Below are positions 1-64,000 of a DNA stretch of 64,000 nucleotides, piece after piece. The notes below the pieces were generated by a model. It had not been told where the DNA came from. It saw only the letters and a program-made list of their open reading frames with translations, and made no database searches. Made by a program: the position numbers and the translations under genes. Position 1 is the first letter of the stretch, and every line of letters starts with the position of its first letter. The DNA comes from Flavobacterium psychroterrae (GTDB lineage: Bacteria > Bacteroidota > Bacteroidia > Flavobacteriales > Flavobacteriaceae), in assembly GCF_018380615.1 (NCBI RefSeq), contig NZ_JAGYVZ010000006.1, positions 62,001 to 126,000 on the forward strand. Reading direction: 5' to 3'.

Positions 1-147
1 ATGTCGAACATGAATCCATTTTATTTTTCCGTTTCTGCGTATCGCATCATTAAAATGATTTAAACTATCACCGGTAACGGCATAAACACGTTTTACTCCA
101 GCCTCAACTAACATGTCGACTAATTGTTCTGCAACTATTTTACTCAT
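1..147 (-). CDS. Thiamine pyrophosphate-dependent enzyme, PoxB-like (5' part only)
   Basis: Forty-nine N-terminal residues are visible, beginning MSKIVAEQLVDMLVEAG and continuing VYAVTGDSLN; the gene runs off the left edge. This is the opening of the PYR domain of the pyruvate oxidase / acetolactate synthase family, and the V-Y-A-V-T-G-D-S-L-N stretch is typical of pyruvate dehydrogenase (quinone)-like proteins. In that family the enzyme decarboxylates pyruvate, often passing electrons to quinone. The catalytic Glu, the FAD-binding middle domain and the TPP domain are outside the window, so the substrate is not fixed. The ATG is at 145-147. The call rests on recognition of the N-terminus only. 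Confidence 0.7.
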   Translation of the reverse strand, partial: MSKIVAEQLVDMLVEAGVKRVYAVTGDSLNHFNDAIRRNGKIKWIHVRH

Positions 148-287
148 GATTTATTTTTAAAATTAATATTCAGATCGTAATAAACATTGGTTATGGTTTA
201 CTTTCTAATGATTATATTTTAAGAAACATCTGGTTATGATGTAAAAGAGGTTTGGAAAGGTTTTATAAATTTAGGAAAAAGAATTGG

Positions 288-475
288 TTTGAGGAAGGTA
301 CAAAGCAAGAAAGGTTCAAAGTAACAAAGGTTTTCTTTTGAGGTTCAAAGCAAGAAAGGTTCAAAGGGACAAAGGTTTTTTTTTGAGGTTCAAAGTAACA
401 AAGGTTCAAAGGGACAAAGTTTTTTACACTTCGTTTACCTCTGAACCTTTGTTACTTTGAACCTTTGTACCTCTC
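288..475. repeat. Interspersed repeat block, GGTTCAAAG family, with a 23-bp inverted pair
   Basis: The gap 148-475 holds no gene. Its right half is built from variants of AGGTTCAAAG..CAAAGGTTC. Bases 386-408 are the perfect reverse complement of 442-464 (23 bp), with a 33-base loop between. It lies just after the stop of the minus-strand lipoprotein gene, so on that strand it could act as a 3' hairpin or terminator. Bases 148-287 are AT-rich leader of the edge gene with nothing else recognised. The same word family recurs at 1056-1265 and 16772-16826. Confidence 0.7.
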
Positions 476-1003
476 TTAAAAAGGATCCGCAGTCACCCTA
501 AACTTCATATCTGCTTTTACGGTTACATCTTTAGTAAGGGTTTCTTTTAAGGTAACTTGTGTCCTTATTTTGTATTTATCGGCTTTAATGTATTTATCAA
601 GTCTTGCATCGGTACAAATTAAATCGATTGTATTGCTTGAGGAATTGATATTATCCTGATAAGCCAGTTCAATTTCATCAGAATCTGTTGTGGAAATGTA
701 CAAGTGAACTGATTTCAAAAATGTAAATGTTTTATCTGACGGATCTGAAATCGATAATTTTAGAGATCTTATTTTTACATCTTTCACCAAACTTGCTTTG
801 GTTTTGTTGTTGTTAAATTCAGTCGAAGAATTGGTTGTTACATCCGGAGTAATGATTTCTGATGGTAAATTAATAGGTGAAGTACTTTTAATTATAATCG
901 AAGTTTCATTCGAAATAGTAAAGCTCAATAAATCATCGACAGCACTACAAGAGTTTAAAAATAAAGATAAGAAAAGTGAAAGAGCAATTAATTTAGATTT
1001 CAT
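476..1003 (-). CDS. Hypothetical lipoprotein
   Basis: A 175-residue protein starting MKSKLIALSLFLSLFLNSC: a hydrophobic signal peptide ending in a lipobox with Cys at residue 19, so it is probably exported and lipid-anchored. The ATG at 1001-1003 was chosen over an in-frame ATG 63 bases upstream, because only the shorter form begins with a normal signal peptide. The mature part is rich in Ser, Thr, Asp and Lys and looks like a beta-rich surface domain; I recognise no family. It is transcribed away from guaA and is bounded on both sides by repeat blocks. Confidence 0.7.
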   Translation of the reverse strand: MKSKLIALSLFLSLFLNSCSAVDDLLSFTISNETSIIIKSTSPINLPSEIITPDVTTNSSTEFNNNKTKASLVKDVKIRSLKLSISDPSDKTFTFLKSVHLYISTTDSDEIELAYQDNINSSSNTIDLICTDARLDKYIKADKYKIRTQVTLKETLTKDVTVKADMKFRVTADPF

Positions 1004-1055
1004 AAAAGGGTTTTTTCTTAAATACGGTTTTTCTTGAAGATTGGATTTTTCTTTT

Positions 1056-1265
1056 TTGAGGTTCAAAGGAGCAAAGGCTCAGAGTTGCAAAGGTTCAAAG
1101 CGGCAAAGGTTCATAGGTACAAAGGTTTTTTTGAAGGCGCTAAGTTTCTAAGATGCTAAGTGACTATGTTTTTTCTTTTCAAGTTCAAAGAGTAATAAAG
1201 AAAAGACTTAATAAAATCATAGATTTTAAACCTCTGAACCTTTGCATCTCTGAACCTTTGAACCT
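1056..1265. repeat. Interspersed repeats between lipoprotein gene and guaA
   Basis: The gap 1004-1345 between two divergent genes contains GGTTCAAAG-family words at 1056-1112, a stretch of the CTAAGTTTCTAAGATGCTAAG family at 1138-1160, and the inverted form (CTCTGAACCTTTG..CTGAACCTTTGAACC) at about 1230-1264, so the outer blocks can pair with each other. The rest of the gap holds a perfect hairpin and a probable guaA promoter, listed separately. No coding sequence was seen here. Confidence 0.65.
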
Positions 1266-1314
1266 AAAATCGGAACAATGAAAAAAAAATAAAATTTTTC
1301 ATTGTTCCGATTTT
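1266..1314. promoter_or_regulatory. Perfect 20-bp inverted repeat upstream of guaA
   Basis: Bases 1266-1285 and 1295-1314 are exact reverse complements with a 9-base A-rich loop; the core of the arm is TCGGAACAATG. It ends 31 bases before the guaA ATG and just before a TAnnTTTG box. It looks like an intrinsic terminator on either strand, but no plus-strand gene lies upstream. It could insulate guaA from read-through, be an operator, or be a dispersed repeat. Confidence 0.55.
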
Positions 1315-1334
1315 TAAGATTGAAATATAAAAAG

Positions 1335-1342
1335 TATTTTTG
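1335..1342 (+). promoter_or_regulatory. -7 box TATTTTTG, guaA
   Basis: Matches the flavobacterial -7 consensus TAnnTTTG exactly and is followed by C, as is common. It ends only 3 bases before the guaA ATG, so transcription would start at or next to the start codon and the message would be leaderless or nearly so. No convincing TTG lies at the expected distance upstream. Confidence 0.45.
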
Positions 1343-1345
1343 CGC

Positions 1346-2875
1346 ATGCAACACAACGTACTTATTTTAGATTTCGGATCGCAATATACACAGCTTATTG
1401 CGCGTAGAGTTCGCGAATTAAATATATTCTGCGAAATTTTCCCTTACAATCACTTTCCTAGTGATTTATCACCTTATAAAGCCGTAATTTTAGGAGGAAG
1501 CCCATTTTCTGTTCGCGGAGAAGATGCTCCACATCCTGATTTATCTCAAATTCGAGGCAAGCTACCTATGTTGGCAGTTTGTTACGGAGCACAATACTTA
1601 GCCCATTTTAGTGGAGGTGAAGTAGCATCTTCGAACACCAGAGAATATGGTAGAGCCAATTTATCTTATATTAAAGAAGGTGAAACTTTTTTTAATGGCG
1701 TTTCAGAAAACAGCCAGGTTTGGATGAGTCATAGCGACAGTATCAAGGCTTTACCAACAAATGCGGTGAAATTAGCAAGTACTCATGATGTAGAATTTGC
1801 TGCTTACAAAATTGAAGGCGAAACTACTTATGCTATTCAATATCATCCGGAAGTTTTCCATTCTACAGATGGATCAAAAATGCTGGAGAACTTTTTAGTA
1901 AATATTGCCGAAGTTCCTCAAAACTTCACACCAGGTGCTTTCGTAGAAGAAATGGTGGGAGAATTAAAAGAGAAATTAGGAAACGATAAAGTTGTTTTAG
2001 GACTTTCCGGCGGAGTAGATTCTACTGTTGCGGCAGTTTTATTACATCAGGCAATTGGAAAAAACTTATACTGTATTTTTGTAAATAACGGTTTATTACG
2101 TAAAAACGAATTCCAAAATGTATTAGATCAATATAAAGGAATGGGATTGAACGTAAAAGGCGTAGATGCCGGAGATCGTTTCTTAGGCGAATTAGCCGGA
2201 ATTAGTGATCCTGAAACCAAACGTAAAACAATTGGTCGTGTATTTATCGAAGTTTTTGATGATGAATCACACTTAATCGAAGACGTAAAATGGCTGGCGC
2301 AGGGAACTATTTATCCTGACGTAATCGAATCGGTTTCTGTAAAAGGACCATCGGCAACCATTAAATCACACCATAATGTAGGTGGATTGCCGGATTATAT
2401 GAAATTAAAAATTGTAGAACCACTTAGAATGTTGTTTAAAGACGAAGTTCGAAGAGTTGGAGCTACTTTAGGAATAGATCCTGAATTATTAGGAAGACAC
2501 CCTTTCCCGGGACCAGGATTATCAATTAGAATTTTAGGAGATATTACCCCGGAGAAAGTTCAGATTTTACAAGATGTTGATGCCGTTTTTATCGACGGAT
2601 TAAAATCTTGGGGATTGTATGACAAAGTTTGGCAGGCCGGAGCAATTTTGCTTCCTGTAAATAGTGTTGGTGTGATGGGCGATGAGCGTACTTACGAAAA
2701 AGTAGTAGCGCTTAGAGCCGTTGAATCTACTGATGGTATGACTGCTGACTGGGTTCATTTACCGTATGATTTTTTAATGAAAGTGTCTAATGACATTATA
2801 AATAAAGTAAAAGGCGTGAATCGTGTAGTTTACGATATCAGCTCAAAACCACCGGCAACAATTGAGTGGGAATAA
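1346..2875 (+). CDS. guaA: GMP synthase (glutamine-hydrolysing)
   Basis: Converts XMP to GMP using glutamine and ATP, the last step of GMP synthesis, in the cytoplasm. The 509-residue product has the class I glutamine amidotransferase domain first (nucleophile Cys79 in AVCYGAQ, His167 and Glu169 in QYHPEV), then the ATP-pyrophosphatase domain with the SGGVDST loop near residue 218, and the C-terminal dimerisation domain ending KPPATIEWE. This is full family length with all key motifs. The ATG at 1346 was preferred over a TTG six bases upstream because GuaA proteins begin at this point. It is followed by its own terminator and is probably transcribed alone. Confidence 0.97.
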
Positions 2876-2901
2876 AGCTTGATTATCATTATAATAGATT
2901 A

Positions 2902-2934
2902 AAAAAATGTCCATATTTTATGGGCATTTTTTTG
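2902..2934 (+). terminator. Rho-independent terminator of guaA
   Basis: Stem arms AAAAAATGTCCAT (2902-2914) and ATGGGCATTTTTT (from 2920) pair with one G-U, followed by a T run. Confidence 0.85.
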
Positions 2935-3055
2935 TTTTATTAATTAGGCAAAAATATTTAATGTTCTAAGTTGTAACAAAGATGCAGGTGATAATAGTGC
3001 TATTTTTAAAATTAAGTTACATTTGTAAAGCCCTAATTTTTTAAACCTACTATTT

Positions 3056-4969
3056 ATGAGAGAACTTTTAACGATTTCTCTTGTCTTTATTTTGTCTTTT
3101 AACAAAATAACTGCGCAAGATTCAATTATTGAACACAAAATTCAAAAAGGAGAAACTGCCTATTTTATTGCCCAGAAATACAAGGTTTCTGTCGAAGAAA
3201 TTTACAAACTCAACCCCGAGTCGGAAAGCGGAATCAAAGACAATCAAATTATTAAGATTCCCGTTCACCCCGCAGAAAAACAAAATCACGATCAGCAAAT
3301 AACTCATATTGTTGGTGCAAAAGAAACCCTTTTTGGTTTATCAAAACAATACAATGTTTCTGTAGAAGCGCTTCAAAATGCAAACCCAATTCTTGCCAAC
3401 GGACTTCAGATTGGTCAGGAATTAATTATTCCTCAGAATATTGCAAATCTTTCTAAAACAGAAATAACAACTTCTTCAAAAGTAACCCATCAGGTTGTTG
3501 CAAAGGAATCTTTGTTTAGTATTGCCAGACAATATAATGTTTCGGTTAATGATTTAGAAAATCTAAACAAGGAAGTTCTTCAAAACGGATTGCAAATTGG
3601 TCAGACAATTTCAATTCCGAACAAAAGAAAAACCTTAGATGGAAGAGTTCGTGTAATAAATCAGGAAACTATTTTTCATGTGGTTGAACCAAAGGAAACC
3701 AAATTTTCGATTTCAAAAAAATACGGAATCTCAATTGATCAGTTGGAATCCCAAAACCCTGAAATCGTAAACGGATTAATTGTTGGCAATAAATTAGCCA
3801 TTAATACAAAGGAAGTAAAAGCAACGACTGAAGGTGAAGAATTGATGTTGGCTTTAGCCGAAAAACAAGTTGTAGTTGAAAAAGGAAAAGCCAAAACGGT
3901 TGAATTAGAAGATTTAAAAGACAGATTGGTTGTTCAGAAAGAAATGAATCAGAAAATTATCAAGATCAATGATTTAAAAGTCAATCTGAATAATATGAAC
4001 GGTTCTAAGGAAAATTCGGTTGAAAAACTGCGATTAGTTCTTGAAGCGAATAAAAATGTTCAGGATATTTTAATGGCAAAATTAGATTCATTGGTAAACA
4101 CGATGAATAATGATTTAGTTGATTTAAAAAGAATGGATATTTTAAATGTTGACGAATCAAAACGTTTAGAAAAACAATCGTATGCAAGCATTGGACAAAC
4201 CAGTGAATTATCATCTCAATTAAAAAAAGAACTGGCTGAAAACCGAAAAGCATATGCTGGTTTAATGAATAAAGTGGAGAAAATTGCTGTTGAAGAAAAT
4301 CAGGAATACAAGAAGAAAATCCGCGAAGGCGAAAAAAATAATAACGTAACTTCTTTACAACAACGACTTTCTTTAGAAGAAATAAAACGCTATAAAATAA
4401 ATCAGGAACAAGGTGATGCACAAAACCAGCTTTTGATTGCCAAAATAGATTCGCTTGATACTCAGAAAAAAATCGAAGTAAAACGACATATTAGTAAAGC
4501 TACTTATTATAGTATGGAAGCCAGAAAATTTGATGATAAACTGGCTTTGATAAAATTGAAAAAATATCAGGACGACGCCATTAAAAATCAAAATAAAACA
4601 AATTCATCTGAATCTTCAAAAACAGTTTCGCTGGAAGAAATGAAGCGTGAACTAAAGGAAAACCCTCTTAAAACAGATATAAAAGTAAAGATTGAAGTTT
4701 ATGATAATCTTAAAGAAGTTTCAAACGGCTATTACTTAGTTTTAGGTATATTTACAGACTCCTCGCTAAGAGATAAGCTCATTATGAAACTCATTGATTC
4801 TGGCGATTTTAACGCTAGTTTCTTCTTTAATATTAATAGTCTTTCGTACTATGTTTATGCAGATAAGTATCAAAATATGGAAGAAGTCTTGTATAAATGC
4901 AAGAAAAATGAAGAAGATGAGTTATATAAAGAGATTATAATTGCTAAGGCAGAAATTGATCTTAGATAA
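3056..4969 (+). CDS. Secreted four-LysM protein with coiled coil and SPOR-like end
   Basis: A 637-residue exported protein: signal peptide ending near residue 20 (NKITAQ), then four LysM repeats at about 25-69, 82-126, 143-188 and 205-249, each of the form V..KET.F.I.KQY.VS...L...NP..-NGL.IGQ.L.IP. LysM modules bind peptidoglycan. Residues about 260-560 are charged, Lys/Glu-rich and probably coiled coil. The end (GYYLVLGIFTDSSL, then FFFNINSLSYYVYADKY) resembles the SPOR-like domain found at the C-terminus of many Bacteroidota envelope proteins. It precedes a second LysM protein by 97 bases, and the pair probably shares a cell-wall role. The exact function is unknown. Confidence 0.8.
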   Translation: MRELLTISLVFILSFNKITAQDSIIEHKIQKGETAYFIAQKYKVSVEEIYKLNPESESGIKDNQIIKIPVHPAEKQNHDQQITHIVGAKETLFGLSKQYNVSVEALQNANPILANGLQIGQELIIPQNIANLSKTEITTSSKVTHQVVAKESLFSIARQYNVSVNDLENLNKEVLQNGLQIGQTISIPNKRKTLDGRVRVINQETIFHVVEPKETKFSISKKYGISIDQLESQNPEIVNGLIVGNKLAINTKEVKATTEGEELMLALAEKQVVVEKGKAKTVELEDLKDRLVVQKEMNQKIIKINDLKVNLNNMNGSKENSVEKLRLVLEANKNVQDILMAKLDSLVNTMNNDLVDLKRMDILNVDESKRLEKQSYASIGQTSELSSQLKKELAENRKAYAGLMNKVEKIAVEENQEYKKKIREGEKNNNVTSLQQRLSLEEIKRYKINQEQGDAQNQLLIAKIDSLDTQKKIEVKRHISKATYYSMEARKFDDKLALIKLKKYQDDAIKNQNKTNSSESSKTVSLEEMKRELKENPLKTDIKVKIEVYDNLKEVSNGYYLVLGIFTDSSLRDKLIMKLIDSGDFNASFFFNINSLSYYVYADKYQNMEEVLYKCKKNEEDELYKEIIIAKAEIDLR

Positions 4970-5066
4970 TTATTAGCGATAAAATAACAAGTGGCAAGAA
5001 TCTTGCTTTGAAGAGAATTGAGTATCTTGTTTTGAATTAAAAATTAAATTGTTTTAAGTCTTATTT

Positions 5067-7169
5067 ATGAAATATTATTCAACATTATTGTTTCTTGTTT
5101 TTTTTATAACGTTTTCTGCTTTTTCACAAGAAAAAGTCATTAAATATACTGTTACAAGTGGGGAAACGGTTAACCAGATTGCTGTTAAATTTAAGGTTAC
5201 GCCTTATGATATTTATGCATTGAATCCAGATGCAAGAAGAGGAATTTCTCCTAATACAGTTTTGCTGATTCCAACCAATAATGCGAAATCATCTGCGGTT
5301 AAATCTGAAGCTGTTGCAGCAAAAACGAGCGCAAATACAAAAGAAGTAATTCACGAAGTACAACCAAAAGAGACTTTTTATAGTATTGAAAAAAAATACA
5401 ATATCTCTGATGAAGCTTTGAAAGCGGCAAATCCAGGTCTGGAAAAAAGCGGTGTCCAAATAGGACAGAAATTGGTTATTCCTGCAAAAGGTTCAAAAGC
5501 AAAATCCTCTGTAACGGCAGAAAAACCTGCTAAAGAAAAAGCTCAGGATAATAAATACGTTTATCATGATGTTGTGGCAAAAGAAACTAAGTTTTCAATT
5601 GCTAAACAATACGGGATTTCAATTGAAGAATTAGAGAAACGCAATCCTGAAATTGTTTCAAATTTGCCAGTTGGTTTTAGATTAACCATAAAAGGAAAAG
5701 CGCCTAAAACGGAAGCTTCAACTCCAGCCGTTACTGCAAATACTGCAAAACCGACTGAAACTAAAAAAGCAGCAGAAACTTCTAAAAAAGCGACTACTTA
5801 CATGGACTATCAGGTGAAACCGAAAGAGACATTATATAGTTTGTCAAGAATTTTTCATTTGACTCAGGAAGAATTGACTCAATTAAATCCTGCACTTTCT
5901 GAAGGAGTAAAAGAAGGAATGGTTTTAAAAGTTCCAACAGGATATTTAGCACCTGCTCCAATTATTCCGCAACAACAACAGCAACCTGTTGAAAAACCTA
6001 TAGAAAACACCAATACAGGAGGTTCAATTCAGATTATTGATAAAGTAAAGTCTGAAACAGTTACCGTTAATCCGGAAGTAGTTGAACTGAATAAAAAGAG
6101 AGGACAAAACGAGCGTAAAAAAGTGGTTTTATTGTTGCCTTTTAATTTGAATAAAATGCAAAACGATACGATGAGCACTGCCAATCGTATTAAAAATGAT
6201 AAATTTTTGAACATGACTCTTGACTTTTATTCAGGAGCAATGATGGCAATTGATTCGGCTAAAACGTTGAAATTACCAATTGATGTTGCTATTTATGATT
6301 CGCAGGAAACCAAAACGAATTCAAATGTTTCGTCTTTAATTGCTCAGAATAAATTACAAGATGCAAATGCGGTTATCGGACCATTCTATCAAAACAATGC
6401 CGAAGCAACTGCAAATACTTTGCGCATGTACAACGTTCCTGTGATTTCTCCATTATCTAAAGATTCAGCGAATCCAATTGATAATTTGTATCAAACGATT
6501 CCAACAAATGATGTTGTTCGAAATGCAGTTTTTGATTATATGCGTTCTAAAAACGGAAACATAGTTGCGGTTGTAGATAAAAAGAAAGAATCGGTTATTA
6601 ATTATATCAAACAAAATCAAAAAGGTGTTGTTTTTGCAGCACTTTCAGAAACGGGCGGTCTGGATGTAGCAAATTTAAAAAGTTTGTTATTGCCTAACCG
6701 AATGAATTATGTAGTAATGGAAACGGGAAATACCGCTATGATTAAAACAACTATCAAAGCCTTAATTGATTCGCAAAGAACATGTCAGGTACAATTGGTA
6801 ATTTTAGAACCAAACAGTACGCTTGACACAGATGAAATTAGTTTTGATAATCTGGTTAAATTAAAATTGATGTATCCGTCTGTAACCCGCGAAAGTGACG
6901 AAGCAGCTGTTACAATCTTTGACAAAGAATACAGATTGAAAAATAAAGTGAATCCTAATACATATGCAACACGCGGATTTGATGTAACTTTTGATACAAT
7001 GATGCGTTTGGTTCAGGGAAAAACATATCAGGAAACGGCAGATTTAATGACAACGGAACAAGTTGACAATAAATTTCAATTTTATAAAAAAGAAGATGGA
7101 GGACACGCTAACAAAGGTGTTTATATTTTATATTACGATACTGACTTAACTTTAAAAGTAGCAAATTAA
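5067..7169 (+). CDS. LysM protein with type 1 periplasmic-binding-like domain
   Basis: A 700-residue protein: signal peptide to about residue 20 (ITFSAFSQ), four LysM repeats at about 24-69, 94-140, 165-210 and 245-290, a linker with a run of Gln, then from about residue 350 a domain like the type 1 periplasmic binding fold of branched amino acid and LppC-type receptors (KVVLLLPFN, then ANAVIGPFYQNNAEATA and VPVISPLSKDSAN). The LysM part should anchor it to peptidoglycan; the ligand is unknown and no transporter lies beside it. Its stop overlaps the start of the OsmC gene by one base (TAATG), so the two are translationally coupled. Confidence 0.85.
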   Translation: MKYYSTLLFLVFFITFSAFSQEKVIKYTVTSGETVNQIAVKFKVTPYDIYALNPDARRGISPNTVLLIPTNNAKSSAVKSEAVAAKTSANTKEVIHEVQPKETFYSIEKKYNISDEALKAANPGLEKSGVQIGQKLVIPAKGSKAKSSVTAEKPAKEKAQDNKYVYHDVVAKETKFSIAKQYGISIEELEKRNPEIVSNLPVGFRLTIKGKAPKTEASTPAVTANTAKPTETKKAAETSKKATTYMDYQVKPKETLYSLSRIFHLTQEELTQLNPALSEGVKEGMVLKVPTGYLAPAPIIPQQQQQPVEKPIENTNTGGSIQIIDKVKSETVTVNPEVVELNKKRGQNERKKVVLLLPFNLNKMQNDTMSTANRIKNDKFLNMTLDFYSGAMMAIDSAKTLKLPIDVAIYDSQETKTNSNVSSLIAQNKLQDANAVIGPFYQNNAEATANTLRMYNVPVISPLSKDSANPIDNLYQTIPTNDVVRNAVFDYMRSKNGNIVAVVDKKKESVINYIKQNQKGVVFAALSETGGLDVANLKSLLLPNRMNYVVMETGNTAMIKTTIKALIDSQRTCQVQLVILEPNSTLDTDEISFDNLVKLKLMYPSVTRESDEAAVTIFDKEYRLKNKVNPNTYATRGFDVTFDTMMRLVQGKTYQETADLMTTEQVDNKFQFYKKEDGGHANKGVYILYYDTDLTLKVAN

Positions 7170-7570
7170 TGACATCAAAAGTAACCTATTTAGGAGATTT
7201 AAGAACAAAATCAATTCACGTGCAATCAGGAAGTGAAATCATATCTGACGCACCTTTAGATAATAACGGAAAAGGAGAAGCGTTTTCTCCAACTGATACA
7301 GTTGCAAATGCTTTAGCAAGCTGCATGATGACTATTATGGGAATCAAAGCCCGTGATTTAAACGTAGATTTTATTGGTTCTACAGCTGATGTAACTAAAA
7401 TAATGAATGCTGAACCAAGAAGAATTGGAGCAATCGAAATTGCTTTTGAAATGAAAAGCGACGCCGATGAAAAAAATAGAATTATTCTGGAACGTGCCGC
7501 AATGACTTGTCCGGTATTTTTGAGTTTATCAAGTGAAATCGAAAAAGTAATTACTTTTAACTGGAAGTAA
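7169..7570 (+). CDS. OsmC family peroxiredoxin-like protein
   Basis: A 133-residue cytoplasmic protein of the OsmC/Ohr family, which reduces organic hydroperoxides through two cysteines. The two expected Cys are present: one in ASCMMTIMGIKA near residue 52 and one in MTCPVFLSLSSE near residue 112. The length is normal for the YhfA-like branch. Its ATG overlaps the stop of the LysM/binding-protein gene, and a strong terminator follows, so it closes that operon. Whether it acts as a peroxidase or has another thiol role in this branch cannot be told from sequence. Confidence 0.85.
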   Translation: MTSKVTYLGDLRTKSIHVQSGSEIISDAPLDNNGKGEAFSPTDTVANALASCMMTIMGIKARDLNVDFIGSTADVTKIMNAEPRRIGAIEIAFEMKSDADEKNRIILERAAMTCPVFLSLSSEIEKVITFNWK

Positions 7571-7590
7571 TTTATTTGCAATATGAAATA

Positions 7591-7620
7591 AGAAAAGGGC
7601 ACTTTAAAGTGCCCTTTTCT
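7591..7620. terminator. Terminator after the OsmC gene
   Basis: A 30-base perfect palindrome: AGAAAAGGGCACTTT (7591-7605) followed at once by its reverse complement (7606-7620), with a GC-rich centre of the arm and T-rich tail. Works in either direction by sequence. Confidence 0.9.
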
Positions 7621-7685
7621 CGTTTTAATAACTAACCAATAAAAAATATTAACGCGTTGGGGGTAATGCATAAGTAAAATAATTA

Positions 7686-7818
7686 AACACATAGAAACAT
7701 AGATTTTATGTTTTGAAAAAGTAAATTAAAAAGAAACTTGTTTCTCCCACATAGCTATGTTTGTTAATGCAAGTGAAATGCCTTTCTTGAGTTCAGTAAT
7801 TCTATGTTTCTATGTGTT
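7686..7818. repeat. 133-bp element bounded by 17-bp inverted repeats
   Basis: Left end 7686-7702 (AACACATAGAAACATAG) is the exact reverse complement of the right end 7802-7818. Inside is about 99 bases of AT-rich non-coding DNA with a smaller CACATAGCTATG palindrome near 7749. No ORF or target duplication is apparent. The shape is that of a MITE-like or folded dispersed repeat between the OsmC and GH109 genes, at the 3' side of both. Confidence 0.55.
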
Positions 7819-7843
7819 AAATATTTACAACCAACGGGTTATA

Positions 7844-9223
7844 TTATTCTGAAAATTCTAATTTTTGTAATTTGTTCCATCCGCCACGCGTGAAATCAGG
7901 AATTTCTACAGGAGAAGAATTATTGTCAAGAGAGATTTCAGTTAAAGGACCCAAACAAGACCATTCGGCTAAATCGTAAACGTCCATATCAAGCGGAAGC
8001 CCTTTTTGCAGACAGTGAATTAAACGATAATCCATTACGAAATCCATTCCGCCATGGCCACCCACTTTTTTAGCTTGTTCTTCAATATTTTTTACAATTG
8101 GATGTTTGTATTTTTCCATCAATGCTTTTTTAACCTCTTCAGGAACAAAAGAATGCGCGCTTAATTTTTCGTGATTTGGTTTTACATCGTCGCCTAATTC
8201 TTTGCCATCTAAAGCATAACCTTCTAACGGATATTTGTTTGCAAAACCTTTAGTTCCGCTTAATTGGTACATTCTGCTGTATGGGCGAGGAGAAGTAACG
8301 TCATGCTGAATCTGGATTGTTTTTCCGTTTTCAGTACGAATCATGGTCATAGTATGATCTCCGTTTCTGAAATCTTTAATTTCCTGCCCTGATTTTTCTT
8401 TGATATAAGCAGGATTTCCAACTGCTTTTGTATCCATAGAAACTAAGAAATTCATTTTATCTCCACGGTGAATATTCAATGCCTGACACGCTGGACCCAT
8501 TCCGTGCGTGGCATATACATCCCCACGATGTTTAATGTTGTAATCCATTCTCCAGTTGTTCCAGTATTCTCCCCAAAATGGCTGAAGTCCGTGAATATAC
8601 GAACCTTCGGCATGAAGGATTTCTCCAAACAAACCATGTTGTGCCATATTTAATGTCGTTAATTCGAAGAAATCATAAACGCAATTTTCAAGTTGCATAC
8701 AATGTTTACGGGTTTTTTCAGAAGTATCAATAAGATCCCAGATTTCCTTCATAGTCAACGCGCCCGGAACTTCGATAGCTACATGTTTCCCGTCTTTCAT
8801 TGCCTGAACGCCTATTAATGCATGATGTTTCCAATCTGTGGCAATATAAACTAAATCAACATTTGGCAAAGCTGTGACTTTTTTCCATGCATTTTCATCA
8901 CCAAAAAATTCTTGTGCTTTAGGAAGTCCTTGTTTGGTTAAAATTTCATTTGCTGATTGTGTGTTTTTTTCTAACATATCACAAAGTGCCACAATTTCGA
9001 CACCTGGAATATGTGTCATGCGTTCAACTGCTCCTGGACCACGCATTCCAAGTCCTATAAAAGCCACGCGAACAGTAGGAATCGGTGCTGTTGCTAAACG
9101 CAAAACATCTTGCTGACCTTTTGAACGAGCCGGAGCTTTTGTTTTAATCATTTGTGCCGATGCGATTGTTGCTTCAAACAAAAGACAGGCTACTAACATG
9201 AATTTTAAAATACTAGTTTTCAT
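7844..9223 (-). CDS. Gfo/Idh/MocA-type glycosidase, GH109-like (alpha-N-acetylgalactosaminidase family)
   Basis: A 459-residue exported protein: signal peptide ending near ATIASAQ, then an NAD-binding Rossmann fold (VRVAFIGLGMRGPG at about residue 52) and the Gfo/Idh/MocA C-terminal domain. The GH109 family, known for NAD-dependent alpha-N-acetylgalactosaminidases, has the same layout, and the motifs HVAIEVPGALT, EGSYIHGLQPFW and YATHGMGP near residues 152, 205 and 236 fit it closely. It would remove terminal alpha-GalNAc from glycans in the periplasm or at the surface by an oxidation-elimination route. It is the distal gene of the minus-strand SusCD locus, which supports a glycan role. Substrate is inferred from family only. 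Confidence 0.82.
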   Translation of the reverse strand: MKTSILKFMLVACLLFEATIASAQMIKTKAPARSKGQQDVLRLATAPIPTVRVAFIGLGMRGPGAVERMTHIPGVEIVALCDMLEKNTQSANEILTKQGLPKAQEFFGDENAWKKVTALPNVDLVYIATDWKHHALIGVQAMKDGKHVAIEVPGALTMKEIWDLIDTSEKTRKHCMQLENCVYDFFELTTLNMAQHGLFGEILHAEGSYIHGLQPFWGEYWNNWRMDYNIKHRGDVYATHGMGPACQALNIHRGDKMNFLVSMDTKAVGNPAYIKEKSGQEIKDFRNGDHTMTMIRTENGKTIQIQHDVTSPRPYSRMYQLSGTKGFANKYPLEGYALDGKELGDDVKPNHEKLSAHSFVPEEVKKALMEKYKHPIVKNIEEQAKKVGGHGGMDFVMDYRLIHCLQKGLPLDMDVYDLAEWSCLGPLTEISLDNNSSPVEIPDFTRGGWNKLQKLEFSE

Positions 9224-9316
9224 AATTGAATTAATTTGATTTGAAATGATGATAATCGAAATACTAATTATTAGGAATTATTGTTTTATGTAATTTGTTT
9301 GTTTTTAAAAAGACTT

Positions 9317-10627
9317 TTAAGGTAATGTGTCAAAATTTATATCAGGTTTTTTATTATTTAAAGGTCTTGTAAATGTTGTTTGAGGCATTGTATAATCATT
9401 GAAAAAGCCTCCGTTTTTTAGATAAAAAGAAGTATTGTCAATTCCGCCTGCAAAATCCATTCGGTATTCTTTTGCTCCTGTATTGTCAGTTGTAAATCGT
9501 GCCGAATTTATTTCTGACCAAATTCCTTTTTCGTCACAAACCCATTGATTATTAAAGAGTACTTTGCGCGATAAATCTCCTTGTTCCGGAATAAAATTTT
9601 CTAAAAACGAGTGAAACCTTTTTAAATAAGTATTGGTTTCAGGACGATTAAAACTAGCGATTAAAAGCCATTTATCCAATTCAGGTGCATAAAAATAGGC
9701 GGTATAAGTTGTGGTATTATTGTTTAACGGAAATCCCTGTAATAGAAATTTGTAAGTTGTACCTGCTTTCCAATTGTATTTCAGATAGCTTTGACCACCG
9801 GAACCTTCATTACCAAATTCGCCTGTATGCACGTTTTCGCCTTTTTTTAGCATTTTGATTTTATGGGATTCTGGAATACTTGCCGGATCATCTGTTTTAA
9901 ACGGACTCCAAACCGAAAATAAAACTCTTCTTTCTGATGCCGAATTTACCTGAATACCAAAATAACCTTCTCCAAAACCATTTGCCATAAAATACGAACC
10001 AATTTTATCCTCGTTTTCAGGAATTGTAAGTTCATTATAATACCACTTTGCGTTTACATTTTCAGGAACCTTATAGTTCAAATGAACTGATGGCCCACGA
10101 CGTCCCCAATGATAAAAATTGCCTTCGTTATTGGGGACATACGATATTTTTCCTTCATAATCTTCGCTTGAAATAGTCAATCGGTTTATATTGGGAAAGC
10201 GATCATTTGTTTTACTTATTCCTTTTATTTTCAAAGCAACATAACCTTGCTGATTGATTTTCCAGGTTCCTATTGTTATTGCTTTTTTTGAAGTATCAAA
10301 TTTTACTTTTTTAGCTTCGTTATTAATCGAAAACTCCAATTCTGATTTTCCATATACTTCCACCGATTCTTCGACTGTTAATTGAAAAGTTCCTGCTTTG
10401 GAAATTCTGAAATAAACTGTAAAATATTCCTCAGAATTTGTCCAGTTTTCGATACCATTATCAGTAATTGTGTTGTTTTCTTCTAAATGTTTAGAGCTGT
10501 AAGCGTTTCCTGCCAATGGTATTGAAATTTTGGTTTTCGGATTTATTACAGGATCTGTTTCGCTTTTTCCGATACTAGAAAAAGATACTAATAATGAGGT
10601 CAGAATTAAGTAAAATAAGTTTTTCAT
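9317..10627 (-). CDS. DUF3472 protein with DUF5077-like N-terminal domain
   Basis: A 436-residue exported protein with signal peptide MKNLFYLILTSLLVSFSSIG. The ATG at 10625-10627 was preferred over one 72 bases upstream because it puts the signal peptide at the N-terminus. The first half (to about residue 145) resembles the DUF5077 carbohydrate-associated beta-sandwich; the second half, from GNFYHWGRRGPSVHLNY on, resembles DUF3472. Such proteins occur in polysaccharide loci of Bacteroidota and are thought to bind or act on glycans, but no catalytic role is established. It lies between susD and the GH109-like gene in the same direction. Confidence 0.72.
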   Translation of the reverse strand: MKNLFYLILTSLLVSFSSIGKSETDPVINPKTKISIPLAGNAYSSKHLEENNTITDNGIENWTNSEEYFTVYFRISKAGTFQLTVEESVEVYGKSELEFSINNEAKKVKFDTSKKAITIGTWKINQQGYVALKIKGISKTNDRFPNINRLTISSEDYEGKISYVPNNEGNFYHWGRRGPSVHLNYKVPENVNAKWYYNELTIPENEDKIGSYFMANGFGEGYFGIQVNSASERRVLFSVWSPFKTDDPASIPESHKIKMLKKGENVHTGEFGNEGSGGQSYLKYNWKAGTTYKFLLQGFPLNNNTTTYTAYFYAPELDKWLLIASFNRPETNTYLKRFHSFLENFIPEQGDLSRKVLFNNQWVCDEKGIWSEINSARFTTDNTGAKEYRMDFAGGIDNTSFYLKNGGFFNDYTMPQTTFTRPLNNKKPDINFDTLP

Positions 10628-10709
10628 TGATAATGAGGTTATTTTTTTAAAATTACCTCTCTGACCAATTAAAATCAAAGAGGTTTTAAAACAAAACAAT
10701 TCTAAATAA

Positions 10710-12407
10710 TTAAGGATTTTGGGTTAAAGTTCCGGGATAAGCATTAATTTCTGATTGCGGAATATATTGAACCACTCTTAAACTTGAAGCCGGCCAGTCC
10801 GTCATTGGCAAATGCGGACCAGGATAATGACGTGTCATGGTTTGTCCGTTTCTGTAAACATCATAACCGCGATGTGCCTCAAAAGCTAATTCTAACTGGC
10901 GTTCTTCGTCAATACGCTGAACAGCATTTGCAGTATTTAATGAAGTATATCCTCCGCCAATAATCGATCTTTCGCGAATAATATTCAGGTTGGTTAAAGC
11001 GTTATTGTAATCTCCTTTTTTTGCATATGCTTCTGCCATATTCAGATACATTTCGGCTAATCTTGAAATAATAGGAGAGTGCAAGTGTGAATCATTATTT
11101 TGAAGGGAACATTTTGTGATGTAATACATTGGATAAACCCTGTTTAATAGCATCATATAATCTTTTTCACCTGTATACGTTTTTCCTTCATATACAATTG
11201 AATATTGATTATCGGCTGCGTTAATTGTGGTCAGGTTGTAATTTGTGGTGCCTATTGTGATATAAAATGAACCATCGGTATTTTGCTTAATGGGTTGCTG
11301 AATATAGTTGTAACCGGTTTGGGTGCCGCCTGTGTTATAAACATCGGTTACAAAACGGAAAGCTTCGGTTTTATTTCCTGCATCATCTGTTGTATATTGA
11401 GGATCGATAAAAGCCCAACGAGCATCTTTTTTGAATCCGGATTTTCTTAGCAAATCAAGATATTTCGCACTCGCATACATTTCGCCCCAGCCTTGTCCCT
11501 GAATATTGGCATACATTCCGCCAATTCCGTAAAAATGATCAAAACCGGAAAACTCAGATGCTACTTGTTTTACTGCAAAAATAGTTTCGGTTTGTTCATC
11601 AGAATCTGGTGCATAAGTGTTGTATTTCATAAAACTTTCTCTGCTCAGTAAAGTATATTTTCCGCTTGTAATTACCTTATTTGCATATTCTATTGATAAT
11701 GCTGCATATTCCTGATTAGGAGTTTCATACGTTCCGCTCATGTATAAATATACTCTTGAAAGCATTGCCTGCGCGGCTTCTTTGGTTGCATAAGCTGCTG
11801 GTCTGTCGGTGGTCATTAAAGATTCGGCTTTTTTCAAATCGCTAATTGCCTGAGCGTAGGTATCTTTTACTGTTGATCTGTCCGGAAGGTTAAGATTATT
11901 TAAATCCGGAGGTAAACCATTTACAATTGGCACTCCTAAATTAGTTTCAGGAGATTGTGAATATGGTCTTCCATAAGTACGGCACAAATAAAAATAAATC
12001 ATACCTCTTAAATAATAAGCTTCACCTAATTGCTGATCTATCGTAGCACTTTCTCCTTCGTCAATGATTTTAATCAAATCACTTGATTGCGAGATAATCT
12101 TGTAGCTGTTATTCCAGAAAACAGATAAACGGCCGTTATCAGGAATGTGCTGATAGGATATAAAAGAATAAAATGAATCTGTAGAGGTTCCTCTAATCAT
12201 AATATTATCGCCGGGATATTCTCCAACTCTGTGCATAACATCAGACCATCCTTTTAATTGTGCATAACATCCGTTTAATAAAACCTCGATAGAAGCTTCT
12301 TTATCTTGTTGAATTTTATCTTGTGTGTAGGAATCAAATGGCTCTCTGTCTAAATCACATGAGGACAGGAAACTAATTGCCAAACATATTATAAATATCT
12401 TTTTCAT
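10710..12407 (-). CDS. SusD/RagB family outer-membrane glycan-binding lipoprotein
   Basis: A 565-residue lipoprotein with signal MKKIFIICLAISFLSSC (lipid-anchored Cys17). SusD proteins sit on the outer face of the outer membrane and act as the lid of the SusC channel, delivering oligosaccharides. TPR-like helices are seen early (QQLGEAYYLRGMIYFYLCR) and the typical C-terminal RIDEERQLELAFEAHRGYDVYR motif is present near residue 506. It starts 10 bases after the susC stop, so the pair is a single transcription unit. Length is normal. Confidence 0.95.
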   Translation of the reverse strand: MKKIFIICLAISFLSSCDLDREPFDSYTQDKIQQDKEASIEVLLNGCYAQLKGWSDVMHRVGEYPGDNIMIRGTSTDSFYSFISYQHIPDNGRLSVFWNNSYKIISQSSDLIKIIDEGESATIDQQLGEAYYLRGMIYFYLCRTYGRPYSQSPETNLGVPIVNGLPPDLNNLNLPDRSTVKDTYAQAISDLKKAESLMTTDRPAAYATKEAAQAMLSRVYLYMSGTYETPNQEYAALSIEYANKVITSGKYTLLSRESFMKYNTYAPDSDEQTETIFAVKQVASEFSGFDHFYGIGGMYANIQGQGWGEMYASAKYLDLLRKSGFKKDARWAFIDPQYTTDDAGNKTEAFRFVTDVYNTGGTQTGYNYIQQPIKQNTDGSFYITIGTTNYNLTTINAADNQYSIVYEGKTYTGEKDYMMLLNRVYPMYYITKCSLQNNDSHLHSPIISRLAEMYLNMAEAYAKKGDYNNALTNLNIIRERSIIGGGYTSLNTANAVQRIDEERQLELAFEAHRGYDVYRNGQTMTRHYPGPHLPMTDWPASSLRVVQYIPQSEINAYPGTLTQNP

Positions 12408-12417
12408 GATTTTGTTT

Positions 12418-15400
12418 TTAAAGAGTTAAGTTAAGTCCTAATACAATTTTGCGTGTTTGAGGATATACTTGTGTCGCAACACCAGTTATAAGACCATTTG
12501 CAGGAGGTATTTCTGGATCAACTCCGGAATAATGAGTGATTGTAAATAAATTTTCACCGGCGACATACAATCTTAAATTCGTAATATGAAGATGCTCCAG
12601 AGGCAGGTTATATCCTAGAGTGATACTTCTCATTTTTAAGTAAGTTCCGGTTTCTAAAAATCGTGATGATGCTTTATTAGAGTTACTTGAATTGTTATAA
12701 AGTGCTTGCGGATGCGTGGCAATATCACCCGGTTTTTCCCAACGGCTCCATCCGCTTTGAAGATTCATTTGGTTTCTGTCTGTATAAGCGCCATCAGAAT
12801 CGAATTCGGCTCTGGCATAATTGTAAATTTCACCGCCTACTGAATAACTGAAAATAGCAGCAAAATCAAATTTTTTGTAATTTACATTAGTAGAAAATCC
12901 TCCAAAAAAGTCCGGCGTATACGTTCCAATTACTTTTTGGTTTTTAGAAGCATCACCATAATTGGATGTTTTTACACGTTCACCTGCAGCATTTGTAGTA
13001 AACCATAATGGTTTTCCGTTTTCAGGATCAACGCCAGCCCATTCTGTCAAATACCAGCTGTCAACATCTTTTCCCGGAGTTAGCAGTTTTGATGCTGATC
13101 CTGAAATACCAGTTCCATCTCCCACAATAATTTCCTGTTTATCACCATAAAGACTTGTAACTTTATTTTTATTAGTGCCAATATTTGCATCTACAGACCA
13201 ATGTAAATTTTCATTTTTGATTATTTCAACATTAACAGACGCTTCAAAACCTCTGTTGTTTACAGCGCCAACATTTTTCCAGATACTTGTCACACCAATA
13301 ACTCCCGGAAGTGGAACCCGATATAATAAATCTGATGTGTTTTTATTGTAATAATCCAGCGTAATATTTACGCGGTTAAAAAAACTTACATCGATACCTA
13401 CGCCACCTGTAAAAGTTTTTTCCCAGCTTAAATCAGGATTTGCCAATTGTGAAAGTAGCGCTCCCGGATTTTCATTATAACTTTGCGAAAAAGAATATAA
13501 AGGAAGGTGAGGATAAAGGCTGTTAGGACGATTTCCTACTGAACCATAACTGGCTCTAAGCTTTAAATTATTGATATAAGAGGCATGAAAAAAAGATTCA
13601 TTGTGAATATTCCAACCGCCACTTACAGAGAAAAAGTTACCATATTGAGCATTTTTCCCAAAGTTTGAAGCCCCATCACGACGGAAAGAAACTTGCGCCA
13701 AATAACGATTGTCATACGAATAATTCACATTCGATAACAAGGATTGTACCGCCCATTGTGATCTGTTACCCGCCACTTTTTCAGGAACAGCAGCAGCATC
13801 CGGAACTACAATTCCGGGAGGAATTCCAGTGGCGACACTATTACTGAATTTTGAATTGTATTCGTTCCACTCATAACCTGCAAGAGCATTAAAGTCATGT
13901 TTGCCAAATGATTTATTAAATTTTACTAATTGGTTAGTGTAGATTCTGTTATATGTGGCAAAATTATCTTCAATTCTCCCTTTTACTGCTTCTCCGGCAG
14001 AAGAACGCGGATCTGAATAATAAGTTGAATTAGAATTACCAAAAATGTAATTGTTAACAGAAGCAAATGTAAGCGAACTTGTTAATTTGATATCAAAATC
14101 AAGATTTGTTCTAACAGTATAAACTTCAGATTCACCATAATTCCATTTTAAATCATATAAATAGTTCGATCCCGTTGTATTTACCCAAGTTGGGTTTGGG
14201 GCATTTCCTACCAAAGTTCCATCTTCCAGATACGGGCTGTCCCAAGGCATATTGCCATAAAGTGCACCCACAGAATGTTGCTGGTCATATGTTGTTTCCC
14301 GTGTTAAATTTACCTGAGGTTTTAGTGTAAACCAACTAATTGGTTTGTACTCAAATTTTATTAAACCATTGTATTTTTTATATTCATAACCTTTTATGGC
14401 ACCCTCTTCATTATAAATACCAAGAGAAACGTAGCTTTTGAAATTTTCTCCGCCACCGCTGATTGATAAATTATAATCTTCAGCAATTCCGGTTTGTGTA
14501 GCATTATCCCACCAGTCAAAATTTTTGTTTTTTAATTCAGGATTCCACCACCAGACATTTTCAAAATCTTGTTTATTTTCAAACGAATCGTACAAATTAT
14601 ACAATTGCGATCCATTCATGATTTTAAAATTTCCGTTATTGATGGTCGTTAATGCCGTTTTAGCCGAAAAACTAATTTTAGATTTACCTGCTTTTCCGCT
14701 TTTTGTTGTTACTACAATAACACCATTTGCACCTTGTGAACCATACACAGCAGTCGAAGCCGCATCTTTAAGAACCGTTAACGTTTCAATATCAGATGGA
14801 TTCATGTTTGCAGAAGTATTCCCCACAATAACTCCGTCAATTACCCATAAAGGATCTGTACTTCCGTTAACGGTTGTTCTTCCGCGAATAATTATTTTTC
14901 CTACCGCTCCGGGTTGTCCGCCACCCGTATTTACATATACTCCCGTAGCTTTTCCTGCTAACATATTTTCAACCGAAGAAGTTGTTACATCAACGATTTT
15001 TTTATTGTCTAAAGTTTGTAATGATCCGGTTAGACTCTCTTTTTTAACCTTACTGTATCCTACAACTACAACTTCGTCCATTTGTTCACCGGCTTCCTTC
15101 ATTATGACTTTAATAATGCCGTTTCCTACCGGAACTTCCTGATCCTGCATTCCTAAAAAGGTAAAAACTAATATCGCATTGGGATTAGAAACTTCAATAG
15201 CAAAACTTCCATCCATATCCGTCTGAACTCCGTTTGTTGTGCCTTTTATAATAACATTTACTCCGGGAACAGGAATTCCTTTTTCGTCTACAACCTTTCC
15301 TTTTGTTATTTTTTGAAATGCCGGTAAATTGGTTTCGTTAACCGGAATTTCTTTTAAGGGTGCAGCAGCTGTAATTTGAAAACTTAAAGACAATAATGAA

Positions 15401-15480
15401 AGTAATGTCGCTTTTAAGCTTTTTTCAAGTACAGTATACAACCTTGAATTATCAGGTTTTTTGGAGAATACTTTTTTCAT
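12418..15480 (-). CDS. SusC/RagA family TonB-linked outer-membrane transporter
   Basis: A 1020-residue TonB-dependent receptor. After a somewhat long N-terminus and signal region (to about residue 40) comes a carboxypeptidase-regulatory-like domain (KGKVVDEKGIPVPGVNVIIKG, about 63-140), a TonB box (MDEVVVVGYSKVKKESLTGS near 133), the plug domain (about 150-260) and a 22-strand barrel ending in the usual aromatic/hydrophobic terminus (KIVLGLNLTL). It imports oligosaccharides captured by the downstream SusD. A conserved core promoter with paired LacI-type operators stands upstream, matching those of the kinase gene at 18.6 kb. Confidence 0.95.
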   Translation of the reverse strand: MKKVFSKKPDNSRLYTVLEKSLKATLLSLLSLSFQITAAAPLKEIPVNETNLPAFQKITKGKVVDEKGIPVPGVNVIIKGTTNGVQTDMDGSFAIEVSNPNAILVFTFLGMQDQEVPVGNGIIKVIMKEAGEQMDEVVVVGYSKVKKESLTGSLQTLDNKKIVDVTTSSVENMLAGKATGVYVNTGGGQPGAVGKIIIRGRTTVNGSTDPLWVIDGVIVGNTSANMNPSDIETLTVLKDAASTAVYGSQGANGVIVVTTKSGKAGKSKISFSAKTALTTINNGNFKIMNGSQLYNLYDSFENKQDFENVWWWNPELKNKNFDWWDNATQTGIAEDYNLSISGGGENFKSYVSLGIYNEEGAIKGYEYKKYNGLIKFEYKPISWFTLKPQVNLTRETTYDQQHSVGALYGNMPWDSPYLEDGTLVGNAPNPTWVNTTGSNYLYDLKWNYGESEVYTVRTNLDFDIKLTSSLTFASVNNYIFGNSNSTYYSDPRSSAGEAVKGRIEDNFATYNRIYTNQLVKFNKSFGKHDFNALAGYEWNEYNSKFSNSVATGIPPGIVVPDAAAVPEKVAGNRSQWAVQSLLSNVNYSYDNRYLAQVSFRRDGASNFGKNAQYGNFFSVSGGWNIHNESFFHASYINNLKLRASYGSVGNRPNSLYPHLPLYSFSQSYNENPGALLSQLANPDLSWEKTFTGGVGIDVSFFNRVNITLDYYNKNTSDLLYRVPLPGVIGVTSIWKNVGAVNNRGFEASVNVEIIKNENLHWSVDANIGTNKNKVTSLYGDKQEIIVGDGTGISGSASKLLTPGKDVDSWYLTEWAGVDPENGKPLWFTTNAAGERVKTSNYGDASKNQKVIGTYTPDFFGGFSTNVNYKKFDFAAIFSYSVGGEIYNYARAEFDSDGAYTDRNQMNLQSGWSRWEKPGDIATHPQALYNNSSNSNKASSRFLETGTYLKMRSITLGYNLPLEHLHITNLRLYVAGENLFTITHYSGVDPEIPPANGLITGVATQVYPQTRKIVLGLNLTL

Positions 15481-15643
15481 ACTCTGGTTTGGTTTTGGTT
15501 AATTAATGTGTTTTTTGCCTGGTTATTTATTTGAATATTTTTTAAAATTAACGCATCATTTTTCGCCTTTTTGATGGTCTGAAAAAGAGATTTAGAATAA
15601 TAAAAAAGAGAAAATTAAGACGTTCTAATTTTTTATTGTTCGA

Positions 15644-15674
15644 CGAAACTATTGATTATATTTTTATTAAACAA
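15644..15674 (-). promoter_or_regulatory. Core promoter of the susC operon
   Basis: On the minus strand TTG (15672-15674), 20 bases, then TAGTTTCG (15644-15651), a near match to TAnnTTTG. The whole stretch is almost identical to the kinase promoter at 18460-18490, including the 20-base spacer. The predicted leader to susC is about 160 bases. Confidence 0.7.
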
Positions 15675-15690
15675 GAAAAAACACGAAAAA

Positions 15691-15727
15691 TGTGCTCGAA
15701 CACACAATATTAGTGTTCTCGAGCACA
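15691..15727 (-). promoter_or_regulatory. Paired LacI-type operators upstream of susC
   Basis: Read on the minus strand: TGTGCTCGAGAACA, 9 bases, TGTGTTCGAGCACA (15714-15727 and 15691-15704 on the plus strand). Each is a near-palindrome centred on a CG within a CTCGAG-like core, as LacI-family operators are. The same two sites, in the same order and orientation relative to the gene, lie at 18407-18444. They sit just upstream of the -33 element, a placement more often linked to activation than to blocking. The rest of the 15481-16125 gap is AT-rich with no gene seen. Confidence 0.8.
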
Positions 15728-16125
15728 TAAAATTATGCTAAACGTTTTTTTTGATTTGAATAGATGAGATTTTTCTAAAATAAGACACAAAAAGCACACT
15801 CCTTTATTTTGTGCTTATTCACATATATAATATTTATTTTTTAGAGAATAATAAGTAGTTGTTTTTATTTATAAGAATATCGCAATAGGTCTTAAAATTG
15901 TTTACTGATAAAATAATATTCTGCAAGTTTTTAATTGATACGTTTTTTCTTATTATTGCCTATTTGATTTAAAATGAAATTTTGAAGAAGACAAAATTTA
16001 AATAAAGTTTTGGCCTATATTAGCACTTTAAAAAAGAATACAAATTGAAGTTGATTTTTCAGGTTTTTACAATTTATAAAAATTCAATTTCAGTTACTAT
16101 TATATGAATTAATTTCCTCCGAATT

Positions 16126-16770
16126 ATGAGCCAAATTTTGAAAAAGTACCAAGTGAATTCCATTAATAATAATGAAGTAAAAAACGTTGATTTTTCTAAT
16201 TTATCTTTTTGGGAAAATGCAAATTGTTTAACCGATTTTTCATCACCGTGGGATAAAAATCCTATTTCAAAAATTGAATTCAGAGCACTTCATGATCTTG
16301 AAAATTTCTATTTTAATTTCAGGGTTTTTGATACTGATGTTTTTATCGATAAAAAAGATAATAGTTTTGATAGTATTGGGAACTCAGATCGTGTAGAATT
16401 ATTTTTTAGAACTAATGAATCTCTAAATCCTTATTATTGTTTAGAAATTGATACATCAGGGAGAATAATGGATTTCAAGGCACATCCTGATAAAGATTTT
16501 GATTTTAACTGGAATTGGCCCAAAAATGAGATCGAAGTAAAAACTTCAAAAGATGAAATTTCTTTTATTGTTGAAGGCAGAATTAGCATTCAATCCTTAA
16601 AAGATTTAAATTTAATTAAGAACAATGCTCTTGAAGCTGGGGTTTTTAGTGCAAAATTTTCCCTGGCAGAAAATCTACAGTACGAACCAACCTGGATTTC
16701 ATGGGTAGACCCAAATACCGAAACGCCTAATTTTCATATCGCTTCTTCGTTTGGTAAGTTTATTTTGTAA
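16126..16770 (+). CDS. CBM9-like carbohydrate-binding protein, no signal peptide
   Basis: A 214-residue protein resembling the family 9-like carbohydrate-binding module seen in Bacteroidota proteins: FYFNFRVFDTDVFIDKKD near residue 65, then DRVELFFRTNE and YYCLEIDTSGRIMDFKAH, and a late conserved ISWVDPNTETPNFHIASSFG. The N-terminus (MSQILKKYQVNSINNNEV) has no signal peptide or membrane segment, so it would be cytoplasmic unless exported by another route. It lies between susC and lacI on the opposite strand and is followed by repeats. A role in sensing or handling sugars is inference. Confidence 0.65.
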   Translation: MSQILKKYQVNSINNNEVKNVDFSNLSFWENANCLTDFSSPWDKNPISKIEFRALHDLENFYFNFRVFDTDVFIDKKDNSFDSIGNSDRVELFFRTNESLNPYYCLEIDTSGRIMDFKAHPDKDFDFNWNWPKNEIEVKTSKDEISFIVEGRISIQSLKDLNLIKNNALEAGVFSAKFSLAENLQYEPTWISWVDPNTETPNFHIASSFGKFIL

Positions 16771-16771
16771 A

Positions 16772-16826
16772 GACTTAAAGGTTCAGAGGTGCAAAGTCTC
16801 AAAGGTTCAAAGGTGCAAAGTTTAAA
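16772..16826. repeat. GGTTCAAAG-family repeat after the CBM9-like gene
   Basis: Begins one base after the stop codon: AAAGGTTCAGAGGTGCAAAG followed by further AAAGGTTCAAAGGTGCAAAG words, the same family as at 288-475 and 1056-1265. Confidence 0.65.
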
Positions 16827-16831
16827 GATCA

Positions 16832-17296
16832 ATGTAAATCTGCTCAATCTGCCAAATCTGCGAGATATTTTTAGCCCACAGATTGAACGGATTTAAACGG
16901 GTTTTCGCATGTTTTTATTTGCAAGTTTGATAAAAATTGATGCAAATCTGCTCAATCTGCGAAGTAATTTTAGCCCACGGATTGAACGGATTTAAACAGG
17001 TTTTCGCGGGTTTTTATTTCCAAAGTTTGATAAAAGAATTGATGTAAATCTGCTTAATCTGCCAAATCTGCGAGAGATTTTTAGCCCACAGATTGAACGG
17101 ATTTAAACAGGTTTTCGCGGGTTTTTATTTCCAAAGTTTGATAAAAGAATTGATGTAAATCTGCTTAATCTGCCAAATCTGCGAGAGATTTTTAGCCCAC
17201 GAATCGATCGAATTTAAATGGATTCTCACGGGTTTTTATTTCACATTTAAAAAAATAATCAGTGTAAACCTGTTTAAATCTGTTCAATCTGTGGGC
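16832..17296. repeat. Four-copy tandem repeat, about 102-111 bp period, with inverted end
   Basis: Units beginning ATGTAAATCTGC start at 16832, 16940, 17042 and 17153. Bases 16980-17089 and 17091-17200 are identical over 110 bp (period 111). Each unit carries AATCTGC words, AGCCCACAGATTGAACGG and GGATTTAAACAGG. The array ends at 17269-17296 with the inverted form of 17084-17111 (one mismatch in 28), so the end can fold back on any unit. No reading frame is kept through the units. The gap 16771-17304 is filled by this and the GGTTCAAAG block, and lies between convergent genes. Confidence 0.85.
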
Positions 17297-17304
17297 AAAC
17301 AAAC

Positions 17305-18345
17305 CTATGATACGTAAAACGAAGCATTCTCAACATTAATAATATCAATAGGCAATAATATAGTTTCCGGGATATCTTTGCGGAATAAAAAATGCTCTGC
17401 TAAAGTACTAACTCCTAAATAAGCTTGTCTTGTTTGATTTTGATGAATTAAAAAATGAACTAATCCCTGATTCAGGAAGTTTACATTTTTCTCCACCAAA
17501 TCATAACCAATAAGTGCTATTTTTTTATCTTTTAAAGAAGATAAAATAGCAGCAATCTGATAGGCTTTAGAAGTTGTAATGAAAATTCCTTTTAAGTTTG
17601 AGTTTTCTTCTAAAAAAGCAGAAAATTTAGTTTCAACATTTGGATGTTTTAATTTTAAAGTGGTTAAGGAGAAATCAGCAATTTTCTTCTCATCAAAATA
17701 ATTTCTAAAACCTTTCTCTTTTTCCTGCATGTGAACCGCATTTTTAAGGCTTTCATCAATGTGGATAATTGCAATTTGACCTTCGGTTAAAATAAGGCTC
17801 ATTAAACTGGCGGCTACGCGACCGCTTTTATACAAATCCTGTCCAACAAAACTTTTAATAGATTCGCTTTCAATTTGGTTATTAAAAGTATTTACAATAA
17901 TCTCCAGTTCATCATATTGTTTTACAATTTCCAGCGTTTCTTTATGAAATAACGGAGCAATTAAAACAGCATCCGGAGATTGCTTAATAATGGTTTGGTT
18001 TGTACTTAAAAACGATTTTTTACTTTCAGGATTAAAATAATGAGTTTCAATTACAACACCATACGCTTTAAACTCTGTTATTGCTTCCTGGATTCCGTTG
18101 ATGCAGGGAAGCCAATAAGAGTCAATTTCAGGATCCGGAAGTAAAACACAAATACGGTAAATTTTAGTGTTTTTTAAATTTCTGGCAATTAAGTTCGGCT
18201 CATAATCAATGACGTTTAAAACTTCATTTATTTTATCTAACGCAGCTGGAGAAACTTTTCCTCTGTTATGCAAAACCCTGTCTACAGTTCCTTTAGAAAC
18301 TCCAGCCATTTTTGCTATATCCTTAATTGTGTACTTTTTATCCAT
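17305..18345 (-). CDS. LacI family transcriptional regulator
   Basis: A 346-residue regulator: N-terminal helix-turn-helix (YTIKDIAKMAGVSKGTVDRV, residues 4-23, with hinge-helix region to about 60) followed by a periplasmic-binding-protein-like effector domain (IYRICVLLPDPEIDSYW, then IALIGYDLVEKNVNFL). It is divergent from the sugar kinase gene. Paired operator sites with the symmetry expected for this family lie at 18407-18444 and again before susC, so it very probably controls both the uptake operon and the kinase operon. The effector is likely a sugar or sugar phosphate from the same pathway. Confidence 0.92.
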   Translation of the reverse strand: MDKKYTIKDIAKMAGVSKGTVDRVLHNRGKVSPAALDKINEVLNVIDYEPNLIARNLKNTKIYRICVLLPDPEIDSYWLPCINGIQEAITEFKAYGVVIETHYFNPESKKSFLSTNQTIIKQSPDAVLIAPLFHKETLEIVKQYDELEIIVNTFNNQIESESIKSFVGQDLYKSGRVAASLMSLILTEGQIAIIHIDESLKNAVHMQEKEKGFRNYFDEKKIADFSLTTLKLKHPNVETKFSAFLEENSNLKGIFITTSKAYQIAAILSSLKDKKIALIGYDLVEKNVNFLNQGLVHFLIHQNQTRQAYLGVSTLAEHFLFRKDIPETILLPIDIINVENASFYVS

Positions 18346-18350
18346 ATAAG

Positions 18351-18358
18351 CAAATATA
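18351..18358 (-). promoter_or_regulatory. -7 box TATATTTG, lacI
   Basis: Exact TAnnTTTG on the minus strand, ending 5 bases before the lacI ATG, so the message would be leaderless or nearly so. No TTG is visible at the right spacing. Confidence 0.45.
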
Positions 18359-18406
18359 GAAACTTTGGATTAATTATTTAAAAAAAATCCTGTGCTGATT
18401 ATTTAG

Positions 18407-18444
18407 TGTGCTCGAGAACATTTTAAATAGTGTGTTCGAGCACA
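18407..18444 (+). promoter_or_regulatory. Paired LacI-type operators before the sugar kinase operon
   Basis: TGTGCTCGAGAACA (18407-18420), 10 bases, TGTGTTCGAGCACA (18431-18444). These are the same two 14-mers as before susC, with a spacer one base longer. They lie 15 bases upstream of the -33 TTG of the kinase promoter and 62 or more bases upstream of lacI, so they could also serve autoregulation. Confidence 0.82.
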
Positions 18445-18459
18445 TTTTTATTTTTTTTC

Positions 18460-18490
18460 TTGTTTTATAAAAATATAATATATAGTTTCG
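18460..18490 (+). promoter_or_regulatory. Core promoter of the kinase operon
   Basis: TTG (18460-18462), 20 bases, TAGTTTCG (18483-18490). It matches the susC promoter nearly base for base across CTTGTTT..ATAAAAATATAAT and TAGTTTCGT. The predicted leader is about 80 bases. Confidence 0.7.
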
Positions 18491-18577
18491 TAGAATCAAA
18501 ATCAAAAAAAGATAAAATTTCTTAACCAAAAATTATTATAAATTGCTGTTTTATAATGATTTATTATAATATTTTAA

Positions 18578-19669
18578 GTGAAAAAAATTACTTCATTAGC
18601 TCCCGGCCGAACATGCCTCTTTGGAGATCATCAGGATTACTTAGGATTGCCGGTTATAGCCTGTGCAATTGATCGAAATATAAAACTTACTGCTGAACAA
18701 AATGACAGCAATACGTTTGTTTTAAATATGATCGACATTGATGAAATTCGTGTCATTAATATCGATGCTACTTTTGACAAATTAGAATCTCGGGATTATT
18801 TTGCTTCCTCATTGCGGGTATTGCGCCGGTATGGTTGTGTTCCAAATGTAGGGTATACGATCACCATTACAGGAGATATTCCCATAAATTCAGGAACATC
18901 AAGTTCGTCAGCTTTATTAATGGCATGGATTCGGTTTTTGATTTCAGCTTTTGGAATCAACCATGAAATTACAGCAGAATTTATAGCAAAAGTAGGCTAT
19001 GAATCTGAAGTTTTAGAACATGGGGAACCAGGAGGAATGATGGATCATTTTAGCATAGGGGTAGGGAATGTGGTATATATTAATACTAAAGATCCTTTTT
19101 CGTATAAAATAATCAGAACCGATTTAAAAGGATTAATTACCGGGGTTTCAGGAGTTCCTAAAGAAACTATAGGTCTAATTGGTGAAATAAAAGGAAATGC
19201 CTTAATGTCTATTGGGATTGTAAAGCAAAATTTTCCTGATTTTGATCTTAATACTTCTCAAATAGAAGATTTAGATCGCTATAGAAATTGTTTGCCAGAC
19301 AGATTAATTCCGTTTTTTGAAGCCGCCTTAAAAAATTATCATTACACAAAAGAAGCATTAAAGGAGTTTGAAAAACCAATTTTAGATCTTCAGAAAATTG
19401 GAAAATTAATGAATCAGCATCATGAAGTTTTGCGTGATTTATTAAAAATTACAGTTCCAAGAATTGATGATATGATTAATGCTGCTTTGCGGGCAGGAGC
19501 TTATGGAGCTAAAATTGTTGGCTCTGGCGGTGGCGGCAGCATTGTTGTTATTGCAAATCCTGAAAATGAAAATGTAGTAATCGAAGCAATTTTAAAAGCC
19601 GGAGCTCAGGAAGCTTATGTGGTTGCTGTAGATCCAGGTGTAAGAATCATTGAAAATATTGAAATTTAA
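18578..19669 (+). CDS. GHMP family sugar kinase (galactokinase-like)
   Basis: A 363-residue cytoplasmic kinase of the GHMP superfamily: substrate motif APGRTCLFGDHQDYLG near residue 8, ATP-binding motif PINSGTSSSSALL near residue 108 and the C-terminal GAKIVGSGGGGSIV motif near residue 320. Such enzymes phosphorylate the anomeric or another hydroxyl of a sugar. Translation must start at GTG (18578): the codon just before it in frame is TAA, and the nearby ATG is out of frame. It is followed 9 bases later by a nucleotidyltransferase, so a kinase plus pyrophosphorylase route to a nucleotide sugar is likely. Given the GH109-like and NagB enzymes in the locus, an N-acetylhexosamine is a candidate substrate, but galactose or a heptose is possible. 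Confidence 0.85.
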   Translation: MKKITSLAPGRTCLFGDHQDYLGLPVIACAIDRNIKLTAEQNDSNTFVLNMIDIDEIRVINIDATFDKLESRDYFASSLRVLRRYGCVPNVGYTITITGDIPINSGTSSSSALLMAWIRFLISAFGINHEITAEFIAKVGYESEVLEHGEPGGMMDHFSIGVGNVVYINTKDPFSYKIIRTDLKGLITGVSGVPKETIGLIGEIKGNALMSIGIVKQNFPDFDLNTSQIEDLDRYRNCLPDRLIPFFEAALKNYHYTKEALKEFEKPILDLQKIGKLMNQHHEVLRDLLKITVPRIDDMINAALRAGAYGAKIVGSGGGGSIVVIANPENENVVIEAILKAGAQEAYVVAVDPGVRIIENIEI

Positions 19670-19678
19670 AAAATAAAT

Positions 19679-20554
19679 ATGCATAACAATTTAATTATTC
19701 TTGCGGGCGGAGCATCTTCACGCATGAAAAAAGAAGCCGTTCTTGATAATTTATCACAGGAAGAAATTGCTCAGGCAAATGAAAGAAGTAAAGGTTTGAT
19801 AAGCGTAGGATCTAGCGGAAGACCTTTATTAGATTATCTCTTATTAAATGCTAAAAAAGCAGGATACAAAAATATTTACATTATTATAGGTGAACAAGGT
19901 GAGTTGTTTAAGGAGTTTTACGGAACTCAAAATGTGAATAATAATTTTAACGGACTCAATATTTCATTTGCCGTGCAATATATTCCTGAAGGACGGGTAA
20001 AACCTTTTGGTACGGCGGACGCATTGTTCCACGCTGTAGAACAATTTCCGGAATTAAATTCGCAAGAATATTCAGTTTGTAACAGTGACAATTTATATTC
20101 GGCGAAAGCCTTATTAGCTTTAAGAGAAACCAATAGTCCAAATGCTTTTATTGCTTATGATCGCGATGCTTTGGAATTTCCGTCTGAAAGAATTTCGCGT
20201 TTTGCCATTGCCAAATTAGATAAAAACAATCAATTATTAGATATATTAGAAAAACCTTCGGCAGATATTTTGTCTGATTATAAAGATGTTGAAGGCAAAA
20301 TAAGAGTAAGCATGAATGCTTTTAAGTTTAAAGGAAGCGCATTATATCCACATCTTAAAAATTGTCCTGTTCATCCTGAAAGAGACGAAAAAGAATTGCC
20401 AACGGTACTTTTAAATGCCGTAAATGAAAATCCTGATACAACTTTAGGAATTCCGTTTTCAGAGCATGTACCTGATTTAACCGCCAAAGAAGATATCGCT
20501 GATGTAAAGAAATATTTGCAGCAATATTACCCCGTATTAGACTGGGAAGCTTAA
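19679..20554 (+). CDS. Sugar-1-phosphate nucleotidyltransferase-like protein
   Basis: A 291-residue protein with the nucleotidyltransferase (GT-A-like) fold signature near its start, LIILAGGASSRMKKE (residues 5-19), a Lys in ERSKGLISVG, and the metal-binding type motif SVCNSDNLYS near residue 135. Members join a sugar 1-phosphate to an NTP. It follows the GHMP kinase by 9 bases on the same message. The insert between the GG motif and the first strand is longer than in GlmU or RfbA. Nucleotide and sugar specificity cannot be read from the sequence. Confidence 0.78.
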   Translation: MHNNLIILAGGASSRMKKEAVLDNLSQEEIAQANERSKGLISVGSSGRPLLDYLLLNAKKAGYKNIYIIIGEQGELFKEFYGTQNVNNNFNGLNISFAVQYIPEGRVKPFGTADALFHAVEQFPELNSQEYSVCNSDNLYSAKALLALRETNSPNAFIAYDRDALEFPSERISRFAIAKLDKNNQLLDILEKPSADILSDYKDVEGKIRVSMNAFKFKGSALYPHLKNCPVHPERDEKELPTVLLNAVNENPDTTLGIPFSEHVPDLTAKEDIADVKKYLQQYYPVLDWEA

Positions 20555-20632
20555 AGAATTAACAAAAAATTGATATCTAATTTGCTGCGAAGTACAACTA
20601 ATTAGAGTACTTTTGTTTTAATTTGCAAAAAA

Positions 20633-20673
20633 TACGCATTAATTTGCGTAAAAATCGCAAAATAGCATTTTGC
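20633..20673. promoter_or_regulatory. Two small palindromes upstream of nagB
   Basis: TACGCA-TTAATT-TGCGTA (20633-20650) and GCAAAAT-AGC-ATTTTGC (20657-20673) lie side by side about 120-160 bases before the nagB-type gene. They differ from the LacI operators and could be a second operator type or the end of the upstream message. A poor -33/-7 pair (TTG 20707-20709, TATATTTA 20730-20737) follows. Confidence 0.4.
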
Positions 20674-20792
20674 TTCTTTTAAGTTGTCTAAATGTGTTTT
20701 ATATCCTTGTATTGCGATTCAAAACTTATTATATTTATAAAGTATTGATTATTATTGATTTAAACTTAGAATAGAATAAAAAAAACTATATC

Positions 20793-22721
20793 ATGTTAAA
20801 AAGTAAAGTAGACAAAGCAACAGGTTTCGAGAAACGATTTGAAAACATCAATACGGTTGTTTTTGAAAATTCCGGTGATGCTTCAAAAGCAGTAGCTCAG
20901 GAAATTGCAGCTTTAATTCAAACCAAACAAAAAGAAAATAAACCTTGTATTTTAGGTCTTGCAACAGGATCTTCACCAAAAGGTTTATATGCTGAATTAG
21001 TGCGTTTGCACAAAGAAGAAGGGTTGAGTTTTAAAAACGTAATTAGTTTTAATCTGGATGAATATTATCCAATGGAACCAAATTCAATTAACAGCTACGT
21101 TCGTTTCATGAAGGAATTGTTGTTTGATCACGTTGATATTTTACCTGAAAATGCTCATGTTCCGGACGGACTTTTAACAAAAGAACAAATTGCCGATTAT
21201 TGCCATAATTATGAAGCCAAAATCGAAGCTTTAGGAGGTATTGATTTGCAGATTCTTGGAATTGGCGGTAACGGGCATATTGGTTTTAATGAATCCGGTT
21301 CATTGCAAAACTCTAAAACACGTTTAGTCGCTTTAGATCATATCACAAGAGTTGCGGCAAGTAAAGATTTCTTCGGATTAAGTAATACGCCAAGAACAGC
21401 AATCACGCTTGGAGTTAAAAAAATCATGGAAGCTAAAAGAGTAATCTTATTAGCTTGGGGAGAAGGAAAAGCAAATGTTGTAAAAAGATCAGTTGAAGAT
21501 GAAGTTACGAATCGTGTTCCCGCTTCGTTTTTGCAGGAACATAATAATGCTATTTTTATTTTAGATAAAGAAGCTTCTTCAAAATTGACCAGAATTAATA
21601 AACCGTGGTTGGTTGAAAAAGTAATCTGGACAGATAAATTGACTCGTAAGGCAGTTTTAGGATTGGCGCTACAGCTTAAAAAACCAATTTTAATGCTTAC
21701 AGATGCTGATTATATCGAGCACGGAATGAGCGATTTATTAGCAGATTCTGGTCCTGCCTATGACATCAATATTAAAATATTCAATAAATTACAAAATACA
21801 ATTACAGGCTGGCCAGGAGGGAAACCAAATGCTGAGGATTCAAATCGTCCGGAAAGAGCTGAACCTGCAAAAAAACGTGTATTAATTTTTAGTCCGCATC
21901 CTGATGATGATATTATTAGTATGGGAGGAACATTTATGCGTTTACAGGAGCAAGGTCATGAAGTGCATGTGGCGTATCAAACCTCTGGAAATATTGCTGT
22001 TGCCGATGATGAAGCATTGCGTTTTGCGAGATTCGTAACAGATTACAATGATAAATTTGGAATCAAAAGTGCCGAAGCAGAAAATATTTATCAAAAAGCA
22101 CTTGACTTTTTAACCAATAAAAAAAATAGCGAAATCGACATTCCGGAAGTTCGTTACATTAAAGGTTTAATTAGAAAAGGAGAAGCAAGAGCAACAAGTC
22201 ATTTTGTAGGTTTGACTGATGATCAGATTCATTTTATGGAATTGCCATTCTATGAAACCGGAACTATCGAGAAAAAACCAATTGGCAAAGAAGACATTCA
22301 ATTAACGATGGATTTAATCGAAAAAATTAAACCACATCAAATATACGCAGCGGGAGACTTAGCAGATCCACACGGAACTCATAAAGTATGTCTTGATGCA
22401 ATTTTTGAAGCTGTAAAAGCTTTAAAATCAAAGCCATTTATGAATGATTGCTGGTTATGGTTGTACCGCGGAGCTTGGCAGGAATGGGGAATTGACGAAG
22501 TCGAAATGGCTGTACCAATGAGCCCTGATCAGGTTTTGGCAAAACGTCACGGAATTTTCAAACATCAATCGCAAAAAGATGGGGTTGTTTTTCAGGGAAC
22601 TGATGCAAGGGAATTTTGGCAAAGAGCCGAAGACAGAAATGCAGAAACAGCTAGTTTGTACCAGGAATTAGGTTTAGCAACATACGCAGCAATGGAAGCC
22701 TTTGTGAGATGGCATTACTAA
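20793..22721 (+). CDS. nagB: Glucosamine-6-phosphate deaminase fused to PIG-L/LmbE-type deacetylase
   Basis: A 642-residue two-domain enzyme. Residues about 15-290 are NagB (LGLATGSSPKGLYAEL, FNLDEYYP with the catalytic Asp, and LGIGGNGHIGFNESGS), which turns glucosamine 6-phosphate into fructose 6-phosphate and ammonia. Residues about 358-600 are a PIG-L/LmbE domain with the zinc motif SPHPDDDIISMGG and a later DPHGTH; this family removes N-acetyl groups from GlcNAc-type substrates. The fusion suggests deacetylation and deamination of an acetylhexosamine phosphate by one protein. The domain layout is common in Bacteroidota. It has its own 238-base upstream spacer and may be expressed apart from the kinase operon. 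Confidence 0.92.
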   Translation: MLKSKVDKATGFEKRFENINTVVFENSGDASKAVAQEIAALIQTKQKENKPCILGLATGSSPKGLYAELVRLHKEEGLSFKNVISFNLDEYYPMEPNSINSYVRFMKELLFDHVDILPENAHVPDGLLTKEQIADYCHNYEAKIEALGGIDLQILGIGGNGHIGFNESGSLQNSKTRLVALDHITRVAASKDFFGLSNTPRTAITLGVKKIMEAKRVILLAWGEGKANVVKRSVEDEVTNRVPASFLQEHNNAIFILDKEASSKLTRINKPWLVEKVIWTDKLTRKAVLGLALQLKKPILMLTDADYIEHGMSDLLADSGPAYDINIKIFNKLQNTITGWPGGKPNAEDSNRPERAEPAKKRVLIFSPHPDDDIISMGGTFMRLQEQGHEVHVAYQTSGNIAVADDEALRFARFVTDYNDKFGIKSAEAENIYQKALDFLTNKKNSEIDIPEVRYIKGLIRKGEARATSHFVGLTDDQIHFMELPFYETGTIEKKPIGKEDIQLTMDLIEKIKPHQIYAAGDLADPHGTHKVCLDAIFEAVKALKSKPFMNDCWLWLYRGAWQEWGIDEVEMAVPMSPDQVLAKRHGIFKHQSQKDGVVFQGTDAREFWQRAEDRNAETASLYQELGLATYAAMEAFVRWHY

Positions 22722-22723
22722 GT

Positions 22724-22788
22724 CTCAGTTTTTAGTGCCAGTAAACAGTCAGTTGTAACCTGAAAACTGGGACCGCGACTGTAAAACT
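22724..22788. repeat. ACTG-family hairpin repeat at the nagB 3' end
   Basis: Begins right after the stop. GTCTCAGTTTTTA near 22724 can pair with CTGAAAACTGGGAC near 22760, and GACTGTAAAACT follows. The same words (CTGAAAACTG, GACTGTAAACTG) occur at 40465-40600 and 61024-61050, each time next to a stop codon. Confidence 0.6.
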
Positions 22789-22801
22789 ATTTTAAAATCT
22801 T

Positions 22802-22834
22802 TTGCAAGAAAAATAAAAAAATAGAATAGCTTTG
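22802..22834 (+). promoter_or_regulatory. Promoter of the DUF3820 operon
   Basis: TTG (22802-22804), 22 bases, TAGCTTTG (22827-22834), an exact TAnnTTTG. Confidence 0.6.
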
Positions 22835-22841
22835 TACCAAT

Positions 22842-22891
22842 AAGAAGCAAGAAAGAAGAATGAGTCTATATTCTTTTCTCTTGCTTCTTTT
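22842..22891 (+). promoter_or_regulatory. Imperfect leader hairpin with T run before the DUF3820 gene
   Basis: AAGAAGCAAGAAAGAAGAAT pairs with ATTCTTTTCTCTTGCTTCTT with few mismatches and is followed by T residues. It falls between the predicted transcription start and the ATG at 22904, so it could be an attenuator or a terminator for read-through from nagB. Confidence 0.4.
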
Positions 22892-22903
22892 TTCTTTAAA
22901 AAA

Positions 22904-23140
22904 ATGGAACCAGACAAAAAACTTCTCATAAAATTAGCCCATACAAAAATGCCTTTCGGGAAATACGAAGGAAAATTTTTAATTGATTTACCGGAATATT
23001 ATGTAGTTTGGTACCATAATAAAGGTTTTCCTAACGGAGAATTGGGTCAGCAATTAGCACTTGTTTATGAACTGAAATTAAACGGATTAGAAGAATTAAT
23101 TCGAAACATTAAAAAGCAATATCCGAAACCTGTAAAATAA
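22904..23140 (+). CDS. DUF3820 family protein
   Basis: A 78-residue cytoplasmic protein with the family's signature MPFGKYEGKFLIDLPEYYV (residues 16-34), followed by a short helical tail. Related small domains are found next to or within DNA exonuclease-like proteins, but the function of the stand-alone form in Bacteroidota is not known. It is first in a run of four closely spaced small genes; the next begins 14 bases later. Confidence 0.85.
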   Translation: MEPDKKLLIKLAHTKMPFGKYEGKFLIDLPEYYVVWYHNKGFPNGELGQQLALVYELKLNGLEELIRNIKKQYPKPVK

Positions 23141-23154
23141 GATAACTACAATCT

Positions 23155-23451
23155 ATGGAGAATAATTTTCAACGGTCAAATGCGGGCCAAAACATGAGTA
23201 TTGCAGCATTAATATTGGGAGTACTATCTATTATAATATCATTTTTACCTTGCTTTAATATTTTTGCTTTGTTAGGTGGAATTATTGCAATAATTTTTGC
23301 ATCAGTTGGTTTATCTCAGGCAAAAACTGAAAATGCGCCCACCTCATTAGCTGTGATAAGTTTGTTTGTAGGAATTATTGCAGTTGTAATTTCAATTCTT
23401 TTCTTATTTGTTGGTGGTCTTTTAATGGCATTACTGTTAATGTGGAATTAA
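23155..23451 (+). CDS. DUF4190 family small membrane protein
   Basis: A 98-residue protein with a short polar N-terminus (QRSNAGQNMSIAALILGVLS) and two hydrophobic segments at about 14-48 and 60-95, typical of DUF4190. The function is unknown. It is a paralogue of the next gene: both open with a Gln/Asn stretch, then AGQ.M.IAAL.LG..., and both carry a conserved Gly..SQA motif after the first hairpin. Likely inner membrane. Confidence 0.75.
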   Translation: MENNFQRSNAGQNMSIAALILGVLSIIISFLPCFNIFALLGGIIAIIFASVGLSQAKTENAPTSLAVISLFVGIIAVVISILFLFVGGLLMALLLMWN

Positions 23452-23474
23452 TAATGGATAATAAAATATAAATA

Positions 23475-23852
23475 TTGATGGATAATAACTCGCAACAAAA
23501 CGCAGGTCAGGGAATGGGTATTGCAGCTTTAGTATTAGGCATTGTAGCTATTCTGGTTTCATTCATACCATGCGTTGGTATAATTGCAATAGTTTTTGGT
23601 CTGCTTGCTATTGTTTTTGGCGCAATTGGTGTTTCACAGGCACGAAATAATAATGTTTCTGCAGCTTTGCCACAAGCTGGTTTTTTTTTAGGAGTTTTAT
23701 CTATTGCTATTGTTATTATTGTTATGGTGTTTTTTGTAGTAAAAGTCAGTTCTAATATAAAGGATAAAGAGAATAATGAGGACGAATTTACAGAAGATTT
23801 TGATTCACAAAATACAGATTCGGTAAAAGTACAAGATTCTTTAAATACTTGA
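23475..23852 (+). CDS. DUF4190 family membrane protein (paralogue)
   Basis: A 125-residue protein similar to its upstream neighbour: NSQQNAGQGMGIAALVLGIV, two hydrophobic segments at about 14-45 and 60-92, and GVSQARNNN between them. It differs by an added acidic, Asp/Glu-rich tail of about 30 residues. The pair looks like a tandem duplication with later divergence. The function is unknown. Confidence 0.75.
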   Translation: MMDNNSQQNAGQGMGIAALVLGIVAILVSFIPCVGIIAIVFGLLAIVFGAIGVSQARNNNVSAALPQAGFFLGVLSIAIVIIVMVFFVVKVSSNIKDKENNEDEFTEDFDSQNTDSVKVQDSLNT

Positions 23853-24295
23853 GAAATAACATCAGACACAATAAAGGTCAAAAAAACAAAATAATCGCCT
23901 TTGTGGAAATAAAAACTTCTTACGAAATTGATGCGTACAAAAAGATAAACGTGATTTTTATTGTAATCATTATGCTCATCTTTTTTTATTGTTTTCTACT
24001 TCCGTATTTAAATTTTGGAATTCCATCTTCGTGCGCAGGAATGCCTTTGAGTTATTGCAAAAGCCGTGGTCTTACGAGAGCTTTTTCTCAAATATTGCGA
24101 CTTAATTTCAATGAAGCAATTCTCTATAATTCATATAGTATAAAAATTTTTTCTTTTTTTCTCATTCAGTTGATAGTGCGTTTCATTATCAATAAAATAA
24201 TACACTTGTCTAATTTTAAAATTGTGTTGATTTCAGACGTATTGTTTAGTGTTATAATTTTTATTTTTTCATTTTATAATTTGGTTTTAATTTGA
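23849..24295 (+). CDS. DUF2752-like membrane protein
   Basis: A 148-residue protein with hydrophobic segments at about 34-56, 95-115 and 125-147. Between the first two it carries CAGMPLSYCKSRGLTRAFSQ, which resembles the C..C..GLTRA motif of DUF2752. The start is uncertain: a TTG at 23849 overlaps the stop of the upstream gene (TTGA), while an in-frame GTG at 23903 would give a shorter protein. The overlap makes coupled translation plausible. The function is unknown. Confidence 0.55.
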   Translation: MRNNIRHNKGQKNKIIAFVEIKTSYEIDAYKKINVIFIVIIMLIFFYCFLLPYLNFGIPSSCAGMPLSYCKSRGLTRAFSQILRLNFNEAILYNSYSIKIFSFFLIQLIVRFIINKIIHLSNFKIVLISDVLFSVIIFIFSFYNLVLI

Positions 24296-24405
24296 ACTGG
24301 ATAAAGGTAATATTCAAAAAAAGGTCTAATTAAAAGTTAAAATTATCGATAACGGAAACATCTAATCGATCTATTTAAAAATTTGCAAATTATCTCATTC
24401 TCTAA

Positions 24406-26102
<1,697 letters not shown>

Positions 26103-26183
26103 TAATTAATTCTAAAAAGATGTAACTTTTGAGGTCAACTCATTACTAATATCCTTAAACGAATAACTTTTTTTAAATAAATA

Positions 26184-28085
26184 ATGGAAGAAAAAAAATT
26201 TGATCTTAATTCAATCATTGGTTTTGTATTGATATTTGGAATTTTGGTGTGGATTATGTACCAAAATCAACCTTCTGATAAAGAAATTGCTGCTGAAAAA
26301 GCCAAGAAAGAATTAGTTGCTAAACAAGAAGCACAAGCTAAAACGGATAAAACTAAAACAGCTGTTTTACCGGTTACTGCTGCAACTCCCGGCGATACAG
26401 TTCAATTAGCGCAATTACAAAAAACATTAGGTGGTTTTGCTTATTCAGCTACACTTCCTTCTGCTAAAGAAGGTTTTACAACTATCGAAAACGAAAAGAT
26501 GATACTAAAAATCGCCAATAAAGGTGGTTATATAGTAGAAGCTACATTGAAAGAATTCAAAAAGTTTGAAAAAAATTCCGGACAATTAGTAGAATTAATC
26601 AAAGACAATAATTCTAATTTAAATATTCAGCTACAAACAACTGATAACAGAACTTTAAATTCTAAAGATTTATATTTTGAACCAACATTGACTAAAAACG
26701 GTGCTGATCAAATATTGACAATGCGTTTGAAAGCAGGAGCAAATGAGTTTTTAGAATATAAATACGTATTGAAAGCAAACGATTATTTAGTTGGTTTTGA
26801 TATTCGTACTCAAGGATTGAATAAAGTTTTAAATTCATCTAAACCATTAGATTTAGTTTGGGATTTAAAATCCTACAGAAATGAGAAAAGTATTTCTATC
26901 GAAAAACGTTTTGCTCAACTGGAATATGAATATGGAGATGAAAAATTCAGTTCAGTAAATGGTGGGGAAGGAAAAGAAGATAATCCTGAAAAAGTGAAGT
27001 TTATTGCTTTTAAACAACACTTTTTTAGTGCAATTTTATCTACTGATAAACCATTCGAAAAATCAAAATTACAATCTGATGAGTTAGTTAAAGATGAAAA
27101 AATCGATACTACTTATATCAAACAATTTAAAGCAACAGTTCCATTGGCTTTTTCAAATGGAGAAGTTGATTATAAAATGAATTGGTATTTTGGACCGTCA
27201 GATTATAAAATATTAAAATCATACGATAAAAATTTCCAAAAAATTATTCCGTTAGGATGGGGGATTTTTGGATGGATTAATCAATGGATTTTTATACCAT
27301 TATTTGGATTTCTAAGTTCATATATTGCTTACGGAATTGCGATTATCATTTTCACGATTATCATCAAATTGGCAATGTCGCCAATTACTTATAAGTCATT
27401 CTTGTCACAGGCTAAAATGAAAGTTTTACGTCCTGAGATTACAGAGTTGGGAGAAAAATTCAAAAAAGACCCAATGAAGAAACAACAGGAAACAATGAAA
27501 TTGTACAACAAAGCAGGAGTAAACCCAATGGCAGGATGTATTCCGGCATTGATTCAGCTTCCGTTTATGTATGCATCATTCCAGTTCTTTCCATCTGCTT
27601 TTGAGTTAAGACAAAAAAGTTTCCTTTGGGCAGACGATTTATCTTCATTTGATGCAGTTGTAAAATTACCATTCACCATTCCGTTATACGGAAGTCATAT
27701 CAGTTTGTTCCCAATTTTGGCAGCAATTGCTATTTTCTTCTATATGAAAATGACTTCAGGAGATCAACAAATGGCAGCGCCTCAACAAGAAGGTATGCCC
27801 GATATGGCAAAAATGATGAAAATCATGATTTATGTTTCGCCATTAATGATGTTAATTTTCTTTAATAGTTACGGTGCAGGTTTGAGTTTGTATAACTTTA
27901 TATCCAACTTAATTACAATAGGAATTATGTTTGTAATTAAAAATTATATTGTTGATACAGATAAAATTCACGGTCAGATTCAGGAGAATAAATTAAAAGA
28001 GCCTAAAAAACAAAGTAAGTTTCAGCAACGTTTACAAGATGTAATGGAACAACAAGAGGCAGCAAAAAAACAGAATAAAAAATAA
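26184..28085 (+). CDS. yidC: Membrane protein insertase YidC
   Basis: Inserts and folds inner-membrane proteins, alone or with SecYEG. The 633-residue product is of the Gram-negative type: an N-terminal membrane anchor (residues 9-25), a large periplasmic domain (about 75-355) and the conserved five-helix core from about residue 370 (AMSPITYKSFLSQAKMKVL, then NPMAGCIPALIQLPFMYASF), with the positively charged cytoplasmic tail PKKQSKFQQRLQDVMEQQ. All of this is normal for Bacteroidota. A clear terminator follows. Confidence 0.96.
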   Translation: MEEKKFDLNSIIGFVLIFGILVWIMYQNQPSDKEIAAEKAKKELVAKQEAQAKTDKTKTAVLPVTAATPGDTVQLAQLQKTLGGFAYSATLPSAKEGFTTIENEKMILKIANKGGYIVEATLKEFKKFEKNSGQLVELIKDNNSNLNIQLQTTDNRTLNSKDLYFEPTLTKNGADQILTMRLKAGANEFLEYKYVLKANDYLVGFDIRTQGLNKVLNSSKPLDLVWDLKSYRNEKSISIEKRFAQLEYEYGDEKFSSVNGGEGKEDNPEKVKFIAFKQHFFSAILSTDKPFEKSKLQSDELVKDEKIDTTYIKQFKATVPLAFSNGEVDYKMNWYFGPSDYKILKSYDKNFQKIIPLGWGIFGWINQWIFIPLFGFLSSYIAYGIAIIIFTIIIKLAMSPITYKSFLSQAKMKVLRPEITELGEKFKKDPMKKQQETMKLYNKAGVNPMAGCIPALIQLPFMYASFQFFPSAFELRQKSFLWADDLSSFDAVVKLPFTIPLYGSHISLFPILAAIAIFFYMKMTSGDQQMAAPQQEGMPDMAKMMKIMIYVSPLMMLIFFNSYGAGLSLYNFISNLITIGIMFVIKNYIVDTDKIHGQIQENKLKEPKKQSKFQQRLQDVMEQQEAAKKQNKK

Positions 28086-28095
28086 TTACAATATT

Positions 28096-28126
28096 AAAAA
28101 ATCTCGATTTATCGGGATTTTTTTTT
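28096..28126 (+). terminator. Terminator of yidC
   Basis: AAAATCTCGAT and ATCGGGATTTT pair across a two-base loop with one G-U, followed by a run of T. Confidence 0.85.
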
Positions 28127-28224
28127 ATCCAATATTCTTTAAATTTGGAGTAAATTCTAAATTAAAAAAGATCACAACATACTTTATCAAAGTCCTTTTC
28201 GTTAAAGCTTAAAATTAAATTACA

Positions 28225-28941
28225 ATGATTTATAAAAAAATAATAATCGGATTACTTTTCTTAAATGCAGTTTTGGTTTCAGCACAAGATTTAAACAAAG
28301 TCGATGCCAGCGGAAAAAAAGACGGAGTCTGGAAAGGAACGTATGAAGTATCTAAACGTCCTCGTTATGAAGGAACTTTTGATCACGGAAAAGAAACAGG
28401 CATCTTTAAATTTTTTGATGATACCAAAAAAGGAGATGTTATAGCAACTCGTGATTTTACAGCTAATAACGGAAGTTCGTACACGATTTTTTATGATCAG
28501 AATAAAAACAAAGTAAGCGAAGGAAAAGAAGTTGGTAAAGCGCGTGAAGGCGAGTGGAAGTATTATCACAAAGCTTCAAAAGTAGTGATGACACTGGAGA
28601 ATTATAAAAATGGAAAATTAGAAGGACCGAGAACTGTTTATTATCCGGATTCTAAACTTGCCGAAGAAATGACATACATAAACGGCTCAAAAGAAGGGAT
28701 CTATAAAAAATACGGACAAAACGGAACTCTTTTAGAACAAACTACTTATAAAAATAATGAATACAATGGTGATGCTGTTTTTTATGATGCTGATGGAGCT
28801 GTAGCTTCAAAAGGGAAATTTGTAAACGGGAAAAAAGCGAATATGTGGCAGTTTTACTTAAAAGGGAAATTAACCAAAGAAGTAAATATGAGCGACCCAA
28901 AAAGCAGTTATCAGGCAGATTCAAAACCTAAAATGAATTAG
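28225..28941 (+). CDS. Secreted MORN-repeat (YwqK-like) protein
   Basis: A 238-residue exported protein with signal peptide to about residue 20 (LFLNAVLVSAQ) and a series of about seven MORN_2-type repeats of the form G.KDG.WK.Y......EG.F.-GK..G.FK.F, for example KKDGVWKGTYEVSKRPRYEG and NGKLEGPRTVYYPDSKLAEE. Databases often call such proteins YwqK-family antitoxins, but no toxin is beside it and the signal peptide argues for an envelope role. Preceded by yidC and followed by mnmA, each with its own signals. Confidence 0.75.
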   Translation: MIYKKIIIGLLFLNAVLVSAQDLNKVDASGKKDGVWKGTYEVSKRPRYEGTFDHGKETGIFKFFDDTKKGDVIATRDFTANNGSSYTIFYDQNKNKVSEGKEVGKAREGEWKYYHKASKVVMTLENYKNGKLEGPRTVYYPDSKLAEEMTYINGSKEGIYKKYGQNGTLLEQTTYKNNEYNGDAVFYDADGAVASKGKFVNGKKANMWQFYLKGKLTKEVNMSDPKSSYQADSKPKMN

Positions 28942-29043
28942 ATTTTTCTTGAAATCTAAATCTGTTTTTAAATGCAATAAGTTTTCTCTACCGCAACATT
29001 ACATAAACTAATCAAAACTACCACGATTATCAAAAATAGGGCT

Positions 29044-29051
29044 TATCTTTG
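29044..29051 (+). promoter_or_regulatory. -7 box TATCTTTG, mnmA
   Basis: Exact TAnnTTTG followed by C, 29 bases before the ATG. No TTG is seen at the usual distance. Confidence 0.55.
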
Positions 29052-29080
29052 CACCCTTGTAAAAATATAAACGATTTAGA

Positions 29081-30268
29081 ATGAAACGTGTAGTTGTTGG
29101 ACTTTCCGGTGGAGTAGATTCGAGTGTTGCTGCTTATTTATTGCAACAACAAGGGTACGAAGTTATTGGGCTTTTTATGAAAAATTGGCACGATGATTCA
29201 GTTACTATTTCTAATGAATGTCCTTGGTTAGAAGATAGTAATGATGCTTTATTAGTAGCTGAAAAACTCGGAATACCGTTTCAAACTGTCGATTTAAGCG
29301 AAGAATACAAAGAAAAAATCGTTGACTATATGTTCAACGAATACGAAAAAGGGAGAACTCCAAATCCTGACGTACTTTGTAATCGCGAAATCAAATTTGA
29401 TGTTTTCATGAAAATTGCCTTAAGTCTTGGTGCTGATTATGTGGCAACAGGACATTATTGTCAAAAAAATGAAATTGAAGTTGATGGAAAACCAGTTTAT
29501 CAATTGATTGCCGGCGCAGATAATAATAAAGATCAATCGTATTTTTTATGTCAGTTATCTCAGGATCAATTGTCAAAATCATTATTCCCAATTGGAGCCT
29601 TAACCAAACCTGAAGTGCGCGAAATCGCTGCTGAAATGGATTTGGTAACCGCTGAAAAGAAAGATTCACAAGGATTGTGTTTTATTGGTAAAGTACGTTT
29701 ACCGGAATTTCTGCAACAAAAATTACAGCCTAAAGATGGTAAAATTGTTCAGATAGATAAAAACGATCCTATTTATACTATCGAAAAACCAACAGGTTTA
29801 TCAGTAGAAGAAGAATTGAAATTTGAAGCACAAAAACCTGCCTATCTTCCAACAATGGGAAAAGTAGTGGGGAAACATCAGGGTGCTCATTATTTTACGA
29901 TAGGACAACGAAAAGGATTAAATGTAGGCGGAACAACAGATCCGTTATTTATCATTGCTACAAACGTTGAAACCAATACTATTTATACCGGTTTAACAAG
30001 TCAGCATCCTGGTTTATTCAAAAAAGCATTATTTATCGAAAAGTCAGAAGTACACTGGATTCGTACTGATTTGGCATTAAAAGTGGGAGAAACGATGGAA
30101 GTAATGGCGAGAATTCGTTACCGTCAGCCTTTGCAAAAAGCAACTTTACACCAATTCGAAGACGGAATGTATGCTTATTTTGATGAGCCGCAATCTGCAA
30201 TAACAGAAGGTCAGTTTGCAGCCTGGTATTTCTATAATGAATTAGTTGGTTCGGGAGTAATTTCTTAG
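29081..30268 (+). CDS. mnmA: tRNA-specific 2-thiouridylase MnmA
   Basis: Adds sulfur to U34 of tRNA-Lys, -Glu and -Gln, in the cytoplasm, with ATP. The 395-residue enzyme has the PP-loop [20 protein letters not shown] (residues 3-22), the first catalytic Cys in [11 protein letters not shown] near residue 105, the second in [12 protein letters not shown] near residue 204 and the family block [15 protein letters not shown] near residue 272. Length is normal. It is a single gene between the MORN protein and the protease. Confidence 0.96.
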
Positions 30269-30312
30269 CTTTATACTTTTTTACAGAGGTTTAACCCTTT
30301 AAAAAAGTAATC

Positions 30313-31914
30313 ATGAAGTACTATTTCATATTTTTTTTGATGCTATTTTCTTCGGCGATCTATTCGCAGGAGGATGCGTGGGTATATTTTAAAGATAAAC
30401 CAAATGCACAAGTTTCGTTTGATAATCCATTATTGATGCTTACTCAGCGTGCTTTAGATCGCAGGACAAATCAAAATATTGCCTTAGATCTTACTGATAT
30501 TCCATTAGAAGAATCTTATATAAATCAGATAAAATCAGGTTCAGGAATCAGCATCAAGGCAAAATCTAAATGGCTAAATGCGCTTCATATTCGAGGAACT
30601 CAGGCTGATATTTTATCGCTTAAATCATTGTCATTTGTTGATAAAGTAGCTTTTGCGAATAAAACCTTAAGTACAACTTTAAAAAAAGTTTCAGAAAATA
30701 AAGTTTCTCAACCAAATGATAAACTGAAAACAACAGTTGATTATGCGTATGGAACTTCTGCAAATCAAATTCAAATGTTGAATGGGCAAGTTTTGCATCA
30801 GCAAAATAAAACAGGTTTAGGTAAAATAATTGCTGTTATTGATGCCGGTTTTCCAGGTGTAAATACGGCTCAGCCTTTTAAAAGACTTATAGATAATAAT
30901 CAAATTTTAGGAGGTTATGATTTTGTCAACAGAAGCGATGATTTCTATACCGGTGATAGTCACGGAACAATGGTACTTTCTACAATAGGTGGTTACAAAG
31001 AAAATGCTCTTGTGGGCACAGCTCCACACGCTTCTTTTTACTTGTTTATAACAGAATATGCTCCCACAGAAAATCCAGTAGAAGAATCATATTGGGTAGA
31101 AGCTGCCGAAAAAGCAGATAGTTTAGGAGTAGATATTATTACGACTTCGTTAGGTTATTTTGGTTTTGATAATCCTAATTATAGTCATACTTACAGTGAT
31201 ATGAATGGCTCAACAAATTTTATTTCCCGTGGTGCCGAAATTGCTTTTAGTAAAGGTATAATTGTGGTTTCCTCGGCAGGAAATGAAGGAAGTACTGCAG
31301 AACCTCATATTGGTGCACCTGCAGATGCAGTTTCTGTGATTACGGTAGGTTCAGTTACGGCTTCAAAAACAAAATCCGGTTTTAGTTCTGTTGGACCAAG
31401 TTTTGACGGAAGAATTAAGCCTGATGTCATGGCGCAAGGTACAGCCTCGGTAGTATCAGATACAGCAGGAAATATTGTTACCGTGAACGGAACTTCATTT
31501 TCTTGCCCAATTATGGCGGGAATGATTGCGTGTTTATGGCAGGCTTTTCCAACTAAAAACAATAAGGAAATCAGGCAAATGGTTCTTCAGTCTTCTGATC
31601 GATATGCTGCTCCAAATAATAATTACGGTTACGGAATTCCGAATTTTGGATCTGCTTTAGGTGTCGAAGACTTTCAAACTTTTTCTTCAATTTTTTCTGT
31701 TTTTCCTAATCCGGCGAAAACTACAGTTTCATTTTTGTTTGAAGATAGTACTGCTTCAATTTCAATTTATTCTGTTTTAGGACAAAAGGTTATTGAGAAA
31801 CAAATAACAAATCAAAACCCAATTCTTTCTATTGAAGCTTTAAAAAGTGGACTGTATTTTTATACTTTTGACGCTGATGGACTTCATAAAACAGGAAAGA
31901 TAATCAAACAATAA
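30313..31914 (+). CDS. Secreted S8 (subtilisin-like) serine protease with T9SS sorting domain
   Basis: A 533-residue extracellular protease. Signal peptide to about residue 18; the catalytic triad is Asp177 (KIIAVIDAGF), His217 (GDSHGTMV) and Ser395 (NGTSFSCPIMAG), with the oxyanion Asn324 in SSAGNEGS. Residues 1-160 carry a propeptide region. The C-terminal 75 residues (SVFPNPAKTTVSF, then SIYSVLGQKVIEK and LKSGLYFYTF, ending KTGKIIKQ) are a type A sorting domain, which targets the protein through the type IX secretion system. It is 44 bases after mnmA. Confidence 0.93.
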   Translation: MKYYFIFFLMLFSSAIYSQEDAWVYFKDKPNAQVSFDNPLLMLTQRALDRRTNQNIALDLTDIPLEESYINQIKSGSGISIKAKSKWLNALHIRGTQADILSLKSLSFVDKVAFANKTLSTTLKKVSENKVSQPNDKLKTTVDYAYGTSANQIQMLNGQVLHQQNKTGLGKIIAVIDAGFPGVNTAQPFKRLIDNNQILGGYDFVNRSDDFYTGDSHGTMVLSTIGGYKENALVGTAPHASFYLFITEYAPTENPVEESYWVEAAEKADSLGVDIITTSLGYFGFDNPNYSHTYSDMNGSTNFISRGAEIAFSKGIIVVSSAGNEGSTAEPHIGAPADAVSVITVGSVTASKTKSGFSSVGPSFDGRIKPDVMAQGTASVVSDTAGNIVTVNGTSFSCPIMAGMIACLWQAFPTKNNKEIRQMVLQSSDRYAAPNNNYGYGIPNFGSALGVEDFQTFSSIFSVFPNPAKTTVSFLFEDSTASISIYSVLGQKVIEKQITNQNPILSIEALKSGLYFYTFDADGLHKTGKIIKQ

Positions 31915-31926
31915 TTGCATTTTTGA

Positions 31927-32871
31927 ATGAATAAAATAACACAACTTTTTAATATAAAATATCCAATTATTCAAGGCGGAATGATTTGGAATAGTGGATG
32001 TAAATTAGCTTCGGCTGTAAGTAATGCGGGAGGTTTAGGATTAATTGGTGCCGGATCTATGTATCCGGAAGTTTTACGTGAACACATTCAAAAATGTAAA
32101 AAAGCAACCGATAAACCTTTTGGGGTTAATATTCCGATGTTGTATCCTAATATTGAAGAAATCATGAATATCGTGATTGAGGAAGGCGTGAAAATCGTTT
32201 TTACTTCGGCAGGAAACCCCAAAACATGGACTTCTTTTTTAAAGGAAAAAGGAATTACTGTTGTGCATGTAGTAAGCAGTAGTGTTTTTGCTTTAAAAGC
32301 ACAAGATGCCGGAGTCGATGCTATAGTGGCTGAAGGTTTTGAAGCAGGCGGTCATAACGGACGCGACGAAACGACAACGTTGACTTTAATCCCGATGGTG
32401 AAGGAGAAGATCCAAATCCCGATTATCGCTGCGGGCGGAATTGCAACAGGACGCGGAATGCTTGCCGCGATGGTTTTAGGCGCAGATGGCGTTCAGGTTG
32501 GAAGTCGTTTTGCAGCATCTTTAGAATCATCATCTCACGATAATTTCAAGCAAAAAATAGTTGAAGTTAAAGAAGGTGACACGCAATTGACTTTAAAAGA
32601 ATTAGCACCTGTTCGATTGATTAAAAATAAGTTTTATAATGATATTCAGGAATTATATGAAAAAGCACCCTCAAAAGAAGATTTAGTGCAGCTTTTGGGC
32701 AGAGCAAGAGCCAAGAAAGGAATGTTTGAAGGCGATCTTGATGAAGGGGAACTTGAAATTGGACAAATCGCCGGATTAATTCATGAAATACTGCCAGTTA
32801 ATCAAATTGTTCAAGAAATGCTAGCCGATTTTGAAGCTGCGTGCCAAGAAAAAGCTAAATTTGAGTTTTAA
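31927..32871 (+). CDS. NAD(P)H-dependent flavin oxidoreductase / nitronate monooxygenase family
   Basis: A 314-residue FMN-binding TIM-barrel protein of the 2-nitropropane dioxygenase (nitronate monooxygenase) and FabK group. Seen motifs: KYPIIQGGMIWNSG (residues 10-23), AGGLGLIGAGSM, the catalytic-type GFEAGGHNGRDE near residue 138, and AAGGIATGRGMLAAMVLGAD near residue 168. Family members oxidise alkyl nitronates or reduce enoyl-ACP; the sequence does not decide between them. It starts 12 bases after the protease stop. Confidence 0.85.
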   Translation: MNKITQLFNIKYPIIQGGMIWNSGCKLASAVSNAGGLGLIGAGSMYPEVLREHIQKCKKATDKPFGVNIPMLYPNIEEIMNIVIEEGVKIVFTSAGNPKTWTSFLKEKGITVVHVVSSSVFALKAQDAGVDAIVAEGFEAGGHNGRDETTTLTLIPMVKEKIQIPIIAAGGIATGRGMLAAMVLGADGVQVGSRFAASLESSSHDNFKQKIVEVKEGDTQLTLKELAPVRLIKNKFYNDIQELYEKAPSKEDLVQLLGRARAKKGMFEGDLDEGELEIGQIAGLIHEILPVNQIVQEMLADFEAACQEKAKFEF

Positions 32872-32891
32872 TTACCTGCAAGAAATACATT

Positions 32892-33302
32892 ATGAATACT
32901 ATACGCACATATATACTTTTACTTTTTTTAGGATTTGGTTTTCAACAAGTTCAAAGCCAGTCGTATAGTTTTAAAACATCTGGATTTAGTGTTTTAGAGA
33001 AAAATGAAAGAGGCAAATGGGGAGAATGGTCAAACCTTGATTTGGTCAATTTATCTGTTATTCTGGATACCAATAAACATAGAATCGTAGTGTATTCACA
33101 GGAAATACAACTTTTTAGTATTTTAGATTATATAGAACGCGAAGAAAATGATACTGATATCGTGTATTCTTTCATGTGTAAAGATAATGAAGGTCGCGAA
33201 TGTAAGCTTTCAATTATTACCAGAAAAAAACAGGATTATCGCAAACAGCTTTATATTAATTACGACGATCATATTATATTGTACAATATTTTTAGCGTTT
33301 AA
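32892..33302 (+). CDS. Small exported protein of unknown function
   Basis: A 136-residue protein with a signal peptide (MNTIRTYILLLFLGFGFQQVQSQ). The mature part is a short beta-rich domain with alternating hydrophobic strands (RIVVYSQEIQLFSIL, IVYSFMCKDNEG); two Cys are present. I do not recognise a family. It starts 20 bases after the flavin oxidoreductase, so it probably ends that operon, and a strong terminator follows. Confidence 0.65.
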   Translation: MNTIRTYILLLFLGFGFQQVQSQSYSFKTSGFSVLEKNERGKWGEWSNLDLVNLSVILDTNKHRIVVYSQEIQLFSILDYIEREENDTDIVYSFMCKDNEGRECKLSIITRKKQDYRKQLYINYDDHIILYNIFSV

Positions 33303-33325
33303 AACTACTTCAAATCAAAATAATA

Positions 33326-33357
33326 AAACCCGACAGATTTCAACACCTGTCGGGTTT
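33326..33357. terminator. Bidirectional terminator
   Basis: AAACCCGACAG (33326-33336) and CTGTCGGGTTT (33347-33357) pair perfectly over 11 bp between two convergent genes. Confidence 0.9.
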
Positions 33358-33367
33358 GCTATATAAA

Positions 33368-33403
33368 AAACTTAGAAACTTAGCGACTCAGCAACTTAGA
33401 CCC
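33368..33403. repeat. CTTAGAAACTTAG-family repeat
   Basis: ACTTAGAAACTTAGCGACTC and CAGCAACTTAGACC lie between the terminator and the stop of the minus-strand DUF4268 gene. The family recurs at 1138-1160 and 35607-35644. Confidence 0.6.
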
Positions 33404-33407
33404 TCTT

Positions 33408-33842
33408 TTAAGAAACATCTTTTATAAACTCATCATATTCTAAGTAAAACATCTCTAAAGCATTCATTTTTTCGAAAAAGAAATCAAAAATTGTATCCCA
33501 ATTATTACGGTTGCTAAAACCTACACCTTGTATTTCAGTCCAGATTCGGCTAATCGTTTTACCACTTTCAAGAGTATAGTTTTTTTCGAAAACCAGATCT
33601 TTAATGAATTCCTCTTCCAGAATATTTTTTAAAGCTTCGAGTTTTTCAAAATAAGCATTTCGTTTCTCGTCGCTTCTCTGTTCGATATCGATAAAAACCT
33701 GTGCTTTTTTATTGTCAACATAAAATTTAAAAGAGAAATCTTTAATCTTTGTGTCATAAAGAACCCATTTACGCGGATATTTTTCGGCGAAAGCTACCCA
33801 AAACTCTCTTTTTATTTTCTGTGATTCTTCTCTGCTGTACAT
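33408..33842 (-). CDS. DUF4268 family protein
   Basis: A 144-residue cytoplasmic protein with a normal DUF4268 pattern: KREFWVAFAEKYPRKWVLYD near residue 12, a conserved basic strand FKFYVDNKKAQVFIDIE near 33, and SRIWTEIQGVGFSNRNNW near 102, ending with an aromatic helix. DUF4268 is related to nuclease-like folds in larger proteins, but this short form has no assigned activity. Single gene; it is convergent with the upstream operon. Confidence 0.8.
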   Translation of the reverse strand: MYSREESQKIKREFWVAFAEKYPRKWVLYDTKIKDFSFKFYVDNKKAQVFIDIEQRSDEKRNAYFEKLEALKNILEEEFIKDLVFEKNYTLESGKTISRIWTEIQGVGFSNRNNWDTIFDFFFEKMNALEMFYLEYDEFIKDVS

Positions 33843-33945
33843 TTTTTATGGCTTTGATTTTAGAAAACTTGTAGAACCGCGTTTTCTAAACTATATTTAT
33901 ATTTTATTTCTTTTTTATTTGAAAGTACAAAAATAAACTTTGATT

Positions 33946-34596
33946 ATGGATTTTCAAGATTTTTTGCAATATGTTCCCAATTTAATTCCAGTTGAATTAC
34001 CGGCAGTTGCTTCACATATAAAAATGGCTCCAAAAGAAAGGATACAAGCCTTAAAAAATACTGATCTAAAAATAGAGAATCCCAGAATTGCCGCCGTTAT
34101 GATGTTGTTTTATCCAAAAGGAGGGAAAACGCATTTGGTTTTAATTGTCAGAAATGCTTATAAGGGAGTTCATTCTTCTCAAATTGCCTTTCCTGGAGGT
34201 AAATATGAAATTACAGATGCAGATTATCAGGAAACTGCTTTACGAGAAACTCATGAAGAAGTAGGGGTCGCACCTGAAAATATTGAAGTAATAAAACAAT
34301 TTACGCCAATGTATATTCCGCCAAGTAATTTTTTAGTGCATCCTTTTTTAGGAATTTCAAGGGATGAACTTTTATTTTATCCAGATGCCAGAGAAGTTGC
34401 TGCTATTATAGAATTACCATTGTCTGTTTTTTTAGACGATGAAATAATTACAGAAGCCAAATTGTCAACTTCTTACGGCGATAATATTGTAGTTCCCGCA
34501 TTTAATATTCAAAAGCATATGGTCTGGGGAGCAACGGCTATGATTTTAAGTGAACTGAGAGATGTTTTGAAAATAACTTTTGAAGGAAATTTGTAA
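33946..34596 (+). CDS. Nudix hydrolase, CoA pyrophosphatase-like
   Basis: A 216-residue hydrolase with a complete Nudix box: G-G-K-Y-E-I then ETALRETHEEVGV near residues 86-108 (pattern GX5EX7REVXEEXGU). The block before it (SSQIAFPGGKYE) and after it (QFTPMYIPPSNFLVHPFLGI) match the CoA/NudL-type branch, which cleaves CoA or related diphosphates. The ATG at 33946 is preferred over a TTG two codons upstream. The activity is by family inference. Confidence 0.88.
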   Translation: MDFQDFLQYVPNLIPVELPAVASHIKMAPKERIQALKNTDLKIENPRIAAVMMLFYPKGGKTHLVLIVRNAYKGVHSSQIAFPGGKYEITDADYQETALRETHEEVGVAPENIEVIKQFTPMYIPPSNFLVHPFLGISRDELLFYPDAREVAAIIELPLSVFLDDEIITEAKLSTSYGDNIVVPAFNIQKHMVWGATAMILSELRDVLKITFEGNL

Positions 34597-34662
34597 ATAC
34601 TAAGAATTAACAATTTGATATTCATTATAATAGTGATTTCTTTCCGAAATTGCTTTATAGTA

Positions 34663-34691
34663 TTGCCAAAAGAATAAATTTTGTATGTTTG
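34663..34691 (+). promoter_or_regulatory. Promoter of the acyltransferase gene
   Basis: TTG (34663-34665), 18 bases, TATGTTTG (34684-34691) followed by C; exact TAnnTTTG about 30 bases before the ATG. Confidence 0.6.
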
Positions 34692-34720
34692 CGTTCTAAC
34701 AAAAAATACAATACAAGGCT

Positions 34721-35530
34721 ATGGGATTGTTTAAACGAAATCCTTTTGGACACATATTATTCATCAAGAAATGGTTAATCCGAATTTTGGGTGCCATGAC
34801 TCACAGGAGATATAGAGGTTTTAATGAATTGCAGATTGAAGGGTCTGAAATCATTAAGACACTTCCGGATACAAATGTTTTGTTTATATCAAATCATCAG
34901 ACTTATTTTGCTGATGTTGTTGCTATGTTTCATGTGTTTAACGCAAGTTTAAGCGGACGTCAAGATACTATTAAGAATATTGGCTATCTCTGGCAACCCA
35001 AAATGAATATTTACTATGTTGCTGCAAAAGAAACAATGCAGGCTGGTTTATTGCCAAGAATCTTAGCTTATGTTGGTGCCATTACAGTAGAAAGAACCTG
35101 GCGTGCAAAAGGTGTGGATGTTACTAAAAAACGTGATGTTAACCCAAATGATACTGAAAATATCAGAATTGCGCTTGAAGATGGCTGGGTAATTACATTT
35201 CCGCAAGGAACTACAAAATCGTTTAAACCAGTTCGTAAAGGTACTGCGCATATCATCAAACAGCATAAACCTATTGTGATCCCGATTGTTATTGACGGTT
35301 TCCGTCGTTCATTTGATAAAAAAGGATTACGAATGAAGAAAAAAGGAATTCTGCAGTCATTCATTATCAAAGAACCACTTGATATTGATTATGAAAACGA
35401 TACAATTGATGAAATTGTAGCAAAAGTAGAGTTTGCAATAGAACAACATCCATCATTTTTAAAAGTTATTCCAGCCGAAGAAATCAAAGCAGAGGAAGAA
35501 CTTAATAAACTAAGAAGATGGGAGTATTAG
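34721..35530 (+). CDS. 1-acyl-sn-glycerol-3-phosphate acyltransferase family protein
   Basis: A 269-residue PlsC-type acyltransferase. The catalytic NHX4D motif is NHQTYFAD (residues 59-66) and the substrate-binding FPQGTT motif is near residue 164. Members acylate lysophosphatidic acid or other lipid acceptors at the inner face of the membrane. The position before the catalytic motif has a long stretch YRGFNELQIEGSEIIKTLPD and no obvious membrane helix, so attachment is probably peripheral. A repeat block follows. Confidence 0.88.
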   Translation: MGLFKRNPFGHILFIKKWLIRILGAMTHRRYRGFNELQIEGSEIIKTLPDTNVLFISNHQTYFADVVAMFHVFNASLSGRQDTIKNIGYLWQPKMNIYYVAAKETMQAGLLPRILAYVGAITVERTWRAKGVDVTKKRDVNPNDTENIRIALEDGWVITFPQGTTKSFKPVRKGTAHIIKQHKPIVIPIVIDGFRRSFDKKGLRMKKKGILQSFIIKEPLDIDYENDTIDEIVAKVEFAIEQHPSFLKVIPAEEIKAEEELNKLRRWEY

Positions 35531-35606
35531 ATTGTAGATTTTAGAGTTCTGATTAAAAGAGTTTCAGGTTTTAAGTTTCAGGTTTTTTCCTGTTGCAATG
35601 AAATGA

Positions 35607-35664
35607 CTTAGAAGCTCAGCATCTTAGAAACTTAGCAACTTAGAAAAAAAACCTCTGAACCTTT
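35607..35664. repeat. CTTAG and GGTTCAAAG-family repeats between convergent genes
   Basis: GACTTAGAAGCTCAGC and CTTAGAAACTTAGCAACTTAG are followed by CCTCTGAACCTTTTTT just before the stop of the minus-strand gene. Two repeat families meet here at the 3' ends of two genes. Confidence 0.6.
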
Positions 35665-35665
35665 T

Positions 35666-36298
35666 TTAGAAATCAATTTTCTTCAACTCTTTATAATTAG
35701 AATATAATCTACGTAATAATCTTCCATATAGTAATCTGTAAATACACCAGAAAGTTCCAAAAAGGACTATTGTAAGCAATAGTAATACTCCCACAGAAAA
35801 CAACATTGCTTTTCCGTTTAACGCCAGTTTTTCTCTGATAAAAGCCATGTCAGGATTGTAAACATATCCTATAAAGAAGCTAAGAATTGACGAAACGACT
35901 AGCATTCCTAAATTATACCAAACATAATATTGTACCGTTTTACGGGTTTTTAAAATACTGCTCATCAATGTTTTTGTAGAAACTGTAGTTGTAATTGTTT
36001 TATAGTTTTTATAGAAAAAGTAAATAAAAACTAAAATCACGGCATAGTTAAAGTACAATAAAATCTCCATAAAGAGTATGATTTCCGGATGATTCATTTT
36101 TCTTAAAGCATCATCAACATTTGAAAAATAATTAGACACAGTCCAGAATAAAACCTCTAAAACACTAATAATGAAAATCCACTTCACGATTGAAGATGAT
36201 TTTTTATGAATCATTTTATAGATTTCTTTTTCAGAAATTTGTTGAAAAGAATCGGCGTTCTTTTTCCAGTCTTTTTTTAGTAAATCCAGTTCTTTCAT
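35666..36298 (-). CDS. Membrane protein downstream of ECF sigma factor, possible anti-sigma partner
   Basis: A 210-residue protein with an N-terminal cytoplasmic part of about 35 residues (LLKKDWKKNADSFQQISEKE) and four probable membrane helices at about 36-56, 72-97, 120-145 and 160-185. The gene starts 8 bases after the stop of the sigma factor gene, so they are co-transcribed. The layout, a short cytoplasmic head plus membrane helices right behind an ECF sigma gene, suggests an anti-sigma role, but I see no ZAS zinc motif and no known family. Confidence 0.6.
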   Translation of the reverse strand: MKELDLLKKDWKKNADSFQQISEKEIYKMIHKKSSSIVKWIFIISVLEVLFWTVSNYFSNVDDALRKMNHPEIILFMEILLYFNYAVILVFIYFFYKNYKTITTTVSTKTLMSSILKTRKTVQYYVWYNLGMLVVSSILSFFIGYVYNPDMAFIREKLALNGKAMLFSVGVLLLLTIVLFGTFWCIYRLLYGRLLRRLYSNYKELKKIDF

Positions 36299-36306
36299 AA
36301 TAATTT

Positions 36307-36801
36307 TTAAGGATTTAGTATTTTTTTAAGTTTCCCCTTGATTCTGTTCATTTTCACACGTGCATTCACTTCGCTGATTCCTAAGGTCTCCGCTATTTCT
36401 TGATAATCCTTGTCTTCTAAATACATAAAAACCAATGCTTTTTCGATGTCATTAAGCTGATAAACGGCTTTGTACATCAATTTAATCTGTTCTTCTTCTT
36501 CATAATTGTAATCAACATCTTTTATAAAATGCTGATGACTTTCGTACTCTACTGTCGATATGGTCCGTTTAGTTTTTCTATATAATGTTATGGCAGTATT
36601 TAAGGCAACGCGATACGTCCAGGTCGAAAATTTACTATCACCTCTAAATTTTGGATAAGCTTTCCATAACTGAATAGTGATTTCCTGAAACAAGTCTTTG
36701 TGAGCATCTACGCCAGCAGTATATAATCTACAAATCTTGTGGATTATATTCTGATTTGCCTGCAATTGCGCAACAAATGACTGTTCTAGATTCTCGCTCA
36801 T
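36307..36801 (-). CDS. ECF RNA polymerase sigma factor
   Basis: A 164-residue sigma-70 family ECF factor. Region 2 includes KDLFQEITIQLWKAYPKFRG and FSTWTYRVALNTAITLYRK (about residues 35-77); region 4 is KDYQEIAETLGISEVNARVK (about 131-150). It would direct RNA polymerase to a small regulon, often including its own operon. The next gene is a membrane protein 8 bases on. No ECF-type promoter was recognised upstream. Confidence 0.92.
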   Translation of the reverse strand: MSENLEQSFVAQLQANQNIIHKICRLYTAGVDAHKDLFQEITIQLWKAYPKFRGDSKFSTWTYRVALNTAITLYRKTKRTISTVEYESHQHFIKDVDYNYEEEEQIKLMYKAVYQLNDIEKALVFMYLEDKDYQEIAETLGISEVNARVKMNRIKGKLKKILNP

Positions 36802-36879
36802 AATCTATTAGTAGTACTGCAATCAATTTTGTTACAGTGAATGATTATTTTTTTTGTCACAGGTTAACAATGGTTTTTT

Positions 36880-37003
36880 TTTACCACGAATTTCACAAAT
36901 TTTTAGAATTACCATTTTAGCGTTAATTTATTACATCAATATTAAAAAAATAAAGTCATTTTCGTTTGTGAAAATTCGTGACATTGGTAGAATTCGTGGC
37001 GAA
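36880..37003. repeat. CCACGAATT-family inverted repeat pair
   Basis: ACCACGAATTTCACAAATTTT (left, from about 36881; here 20 shown as a family word ACCACGAATT..CACAAATTTT) and, inverted, GTGAAAATTCGTGACATTGG and GTAGAATTCGTGGC (36966-37003). It lies between the sigma factor promoter region and the 3' end of the DUF3810 gene. Confidence 0.5.
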
Positions 37004-37006
37004 CAT

Positions 37007-38068
37007 TTATAATTCTCGAGTTTTATAATAATTCACCATTAAATCTACAAATTTACTATAACCTTCCATACCATCTTTTTGGTTATTGGTTTTCAAGAAA
37101 TTGTCATAAAAAACATGAAAACCTTTATCTATAAAAGTATCATATTGTTTCCAGAAATCCTGGCTTTCCTGATAGTTTTTTAAAATCCCCACGTGAACTG
37201 TTTTCTTTAATTGCTTAAATATTTTTTCATCCTTTGCCTGCCACATTCCTAAACAATAACGCAAAGCAAAACTATATCCTGAATACTGATAATATAAATT
37301 TTCATTTTTTACAGAAGCCAGCACTCCAATAAAATTGCATTCACTTTCACTTGCATAACCCATTTGGTGCGCCATTTCGTGACAAGTTGTAACGGGAAAA
37401 TTGTACATTGGCAATAGATCATTTACCTGAGCTTCATTTGTAAACGGATTGAGATAACCGCCAAAACCCATATAAGTAAGAGGTAAACTAAAGAGCGACT
37501 TTTTAACGCTTAAAACTTCATATTTAAAATACGGATACTGATTTGCCAGATTTTCATAACCACTTAAATTCATCTGAAAAGCCTGATTTTGTGAATATGG
37601 AAAAACAACTTTAGAACTGTCTTTTTTAGTGATTTGAAACTGAATTTCGTTCGTTTTCACAATTAGTTTTTTAGTGAAACTCAATAATTCAGCATCAGAA
37701 TATTCTCTTTCGATTTTCATTTTTTCGAAAAGAGGTTCTCTGTAATAATTGAATGCCCAAAGCAAATGAAAGAAAAAGTAAAATATGGAAAGGCAGCTTA
37801 AAACTGTGAGGAGATTATCTTTCCATTGTAATTTCCAGGTTTTTCGGGTTTTCCAAATCCACCGAATCATAAATAAAATCAAAACAGAATAAATACAATC
37901 TCCAACCGAAAAAGGAATTTTGCCTAAAATGATTCTTGAAAAGTGAGAGGTTTTTATATATAATCCGTTGCTATAAAAGCTTTCTATAAATTCTGGGAAA
38001 TACGGAAGGATTTTTAAAATAATGATTTGCAGAAGAAGGAATAAAGGTAGAATATATTTTGACTTCAC
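37007..38068 (-). CDS. DUF3810 family membrane protein with HEMAH motif
   Basis: A 353-residue protein with membrane segments at about 5-22, 52-70 and 85-105, followed by a periplasmic domain containing TTCHEMAHQMGYASE near residue 236, a zinc-metallopeptidase HExxH motif with a downstream Glu. This pattern matches DUF3810. Start chosen as GTG at 38068 (KSKYILPLFLLL directly after it); no ATG is available near the N-terminus and a TTG eleven codons upstream gives an atypical charged lead. Likely a membrane-bound metalloprotease, unproven. Confidence 0.72.
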   Translation of the reverse strand: MKSKYILPLFLLLQIIILKILPYFPEFIESFYSNGLYIKTSHFSRIILGKIPFSVGDCIYSVLILFMIRWIWKTRKTWKLQWKDNLLTVLSCLSIFYFFFHLLWAFNYYREPLFEKMKIEREYSDAELLSFTKKLIVKTNEIQFQITKKDSSKVVFPYSQNQAFQMNLSGYENLANQYPYFKYEVLSVKKSLFSLPLTYMGFGGYLNPFTNEAQVNDLLPMYNFPVTTCHEMAHQMGYASESECNFIGVLASVKNENLYYQYSGYSFALRYCLGMWQAKDEKIFKQLKKTVHVGILKNYQESQDFWKQYDTFIDKGFHVFYDNFLKTNNQKDGMEGYSKFVDLMVNYYKTREL

Positions 38069-38112
38069 GGTTTTAATTTTGGATACGTAAATATAAATCA
38101 AAATGCATAAAA

Positions 38113-38135
38113 AAAACCGAAGTTGATTCGGTTTT
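38113..38135 (-). terminator. Terminator of the 38.3-38.8 kb gene
   Basis: AAAACCGAA (38113-38121) and TTCGGTTTT (38127-38135) pair; on the minus strand the stem is followed by a run of T. Confidence 0.75.
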
Positions 38136-38269
38136 AGTACAGGTTGTATTTTTATTTTTTGCTAATTTTAGCTTACATTGCAATGATATCGTTTTTCATA
38201 ATATTTGGTTTTAACTTTAAAAGTTTTACATGTTAAAAATAAAGTATTCTTCCCATTAAATAAAACAAA

Positions 38270-38806
38270 CTAACATTTTATAATTTCTTTAAAATTTCCT
38301 TCCTTGAATTTTCCTTCAACAATTTTGCTTTTATTCACAAAGTTATAAGTAAAAATATTATTTAAACCTGTCAAACTATGACGAGCAGTGATTTGAAATT
38401 GTATATAAGTTGAAGAGCTTTCCATTTTAGCGGATAAGTCCTCGTACGTGAAAAATTGAACACAATTATCTCCGTAATTTTTTTTTAAAGGTTTGAAACC
38501 AAATATAAAATTAACCTTATTTGTTTTAAGTTCAATTTTAGAGAAGACTTTATTAATAATTCCATTTTCACCTTGTCGAATGTAATAATAATTAGACCTC
38601 GCTTCAATATCATAAGCACCAAAAAAGGATTTATTAATTATTTTAAAAGAATAGCAAATGTCTGTAACGTTATCAAACGGGCTATCATTTTTGGCTATAA
38701 AATGTACAATGTCAAATTTTGGTTTAAAGAAAATTAATAATGTAAATATGAAAATAAAAGATGCAATTATGTTGCATGTAATATTAAATATAAATTCAGA
38801 AATCAT
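38270..38806 (-). CDS. Hypothetical membrane-anchored protein
   Basis: A 178-residue protein with one hydrophobic segment at about residues 7-28 (ITCNIIASFIFIFTLLIFF) and a soluble part rich in Asn, Lys and aromatic residues. Residues 40-165 look like a beta domain (NVTDICYSFKIINKSFFGAYD, shown here as two short blocks NVTDICYSFKII and NKSFFGAYD). I recognise no family. Its base composition is notably AT-rich even for this genome. It has its own -7 box and terminator. Confidence 0.6.
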   Translation of the reverse strand: MISEFIFNITCNIIASFIFIFTLLIFFKPKFDIVHFIAKNDSPFDNVTDICYSFKIINKSFFGAYDIEARSNYYYIRQGENGIINKVFSKIELKTNKVNFIFGFKPLKKNYGDNCVQFFTYEDLSAKMESSSTYIQFQITARHSLTGLNNIFTYNFVNKSKIVEGKFKEGNFKEIIKC

Positions 38807-38826
38807 AAAGGAGAAATTATTTTTGC

Positions 38827-38834
38827 CAAATATA
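38827..38834 (-). promoter_or_regulatory. -7 box TATATTTG for the 38.3-38.8 kb gene
   Basis: Exact TAnnTTTG on the minus strand, 20 bases before the ATG; no TTG at the usual distance. Confidence 0.45.
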
Positions 38835-38955
38835 CGAATATTGTAAGAAATAACTTTTAAAATCGTATGTTTTGATCTTAAAATATAGATATGAATTCAT
38901 TTATTTGTACATGCATAAACATTATCGTCTATTTTTTTAATACTTAATAGTTATG

Positions 38956-38963
38956 TAACTTTG
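38956..38963 (+). promoter_or_regulatory. -7 box TAACTTTG, pepD
   Basis: Exact TAnnTTTG 34 bases before the pepD ATG. Confidence 0.5.
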
Positions 38964-38997
38964 AAACTCATAATTGTTAAACATCAAACAAAATATA

Positions 38998-40458
38998 ATG
39001 AGTCAGGAAATTAGAAATCTGGAACCAAAAGCACTTTGGAATAAATTTGCCGATTTAAACGCAGTTCCGCGTCCGTCAAAGAAAGAAGAACGTGTGATTG
39101 AGTTCATGAAAAACTTTGGAAACAGCTTAGGTTTAGAAACTTTTGAAGACGATATCCGAAATGTAATTATCAGAAAACCGGCAACTCCGGGAATGGAAAA
39201 CCGTAAAGCAATTGTTATGCAGGGGCATCTTGATATGGTACACCAAAAAAATGCCGACACAGTTTTTGATTTCGATACACAAGGAATTGACATGTATGTA
39301 GATGGTGACTGGGTTCGTGCCCGTGGTACAACACTTGGCGCTGATAATGGACTTGGCGTAGCAACAATTATGGCTATTTTAGAAAGCAAAGACATTCCGC
39401 ATCCTGCAATCGAAGCTTTGTTCACAATTGATGAAGAAACCGGAATGACTGGAGCTTTAAATTTAAAAGGAGGAATACTTCAAGGGCAGATTCTTTTGAA
39501 TTTAGATACTGAAGAAGATGATGAAATAGATATTGGCTGTGCCGGAGGAATTGATGTAACGGCTACAAGAACCTATAACGAAGAAGAAGTTCCGGAAGGT
39601 TCAGTTGGACATATTATTACCGTAAAAGGTTTAAATGGAGGTCATTCAGGAATGGATATCAACAAAGGTTTAGGGAATGCTAATAAAATAATGAATCGTT
39701 TGTTATTTGATGCATTTGAAAACTTTGGTTTGCAAGTAGTGGAGATTAACGGTGGAAGTTTAAGAAATGCAATTCCGAGAGAAAGTGTTGCTAAAGTAAT
39801 TATTTCTGAGATGTTTGACGAAGCGTATATTTTTGATATGCAGGAAATTATAAACGATATAAAAACCGAATACAAAACGACTGAACCAAACTTATCTATT
39901 GAAATCGTAAAATGCGATTTACCTGAAAAAGTAATGGATTTAGGAGTTCAGGAAGGAATCATCAGAGCAATTTATGCAGCGCATAATGGTGTTTACAGAA
40001 TGAGCGCTGATATGGATGATTTAGTTGAAACATCAAATAATATTGCTCGTGTTATTGTAAAAGACGGTGAAATTTCAATAGGATGTTTAACACGTTCTTC
40101 TGTAGAAACTTCAAAATTTGATTTGGCTAATGCATTGCGTTCTGCTTTTGAATTAGTAGGTTGCGAAGTAGAACTTTCAGGATCTTATCCAGGCTGGACA
40201 CCAAATGTAAATTCTGAAATATTAGATACTTTGGTAGGAATCTATGAAAAGCAAAATAACGAAAAGCCAAAAGTTGTAGCTTGTCACGCTGGTTTAGAAT
40301 GTGGAATTTTAGGAACAAATTATCCTGAGATGGATATGATTTCTTTTGGACCAACTATTCATGGTGCGCATTCGCCTGATGAAAGAGCAAGTATTTCTTC
40401 AGCTCAAAAATATTGGAAATTTGTATTAGAAATTCTTTCAAATATTCCAGTTAAGTAG
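38998..40458 (+). CDS. pepD: Aminoacyl-histidine dipeptidase (beta-alanyl-histidine / Xaa-His dipeptidase)
   Basis: A 486-residue M20-family metallopeptidase that cleaves dipeptides, in cytoplasm. Metal and catalytic motifs are present: AIVMQGHLDMVHQ near residue 75 (His, Asp), LGADNGLGVATIMA near 112 (bridging Asp), FTIDEETGMTGA near 142 (catalytic Glu and metal Glu), and the late GPTIHGAHSPDERAS near 452 (His). Start ATG at 38998 rather than one 24 bases upstream: MSQEIRNLEPKALWNKF is the usual N-terminus. Length is normal for PepD. Confidence 0.94.
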   Translation: MSQEIRNLEPKALWNKFADLNAVPRPSKKEERVIEFMKNFGNSLGLETFEDDIRNVIIRKPATPGMENRKAIVMQGHLDMVHQKNADTVFDFDTQGIDMYVDGDWVRARGTTLGADNGLGVATIMAILESKDIPHPAIEALFTIDEETGMTGALNLKGGILQGQILLNLDTEEDDEIDIGCAGGIDVTATRTYNEEEVPEGSVGHIITVKGLNGGHSGMDINKGLGNANKIMNRLLFDAFENFGLQVVEINGGSLRNAIPRESVAKVIISEMFDEAYIFDMQEIINDIKTEYKTTEPNLSIEIVKCDLPEKVMDLGVQEGIIRAIYAAHNGVYRMSADMDDLVETSNNIARVIVKDGEISIGCLTRSSVETSKFDLANALRSAFELVGCEVELSGSYPGWTPNVNSEILDTLVGIYEKQNNEKPKVVACHAGLECGILGTNYPEMDMISFGPTIHGAHSPDERASISSAQKYWKFVLEILSNIPVK

Positions 40459-40464
40459 TAAGTT

Positions 40465-40600
40465 GACAGTCGCAGTTTTCGGTAAGCAATTTAGTTGAGT
40501 ACTGAAAACTGTGACTGAATACTAAAATCGGTGTAAGTTTACAGTCTCAATATTCAGTTTCAAACAACTGCAAACTGAGACTGTAAACTGAGACTGAAAA
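40465..40600. repeat. ACTG-family double hairpin at the pepD 3' end
   Basis: Two inverted pairs: 40465-40484 with 40500-40518 (ACAGTCGCAGTTTTCGGTA against TACTGAAAACTGTGACTGA, few mismatches) and a perfect 13-bp pair GTTTACAGTCTCA (40537-40549) with TGAGACTGTAAAC (40576-40588). It fills the space between the pepD stop and the stop of the small minus-strand gene. Confidence 0.7.
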
Positions 40601-40711
40601 CTAATCTCTTTTAGGAGAATTTTTCTTTTCTCTCTTTTCTTCTTTCTTTTCTTTAGCCGTTTTTAATGGTTCTTTTTTTGCTGTTTTTTTAGTATCCTGA
40701 CTCTTTGCCAT
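40601..40711 (-). CDS. Lysine-rich 36-residue basic protein
   Basis: A short gene: ATG at 40709-40711, TAG at 40601-40603. The 36-residue product starts MAKSQDTKKTAKKEPLKT and ends KREKKNSPKRD; nearly half its residues are Lys or Arg and it has no hydrophobic segment. The composition suggests nucleic-acid or ribosome contact. Its stop is right at the end of a repeat block. No functional assignment is possible, and it could be a chance ORF, but the coherent composition and start argue otherwise. Confidence 0.6.
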   Translation of the reverse strand: MAKSQDTKKTAKKEPLKTAKEKKEEKREKKNSPKRD

Positions 40712-40785
40712 AATATTTAAATTTAGTTATTTCTTTTTTTGAATATAAGTAAATGTAGCTAAAATATTCTGATTTGTTTAGAATA

Positions 40786-41124
40786 TTATTTTAAAAAATC
40801 CCCATCTATAATTAATAACTCCACTCCCGTGGCAGTTATAGAGCGATGAGAGCTTGCATTATCAGAGACTACATAAGTCATTCCTTTAGTAAGTATAAAA
40901 TTTTCCCCAGTTTCTAACTCGCTAATAAATTCCCCTTCCAGACAATGAACAATATGTCCTTTTTGACACCAATGATCAGCAAAGTAATTTTTAGAATAAG
41001 TGACTTTACGAATTCGTAAACCTTCTAATTGTAACGTTTGCCAATATGCAATTCCGGTTTCTCCGGCGTGTTCTGTCATGGGAATTAAATTCCAGTCAAT
41101 GCTTTGAAATGGGATTAAAGACAT
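40786..41124 (-). CDS. DHCW-motif cupin fold protein
   Basis: A 112-residue single-domain cupin. The motif ADHWCQKGHIVHCLEGE near residue 49 (family name from D-H-x-C-W-type order) and the second half ITATGVELLIIDGDF are typical. Cupins are beta-barrels that often bind a metal through His; candidate ligands here are His50, His56 and His59. Function is not known. It is a single gene between the lysine-rich gene and the next minus-strand gene. Confidence 0.8.
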   Translation of the reverse strand: MSLIPFQSIDWNLIPMTEHAGETGIAYWQTLQLEGLRIRKVTYSKNYFADHWCQKGHIVHCLEGEFISELETGENFILTKGMTYVVSDNASSHRSITATGVELLIIDGDFLK

Positions 41125-41169
41125 GGTTTATTTTTTATTTGGTTAATTAATCAAATTTATTAAAAACAA

Positions 41170-41203
41170 AAAATCCTCAATTACTACTGTAAATGAGGAT
41201 TTT
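41170..41203 (-). terminator. Terminator of the CarboxypepD_reg-like gene
   Basis: AAAATCCTCA (41170-41179) and TGAGGATTTT (41194-41203) pair perfectly; T-rich beyond the stem on the minus strand. Confidence 0.8.
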
Positions 41204-41223
41204 GTTATATGTTGAAGTTAAAT

Positions 41224-41997
41224 CTAATTTCGTTTTAATACTTTATATTGTTCGTAACAACCGCTAATAGCATCCATAATTTGTAAATCATTTGCTGATT
41301 GTATAAAGGCATCAGAATAATTGCAACGTTGTAAAATTTCAGGAATTTCATCTTTACTAACACCTAAAAGTACAGAAACTGTTTCACGATCATATTTAGA
41401 TTCAAGAAGGTTTCTAACGGTATCATCCTTCCTCATTTCCTTTAATTTTTTAAGTTCCTTGGCGTTTTTTCCGAAGAAACCATAAAGAACATCGGCAGGA
41501 TTAAAAATAGATCCTAATACTTTCCCGAAAGCATTTGGCGAATATTCACCCGCTTCATAACCTTGCGTAAGGCCTGAAATACTGTAACGATAGTTTTCTT
41601 TTGTTGGAATTAATTTCGAATCGACTTCAAGATATCCTGTTAAGCTAAAAGGGGCAATAATTACTTCTTCAAGAGCAATTGCTTTTTCAGTAAGCTGAAT
41701 TCGTGTTACTTTATTTTTTATCCAGTCATTTGTTACCCTGATTCGCAAAGATTGGAATCCCAGAATAGAAAAGTGAATGGTATCGTTTAGCTGAACATCT
41801 ATTTCAAAATATCCTTTTGCATCAGACTTTGCACCACGAACTTTGTTGGTGTTGATGATATTTACATTAGCAAGAGGCTGTTTACTATTATCATTGATAA
41901 TGTAACCTGATACTCTTTGAGGTACTGTAGACTCAGCGTCTTGTGCAAAACCGATTGTAGAAAGTAGTGTAAAAAAGAAAACTGCGAAATATTTCAT
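41224..41997 (-). CDS. Exported carboxypeptidase-regulatory-like domain protein
   Basis: A 257-residue protein with signal peptide to about residue 18 (FFTLLSTIGFAQ). Residues 28-112 form a CarboxypepD_reg-like beta-sandwich (RVSGYIINDNSKQPLANVNI, then GYFEIDVQLNDTIHFSILGF), the same module found at the N-terminus of SusC proteins but here without a barrel. The C-terminal half is helical and charged. Such stand-alone proteins are common in Flavobacteriia; the role is unknown, probably periplasmic. Confidence 0.75.
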   Translation of the reverse strand: MKYFAVFFFTLLSTIGFAQDAESTVPQRVSGYIINDNSKQPLANVNIINTNKVRGAKSDAKGYFEIDVQLNDTIHFSILGFQSLRIRVTNDWIKNKVTRIQLTEKAIALEEVIIAPFSLTGYLEVDSKLIPTKENYRYSISGLTQGYEAGEYSPNAFGKVLGSIFNPADVLYGFFGKNAKELKKLKEMRKDDTVRNLLESKYDRETVSVLLGVSKDEIPEILQRCNYSDAFIQSANDLQIMDAISGCYEQYKVLKRN

Positions 41998-42188
41998 ATC
42001 CTGATTTAAAGCACTAAAAGTACTAAATAGGGATTAAATATTTCGCAGTCTTCGAATATAATTATCAGAAAATTAACAAAGGAAAGAACTGTTGCTTCTT
42101 GTATTTAACTAAAAGGGGTAAGGAGATTTAAATTACATTGTTTTGAATTACAAAACCTATCTATTAAAAAGAAGATTCTTTGAATAAA

Positions 42189-42228
42189 AAAATCCCAAAT
42201 TCCAATTATGTCTGGAATTCGGGATTTT
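42189..42228 (-). terminator. Terminator of the DEAD-box helicase gene
   Basis: AAAATCCCAAATTCCA (42189-42204) and TGGAATTCGGGATTTT (42213-42228) pair over 16 bp with one imperfect position; on the minus strand T residues follow. Confidence 0.85.
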
Positions 42229-42250
42229 ATATTTTAAGATAATTAAATTA

Positions 42251-44173
42251 TTAATCTCTTCTTGGTCTTCTTGGTCTTGGTGAGTCACCAAAGCTTTCAG
42301 AACGTCTTGGAGCTCTATCAGAACCACCTTCTGTTCTTGGAGTAGAACTTCTAAAACCACCTTCTCTTGGAGCAGAGTTTCTGTCGCTTCTGAAACCACC
42401 TTCTCTAGGAGCAGAGTTTCTATCGCTTCTAAATCCTCCAACACCTCCGCCAGAACCTTCACGTCTTGGAGCAAAACTTCCTTCACGTCTTGGAGCAGAA
42501 CTACGTCCGGCACCTCCACCGCTACGTCCGTTATGGTCACGTCTTCCGCCACCATCATTTTTAGAAATTTCAACATTAATACGACGTCCTTCTAATTGTA
42601 CGTTGTTTAATACTTCCATAACTTTATCAGTATGCTCAGGATCAGTGTTAAAGAAAGAGAAACCTTCTTTTACATCCACTTTGAAAACGTCATCACGACC
42701 TAAGTCTAATGTTTCTTTCAAATAATCTTTAAGTGACATCCAATCGAAATTGTCTCTTGAACCGATGTTTACAAAATAACGAACTGCTCCATTATTATTG
42801 AATTCTCTTGGCTCAGAATCTCCTCTTTCACGTCTTTCAGAACCTGAAGACTGGTTAGAGATGTCTCTGTTTTTCTTGTAGTAAGCAATAAAACGGTTAA
42901 ATTCTACTGAAACCATTTTCTTAATCAACTCTTCTTTAGATAAACCTTCAAGAACATTGTTGATTGCTGGTAAATAGTTGTCAATTTCGTGATCAACTTC
43001 AGTATCTTTAATTTTGTTTGCTAAGTGCAATAATTGAATCTCACAAATTTCGATTCCTGACGGGATCGTTTTTTCTTCAAATTTTTGTTTGATGATTCTT
43101 TCGATAGATGAAATTTTACGCAACTCACTTTTTGTAACAATTACAATAGAAGTTCCTAATTTTCCAGCTCTACCAGTACGTCCTGAACGGTGATTGTAAG
43201 TTTCGATTTCGTCAGGTAATTGGTAGTTCACTACGTGAGTAATGTTGTCTACGTCAATACCACGTGCAGCAACGTCAGTAGCAACAAGCATCTGAATTTG
43301 TCTTCCACGGAAAGATTTCATTACACCGTCACGTTGCGCCTGAGATAAATCTCCGTGCAATGCAGCAGCGCTGTATCCATCTTCAATTAATTTTTCGGCA
43401 ACAGCTTGTGTATCTCTTTTAGTACGACAGAAAACCACAGAGAAAATGTCTGGATTTGCATCGGCTAAACGTTTTAAAGCTTCGTAACGATCACGTGCAT
43501 TCACTAAGTAAAATTCGTGAGAAACGGTAGCTGAACCTGAGTTTTTAGCACCTACTGTAATTTCTAAAGGCTCGTGCATGAATTGTTTTGCAATTCTAGC
43601 AACCTCTTGTGGCATAGTTGCAGAGAATAACCATGTGCTTTTTTCGTCTGGAGAAGTTGAAAGGATGTTTACGATATCTTCGTAGAATCCCATGTTCAAC
43701 ATTTCATCAGCCTCATCAAGAATACAATAGTTGATTTGAGAAATGTTTACCAATCCTCTGTTAATCATATCTTGCATTCTACCCGGAGTTGCAACAATAA
43801 TCTGTGCACCTCTTTTAATGTCTCTTGCTTGCTCTGTAATGCTAGCTCCACCGTAAATTGCTACCACATTAATACCTTTTTCGTATTTAGAGTAGTTTTT
43901 AATTTCGTTGGTAATCTGCAAACATAGTTCGCGTGTTGGAGATAAAATTAATGCTTGTGTATTTCTGTTGTTGGCATCAATTTTTTGAATTAGCGGAAAA
44001 CCAAATGCTGCCGTTTTCCCTGTCCCTGTCTGAGCCAACGCAACCATATCTGTGTCTTTTTCCAATAATAGGGGAATCGCTTTCTCCTGTACTTCAGTCG
44101 GATTTTCAAATCCTAGATCTAAAATCGCCTTCAGTAACGATTCACTCAATCCTAATTGTTCAAATTTGTTCAT
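42251..44173 (-). CDS. DEAD-box RNA helicase with DbpA-like RNA-binding domain and RG-rich tail
   Basis: A 640-residue cytoplasmic RNA helicase. Motifs: Q motif region GFENPTEVQEKAI, Walker A AQTGTGKT (about 47-54), DEAD in YCILDEADEMLNMGF, SAT in LFSATMP, and HRSGRTGRAG (motif VI near residue 325). Residues about 470-550 are a DbpA-like RNA-binding domain (VRYFVNIGSRDNFDWMSLKD). The last 90 residues are Arg/Gly/Ser-rich with repeats of GGFRSDRNSAPRE and APRREGS. It probably acts in ribosome assembly or mRNA remodelling, especially in the cold. Start at 44173 (MNKFEQLGL) is preferred to one 24 bases upstream. Confidence 0.93.
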   Translation of the reverse strand: MNKFEQLGLSESLLKAILDLGFENPTEVQEKAIPLLLEKDTDMVALAQTGTGKTAAFGFPLIQKIDANNRNTQALILSPTRELCLQITNEIKNYSKYEKGINVVAIYGGASITEQARDIKRGAQIIVATPGRMQDMINRGLVNISQINYCILDEADEMLNMGFYEDIVNILSTSPDEKSTWLFSATMPQEVARIAKQFMHEPLEITVGAKNSGSATVSHEFYLVNARDRYEALKRLADANPDIFSVVFCRTKRDTQAVAEKLIEDGYSAAALHGDLSQAQRDGVMKSFRGRQIQMLVATDVAARGIDVDNITHVVNYQLPDEIETYNHRSGRTGRAGKLGTSIVIVTKSELRKISSIERIIKQKFEEKTIPSGIEICEIQLLHLANKIKDTEVDHEIDNYLPAINNVLEGLSKEELIKKMVSVEFNRFIAYYKKNRDISNQSSGSERRERGDSEPREFNNNGAVRYFVNIGSRDNFDWMSLKDYLKETLDLGRDDVFKVDVKEGFSFFNTDPEHTDKVMEVLNNVQLEGRRINVEISKNDGGGRRDHNGRSGGGAGRSSAPRREGSFAPRREGSGGGVGGFRSDRNSAPREGGFRSDRNSAPREGGFRSSTPRTEGGSDRAPRRSESFGDSPRPRRPRRD

Positions 44174-44194
44174 ATGTATTTTTAAAATAGGGTG

Positions 44195-44202
44195 CAAAAT
44201 TA
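44195..44202 (-). promoter_or_regulatory. -7 box TAATTTTG, helicase
   Basis: Exact TAnnTTTG on the minus strand followed by C, 21 bases before the chosen ATG; it supports the shorter helicase start, since the longer one would begin inside or beside the box. Confidence 0.55.
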
Positions 44203-44377
44203 CTGTTAATTATTCAGATAAACTAATGCTATTTTAAGAATTATGTATTTGTTATGATTTGATTATCAAAAAGTTATGTTTATTGTAAAATGTTTTTAAT
44301 GATAAAACGAAGATTTTACTACAAAAACACGTCATGAAATATAAATTTAAGGCTATAAAATGTTGTATTTAAAACAA

Positions 44378-44956
44378 TTATTTGGTTGTATTCAGGAAAT
44401 CAATTAGTTGCTCTGTTGCTTTTGCACGATGACTGATTTTATTTTTAATATCCGAAGATAATTCTGCAAAAGTTTCGTCATAATTTTCCGGCTTAAAAAT
44501 TGGATCATAACCAAAACCGTGATTTCCAGTTTTCTCTAAAACAATAGTTCCTTTAGCAATTCCGGTAAATAAATGCTGTTCTCCTTTTATATTGAGTGCA
44601 ATAACAGTTTTGAACTTAGCACTGCGATCTTCTTTACCTGATAAACCTTTTAAAAGTTTATCCATGTTATCATCGGCATTTCGTTGTTCTCCTGCATATC
44701 TTGCGGAATATACACCAGGTTCACCATTTAACGCTGTAACTTCTAGACCCGTATCATCAGCAAAACAATCGTAACCGTATTTTTGGGTTACATAATTCGC
44801 TTTCAAAATAGCATTTCCTTCAATAGTATCAGCAGTTTCAGGAATTTCTTCATGGCAGCCAATTTCTTCCAGACTTAATAATTGAATAGATCCTTTTAAG
44901 ATACTTTGAATTTCTTTGATTTTATTAAGATTATTTGAAGCGAAAACCAGTTGCAT
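44378..44956 (-). CDS. XTP/dITP diphosphatase (HAM1/RdgB family)
   Basis: A 192-residue enzyme that removes non-canonical purine nucleotides (ITP, XTP, dITP) from the pool, in cytoplasm. The start MQLVFASNNLNKIKEIQ carries the family's T/S-x-N-x-x-K motif; the catalytic block ADDTGLEVTALNGEPGVYSA near residue 67 and GFGYDPIFKPE with ISHRAKA near the C-terminus are present. Normal length. Divergent from the ABC transporter gene. Confidence 0.95.
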   Translation of the reverse strand: MQLVFASNNLNKIKEIQSILKGSIQLLSLEEIGCHEEIPETADTIEGNAILKANYVTQKYGYDCFADDTGLEVTALNGEPGVYSARYAGEQRNADDNMDKLLKGLSGKEDRSAKFKTVIALNIKGEQHLFTGIAKGTIVLEKTGNHGFGYDPIFKPENYDETFAELSSDIKNKISHRAKATEQLIDFLNTTK

Positions 44957-44982
44957 GAGAATGTGTTTAGATGTTTAAAACA

Positions 44983-45005
44983 CAAATTTAGAATTCTTAT
45001 ATTTG
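44983..45005. promoter_or_regulatory. Divergent -7 boxes for the HAM1 and ABC transporter genes
   Basis: TAAATTTG on the minus strand (44983-44990, 26 bases before the HAM1-family ATG) and TATATTTG on the plus strand (44998-45005, 24 bases before the ABC gene). The two boxes are 7 bases apart back to back, so RNA polymerase can probably serve only one at a time. Confidence 0.5.
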
Positions 45006-45029
45006 ATATGTGACGAAAAATAAAAATAA

Positions 45030-46808
45030 ATGAAGATCTCTTTACTCTATAAAAAAATAACACCTTTTGTTAAGCCATATAAAAAAATGGTTATTGCTAC
45101 TTTATTGCTAACTTTTTTGGGTTCGTTTGCCGCACAGGTCAATGCCTTAATATTAAAATACACTGTAGATACAATTAATAATTTAATGGTGGCACATGAA
45201 CCATTATCAAAAGGATTTCATTTATTAGGTATAATTAGTATTGTTTTACTTTCTAAAGAATTGATATATTCTATCGTGCAATTTGGTCAGAAATTTTATG
45301 GCGAAAAGCTTCGTATTTTTATAACGCGCGATATTTCTCAGGCTATTGTAGCAAAAATATTAAGTTATAGAATGGAGTTTTACACCTCTGGCGAAAATGA
45401 AAGCGGAAAACTGCAAACCAGGATTGATCTCGGAATTAGCAGTTTAACAAGATTGGTTCAAAACTTTTTTATTGATATTATGCCTTTGTTTGCTAATGCT
45501 TTTGTGGCGCTGATATTAATGTTTTATGCCAATGTGTATGTTGGATTAGTAAGTTTATGTATCATTCCTATTTATTTTTATGTGAGTCAGCTTCAAGCAA
45601 CTAAATTAAGTGGTTTTAGAAGAAGAATGCGTAATTATCGCGAAACAAAAAATAACGGAATCATAAGCCTGATAGAATCCATAACGGTAATTAAGTCTTT
45701 TGTTCGGGAACCTATGGAAGCAGAAAGACATCAGAAGATTCAGTTTGAAATGACCGAAAATCAGCTCGACACACGAAAAACCAGTTTTATTTTTGAAAGT
45801 ATTAAAGGTTTTATCGAGCAAATAGGAGTTGTGATTATCATTATTCTAACCGCATATTTTGTTTTGAATAATACCATGACAATTGGAGCAATCATGTTTC
45901 ATATTATGTTGTTTAATAATGTGTCATCGCCAATTAGACAATTGCATCGTATTTATGATGAAGTAAATGATGCTTTAATATATTCCGAAGGATTCTTTGA
46001 TATTTTAGAATCTGATAATGAAAAAGAAACAAGCGGCGATTATATTCCGGAAAAAATTGTGGGACTTATCGAAGTGAAAAATGTCGATTTTGTTTATCCT
46101 AACGGAACAAAAGCACTTTTTGATGTTAGTTTTACGATAAAGCCAAACGAAAATACCGCTTTAGTTGGATTAAGCGGTGCCGGAAAAAGTACTATCATTA
46201 ATTTATTGGATAAATTTTATCTGCCTTCATCAGGAAAAATATATCTGGACGGAGTAGATTTAAACGATTACAATACTGATTTTCTTCGTAAAAACATTGG
46301 ATTGGTTTTACAAAAGAATCACATTTTTAAAGGTACAATTGCAGAGAATATTCTCTACGGAAAACCTGAAGCAACGCAATCTGAAATTATGGATGCCGCC
46401 AAACAAGCTTATATTCACGAACAAGTCATGCAATTGCCTAAAGGTTATGATTCTGATGCGCATTTACTTTCCGGAGGACAACAACAACGAATTGCCATTG
46501 CGAGATTGTTCCTGAAAAATCCGCCAATTATTTTTCTGGATGAACCAACGGCAAGTTTAGATGCAATAGCTACAGAACAGATAAAAAAATCACTTGACGC
46601 AATTAAAAAAGACAGAACAGTAATTATTATTTCTCACAGTATTTCACAAATTATTGATGCTTCTAATATAATTGTTTTAGAACAGGGAAAATGTGTCGAA
46701 AAAGGAACTCACGATGATTTATACGATAATAGATCTGTGTATTACAGAATATTTACAGCAATGGCAAATAGTTTAAATCTTGATAAGATTGCGCAAACGC
46801 TGGATTAA
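45030..46808 (+). CDS. ABC exporter, fused permease and ATPase
   Basis: A 592-residue half-transporter: six membrane helices in residues about 18-310, then the ATPase with Walker A GLSGAGKST near residue 383, Q-loop VLQKNHIF, signature LSGGQQQR near 486 and Walker B PIIFLDEPTASLD near 506, followed by the switch His in IIISHSIS. It is of the MsbA/multidrug (ABCB) type and should work as a dimer in the inner membrane. The substrate is unknown; no partner gene is adjacent. Confidence 0.9.
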   Translation: MKISLLYKKITPFVKPYKKMVIATLLLTFLGSFAAQVNALILKYTVDTINNLMVAHEPLSKGFHLLGIISIVLLSKELIYSIVQFGQKFYGEKLRIFITRDISQAIVAKILSYRMEFYTSGENESGKLQTRIDLGISSLTRLVQNFFIDIMPLFANAFVALILMFYANVYVGLVSLCIIPIYFYVSQLQATKLSGFRRRMRNYRETKNNGIISLIESITVIKSFVREPMEAERHQKIQFEMTENQLDTRKTSFIFESIKGFIEQIGVVIIIILTAYFVLNNTMTIGAIMFHIMLFNNVSSPIRQLHRIYDEVNDALIYSEGFFDILESDNEKETSGDYIPEKIVGLIEVKNVDFVYPNGTKALFDVSFTIKPNENTALVGLSGAGKSTIINLLDKFYLPSSGKIYLDGVDLNDYNTDFLRKNIGLVLQKNHIFKGTIAENILYGKPEATQSEIMDAAKQAYIHEQVMQLPKGYDSDAHLLSGGQQQRIAIARLFLKNPPIIFLDEPTASLDAIATEQIKKSLDAIKKDRTVIIISHSISQIIDASNIIVLEQGKCVEKGTHDDLYDNRSVYYRIFTAMANSLNLDKIAQTLD

Positions 46809-46893
46809 GTTTATCTGCTCATTTTTTAGTAAAGTTTCAAATTTTAAAGGATGTTTATTTTTAAGATTACTCTATTGCACTTTTTCGCAGTTC

Positions 46894-46924
46894 TCTTTGT
46901 CAAAGTTTTAAACTTTGACAAAGA
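46894..46924. repeat. 31-bp palindrome, left flank of the transposase unit
   Basis: 15-bp perfect arms TCTTTGTCAAAGTTT (46894-46908) and its reverse complement (46910-46924) around a single T. The same palindrome, as its exact inverse complement, lies on the other side of the transposase gene. REP-like. Confidence 0.85.
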
Positions 46925-47001
46925 TTTCTACGCTTACAAATAAAATAAAGAAAATTCTTATATTTTTATTCACTTTTGAGCAAGCCTTTTTAAAAATATA
47001 A

Positions 47002-47517
47002 ATGGATATTAGATTACAAAACTTAGAACCCGATTGCTTTTATCATATTTATAATCGTGGAATCAACGGAAATGAAATTTTTAAAGATCAAGAAAATTTC
47101 ATGTTTTTTATAAAACAGTTTATTAAATATATGATTGATGTTTGTGAGGTATATAGTTATTGTCTGATGCCAAATCATTTTCATTTCGTTATAAAAGTCA
47201 AATCAGAAAAAGAGTTGTTGTTATCTTTAAGTGATAAAAATGAATATAAGAAACATGGGTTACATTCAGTTCAAAATTTGGTAAGCAAACAAATTAGCAG
47301 ATTTATCAGCTCGTATACACAATCATATAATAAAGTACACAAAAGACATGGAGCTTTGTTTGAATCACCTTTTAAAAGAAAGAAAATTGACAGTATTGAG
47401 TATTTGAGAAATGTTATTATTTATGTAAATCAAAATCCAACTGATATAAACTTAGATTTTAAGATTTATAAATTTTATTCATATACAACAATTTTATCTT
47501 TATCAAAACGAATTTAA
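47002..47517 (+). CDS. REP-associated tyrosine transposase (Y1 HUH family), C-terminus probably frameshifted
   Basis: A 171-residue protein of the transposase IS200-like (Y1_Tnp) fold, RAYT branch. The start FYHIYNRGINGNEIFKD is typical, the HUH motif is PNHFHFVIK (His59, His61) and the likely catalytic Tyr is Tyr141 in IIYVNQNP. It would nick and join single-stranded DNA at REP-type hairpins. A 31-bp palindrome lies about 77 bases upstream and its inverted copy about 105 bases downstream. The frame ends at SLSKRI, yet the next 27 codons in another frame read like the usual C-terminus (see next entry), so the protein may be truncated. Confidence 0.9.
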   Translation: MDIRLQNLEPDCFYHIYNRGINGNEIFKDQENFMFFIKQFIKYMIDVCEVYSYCLMPNHFHFVIKVKSEKELLLSLSDKNEYKKHGLHSVQNLVSKQISRFISSYTQSYNKVHKRHGALFESPFKRKKIDSIEYLRNVIIYVNQNPTDINLDFKIYKFYSYTTILSLSKRI

Positions 47518-47600
47518 TGAGAAAAGAAGTGATTGAATTATTTCATGATTTAGAAAATTTTATTTATTGCCATGAGAAAATGACTGATTTTAAAATTTAA
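47517..47600 (+). pseudogene. Out-of-frame C-terminal remainder of the transposase
   Basis: Starting at an ATG that overlaps the transposase stop (TAATG), the frame reads MRKEVIELFHDLENFIYCHE and ends at TAA 47598-47600 after 27 codons. RAYT proteins commonly end with a segment like this (E-V-I/L-x-L/W-F ... N-F-I-x-x-H). One extra base in the A4 run at 47505-47508 would join both frames as SLSKTNLMRKEVIEL. Either a recent one-base loss broke the gene, or the part is made by frameshifting or by restart. Confidence 0.55.
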
Positions 47601-47621
47601 TTGAAGTAGCACAGTAAAAAA

Positions 47622-47652
47622 TCTTTGTCAAAGTTTAAAACTTTGACAAAGA
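47622..47652. repeat. 31-bp palindrome, right flank of the transposase unit
   Basis: Arms TCTTTGTCAAAGTTT (47622-47636) and its reverse complement (47638-47652) around a single A. It is the exact inverse complement of the left copy, so the two flank the transposase in opposite orientation. The remaining gap to 47868 holds nothing recognised. Confidence 0.85.
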
Positions 47653-47868
47653 TGCCGATCTAAATTAGAGTATGATTTCAAGAAAAATAATCAGTAAGAG
47701 AATAATGAAATAATGAAGTCTGTATTTTTTCAAATTAAATTCGGGCAAGAATCATTAGTACTTTTTTAGGTAAACAAAAATACAAACATTCGGTTACGTC
47801 TGCTTTATTTTATAAATTTATCAATTCCGTAAAATTATAATAAACTTTCTATCTAAATCAATAACCAC

Positions 47869-49050
47869 ATGAATGCAAAATTTACAAGGTTGATTTTAAC
47901 TTTATTCCTAATTGGGAATATTGGTTATTCTCAAAAAGACAATTCTTTTAATATTAAAAAGCAACTCGATTATTGTGCCGAACAAGCTTCGAAAACCTTA
48001 GAGGTGATTCCAAATGACGGAACATCACCTAGAACTGTGGCTAATAGAAGTAAGGATTGGGAATTTGTCAACTATAAAGATTGGACAAGTGGTTTCTGGC
48101 CTGGTGAATTATGGTATTTATACGAAGCAACTCGAGATAAAAAATGGGAAAAAGAAGCGGATAAATTCAGTCAGTTTCTAAAACCTTTATCTGTTAGTAA
48201 AGCAAATGATCACGATTTAGGTTTTCAGATTTTCAATAGTTTTGGCAACGGATATCGGTTAACAAAAAATCCTGAATACAAAGATATTATCTTAAAAACA
48301 GCGGATACTCTGGCAACACTTTTTAATCCAAAAGTAGGCACTATTTTATCGTGGCCTCATAATAAATATGGCGGACATAACACGATCATCGATAATATGA
48401 TGAATTTAGAACTGCTTTTTTGGGCTTCTAAAAATGGAGGAAATAAAAAACTATATGACATTGCGGTAAGACATGCCGAAACTACGATGCAGAATCATTT
48501 TAGACTAGATAATAGTTCATATCACGTAATTATTTACGATTATGAAACCGGTAAAAAAATAAAAGGAATCACCGCGCAGGGTTATAGTGATAATAGTATG
48601 TGGGCGAGAGGTCAGGCGTGGGCTATTTATGGATTTACAATGGTTTACAGAGAAACAAAAGACCAGAAATTTTTAGACTTTGCTCATAAACTGGCACGAG
48701 TTTATCTGGACAGATTAGCAACCGAAGATTTAATTCCGTATTGGGATTTTAACGCGCCGGGAATCCCGAATGAACCAAGAGATGCATCGGCGGCAGCGAT
48801 CGTATCTTCCGCACTTATTGAATTAAGTTCTTATACAAAAGATGCAACTCTTAAAAAAGAATATTTAACGAAGTCAGAAAAGATGATTGTTTCACTTTCA
48901 GATCATTATCAAAGTCACGATGTAAATTCGGCTTTTTTGTTGCATTCAACAGGACATAAACCAGCAGGAAGCGAAATAGATTGTTCGATAAATTATGCAG
49001 ATTATTATTATCTTGAAGCACTTTTAAGGATTCAGAAAATAAAAAAATAA
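47869..49050 (+). CDS. Glycoside hydrolase family 88 (unsaturated glucuronyl hydrolase-like)
   Basis: A 393-residue exported enzyme with signal peptide to about residue 21 (LFLIGNIGYSQ). GH88 enzymes remove the unsaturated uronic acid left at the end of oligosaccharides by polysaccharide lyases. The two catalytic Asp appear as Asp116 in NDHDLGFQIF and Asp175 in HNTIIDNMMNLELL; the motifs WTSGFWPGELWYLYE and SMWARGQAWAIYG also fit. No lyase or SusCD is beside it; two small lipoprotein genes follow, the first after 19 bases. Confidence 0.9.
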   Translation: MNAKFTRLILTLFLIGNIGYSQKDNSFNIKKQLDYCAEQASKTLEVIPNDGTSPRTVANRSKDWEFVNYKDWTSGFWPGELWYLYEATRDKKWEKEADKFSQFLKPLSVSKANDHDLGFQIFNSFGNGYRLTKNPEYKDIILKTADTLATLFNPKVGTILSWPHNKYGGHNTIIDNMMNLELLFWASKNGGNKKLYDIAVRHAETTMQNHFRLDNSSYHVIIYDYETGKKIKGITAQGYSDNSMWARGQAWAIYGFTMVYRETKDQKFLDFAHKLARVYLDRLATEDLIPYWDFNAPGIPNEPRDASAAAIVSSALIELSSYTKDATLKKEYLTKSEKMIVSLSDHYQSHDVNSAFLLHSTGHKPAGSEIDCSINYADYYYLEALLRIQKIKK

Positions 49051-49069
49051 ATATTTTAAATTTAAGACT

Positions 49070-49474
49070 ATGATTAATAAAATCATCCGGATTTCATTTG
49101 CCATCGCTTTGATGGTAATGTTGATAAGTTGCAAAAACACAAAGCAAAAACTTCAGGAATATGTAACATCATATAATAGTACGGCTGCAAGTTTTAAAGC
49201 TGATGATGTTACACTTACAACTGCAAGAGGTTATATTAATGACAACAAAATTGAATTGCGATTTGAGACAAATTTAAAACAAAACGCATCTAATGTTTCA
49301 AAAGCAAATGCTGAGTTTTCTAAACTTTTGAAAGAAATGATTATTGAAAATCAAATTCCTAAAGAACTTGTTGAAGAAGGTATTCAGTTTGATGCTTATT
49401 TTTTAGCCGATGATAATACTGTTTTTGTAAAGGAAATAATAAACAAAGAATCAATATCTGAATTATTAAAATAA
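49070..49474 (+). CDS. Small lipoprotein, paralogue A
   Basis: A 134-residue lipoprotein: signal FAIALMVMLISC with lipid-anchored Cys at about residue 21, then KNTKQKLQEYVTSYNS and a mixed alpha/beta domain (LTTARGYINDNKIELRFETN). It is a close paralogue of the next gene: both carry CKNTKQK.QE.V..YN, N-DNKIE-R-ETNL and ELV-EG--FD-YFLA. Function unknown. It follows GH88 by 19 bases and may be its operon partner. Confidence 0.72.
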   Translation: MINKIIRISFAIALMVMLISCKNTKQKLQEYVTSYNSTAASFKADDVTLTTARGYINDNKIELRFETNLKQNASNVSKANAEFSKLLKEMIIENQIPKELVEEGIQFDAYFLADDNTVFVKEIINKESISELLK

Positions 49475-49496
49475 TTTGAAATGTATTTGTTTGTAG

Positions 49497-49534
49497 AAGC
49501 CACTTTTAATCAATTTTAAAAGTGGCTTTTTTTG
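49497..49534 (+). terminator. Terminator after lipoprotein A
   Basis: AAGCCACTTTTAA (49497-49509) and TTAAAAGTGGCTT (49516-49528) pair perfectly over 13 bp, followed by T7. Confidence 0.92.
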
Positions 49535-49643
49535 TTTGATTATTATTAAATGGTTTCTTTTAATTTAAGGTGTATGTATAGTTTTATCTTAGGTAATGAA
49601 TTTATAGTCAAATAGCTACAGTTTATGTGTTTCTATTCTTAAA

Positions 49644-49674
49644 TTGCTTTTGTTTAAAAATTTGATTATGTTTG
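49644..49674 (+). promoter_or_regulatory. Promoter of lipoprotein B
   Basis: TTG (49644-49646), 20 bases, TATGTTTG (49667-49674); exact consensus at both elements. Confidence 0.65.
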
Positions 49675-49705
49675 AGTTAAAAATTAATCTAAAACCTAAA
49701 AAATT

Positions 49706-50140
49706 ATGAAAAAAATTACTCAAATCGCATTTGCTCTTGTTCTTGGATTAATGTTGGTAAGTTGTAAAAATACCAAGCAAAAAATTCAGGAGCATGTTAC
49801 TACCTACAATAATTCATCATCGATTAAAGGTACTGGTATTACAGGTACGACGGCTAAAGCATTTTTAAATGATAATAAGATTGAAATTAGAATTGAAACC
49901 AATTTAGAAGAAAACGATACCAACAGGTTAACGTATAAAAATTCATTTCCTGATTTACTGAAAGATATGATTAAAAACGATCAAATTTCTAAAGAATTAG
50001 TTGATGAAGGAGTAAAATTTGATGTGTATTTTTTAGCGTATAATAACGCAATTCTTGCTCAGCAAATAGTGGATAAAGAAGAATTAGCGGTTTTAGAAAA
50101 CACAGGTGATTCTAAAGGCGAAGTGGCTTCGAAACTTTAA
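49706..50140 (+). CDS. Small lipoprotein, paralogue B
   Basis: A 144-residue lipoprotein with signal FALVLGLMLVSC and the same block order as its neighbour: CKNTKQKIQEHVTTYNN, TAKAFLNDNKIEIRIETN, ELVDEGVKFDVYFLAYN. A short Gly/Glu tail is added. It has its own promoter and terminator, so the tandem duplicates are now expressed separately. No known family is recognised. Confidence 0.72.
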   Translation: MKKITQIAFALVLGLMLVSCKNTKQKIQEHVTTYNNSSSIKGTGITGTTAKAFLNDNKIEIRIETNLEENDTNRLTYKNSFPDLLKDMIKNDQISKELVDEGVKFDVYFLAYNNAILAQQIVDKEELAVLENTGDSKGEVASKL

Positions 50141-50166
50141 TTTTAATAAAGCAGAATAAAATAAAA

Positions 50167-50197
50167 AAAAGCCTTTTTGAATTTTCAAGAAGGCTTT
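50167..50197. terminator. Bidirectional terminator between lipoprotein B and the FMN protein
   Basis: AAAGCCTT...AAGGCTTT hairpin (AAAAGCCTTTTTGA, 50167-50180, against TCAAGAAGGCTTT, 50185-50197) between convergent genes with A run on one side and T run on the other. Confidence 0.85.
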
Positions 50198-50203
50198 GAT
50201 TTT

Positions 50204-51715
50204 TTATCGTTTTGTAACATTTGTTAAAATATCAGGGAAGTAAGAATCTGATAAATGACCAAATTCATCACCACGCATGAAAATATTTCCATCAACTTCT
50301 GCAAAACTCTTTTTACCTGCTGCTGCTAAAAGCTCATTTGCGGCGTGTAATGTATTTTTATGAAAGTGATATACACGATCTGATTTATCGGTGACAACTA
50401 AACCTTTCATTAGCATTTTATTTTGAGTAGCAACTCCGGTAGGACATTCGTTATTATGACAACGCAATGCCTGAATACATCCCAGAGAAAACATGAAACC
50501 ACGAGCACTATTACACATATCTGCACCTAATGCTATTGCATGCAAAATAGAATAACCGGAAATAATTTTTCCGCTTCCAATAACGCGCATTTTATCACGA
50601 ATATTTAAACCAATCAATGTTTTGTTTACAAATATCAATGCAGGCTCAAATGGCATTCCAACGCCATCGGCAAATTCTAACGGAGCGGCTCCGGTTCCAC
50701 CTTCGGCACCATCAATAGTGATAAAATCAGGATACGTATCTTCGGCAATCATTTCGTGACAAATAGCTTCAAATTCGGCAGTATTACCAATACACAATTT
50801 AAACCCAATAGGTTTTCCATTAGATAACTGACGCAATTGTGCTATAAAATGAATTAGTCCTTTACTGTCTGAAAATGCATGATGCCCGGGAGGAGAAAGA
50901 ATCATAGTATGAGGTTCAACGCCTCTGATTTTAGCAATTTGTTTGGTGTTTTTAGCAGCAGGAAGTACTCCGCCATGTCCTGGCTTTGCACCTTGCGAAA
51001 GCTTAATTTCGATCATTTTTACGTTAGGAAGATTCGCTTTTTCCGAGAATTTTTCAGGGCTGAAATTTCCGTCGTTATCTCGGCATCCAAAATATCCTGT
51101 ACCAATTTGCCACGTAATATCGCCACCACCAGCAAGATGAAATTCGGTTAAACCACCTTCTCCCGTATTTTGATAAAAGTTTCCTTTTTTAGCACCAATA
51201 TTGATCGCGCGAACTGCATTTTCACTTAACGAACCAAAACTCATTGCAGAAACGTTGAATAAAGAAGCTGAATAAGGCTGCTTACAATCTTTTCCTCCAA
51301 CTAACACGCGAGGCAATTCTTCGTTGACTTTTGCCGGAAAAATAGAATGTTTTATCCCTTCGTAACTGTCATGGTTAAGGTTTAGCTGAGTTCCGAAAGG
51401 TGTACTTGAATCGATATTTTTTGCTCTTTGGTACACTAAAGAACGCTGATTTCTTGAAAATGGTTTTCCATCAGTCGATCTTTCGATAAAATATTGCTGA
51501 ATTTCAGGTGCAATCATTTCAAACAAATATCTGAAATAACCTAAAACTGGGAAATTTCTTAAAATGGCATGCTTTCTTTGAAGTATATTATAAACGCCAA
51601 CAACTAATAAGATAGGAATAATAATAACGAGTAGAAAACCACGCTTGGTATAAAAATAAATTGTAACAACAATTATCAACAATAAGAATCCATAGATAAA
51701 GAATTTTTTTCTCAT
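50204..51715 (-). CDS. FMN-binding glutamate synthase family protein, membrane-anchored
   Basis: A 503-residue protein with one or two N-terminal membrane segments (residues about 5-42) and then the FMN-binding TIM barrel of the glutamate synthase large subunit: SFGSLSENAVRAINIGAKKG, GAKPGHGGVLPA, TIDGAEGGTGAAPLEFADGV and the 3Fe-4S Cys cluster in SLGCIQALRCHNNECPTGVA. It lacks the amidotransferase and C-terminal domains of GltB. The reaction of this stand-alone branch is not established; reduction or oxidation of an amino or keto acid with FMN is possible. Confidence 0.85.
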   Translation of the reverse strand: MRKKFFIYGFLLLIIVVTIYFYTKRGFLLVIIIPILLVVGVYNILQRKHAILRNFPVLGYFRYLFEMIAPEIQQYFIERSTDGKPFSRNQRSLVYQRAKNIDSSTPFGTQLNLNHDSYEGIKHSIFPAKVNEELPRVLVGGKDCKQPYSASLFNVSAMSFGSLSENAVRAINIGAKKGNFYQNTGEGGLTEFHLAGGGDITWQIGTGYFGCRDNDGNFSPEKFSEKANLPNVKMIEIKLSQGAKPGHGGVLPAAKNTKQIAKIRGVEPHTMILSPPGHHAFSDSKGLIHFIAQLRQLSNGKPIGFKLCIGNTAEFEAICHEMIAEDTYPDFITIDGAEGGTGAAPLEFADGVGMPFEPALIFVNKTLIGLNIRDKMRVIGSGKIISGYSILHAIALGADMCNSARGFMFSLGCIQALRCHNNECPTGVATQNKMLMKGLVVTDKSDRVYHFHKNTLHAANELLAAAGKKSFAEVDGNIFMRGDEFGHLSDSYFPDILTNVTKR

Positions 51716-51748
51716 GTTTTTAAAAAATTTAATAATAATGTTTAATAA

Positions 51749-52531
51749 TTAGTTGAATCGCAGGCGAACATAAACATGTTTGATGCCTTTCTTATCTGAT
51801 TCCCTTTCGTCAATTTCCAGAATATCAGTCAGCGATTTTAGCATTGGCGTAAGCTTAGAAAAACCATAATTTCTAGGATCAAATTCGGGTTTTTTCTTTA
51901 CGATTAAGTTCCCAACATCTCCTAAAAACGCCCAACCATCATCATCTTCAATGTCTTCAATGGTAGCTTCTATAAGTTCAATTGTTTGTTTGTCTATTTT
52001 ATGTAGTGCTTTTTCGGCTGGTTTTTCAACAGGTTTTTTAGCATCGGCAGTAGCGGCAGTTTTAGGTTTTTTCTTTTGGATGGCTCCGTCGAGAACCTCA
52101 ATATAAATAAATCGGTCACAGGCAACGATAAATGAATTTGGTGTTTTCTTTTCGCCAATACCAATTACTTTCATGCCGGATTCTCTTAATCTAATCGCCA
52201 GACGAGTAAAATCGCTATCACTGGAAACAATACAAAATCCGTCCAGTTTTCCTGAATAAAGTAAATCCATTGCATCGATAATCAAAGCAGAATCTGAGGA
52301 GTTTTTGCCAACGGTATAACTATATTGCTGAATTGGAGTAATTGCGTGTTCTAATAAAACTGCTTTCCATCCATTAGAATTAGGTTTGGTCCAGTCAGCA
52401 TAAATACGTTTTGTGGTAGGTGTGCCAAATTTTGTTATTTCTTCCATCATGCCTTTTACATTACTATAAGGCACGTTATCGGCATCAATAAGAACGGCTA
52501 ATTTGAGATCTTTTGAGTTGCTTAAAGCCAT
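51749..52531 (-). CDS. NYN (PIN-like) nuclease domain protein with LOTUS/OST-HTH domain
   Basis: A 260-residue protein: residues about 8-150 are a NYN domain (KLAVLIDADNVPYSN with Asp13/Asp15-type acids, and FCIVSSDSDFTRLAIRLRES with the second acidic patch), residues 160-185 a Lys/Ala-rich linker, and 187-258 an OST-HTH (LOTUS) domain (LGDVGNLIVKKKPEFDPRNY). NYN domains are RNA endonucleases; LOTUS domains bind RNA, including G-quadruplex RNA. The pair suggests an RNA decay or processing enzyme. It is a stand-alone gene. Confidence 0.88.
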   Translation of the reverse strand: MALSNSKDLKLAVLIDADNVPYSNVKGMMEEITKFGTPTTKRIYADWTKPNSNGWKAVLLEHAITPIQQYSYTVGKNSSDSALIIDAMDLLYSGKLDGFCIVSSDSDFTRLAIRLRESGMKVIGIGEKKTPNSFIVACDRFIYIEVLDGAIQKKKPKTAATADAKKPVEKPAEKALHKIDKQTIELIEATIEDIEDDDGWAFLGDVGNLIVKKKPEFDPRNYGFSKLTPMLKSLTDILEIDERESDKKGIKHVYVRLRFN

Positions 52532-52668
52532 TATTTAAGTGTTAGAAAAATTAGTACTTCCAAAGGTAAAACTAAAATTGGTTTTTATTAGAATTTGATA
52601 CTGAATAAGTGTTTTGTATATTATAAATTATTCTGGTTATAAATAAGAGTTTTTTTATAAAATCAATT

Positions 52669-52686
52669 AAAGATAAGTTTGTCTTT
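52669..52686. promoter_or_regulatory. NsrR-like operator overlapping the rrf2 promoter
   Basis: AAAGATAAGTTTGTCTTT, an imperfect palindrome (14 of 18 bases symmetrical) that covers the -33 TTG. It matches the perfect site at 53773-53790 and the site at 58830-58847. Confidence 0.7.
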
Positions 52687-52709
52687 TAATATAGATTTAA
52701 ATATCTTTG
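52679..52709 (+). promoter_or_regulatory. Promoter of the rrf2-azurin operon
   Basis: TTG (52679-52681), 20 bases, TATCTTTG (52702-52709); exact consensus, 22 bases before the ATG. Confidence 0.72.
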
Positions 52710-52731
52710 TATTAAATCAACAAATTTATCT

Positions 52732-53181
52732 ATGTTTTCAAAAGCTTGTGAATACGGCATTAGGGCATCAATATTTATTGCGACTAAATCATCTGAAGGA
52801 ATCAGGGTAGGAATAAAAGATGTCGCGAAAGAAATTGATTCGCCCGAACCTTTCACAGCCAAAATAATGCAGATTCTAACTAAAAGCGGAATTATAGAAT
52901 CGGCAAAAGGAGTAGGAGGAGGATTTGAAGTTTCTGCAAATGCTGTAAAATCAATAAAACTCATTCAGATTGTTGATGCTATTGATGGAGACACTATATA
53001 TAAAGGATGTGGAATTGGGTTGAAAGAATGTTCAGAATTAAAACCATGCCCTGTACATAATGAGTTTAAAAAAGTGCGACAACTACTTTTAGAAATGCTT
53101 ACAAATACCACATTAGAACAATTAGCATCCGGAGTTTCAACCGGTGATTTTTTTCTTAAAATTAATGACAGCAAAATATAA
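52732..53181 (+). CDS. Rrf2 family transcriptional regulator, NsrR-like
   Basis: A 149-residue regulator with an N-terminal winged helix (SKACEYGIRASIFIATKS, then VGIKDVAKEIDSPEPFTAKI) and three cysteines Cys93, Cys100 and Cys106 in YKGCGIGLKECSELKPCPVH, placed like the Fe-S cluster ligands of NsrR. NsrR loses DNA binding when nitric oxide attacks the cluster. The genes around it (azurin, Fe-S repair, nitrite reductase) and the shared palindromes fit a nitric oxide sensor that represses them. It probably regulates itself, since a site overlaps its promoter. Confidence 0.88.
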   Translation: MFSKACEYGIRASIFIATKSSEGIRVGIKDVAKEIDSPEPFTAKIMQILTKSGIIESAKGVGGGFEVSANAVKSIKLIQIVDAIDGDTIYKGCGIGLKECSELKPCPVHNEFKKVRQLLLEMLTNTTLEQLASGVSTGDFFLKINDSKI

Positions 53182-53202
53182 TATAATTTTAAATACATAG
53201 AA

Positions 53203-53721
53203 ATGAATAAAAAAGTCAAGATTTCGATTGTGATGCTAATGGGATTTTTAGCAATTACATCTTGTGGAAAAAAAGAAGTTTCAGCAACAGAGCAACCAAC
53301 TGAAGTAAATGAAACAACATCTGATGAAGGAGTAAAACCGGCAGTAAGCAATGTTTTAGTTATTGAAGGGAATGATCAAATGCAGTTTAGTACAAATGAA
53401 TTAAGGGCTCAGGCTGGAAAACCAATCACTTTAACTTTAAAACATGTTGGTAAAATACCTAAAGAAGCAATGGGACATAACCTTGTTATTTTACAGGAAG
53501 GAACAGATGAAGCTGCTTTTGCATCTAAAGCAATTGCTGCCAGCGACACTGATTATATCCCGGCTTCAGAAAAAAGTTCGATTATTGCGCATACCAAATT
53601 ACTTGGCGGAGGAGAAGAAGATACAATTGAATTTACTATAGATAAAAAAGGAACTTATAACTTTTTATGTACTTTTCCAGGTCATGTTTCTATGATGAAA
53701 GGTGTTTTAATTGTGGAATAA
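53203..53721 (+). CDS. Azurin-like blue copper lipoprotein
   Basis: A 172-residue lipoprotein (lipobox LAITSCGKKE, Cys21) with an Ala/Thr/Glu linker and a cupredoxin domain. The type 1 copper ligands are His92 (MGHNLVIL), Cys156 and His161 (FLCTFPGHVSMMKG) and a Met at 164 or 165, as in azurins. Azurins carry electrons in the periplasm to copper nitrite reductases; a NirK lies 3.6 kb away in the same locus. It follows the regulator by 21 bases and ends at a terminator. Confidence 0.92.
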   Translation: MNKKVKISIVMLMGFLAITSCGKKEVSATEQPTEVNETTSDEGVKPAVSNVLVIEGNDQMQFSTNELRAQAGKPITLTLKHVGKIPKEAMGHNLVILQEGTDEAAFASKAIAASDTDYIPASEKSSIIAHTKLLGGGEEDTIEFTIDKKGTYNFLCTFPGHVSMMKGVLIVE

Positions 53722-53726
53722 ATAAC

Positions 53727-53760
53727 AAACTCTAACGCTATTATGGCTTTAGAGTTTTTT
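53727..53760 (+). terminator. Terminator of the rrf2-azurin operon
   Basis: AAACTCTAA (53727-53735) and TTAGAGTTT (53749-53757) pair, followed by T. Confidence 0.85.
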
Positions 53761-53768
53761 AACAAACT

Positions 53769-53794
53769 AATAAAAGATAAATTTATCTTTTATT
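53769..53794. promoter_or_regulatory. Perfect NsrR-like operator before the Fe-S repair gene
   Basis: A 26-bp perfect palindrome with core AAAGATAAATTTATCTTT (53773-53790), 35 bases before the ATG of the repair gene. It is the best-conserved of three related sites in the locus. The flank has no clear TTG/TAnnTTTG pair. Confidence 0.78.
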
Positions 53795-53828
53795 TTAAAA
53801 TTGAGTATTAATTAATTATAATAAAAAA

Positions 53829-54551
53829 ATGGAAGATTTAAAAAATAAAACAATTGGTTCATTTGTAGCTCAGGATTTTAGAACAGCAGCAGTTTTTACA
53901 AAATATCAAATCGATTTTTGCTGTAAAGGAAACAGAACGGTTAATGAGGTTTGCGAAAATCAGAATATTGATGCAAATGTATTATTGCAAAAAGTTTATG
54001 ATATTTTAGAATCTGAAGATGGTAATACGATTGATTTTAATTCCTGGCCACTAGATTTACTGGCGGATTACATAGAGAAAACGCATCACCGTTATGTCGA
54101 AGATAAATCGACCGTTTTAATACAGTTTTTAGATAAGCTTTGTAAAGTCCATGGCGCTGCTCATCCGGAATTGTTTAAGATAAATGAATTGTTTACGGAA
54201 TGTGCGGGTGAATTGTCACAACACATGAAAAAAGAAGAATTAATGCTGTTCCCTTTCATTAAAAGAATGGTGAAAACCAAAGAGTCTAATGGTGTTTTGA
54301 CTCCGCCATCTTTTGGGACCGTATCTAATCCAATTGCGATGATGATGCAGGAACATAATAATGAAGGAGAAAGATTCAACGAAATAGCTGTTCTTACCAA
54401 TAATTATACAGCACCAAGTGATGGATGTACAACTTATAAAGTAACATTTGCAATGCTAAAAGAATTTGAACAGGATTTGCATAAACATATTCATTTAGAA
54501 AATAATATCTTGTTTAATAAGGCAGTAATTCTGGAGGAAGAGTTTGCATAA
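53829..54551 (+). CDS. Iron-sulfur cluster repair di-iron protein (RIC/ScdA/YtfE family)
   Basis: A 240-residue cytoplasmic protein that repairs Fe-S clusters damaged by nitric oxide or oxidants. The N-terminal ScdA domain carries IDFCCKGNRTVNEVC (Cys31, Cys32), followed by a hemerythrin-like helical bundle with His ligands at HHRY (about 79-80), KVHGAAHPE, HMKKEELMLFPFI, MQEHNNEGERF and HKHIHLENNILF. All expected His/Glu are present. The gene sits behind a perfect palindrome shared with the regulator and nirK. Confidence 0.93.
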   Translation: MEDLKNKTIGSFVAQDFRTAAVFTKYQIDFCCKGNRTVNEVCENQNIDANVLLQKVYDILESEDGNTIDFNSWPLDLLADYIEKTHHRYVEDKSTVLIQFLDKLCKVHGAAHPELFKINELFTECAGELSQHMKKEELMLFPFIKRMVKTKESNGVLTPPSFGTVSNPIAMMMQEHNNEGERFNEIAVLTNNYTAPSDGCTTYKVTFAMLKEFEQDLHKHIHLENNILFNKAVILEEEFA

Positions 54552-54580
54552 GCTGAGAAACAAAATGAATATTTGAAAAG

Positions 54581-54627
54581 AAAATGTGCCTATATATCAT
54601 TAAAATAATGATATATAGGCGCATTTT
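54581..54627 (+). terminator. Long-stem terminator of the repair gene
   Basis: 21-bp stem, AATGTGCCTATATATCATT inside 54581-54601 pairing with 54607-54627 with one G-U, followed by T6. Confidence 0.92.
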
Positions 54628-54663
54628 TTATTACAGTAAATAAATTATTTTAAGCTGATAAAA

Positions 54664-55905
54664 ATGAAATTGTCATCTCAAATGAATTCGCAAAAAAGTT
54701 GGATTGTATGTTGTTTTCTTAATTTTTTGATAGCCTCAATTATGGGTTTGTTGATGCGGTATATGCACTTATTTCCTTTAAATTTAAACTACAGTTTTAT
54801 ACTTCATGCACATTCCCATATTGCCATGTTGGGATGGGCATATTTGATGATTTATGTTTTAATTGTTCGTTTTTTTATTCCGAAAGTAAAAAGAGAAAAA
54901 CCATTTTATAACAGACTATTCTGGTTGACCGAATTTTCTGTTGTAGGTATGATGATTGCTTTTCCTATCCAGGGATATGCTTTGTTTTCAATCGTGTTTT
55001 CTACAATGCATATTATATTGAGTTATGTTTTTTGCCTGAGAATTTGGAGGGATTCTTCAGAGGAAAAAACAGAAGCACAAAAACTTTTATTTGTTGGGAT
55101 TTCATGTATGGTTTTTTCCACTTTTGGAGTTTGGTGTCTGGGTCCGGCATTAAATATGTTGGGGAAACAAAGTCCTTTTTATCAAATTGCAATTCAGTTT
55201 TTCCTGCATTTTCAATTTAACGGATGGTTTTTATTTGCAGTTTTGGCTTTGTTTCTAAAACAATTTGAGGGCAAAATTGATAAAAGGGATTTTAAAATAT
55301 TTTTCACCTTACTTATTACAGCAACACTTTTAACATTTGCATTTCCTGGAAGTTGGTATTTAAAAAATGGTCTGCTAAGTTGGATGAATGCTTTTGGAGT
55401 AATTTTACAAATGATTGCTTTTGTTTATTGCTGCAAAATGTTAAAACCTCAAATTAGTATTTTTAAATGTAATCTTGATATTCCCGCAAAAGCAGTTTAT
55501 ACATTAGCAATTTGCTCGTTATTTTTCAAAATAGCAATTCAATTATTAGTTTTAATTCCCGATTTAAACGAGGTTTCGCACCAGATTAGAAATCTTATAA
55601 TTGGATTTATTCATTTAACGACGCTTGGGATTATTACTGGATTTTTATTTGGGATCTTGATTCAGAATAACCTGATTTCAGGAAAATCTTCTTTTGTTCG
55701 ATTGGGAATAAAGTCTTTTATTTTAGGATATGTAATGACAGAATTTTTATTATTGCTACAGGGGATTTTCTTTTATTTTGAAAAAGGAATGATTTCCTAT
55801 TATTATTATGAAAGCATTTTTCTAATGAGTATTTTTATTATTACAGGGCTAATTTTAATTCTATTGTCACTTTTTAAAATAAAAAAACAAGGGTTAATTA
55901 ATTAA
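54664..55905 (+). CDS. Polytopic membrane protein with HAHSH motif, heme-copper oxidase subunit I-like
   Basis: A 413-residue protein with about 12 membrane helices. Helix 2 begins with ILHAHSHIAMLGWAYLM (residues about 45-61), and a second conserved-looking motif FFLHFQFNGWFLF is near residue 190. His residues at helix starts and the Gly-Trp after the first motif recall subunit I of heme-copper oxidases and NorB, but the full HxxxH copper pattern is not seen. It lies between the Fe-S repair gene and the nirK operon, so a nitric oxide or electron-transfer role is likely; it may be the missing NO-handling protein. Family not certain. Confidence 0.6.
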   Translation: MKLSSQMNSQKSWIVCCFLNFLIASIMGLLMRYMHLFPLNLNYSFILHAHSHIAMLGWAYLMIYVLIVRFFIPKVKREKPFYNRLFWLTEFSVVGMMIAFPIQGYALFSIVFSTMHIILSYVFCLRIWRDSSEEKTEAQKLLFVGISCMVFSTFGVWCLGPALNMLGKQSPFYQIAIQFFLHFQFNGWFLFAVLALFLKQFEGKIDKRDFKIFFTLLITATLLTFAFPGSWYLKNGLLSWMNAFGVILQMIAFVYCCKMLKPQISIFKCNLDIPAKAVYTLAICSLFFKIAIQLLVLIPDLNEVSHQIRNLIIGFIHLTTLGIITGFLFGILIQNNLISGKSSFVRLGIKSFILGYVMTEFLLLLQGIFFYFEKGMISYYYYESIFLMSIFIITGLILILLSLFKIKKQGLIN

Positions 55906-55936
55906 AATCCCCCCTGTTTTTTACAAATGAATTAAC

Positions 55937-56539
55937 CTATTTAATTTTATCTGCTTCCAGATTTATTCTGTCCACTGTTTTATCATTGTTTACGCCTAAA
56001 CCTTCTTGTTGGTAAATTAATTCGCCATCAGGATTAAAAACACTTATAATATTAGAATGTGAAAAATCCATAGGAGATATTTTTTTGTAATTAACGGCAA
56101 GAACCGCAGCAAATTCACGAGTATTTTCTTCGGTAGAACGCAAGAAGATCCACGAATTGCCTTCCATTTTATTTGTAATAGAAAAAGCTTTTAGTTTGTC
56201 CGGAGTATCTGTTTCGGGATCAATACTTACCAAAATAAGCTTTACATTTTTCTTAGTTTTTTCATTCAATCGGGATTCTATATTTCTCATATCTGCGACT
56301 AATTTTGGGCAAGCCGCTTTGCAAGTTGTATAAATCATCACCATAACCAGAACATTCCCTTTCAGGCTTTTTAGTTCAATACCTTTTCCGTCTTGATTCG
56401 TCCATTTTGAGGGTAAATTGTAAATCGATAAATCGGTGATTGGTTTGTTTATAGTATTTATTACAGTTTTATCTTTGGAATCTTTACAACTTTGAAGACT
56501 GAATATTAGAATCAAAATTGGAACTATTATTTTTTTCAT
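55937..56539 (-). CDS. SCO1/SenC family copper-delivery lipoprotein
   Basis: A 200-residue lipoprotein (lipobox LIFSLQSCKDS) with a thioredoxin-like fold. The copper motif CxxxC appears as TTCKAACPKLV (Cys73, Cys77 type spacing) and the distal His in SPMDFSHSNIISV. SCO proteins bring copper to periplasmic copper enzymes such as oxidases and nitrite or nitrous oxide reductases. As last gene of the nirK operon (17 bases after the NirV-like gene) it probably serves NirK maturation. Confidence 0.9.
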   Translation of the reverse strand: MKKIIVPILILIFSLQSCKDSKDKTVINTINKPITDLSIYNLPSKWTNQDGKGIELKSLKGNVLVMVMIYTTCKAACPKLVADMRNIESRLNEKTKKNVKLILVSIDPETDTPDKLKAFSITNKMEGNSWIFLRSTEENTREFAAVLAVNYKKISPMDFSHSNIISVFNPDGELIYQQEGLGVNNDKTVDRINLEADKIK

Positions 56540-56556
56540 TTTCTAAGAATTTAAAA

Positions 56557-57327
56557 TTATTGACGTGTTGTTCTTGCGCATCTAAAACCTAAATTACGGG
56601 TTGAATATTGCGCTTTTAAGCTTCCTCTAAACGCGTACCGCATAAAAGCAGCATAATCCATGAGATCAGTTGCATTTACCGATGCGCCGCCGCAAAAAAG
56701 GTTTTTGTCTTCACTTTTATCTTTTCGGGATTCTCCGGATAAAAATATACTATTAAAGTCTTCTGTCCATTCCCATACCAATCCGTGCATGTCGTAAACT
56801 CCCCAATAGTTTTTGAATGTCTTGCCTATTGGATTTTCATACGTTTTTGATTTTTCATACCACGATAAAATGTATTTATTAAATTCGGTTTTAGTTCTGG
56901 CATCGATTCTTTTTTTATCCGCCATAGCAACATATTCCCATTCATCCATTGTAGGTAATCGTTTTCCCTGACATTCACAATATTTTTTGGCTGCAAACCA
57001 TGAAACATTTGTTACTGGGGATTTTGGATTATCATTTCCAAAATCAAAATCAGATTTCCAATAGAACAGATAACTTTCATCGGCAAAAAGCGCTTTAATT
57101 TTAGACTTACTATAACTTGTGTTTTTTTTAATAAAAATCAAAAACTCACTATTAGTAATAGGGTAAACATCTAGAAAAAAGGGTTTTACAACGACAGGAT
57201 TTTTTAATGTAGCTCCATAAAGAGGGACAAAAGAGCCTTCTTTTATCAGAACCATTTTCGATTCTTGCGCTCTTATCATTCCTGTAAAAGCGAAGAAAAG
57301 AAGAATTTTAAAAATGCGTTTGTGCAT
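56557..57327 (-). CDS. NirV-like, SUMF1/formylglycine-generating enzyme family protein
   Basis: A 256-residue exported protein (signal to about residue 20, FFAFTGMIRAQ) of the SUMF1 fold: VYPITNSEFLIFIKKNT, VTNVSWFAAKKYCECQGKRL, PTMDEWEYVAMAD, DMHGLVWEWTEDF and the end RNLGFRCAR. In other denitrifiers a protein of this fold, NirV, is encoded beside nirK; its role there is unknown. The Cys pair needed for formylglycine formation is not obvious. It is between nirK (10 bases) and the SCO gene (17 bases). Confidence 0.85.
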   Translation of the reverse strand: MHKRIFKILLFFAFTGMIRAQESKMVLIKEGSFVPLYGATLKNPVVVKPFFLDVYPITNSEFLIFIKKNTSYSKSKIKALFADESYLFYWKSDFDFGNDNPKSPVTNVSWFAAKKYCECQGKRLPTMDEWEYVAMADKKRIDARTKTEFNKYILSWYEKSKTYENPIGKTFKNYWGVYDMHGLVWEWTEDFNSIFLSGESRKDKSEDKNLFCGGASVNATDLMDYAAFMRYAFRGSLKAQYSTRNLGFRCARTTRQ

Positions 57328-57337
57328 AATTTTGTTT

Positions 57338-58786
57338 TTATCTTAAGGCTTTTACCATTTCCGGAGTTACCTCAGTTTTATTATTTCCCCAGCTGTTATA
57401 TATATAGGTCATAACATTCGCTATTTCATCATCAGATAAATTCTGGCTAGGCATAATATTATTGTATTTAATGCCATTTACCAGTACTTCACCGCTTAAG
57501 CCGTGTAAAATTGTTTTAATCGCTCGTTTTGAATCGGCATTTAAATAATCAGATTTTGCAAGAGGAGGGAAAGCGTTTGGTATTCCCTGACCTTCAGATT
57601 GATGACAGGCAAAACAGGTGGTGCTAAAAATTTCTTTTCCAATTTTAACCCTTTCAGCAACTGTTCTTTTTGGGTTTACCGTTTTTGCAGTTGCAGTAAT
57701 TGGCATTTTCTGGATCGTTCCGCCTTCGGGTAAATAAATACCTTCCTGAATAGTTCCTGAATATATCTTTTTATTTTCTGCACCTTCAACTTTTAATATT
57801 CCTAATGCACCTTTATTAAATGCTCTAAAAATAGAATGGTCAACAATGATGAAATTTCCCGGAGTTTCTACTTTAAAATCCACAATTGCAGAACCTCCGG
57901 CAGGAATTAACGTAGTCTGAACATTTTTATTGATAAGATTTCCTCCTTCAACATGTACATTATCGAATATTTCGCCAATAACGTGAAAAGAAGAGACTAA
58001 GTTTGGACCGCCATTTCCAACAAATAACCTTACAGTTTCTCCCACTTTTGCGGTAAGTTCATTTCCGTTTGTCATTGAACCAACTTTTCCGTTAAATACA
58101 ACATAATCAGGCGTTTCTTTCACCGCTTTATTCATATCAAAAGGCTGAAGACCTTTTTCTCCGTACTCACCCTGAGTATAAAAATCACCCTGCATAACGT
58201 AATATTCCTTGTCAACCGGAGGCAATCCACCTTCTGGTTCAACCAGAATTAAACCATACATTCCGTTAGCAATATGCATTCCCACAGGAGCTGTAGCGCA
58301 GTGATAAACATATAATCCTGGATTTATAACCTTAAAACTAAACACTTTTTCATGACCTGGCGCAACGAGTGACGATGTTGCTCCACCACCGGGACCGGTC
58401 ACAGCGTGCAAATCAATATTATGCGGTAATTTGTTATCAGGATGGTTTTTAAGGTGAAATTCGACTTCATCACCTACGCGGGTTCTTATAAAACTTCCCG
58501 GAACAGATCCGCCAAATGTCCAATACATATATTTTACCCCATCGGTCATTGTTCCTTCTTGTTCCTTAATTTCCATGTTTACTTTAAGTTTCATGGCGGA
58601 TCTTTTGCCAATAGGTTTAGGAACAAGTGGAGGAGCCGTAAGTTCGGCTTCCATTTCTCCATTTGTCACAATGTCACTGTAATGAGTTGATTGTTGTTCT
58701 TTTTTACATGCTGCAAAAAGTAGTGTTGCAAAGAATAAGCAAACAAGTGTTTTCATTTTTATTGATTTGCTAAATTTCATTTTCAT
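57338..58786 (-). CDS. nirK: Copper nitrite reductase fused to cytochrome c, lipoprotein
   Basis: Reduces nitrite to nitric oxide outside the cytoplasm. The 482-residue protein has a lipobox ([11 protein letters not shown], Cys27) and two cupredoxin domains. Type 1 copper ligands are His122, Cys163, His171 and Met176; type 2 ligands are His127, His162 and His317; the catalytic Asp125 and His268 are present. A C-terminal cytochrome c domain from about residue 375 has TCFACHQ (Cys391, Cys394, His395) and a candidate axial Met in NNIMPSQNL. An ATG at 58756 would give a more usual signal peptide. First gene of nirK-nirV-sco, with a palindromic operator 42 bases upstream. Confidence 0.95.
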
Positions 58787-58827
58787 AATAAATTGGTTTT
58801 ATTTTAGTTTTAAATCTGAAGTAAATT

Positions 58828-58849
58828 TAAAAGACTAAATTGTCTTTTA
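58828..58849. promoter_or_regulatory. NsrR-like operator before nirK
   Basis: 22-bp palindrome with arms TAAAAGAC and GTCTTTTA around TAAATT; core AAAGACTAAATTGTCTTT (58830-58847). It shares AAAGA and TCTTT at the same spacing with the sites at 52669 and 53773. Confidence 0.75.
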
Positions 58850-59032
58850 TTATGATAAAAGTCATATAAAGCTTATAAATTACGGACAAAATTAAACTTG
58901 TTCCGGTTATTTGCGTAAGTTTAATCTCTCAAATTAGCTTATTTTTTCATACATTTTTATGTGGGATAATTGATATTCAGAATATTTTTCAATAAAAATA
59001 AATGGCTAACTCTATTTTAGAATAATAATCAT

Positions 59033-59040
59033 TATTTTTG
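59033..59040 (+). promoter_or_regulatory. -7 box TATTTTTG, alpha-oxoamine synthase gene
   Basis: Exact TAnnTTTG followed by C, 40 bases before the ATG. Confidence 0.55.
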
Positions 59041-59080
59041 CACGCTGTTTAAATTAAAATTATTACTTCAAAATATATTT

Positions 59081-60343
59081 ATGGTAAAAGATTTATTCGA
59101 AAGAATTCAGAACAATAAAGGACCATTAGGAAAATGGGCTTCACAAGCTGAGGGTTATTTTGTATTCCCTAAATTAGAAGGTGAACTTGGTCCAAGAATG
59201 CAGTTTGGTGGAAAAAATATTTTAAATTGGAGTTTGAATGACTATTTAGGTCTTGCAAATCACCCTGAAGTTCGTCAGGCTGATATTGATGCGGCCACTC
59301 AGTTTGGTGCAGCTTACCCAATGGGAGCTCGTATGATGTCTGGTCACACAAAATATCATGAACAATTAGAAAATGAATTGGCTGAATTTGTAATGAAGCC
59401 GGCTGCATATTTATTGAATTTTGGATATCAGGGAATGGTTTCTACCATTGATGCTTTAGTTACTAAAAATGATATTATTGTTTATGATGTAGATTCGCAC
59501 GCCTGTATTATTGATGGTGTACGTTTGCACATGGGGAAACGTTTTACATACAAGCACAATGACCTTGAAAGTATGGAAAAAAACCTGCAACGTGCTACTA
59601 AAATGGCGACAGAAACAGGTGGTGGAATTTTATTTATTACTGAAGGTGTTTTCGGAATGAGAGGACAACAAGGTAAATTAAGAGAAATTGTTGCTTTAAA
59701 AGAAAAATATAACTTCCGTTTATTAGTTGATGATGCACACGGTTTTGGTACACTTGGTAAAACAGGAGCCGGAGCAGGTGAGGAGCAGGGAGTTCAGGAC
59801 GGAATTGATGTTTATTTCTCTACTTTTGCAAAATCAATGGCTAATATTGGAGCATTTATTGCTGCAGATAAAGACATTATCGATTACTTAAAATACAATT
59901 TACGTTCTCAAATGTTTGCAAAAGCATTACCAATGATTCAAACAATTGGATCTTTGAAACGTTTAGAGTTATTGCGTAATCACCCTGAATTAAAAGATAA
60001 ACTTTGGGAAAACGTAAATGCATTGCAAAATGGTTTACGTTCAAGAAACTTCAACATTGGAGATACAAATACTTGCGTAACACCAGTTTATTTAGAAGGA
60101 AGTGTGCCGGAAGCAATGGTAATGGTAAATGATTTGAGAGAAAACTACGGTATTTTCTTGTCGATTGTAATTTATCCGGTAATTCCGAAAGGGATTATTT
60201 TGTTAAGAATGATTCCAACAACTTCTCATACATTATCTGATATTGATGAAACATTAGTTGCGTTTGAAGCAATTCGTGAGAAATTAGAAAACGGAACTTA
60301 TAAAGAAATTGCAAGCAGAACTAAAGTTGATTTAGATGCTTAA
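59081..60343 (+). CDS. Alpha-oxoamine synthase, serine palmitoyltransferase-like
   Basis: A 420-residue PLP enzyme that joins an amino acid to an acyl thioester with loss of CO2. Motifs: LNDYLGLANHPEVRQAD, GARMMSGHTKYHEQLE, DVDSHACIIDG, the cofactor Asp/His in LLVDDAHGFGTLGKTG and the PLP lysine in STFAKSMANIGAF (about residue 250). The AKSMANIGAF form is closer to bacterial serine palmitoyltransferases and the cysteate acyltransferase of sulfonolipid synthesis than to KBL or BioF. It would give the long-chain base of sphingolipids or capnine, both made by Bacteroidota. Which amino acid is used cannot be told. Confidence 0.85.
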   Translation: MVKDLFERIQNNKGPLGKWASQAEGYFVFPKLEGELGPRMQFGGKNILNWSLNDYLGLANHPEVRQADIDAATQFGAAYPMGARMMSGHTKYHEQLENELAEFVMKPAAYLLNFGYQGMVSTIDALVTKNDIIVYDVDSHACIIDGVRLHMGKRFTYKHNDLESMEKNLQRATKMATETGGGILFITEGVFGMRGQQGKLREIVALKEKYNFRLLVDDAHGFGTLGKTGAGAGEEQGVQDGIDVYFSTFAKSMANIGAFIAADKDIIDYLKYNLRSQMFAKALPMIQTIGSLKRLELLRNHPELKDKLWENVNALQNGLRSRNFNIGDTNTCVTPVYLEGSVPEAMVMVNDLRENYGIFLSIVIYPVIPKGIILLRMIPTTSHTLSDIDETLVAFEAIREKLENGTYKEIASRTKVDLDA

Positions 60344-60380
60344 TTTCTAGAATATACATTCCTAATATGGGAATTATATA

Positions 60381-60415
60381 AAAAAATCCATTCGTTATAC
60401 GAGTGGATTTTTTTT
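60381..60415 (+). terminator. Terminator of the alpha-oxoamine synthase gene
   Basis: AAATCCATTCGT (60384-60395) and ACGAGTGGATTT (60399-60410) pair with one G-U, followed by T. The same arm sequence is used in the next terminator at 60967-61003. Confidence 0.9.
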
Positions 60416-60458
60416 ATTTAAAGTAATTTTATTCCACTAACCCAGTAAAAAAAATATT

Positions 60459-60935
60459 ATGAAAAAATTATTCCCTATTTCAGTTATTATGTTAACTTTT
60501 TTTATTTCCTGTAAAAAAGATCAGGTAGCAGAACCTGTACAAATTCCGACAAACGCACCAAAAGAAGCTGAAATTGCAGTTCCTGCGGGCGATCAGTGTT
60601 TTGCATCGGCATCTAATAGTATTGCGATAAGTTTTAATGTAAATTCACATCAGGAAGTAAATGGAAAATTAACTTATAATATTTCAGGAAAAGATAAAAA
60701 TGAAGGAACCTTAATTGGGAATATGAAAGGAGATACTTTAATTGCAGATTATACGTTTATGTCTGAAGGAGTTACATCTGTCAGAGAAGTTGCTTTTTTA
60801 CAAAATGAAGGAACTTTTATTGAAGGATACGGAGATGTTGTTGATGCAAACGGAAAAGTATCTTTTAAAGATAAATCGAAATTGAAATTTGATCAGACAA
60901 ACACTTTAGTTAAAGTGGATTGTAAAGCAGAATAA
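60459..60935 (+). CDS. Hypothetical lipoprotein
   Basis: A 158-residue lipoprotein (signal VIMLTFFISCKKDQ, Cys18) with a beta-rich domain: CFASASNSIAISFNVNSHQE, then YNISGKDKNEGTLIGNMKGD and VREVAFLQNEGTFIEGYGDV. The alternation suggests a small sheet like that of other Flavobacterium exported lipoproteins, but no family is recognised. It has terminators on both sides and so is a single-gene unit. Confidence 0.68.
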   Translation: MKKLFPISVIMLTFFISCKKDQVAEPVQIPTNAPKEAEIAVPAGDQCFASASNSIAISFNVNSHQEVNGKLTYNISGKDKNEGTLIGNMKGDTLIADYTFMSEGVTSVREVAFLQNEGTFIEGYGDVVDANGKVSFKDKSKLKFDQTNTLVKVDCKAE

Positions 60936-60966
60936 ATTTAAGCCGAATAAAGAATATACGCCGAAT

Positions 60967-61003
60967 AAAAAATCCATTCGTTTTGGGGACGAATGGATTT
61001 TTT
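60967..61003. terminator. Terminator after the lipoprotein gene
   Basis: Perfect 15-bp stem around AAATCCATTCGT (60967-60981) and ACGAATGGATTT (60989-61003), loop TTTGGGG, T run after. The arm is nearly identical to that of the previous terminator. Confidence 0.92.
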
Positions 61004-61021
61004 TATTTTATAAAGGAAGTC

Positions 61022-61050
61022 ATTCTGTAAACTGAAACTGTAAACTGAAT
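61022..61050. repeat. ACTG-family repeat next to the GNAT gene stop
   Basis: CTGTAAACTGAAACTGTAAA followed by CTGAATACT, ending a few bases before the minus-strand stop at 61059; same word family as at 22724 and 40465. Confidence 0.55.
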
Positions 61051-61058
61051 ACTTTCTT

Positions 61059-62177
61059 TTAAAGGTATTTCAAGTACGTTTTTCTCTGACAGTGAATCTT
61101 CGGATCAAAGTTTTTCCATAATAAATGAATTGCAGTATTCTCTGCTAATTCCGGAGTTCTAATACAAGTTTGGATTCCTTTCTCAGAAAAAGTTTTAAAA
61201 TATTCATCGAAAATGATCGCAGTAACACCTTTATTTTGATAATCAGGATGAACTCCGATAAGGTAGAAAACAACATCTTTACTCTTTTTTCTGGCTCTTA
61301 ATAAATGGATGAATCCAAAAGGGAAAAGCTTTCCTTTCGCTTTTTGTAAAGCCTCAGAAAAACTAGGCATTACGATACTAAAAGCAACTAATTTATCATC
61401 TTTATCAACAACAAATTTGATGTATTCCGGATTAATAAAACTGATATATTTCTTTTTGAAATACTCTTTCTGAACATCTGAAATGGCGACAAACGAAGCT
61501 AACTTAGCATAAGATTCATTAAATAAATCAAACATTTTGTCCACGTGTGGCATAATGTCTTTTGTTTTAGTGAAAGTCAGGGAACGTAAGCCATATCTTT
61601 TCTTGATTAACTCCTGCGCTTTAAGGAAAAATTCAGGTTTTACATTCGAAAAAGGGAATATACTTTCGATATATTCTTTCTCCACCTGAAAGCCCAATTG
61701 CTCAAAATGAGTTACATAATAAGGATTATTGTACCATGTAATCATAGTTCCCATTTGGTCATAACCTTCAGTAAGAACACCAACTTTATCCAGGTTTGAA
61801 AATCCCATTGGACCTTCGGCGTGTTCCAGATTATGCTGTCTGCCCAATTCATAAACTTTTTCTAATAAAGCTTTCGTAACTTCAATATCATCAATAACAT
61901 CAAACCATCCAAAACGGACTTTTCTTTTGTGCTGATTATTTACTTCAGCCCAATTGATAATAGCGGTAATTCGCCCAACAATTTCATTGTCTTTGTATGC
62001 AATGTAAAAATAGGCTTCGGCATTATCAAAAGCGGGATTTTTAGTTTTATCAAAAGATTCTAATTCATCTGCAATAATAGGCGGAACCCAATATGGATTG
62101 TCTTTATAAAGTGAAAATGGAAATTTGATATAATCTGTTAATTCCTTTTTTGTTTTGGCTTCTTTAATTGTAATCAT
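61059..62177 (-). CDS. GNAT-fold acyltransferase-like protein
   Basis: A 372-residue cytoplasmic protein with an N-terminal half unique to this family (LYKDNPYWVPPIIADELESF, then EGPMGFSNLDKVGVLTEG) and a C-terminal GNAT-type acyl-CoA fold with the acetyl-CoA loop VHPDYQNKGVTAIIFDEYF near residue 316. It is widespread in Bacteroidota without a known substrate. It is convergent with, and close to, the alpha-oxoamine synthase and lipoprotein genes; an N-acyl transfer role in lipid making is possible but unsupported. A start at 62177 fits the family. Confidence 0.75.
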   Translation of the reverse strand: MITIKEAKTKKELTDYIKFPFSLYKDNPYWVPPIIADELESFDKTKNPAFDNAEAYFYIAYKDNEIVGRITAIINWAEVNNQHKRKVRFGWFDVIDDIEVTKALLEKVYELGRQHNLEHAEGPMGFSNLDKVGVLTEGYDQMGTMITWYNNPYYVTHFEQLGFQVEKEYIESIFPFSNVKPEFFLKAQELIKKRYGLRSLTFTKTKDIMPHVDKMFDLFNESYAKLASFVAISDVQKEYFKKKYISFINPEYIKFVVDKDDKLVAFSIVMPSFSEALQKAKGKLFPFGFIHLLRARKKSKDVVFYLIGVHPDYQNKGVTAIIFDEYFKTFSEKGIQTCIRTPELAENTAIHLLWKNFDPKIHCQRKTYLKYL

Positions 62178-62225
62178 TAAGATTCTGTATGTAAATATCT
62201 CCCTAGAGAAGTTTGTAATTAATAT

Positions 62226-63203
62226 TTATTCGTATTTTGCTTTACGTTTTCTTTCTTTTTCCTGATAATCGATTTCTCTTTGTTCCATCTCATTATCCTT
62301 ATTCTTTTTTGCTTTTTCAGTCTTTTTAAATTCCATTTGTTTCTCTTTATAACTTGCGTCATAACGCCATGAAACTCCAACTCCTCCGTACAAAACAGAA
62401 GGTGTATTTTTAAAATTCGTACTTATAGAAGCATCAACCTGAAGGTCTGGACTGATTAAATAAGCTGCTCCGCCACGAACAATAGCGTCGCTGTAAAAAT
62501 CGCTTTTGTAACCTTGATTTTCAACAAACCCCGACCATTTATTGTTAAATCCGTGAGTTAAAGTTAAAACATAACCATAACTAGGATAGTCAGTTGTGAT
62601 ATAATCAGCGATAATATTAGTTACAAAAACCCATTTTCCGCCACCAAAAAGATTTTGAGTAATCAGCATGATTTTTGGGGAAATACTTGATTCCGGCGAG
62701 AACGCATAAGGATTATCAGCACCCACAAAATTTGCTCCTGCAAACACAGAAACTGCAGGAATTAATTCATGCCAGTTAAAACTATGATTGGCTTTGTAGC
62801 TGTAGATGTTTGCTTCTTTTTTATAGTCTTTATAAGGATCGTAAATTAAATATTTAGCTCCCAAAACTGTTTGTCTAAAGTTGTTTTTTTTATAACTTGT
62901 ATAAGGCGTATCAAAATTTTCCATTTGGTATTGCACATCCAGAATAAATTCAAGTTTTTCAAGAAATGCACCGTAGCGCAATGTTAAATCAGTTCCAAAG
63001 CCGCTGCCGTCATAATCAAGTAAATCGTGTTTTTCCTTGATGCCGTAAACACCAAGTTCTGCCTGAATTACAGATTTTCCTACTGCATAAGCAGACATTG
63101 TTTCACCAGGACGATTGGAGTTGATTACATCAGTATACTGAGCGAAAAAAAATTGAGGAACCAGACAAAGAGCTGTAATAAAAAAGTTTTTATTTTTTAA
63201 CAT
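62226..63203 (-). CDS. Outer-membrane transporter-like protein (phenol MetA pathway type)
   Basis: A 325-residue exported protein with signal FFITALCLVPQFFFAQ. The start TDVINSNRPGETMSAYAVGK and the many amphipathic strands ending in Tyr/Phe match the group named after the MetA-pathway phenol transporter, a beta-barrel type common in Bacteroidota. The C-terminal 45 residues are Lys/Glu-rich and do not look like a barrel strand (KQMEFKKTEKAKKNKDNEME), an odd addition. The ATG at 63203 is two codons inside another ATG and either could be used. It lies 48 bases upstream of the GNAT gene and may share its message. Confidence 0.68.
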   Translation of the reverse strand: MLKNKNFFITALCLVPQFFFAQYTDVINSNRPGETMSAYAVGKSVIQAELGVYGIKEKHDLLDYDGSGFGTDLTLRYGAFLEKLEFILDVQYQMENFDTPYTSYKKNNFRQTVLGAKYLIYDPYKDYKKEANIYSYKANHSFNWHELIPAVSVFAGANFVGADNPYAFSPESSISPKIMLITQNLFGGGKWVFVTNIIADYITTDYPSYGYVLTLTHGFNNKWSGFVENQGYKSDFYSDAIVRGGAAYLISPDLQVDASISTNFKNTPSVLYGGVGVSWRYDASYKEKQMEFKKTEKAKKNKDNEMEQREIDYQEKERKRKAKYE

Positions 63204-63328
63204 AAACATGTTTTTGGATTAAAAAGTAATAACGCATTTCAAATGTACTATATTTTATTATTTATTTAAGATTGATATTTTAATTTTAAACAATGGATTT
63301 ATTAATTTTGGAAAAAAATTATATGATC

Positions 63329-63613
63329 ATGCAAGAAGCATCTTTTACAAATTTGTTTAAAACGATAATGTGGATTATTGTGTTTTATTATATTTTTAAA
63401 TTTTTAGCTAAAATCTTTTTACCGGTATTGGTAAAAAAAGCGGTTGAAAAAGCAGGTGAAAATTTTCAGAGACAACAACAATACAGTCAGGGCAATACAT
63501 GGCAAAATACACGTTCAAATAAGGATGAAATAGTCATTGATACAGCCAATGCAAAAAAACCTCGCGAAACCAAAAAGGTTGGCGATTATGTTGATTACGA
63601 AGAAATAGATTAA
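63329..63613 (+). CDS. DUF4834 family small membrane protein
   Basis: A 94-residue protein with one membrane helix (residues about 8-30, TIMWIIVFYYIFKFLAKIF) and a cytoplasmic tail with Gln-rich and charged parts ending KKVGDYVDYEEID, the typical DUF4834 end. Start at MQEASFTNLF (63329) is preferred over ATGs 6 and 36 bases upstream, because the family begins here. The function is unknown. The YfhO-type gene starts 49 bases after its stop, so the two probably form an operon. Confidence 0.8.
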   Translation: MQEASFTNLFKTIMWIIVFYYIFKFLAKIFLPVLVKKAVEKAGENFQRQQQYSQGNTWQNTRSNKDEIVIDTANAKKPRETKKVGDYVDYEEID

Positions 63614-63662
63614 GTTTGTGTCCTAGATTGTAGGATTCATCATTTAACCAAACCAGCCTAAA

Positions 63663-64000
63663 TTGAAAATAGTAAATAAATTCTATCCGCATGCCCTTGT
63701 TATATTGGGTTTTATTCTCGTTTCTTTAATTTATTTTTATCCTGTTTTACAAGGAAAACAAATATTCCAGTCGGATATTGCTCAATATACCGGAATGGCA
63801 AAAGAGCAAAATGATTTTAGAGCTACAGAACATTCTGAACCATATTGGACAAATTCAGCTTTTGGCGGAATGCCAACATATCAGTTAGGTGCAAATTATC
63901 CTAATGATTATGTGGGTAAAATAGATGATGCTTTACGTTTTTTACCGCGTCCTGCTGATTATTTGTTTTTATATTTCTTAGGATTCTACGGATTACTACT
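63663..64000 (+). CDS. YfhO family membrane protein (5' part only)
   Basis: 112 residues are visible: an N-terminal membrane segment (ALVILGFILVSLIYFYPVL, about residues 11-29) followed by QIFQSDIAQYTGMAKEQNDF and NSAFGGMPTYQLGANYPN, and the start of a second helix (YLFLYFLGFYGLL). This is the usual beginning of the long Bacteroidota YfhO-type proteins, polytopic membrane glycosyltransferase-like proteins. Translation most likely starts at a TTG (63663-63665): no ATG is available between it and the in-frame stop at 63645-63647. The gene runs off the right edge. Confidence 0.8.
   Translation, partial: MKIVNKFYPHALVILGFILVSLIYFYPVLQGKQIFQSDIAQYTGMAKEQNDFRATEHSEPYWTNSAFGGMPTYQLGANYPNDYVGKIDDALRFLPRPADYLFLYFLGFYGLL

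Follow-up and report, generated by a model that had tools for sequence, protein, structure and literature searches.

The 64-kb stretch of DNA that we analysed (hereafter, the window) carries an Rrf2-family regulator gene (rrf2), followed by genes for an azurin-type protein, an iron-sulfur repair protein (RIC) and a membrane protein, and by the nirK operon on the opposite strand (Table 1). The azurin-type protein, probably cotranscribed with rrf2, is by its predicted role a likely electron donor to NirK. The hairpin behind azurin, which has a similar counterpart in the consensus of relatives, is a probable terminator separating operons 1 and 2; it was unlisted by the terminator scanner, and a sigma-70 scan yielded matches at chance level. 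The 413-aa membrane gene is often retained behind RIC (66 ORFs of relatives in the best 80 loci, defined below).

Table 1. Genes and regulatory elements of the locus (positions are those of the window)
Feature	Position	Strand	Remarks
Operator 1, predicted autoregulatory	52669-52686	.	AAAGATAAGTTTGTCTTT; matrix score 26.2; over TTTG at 52678-52681
-7 element of rrf2 promoter	52702-52709	+	TATCTTTG; TAnnTTTG type
rrf2, Rrf2-family regulator, 149 aa	52732-53181	+	PF02082, 6e-23; invariant C93, C100, C106, H109
Azurin-type blue copper lipoprotein	53203-53721	+	TIGR02695, 113 bits, above cut-off
Short hairpin and T run behind azurin	53730-53760	+	found by eye
Operator 2, ahead of RIC	53769-53794	.	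AATAAAAGATAAATTTATCTTTTATT; perfect 26-bp palindrome; matrix score 28.3
RIC, ScdA-YtfE family di-iron iron-sulfur repair protein	53829-54551	+	TIGR03652, 234 bits, cut-off 204.7
Hydrophobic protein, 413 aa, probably polytopic membrane	54664-55905	+	no match in Pfam or NCBIfam
SCO1/SenC copper chaperone, nirK operon gene 3	55937-56539	-	PF02630, 1.8e-19
Formylglycine-generating-enzyme-like protein, nirK operon gene 2	56557-57327	-	PF03781, 2.9e-37
nirK, copper nitrite reductase with C-terminal cytochrome c	57338-58786	-	TIGR02376, 347 bits, above cut-off; PF00034
-7-like element of nirK	58822-58829	-	TAAATTTA; abuts operator; one base off TAnnTTTG
Operator 3, ahead of nirK	58828-58849	.	TAAAAGACTAAATTGTCTTTTA; matrix score 22.9
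CRP/FNR-type box, TGA-N6-TCA	58853-58864	-	ATGACTTTTATCAT on nirK strand; immediately upstream of operator 3

A preliminary description of this DNA had placed palindromes at 52669-52686, 53769-53794 and 58828-58849, and all three were confirmed, including the perfect 26-bp repeat ahead of RIC. The palindrome has the consensus core GAY-AAATTT-RTC inside wAAAGAY...RTCTTTw, and the arm spacing is constant (GA-N8-TC), as had been claimed; the arms of operator 3 are perfect and its centre is imperfect. The rrf2 operator does overlap a -33 element as described, in that a -33-type TTTG, identified by eye 20 bp ahead of TATCTTTG, is covered by the palindrome. The loose consensus AAAGANAANNTTNTCTTT, with up to three mismatches allowed, matched the window 36 times against 38 expected, and the three operators were the only matches with 0-1 mismatch. 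Since the loose counts were at chance level, we instead used a 22-position matrix built from other genomes and trained solely on the rrf2 promoters of 80 other loci; among the three window sites, the training set represented the rrf2 site alone, via orthologues. With this matrix, the operators took the top three ranks of the window, at 28.3, 26.2 and 22.9; no other site in the 64 kb scored above 10.2.

In the whole genome, AAAGANNANNTNNTCTTT occurs six times, three of them inside the window. A consensus search yielded a fourth strong site, outside the window (G000:C102:60253-60274), ahead of a narK-nitrate-reductase operon. The four best sites found in this genome score 22.0-28.3 and all lie at nitrogen-oxide genes; the next scores 17.8. 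This genome-wide search used consensus patterns and covered three-mismatch sites only among the matches listed; the loose patterns gave 376 and 407 matches, fewer than the reversed-pattern control (451). We set aside L043 (17.8), which lies between converging genes, the sites within ORFs (L431, 17.4; L048, 14.7; L037, 14.5; L429, 14.2; L380, 13.1; L433, 7.7) and the low-scoring L432 (12.7) and L430 (7.6). A search of the same genome for NO reductase and NosZ returned no match to either. The fourth strong site had been missed in the preliminary description, whose regulon it enlarges by narK-nitrate reductase.

For the analysis of relatives, we took the best 80 of at least 580 confirmed matches. 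The palindrome lies 40-47 nt upstream of the rrf2 start in all 80 loci, with an invariant GA-N8-TC and a centre mostly of the AAATTT type. An rrf2 orthologue is also present in F. johnsoniae strain CI04 (L085). Within these loci, a site scoring at least 10 precedes every nirK (52/52), 31 of the 32 norB genes (quinol NO reductase) and 42 of the 76 RIC genes; 39 of the latter reach 14, and of the 37 RIC genes lacking such a site, 31 stand behind norB. The sites are at operon heads and not within operons: when an own site was sought in the best 80 loci for azurin (0/46), the 413-aa membrane gene (0/66), SCO1 (0/52) and SUMF1 (0/54), none was found. In a sample of the genus (199 genomes), 60 of the 68 nirK genes have a site of at least 10, and 55 have one of at least 14, compared with 2 of 760 random stretches of mostly coding DNA.

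The presence of the site follows that of rrf2 in raw counts that ignore kinship. A site was found at nosZ in 14/36 rrf2-bearing genomes versus 0/14 lacking rrf2 (50 of 52 nosZ examined, G393 and G271 being left out), and at RIC in 21/28 versus 0/14 (30 loci plus 12 rrf2-lacking genomes scanned, out of 94 genomes). Likewise ignoring kinship, rrf2, present in 83 genomes, accompanies 64/64 NO reductase matches and 67/68 nirK genes. The upstream scan of norB covered 29 of 30 loci, L179 being left out; narK was matched in 58 genomes, and 30 of its loci were scanned; a site of at least 14 lies near the gene in just 8/19. Three sites occur without an rrf2 orthologue: at nirK of G250 (21.7, on a 3.4-kb contig), at narK of G368 (15.3) and, 1.1 kb upstream, at narK of G428 (16.2, genome 68% complete). 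The earlier proposal of a lineage-specific operator shared by nitrogen-oxide genes and linked to the local Rrf2 gene was upheld; of the genes it had suggested looking for, nor carries the site almost throughout the best 80 loci, and nos does so in part of the rrf2-bearing genomes, the remainder having none.

The operators also occupy defined places in their promoters. The -7 element of rrf2, which we take from the flavobacterial literature to be of the TAnnTTTG type, follows the operator by 15 bases in 57/78 relatives and by 14-18 bases in 72/78 (best 80 loci). TAnnTTTG is found at the identical nirK offset in 33/60 nirK loci, and a CRP/FNR-type box in 59/60, 51 of them at the exact offset seen in the window, against 79/1520 random stretches (mostly coding). 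The order at nirK is therefore box, operator and -7 element, with mostly fixed spacing; at 0 mismatches, the composite pattern occurs in the window's genome at nirK alone. The box lies 29 nt ahead of the -7 element at both nirK and narK, so that these promoters would read "activator present AND repressor gone". A canonical TAnnTTTG was sought behind the RIC and norB operators and found in 0/39 and 0/28, respectively; repression at these two is thus proposed by analogy.

Very probably, a local repressor docks at the palindrome and in this way controls genes of nitrite respiration and NO damage jointly across the Flavobacterium family. As read from the sequences, the palindrome is quite likely the operator of the Rrf2 protein itself, through which repression of the nitrogen-oxide genes would be relieved by NO. 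This regulon reading is supported and enlarged by the matrix ranks, the conservation, the target genes, the rrf2-linked absences and the extra narK site. Dimeric Rrf2 would occupy the palindrome when NO is absent, overlapping the core promoter, and thereby repress its own rrf2-azurin operon, the nirK operon and RIC, the last as part of norB-RIC in relatives; in the window's genome it would also repress the narK-nitrate-reductase operon. NO from NirK would then damage an Fe-S cluster on C93, C100 and C106, probably together with E7 or H109, and the resulting departure of Rrf2 from the DNA would derepress the target genes. Transcription of nirK and narK would additionally need a CRP/FNR-type activator.

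The regulator scores 81.9 bits with PF02082, against a threshold of 30, and is predicted to have the Rrf2 fold (pLDDT 87.6), the 21 best structural matches all being either members of the Rrf2 family or putative regulators without a name. CymR (Z 15.8, rmsd 2.8, 127 aligned), IscR (14.5), RsrR (13.7) and NsrR (13.7) are not told apart by structural comparison, and absence from the match list proves nothing. C93, C100 and C106 are invariant in 44/44 aligned sequences, and so, in the alignment, is H109, which aligns with the His ligand of IscR; E. coli NsrR has a Lys there and no His behind its third Cys. Glu7, at least 90% conserved, aligns with Asp8 of E. coli NsrR, and in the NsrR crystal structure an acidic residue at position 8 is reportedly the fourth cluster ligand. 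Excerpts of PMC4432287 give Glu-85 as a proposed ligand of NsrR and His-107 as a ligand of IscR. The cysteines had been described as placed like those of NsrR; all three are present, but their spacing is x6-x5, compared with x4-x5 in E. coli NsrR.

The regulator is equally distant from E. coli NsrR and IscR (35.8 and 35.4 bits). Its score is 30 bits with the curated NsrR model PRK11014 (cut-off 182) and 43.6 bits with the IscR equivalog model (cut-off 207.55), and the top equivalog-type NCBIfam scores are those of suf_reg_Xantho and IscR, both under cut-off. A regulator of the IscR or RirA kind, sensing Fe-S, iron status or oxygen rather than NO, could have RIC and the denitrification genes induced by scarce or damaged clusters. 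These NCBIfam scores, an invariant His aligned with the ligand of IscR, IscR structural matches as good as those of NsrR and an Fe-S repair protein among the predicted targets all point that way. Against it, the predicted targets include an enzyme that makes NO and others that reduce it, and the regulator accompanies every NO reductase match (64/64 genomes); we regard such a sensor as rather unlikely.

It is also unlikely that we are dealing with a genuine orthologue of proteobacterial NsrR, changed only by sequence drift, even though the three Cys are present, E7 aligns with D8 and the target types match those of NsrR in Neisseria and other beta-proteobacteria (nirK, norB, dnrN, narK-like; excerpts of Rodionov et al.). 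In the parts of PMC1274295 on NsrR, the consensus is gATGyAT-N5-ATrCATc and hmp is the most conserved target. The motif differs from this consensus, as had been noted at the outset, with GA-N8-TC at 80/80 rrf2 sites (best 80 of at least 580), and hmp lies outside the regulon (see below); the NsrR model score, the equal distance to IscR, the IscR-type His109 and the Cys spacing likewise argue against orthology. The initial term "NsrR-like" could therefore not be retained, and the NsrR label is valid only as an analogy.

Rather, we tentatively propose, with somewhat less than even confidence, that a separate Rrf2 subfamily of Flavobacteriaceae independently assumed the NsrR role. It would combine the operator GAY-N6-RTC with a hybrid cluster site in which His109 and/or Glu7 join three Cys, and its regulon would comprise nitrate reductase, NirK, NO reductase, RIC and partly NosZ; the operator, exactly between the CRP/FNR box and the nirK -7 element, would make a denitrification switch that requires NO together with anoxia or some other signal for the activator.

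It is very improbable that the palindrome is bound by another factor, for example a CRP/FNR protein, with rrf2 as a mere passenger of denitrification clusters. The box does adjoin the nirK and narK operators, and sites persist in the three genomes without an rrf2 orthologue, but palindrome and box (TGA-N6-TCA) are different words standing side by side, the palindrome is most regular ahead of rrf2, where the box is non-recurrent (3 offsets, 4 cases among 77), and RIC and nosZ have no palindrome in rrf2-lacking genomes (0/14 each). Chance palindromes in A+T-rich promoters, as the loose matches at the expected number and the bulk genome count below that of the reversed pattern might suggest, can be dismissed on the scores well above background, the fixed position and the conservation across genera, which have already refuted them.

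According to excerpts of PMC10187123, NsrR of Neisseria represses aniA (= nirK) and norB; the promoter of the nitrite reductase gene also needs FNR as activator, and norB has no FNR site nearby. The arrangement here is similar in its predicted Rrf2-type repressor over copper nitrite reductase and NO reductase. Unlike in Neisseria, the operator word and the Rrf2 subfamily are different, the CRP/FNR-type box, for a putative activator, abuts the operator, and the predicted regulon takes in RIC, a narK-nitrate-reductase operon and the azurin operon of the regulator itself. With NsrR of gamma- and beta-proteobacteria, Bacillus and Streptomyces, as treated in parts of PMC1274295, the regulator shares the Rrf2 family, the Cys triad and a predicted control of NO genes, among them dnrN/RIC and narK-like ones, but the consensus is another and hmp is excluded. 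With IscR it shares the Rrf2 fold and three Cys plus a His at the aligned position. The core of the IscR type 1 site, GAC...GTC, resembles GAY...RTC, and the rest of the IscR operator differs. Unlike IscR, the regulator has predicted targets among nitrogen-oxide genes and a first Cys gap of x6 instead of x5.

Flavobacteria occur widely, and many of them carry out partial denitrification. With an operator, a regulator gene and a fixed promoter geometry to hand, their control of NO/N2O turnover can be tested directly, and the matrix can be used to annotate regulons across many genomes. Our literature search, in the portions of sources it returned, yielded no operator or regulon described for flavobacterial denitrification genes. 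Parts of PMC6264515 report that Rrf2 regulators are enriched on scaffolds with clade II nos clusters, mostly of Bacteroidetes and including several Flavobacteriales, and call the role of nos-linked Rrf2 hard to predict; the operator, regulon and promoter architecture given here go beyond those parts, which describe none.

We also looked for sites at hmp, which had been suggested as a target. Of the 30 hmp loci, 27 have no site, that of the window's genome among them, and hmp is barely associated with rrf2 (18/31 genomes with, 13/31 without; p 0.05, kinship ignored; G422 is without a locus); hmp was therefore rejected as a regulon member. Among the remaining three loci, L331 and L333 adjoin an Rrf2 paralogue (10.2 and 14.8) and L344 scores 13.0.

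All three palindromes claimed for the window in the preliminary description were found as described. The loose consensus, allowing up to three mismatches, matched the window 36 times versus 38 expected and was rejected as evidence of no value in A+T-rich DNA. Because it performed at chance level, we built a symmetric 22-position matrix from the best site 38-50 nt 5' of each rrf2 start in 80 loci of relatives, the best 80 of at least 580 confirmed rrf2 matches. In the window, this matrix scored the operators, palindromes with a GA-N8-TC core, at 28.3 (RIC, the iron-sulfur repair gene), 26.2 (rrf2) and 22.9 (nirK); the next best site of the 64 kb scored 10.2. The RIC and nirK sites lie outside the training set. 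Across the 80 loci, the rrf2 operator lies 40-47 nt 5' of the start in 80/80, scores at least 14 against its own matrix in 79/80 (minimum 9.6), and has G4, A5, T14 and C15 invariant in all 80 sites. Scanning every fourth locus yielded 50 sites of at least 14, versus a mean of 1.9 with 50 column-permuted matrices.

Features of the window, of contig C102 of the same genome and of one related locus
Feature	Location	Strand	Remarks
rrf2-azurin; RIC; 413-aa membrane protein	window	+	successive genes of the locus
rrf2	52732-53181	+	
Hairpin terminator	54582-54626	both	3' of RIC; long, nearly perfect, 20 pairs
413-aa protein	54664-55905	+	hydrophobic, His-containing segments
SCO1; formylglycine-generating-enzyme-like protein; nirK fused to cytochrome c	window	-	after the + strand genes
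nirK	57338-58786	-	
Predicted CRP/FNR-type box of nirK	58853-58864		
Operator	C102:60253-60274		score 22.0
C102 operon	C102		narK, narK, membrane protein, molybdopterin reductase, Fe/S protein, Rieske protein, moeA
Gene run headed by rrf2 operator	L117:10494-14211		Bacteroidetes MAG (SZAS-4)

When sites up to 350 nt 5' of genes were counted in these best 80 of at least 580 rrf2 loci, scores of at least 10 were obtained for nirK (52/52), norB (31/32) and RIC (42/76), and of at least 14 for 48/52, 28/32 and 39/76, respectively. The exceptional norB (L106) has a site of 14.4 masked by the predicted start. The norB product, which has Pfam NorB cytochrome-c-like and COX1 domains and aligns with solved structures of NO reductase subunit B at 825.7 bits, is a quinol-type NO reductase. 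Among the 37 RIC genes lacking a site of at least 14, 31 stand behind norB, and those that do not are in L059, L112, L117, L127, L129 and L135. Inside the operons of the 80 loci, azurin (0/46), the 413-aa membrane protein (0/66), SCO1 (0/52) and SUMF1 (0/54) have no sites of their own, nor have the neighbour genes glts (0/46) and p158 (0/33); of the 909 ORFs that resemble no gene of the window, 17 reach 14. Positive scores for nyn (45/46) and kbl (32/46) arise because their intergenic regions are common with rrf2 and nirK.

The targets also co-occur with rrf2 in a separate sample of 199 Flavobacterium genomes, 83 of which carry an rrf2 orthologue (E <= 1e-30). The orthologue is present in 64/64 genomes with a hit to the NO reductase query, whether qNor or a weaker, cNor-like one, 67/68 with nirK, 80/94 with RIC, 38/52 with nosZ and 18/31 with hmp (p 0.05). 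Upstream of nirK, scores reach 14 in 55/68 and 10 in 60/68, versus 2 and 3 of 760 random, mostly coding 350-nt stretches. In five of the eight misses, nirK is linked to a nor operon of the cytochrome type; of four such places inspected, norC is preceded by a site of 19.7-26.8 at three, and the fourth has sites of 12.0 and 15.6. The remaining misses are G364 (1.6), G293 (9.8) and G419 (8.5). Of the 29 nor loci scanned (all of the 30 but L179), 21 have a site no more than 50 nt from the gene.

Genomes without rrf2 served as a control. RIC sites (at least 9, within 1.1-1.5 kb upstream) occur in 0/14 such genomes versus 21/28 with rrf2, where L288 and L297 among the 21 belong to a second rrf2 copy, and nosZ sites in 0/14 versus 14/36 (50 of 52 nosZ genomes covered; G393 and G271 left out). 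One-sided hypergeometric probabilities, calculated by hand and ignoring the kinship of genomes, are about 2e-6 and 0.004, respectively. Three counter-cases were encountered: G250, with no rrf2 found and a nirK site of 21.7 on a 3.4-kb contig, and two genomes without an rrf2 orthologue, G368 (narK site, 15.3) and the 68% complete G428 (16.2, about 1.1 kb before narK).

The genome carrying the window (5.74 Mb; window at G000:C80:62001-126000) was searched by consensus and the sites rescored by matrix. After the three window operators, the fourth-ranked site lies on C102, 107 nt 5' of a NarK-family transporter gene (NarK model score below cut-off), the first gene of the C102 operon; next in rank are sites between converging genes (17.8) and inside an ORF (17.4). 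The best NCBIfam match of the C102 molybdopterin reductase is NasC, below cut-off. Relatives of this narK (at least 78% identity, rrf2-bearing genomes) have sites within about 120 nt of at least 14 in 8/19 and of at least 9 in 13/19; a second narK type has none of at least 9 near the gene in nine loci, L413 having 9.4 at 941 nt. The preliminary description had predicted nor, hmp and nos genes among the matches: nor was borne out in relatives and nos in part, and hmp failed, the own-genome copy (C18) having no upstream operator. The genome encodes NirK, yet searches for NO reductase and NosZ gave no match; Hmp, outside the regulon, would then have to deal with NO, and RIC with the damage it causes.

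At rrf2 promoters, TAnnTTTG lies exactly 15 bases 3' of the operator in 57/78 loci. TAnnTTTG with a TTTG -33 element is the flavobacterial promoter type. The window rrf2 operator contains TTTG, 20 bp 5' of the TAnnTTTG-type element, so that protein bound there would lie over the -33 element. At nirK loci with a site, a TGA-N6-TCA box, by its sequence a putative CRP/FNR-type box, occurs in 59/60 (exactly 17 bases before the 18-mer in 51), versus 79/1520 random stretches; TAnnTTTG falls exactly at the end of the 18-mer in 33/60, and the box centre precedes it by 29 nt in 33/35 pairs. The narK order is operator, box and -7 element, with box (+22 to +24) and TAnnTTTG (+57 to +59) at those offsets in 12/21 loci, every one of which again shows the 29-nt separation. 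The putative activator box thus keeps a constant distance, and the operator is found on either side of it. No such elements were found at RIC and norB promoters of relatives.

The Rrf2 protein shares 94% identity with its F. bizetiae counterpart (L057). Beyond the sites, conservation, linkage to this rrf2, targets and geometry demonstrated above, the protein would bind these operators and repress, NO would relieve repression through a putative Fe-S cluster, and a CRP/FNR protein would activate nirK and narK. The strongest alternative would make Rrf2, like IscR, a sensor of Fe-S status or oxygen. C93, C100, C106 and H109 are invariant in 44/44 aligned homologues; aligned to the E. coli proteins, H109 corresponds to the His that follows the third Cys in IscR (Lys in NsrR), and E7 to NsrR Asp8. 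IscR uses His-107, a residue described as not conserved in NsrR (PMC4432287). BLAST scores are near equal (NsrR 35.8, IscR 35.4 bits), no equivalog model is passed, and the predicted model (pLDDT 87.6) gave Z scores of 15.8 (CymR), 14.5 (IscR), 13.7 (RsrR) and 13.7 (NsrR). We therefore call it an Rrf2 protein predicted to work like NsrR but place it outside NsrR itself.

NsrR regulons of beta-proteobacteria extend to nirK, norB and narK-like genes, according to a survey that gives the NsrR consensus as gATGyAT-N5-ATrCATc, names hmp as the most conserved target and, as far as its consulted parts go, concerns HcpR in Bacteroides (PMC1274295). The closest functional parallel is Neisseria aniA, FNR-activated and NsrR-repressed (PMC10187123). 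Rrf2 genes are noted on clade II nos scaffolds, several from Flavobacteriales, with no operator or firm role in the sections consulted (PMC6264515). Denitrification is reported for F. columnare in a paper whose accessible text lacks the words Rrf2 and NsrR (PMC5395568); Rrf2, nitric oxide and palindrome are absent from an F. psychrophilum transcriptome paper (PMC9723704). RegPrecise 3.0 has a Bacteroidaceae collection, "Flavobacteri" being absent from the available text (PMC3840689), and NsrR is mentioned with nod in an excerpt on Cecembia (PMC13386854). Among open-licence papers found on NsrR/Rrf2 in Flavobacterium, Flavobacteriaceae and Bacteroidetes/Bacteroidota, and on Flavobacterium denitrification regulators, none describes such an operator in its title or opening abstract.

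The 413-aa protein, often behind RIC in Flavobacteriaceae, has no Pfam or NCBIfam match; our guess is an NnrS-like or haem-copper-like NO protein. In G323 and G306, hmp has an Rrf2 paralogue of 46-47% identity as its neighbour and two same-type palindromes in front of it (L331 and L333; 9.5-14.8); other hmp loci have none, except L344 (13.0). In L288 and L297 (G278, G341), the second Rrf2 copy stands at the head of a qNor-RIC cluster, with an operator about 610 nt before RIC, TAATGGACAAATTTGTCCATTA or TAATGGACAAATTAGTCCATTA, in which GA-N8-TC is kept and the arm changed, as though to insulate each paralogue from the other. The L117 run includes a bacterial-globin ORF (PF01152), small genes and RIC, with neither azurin nor NorB adjoining. 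Finally, at L125:15952 and L136:15973, a site (17.2) lies 5' of a small ORF of 132 aa that contains Cys, with an ORF of 281 aa and a TonB-plug protein next in line, and downstream of genes like the L122 matches to nosD, an ABC ATPase and a membrane protein; these are possibly copper supply genes in the regulon.
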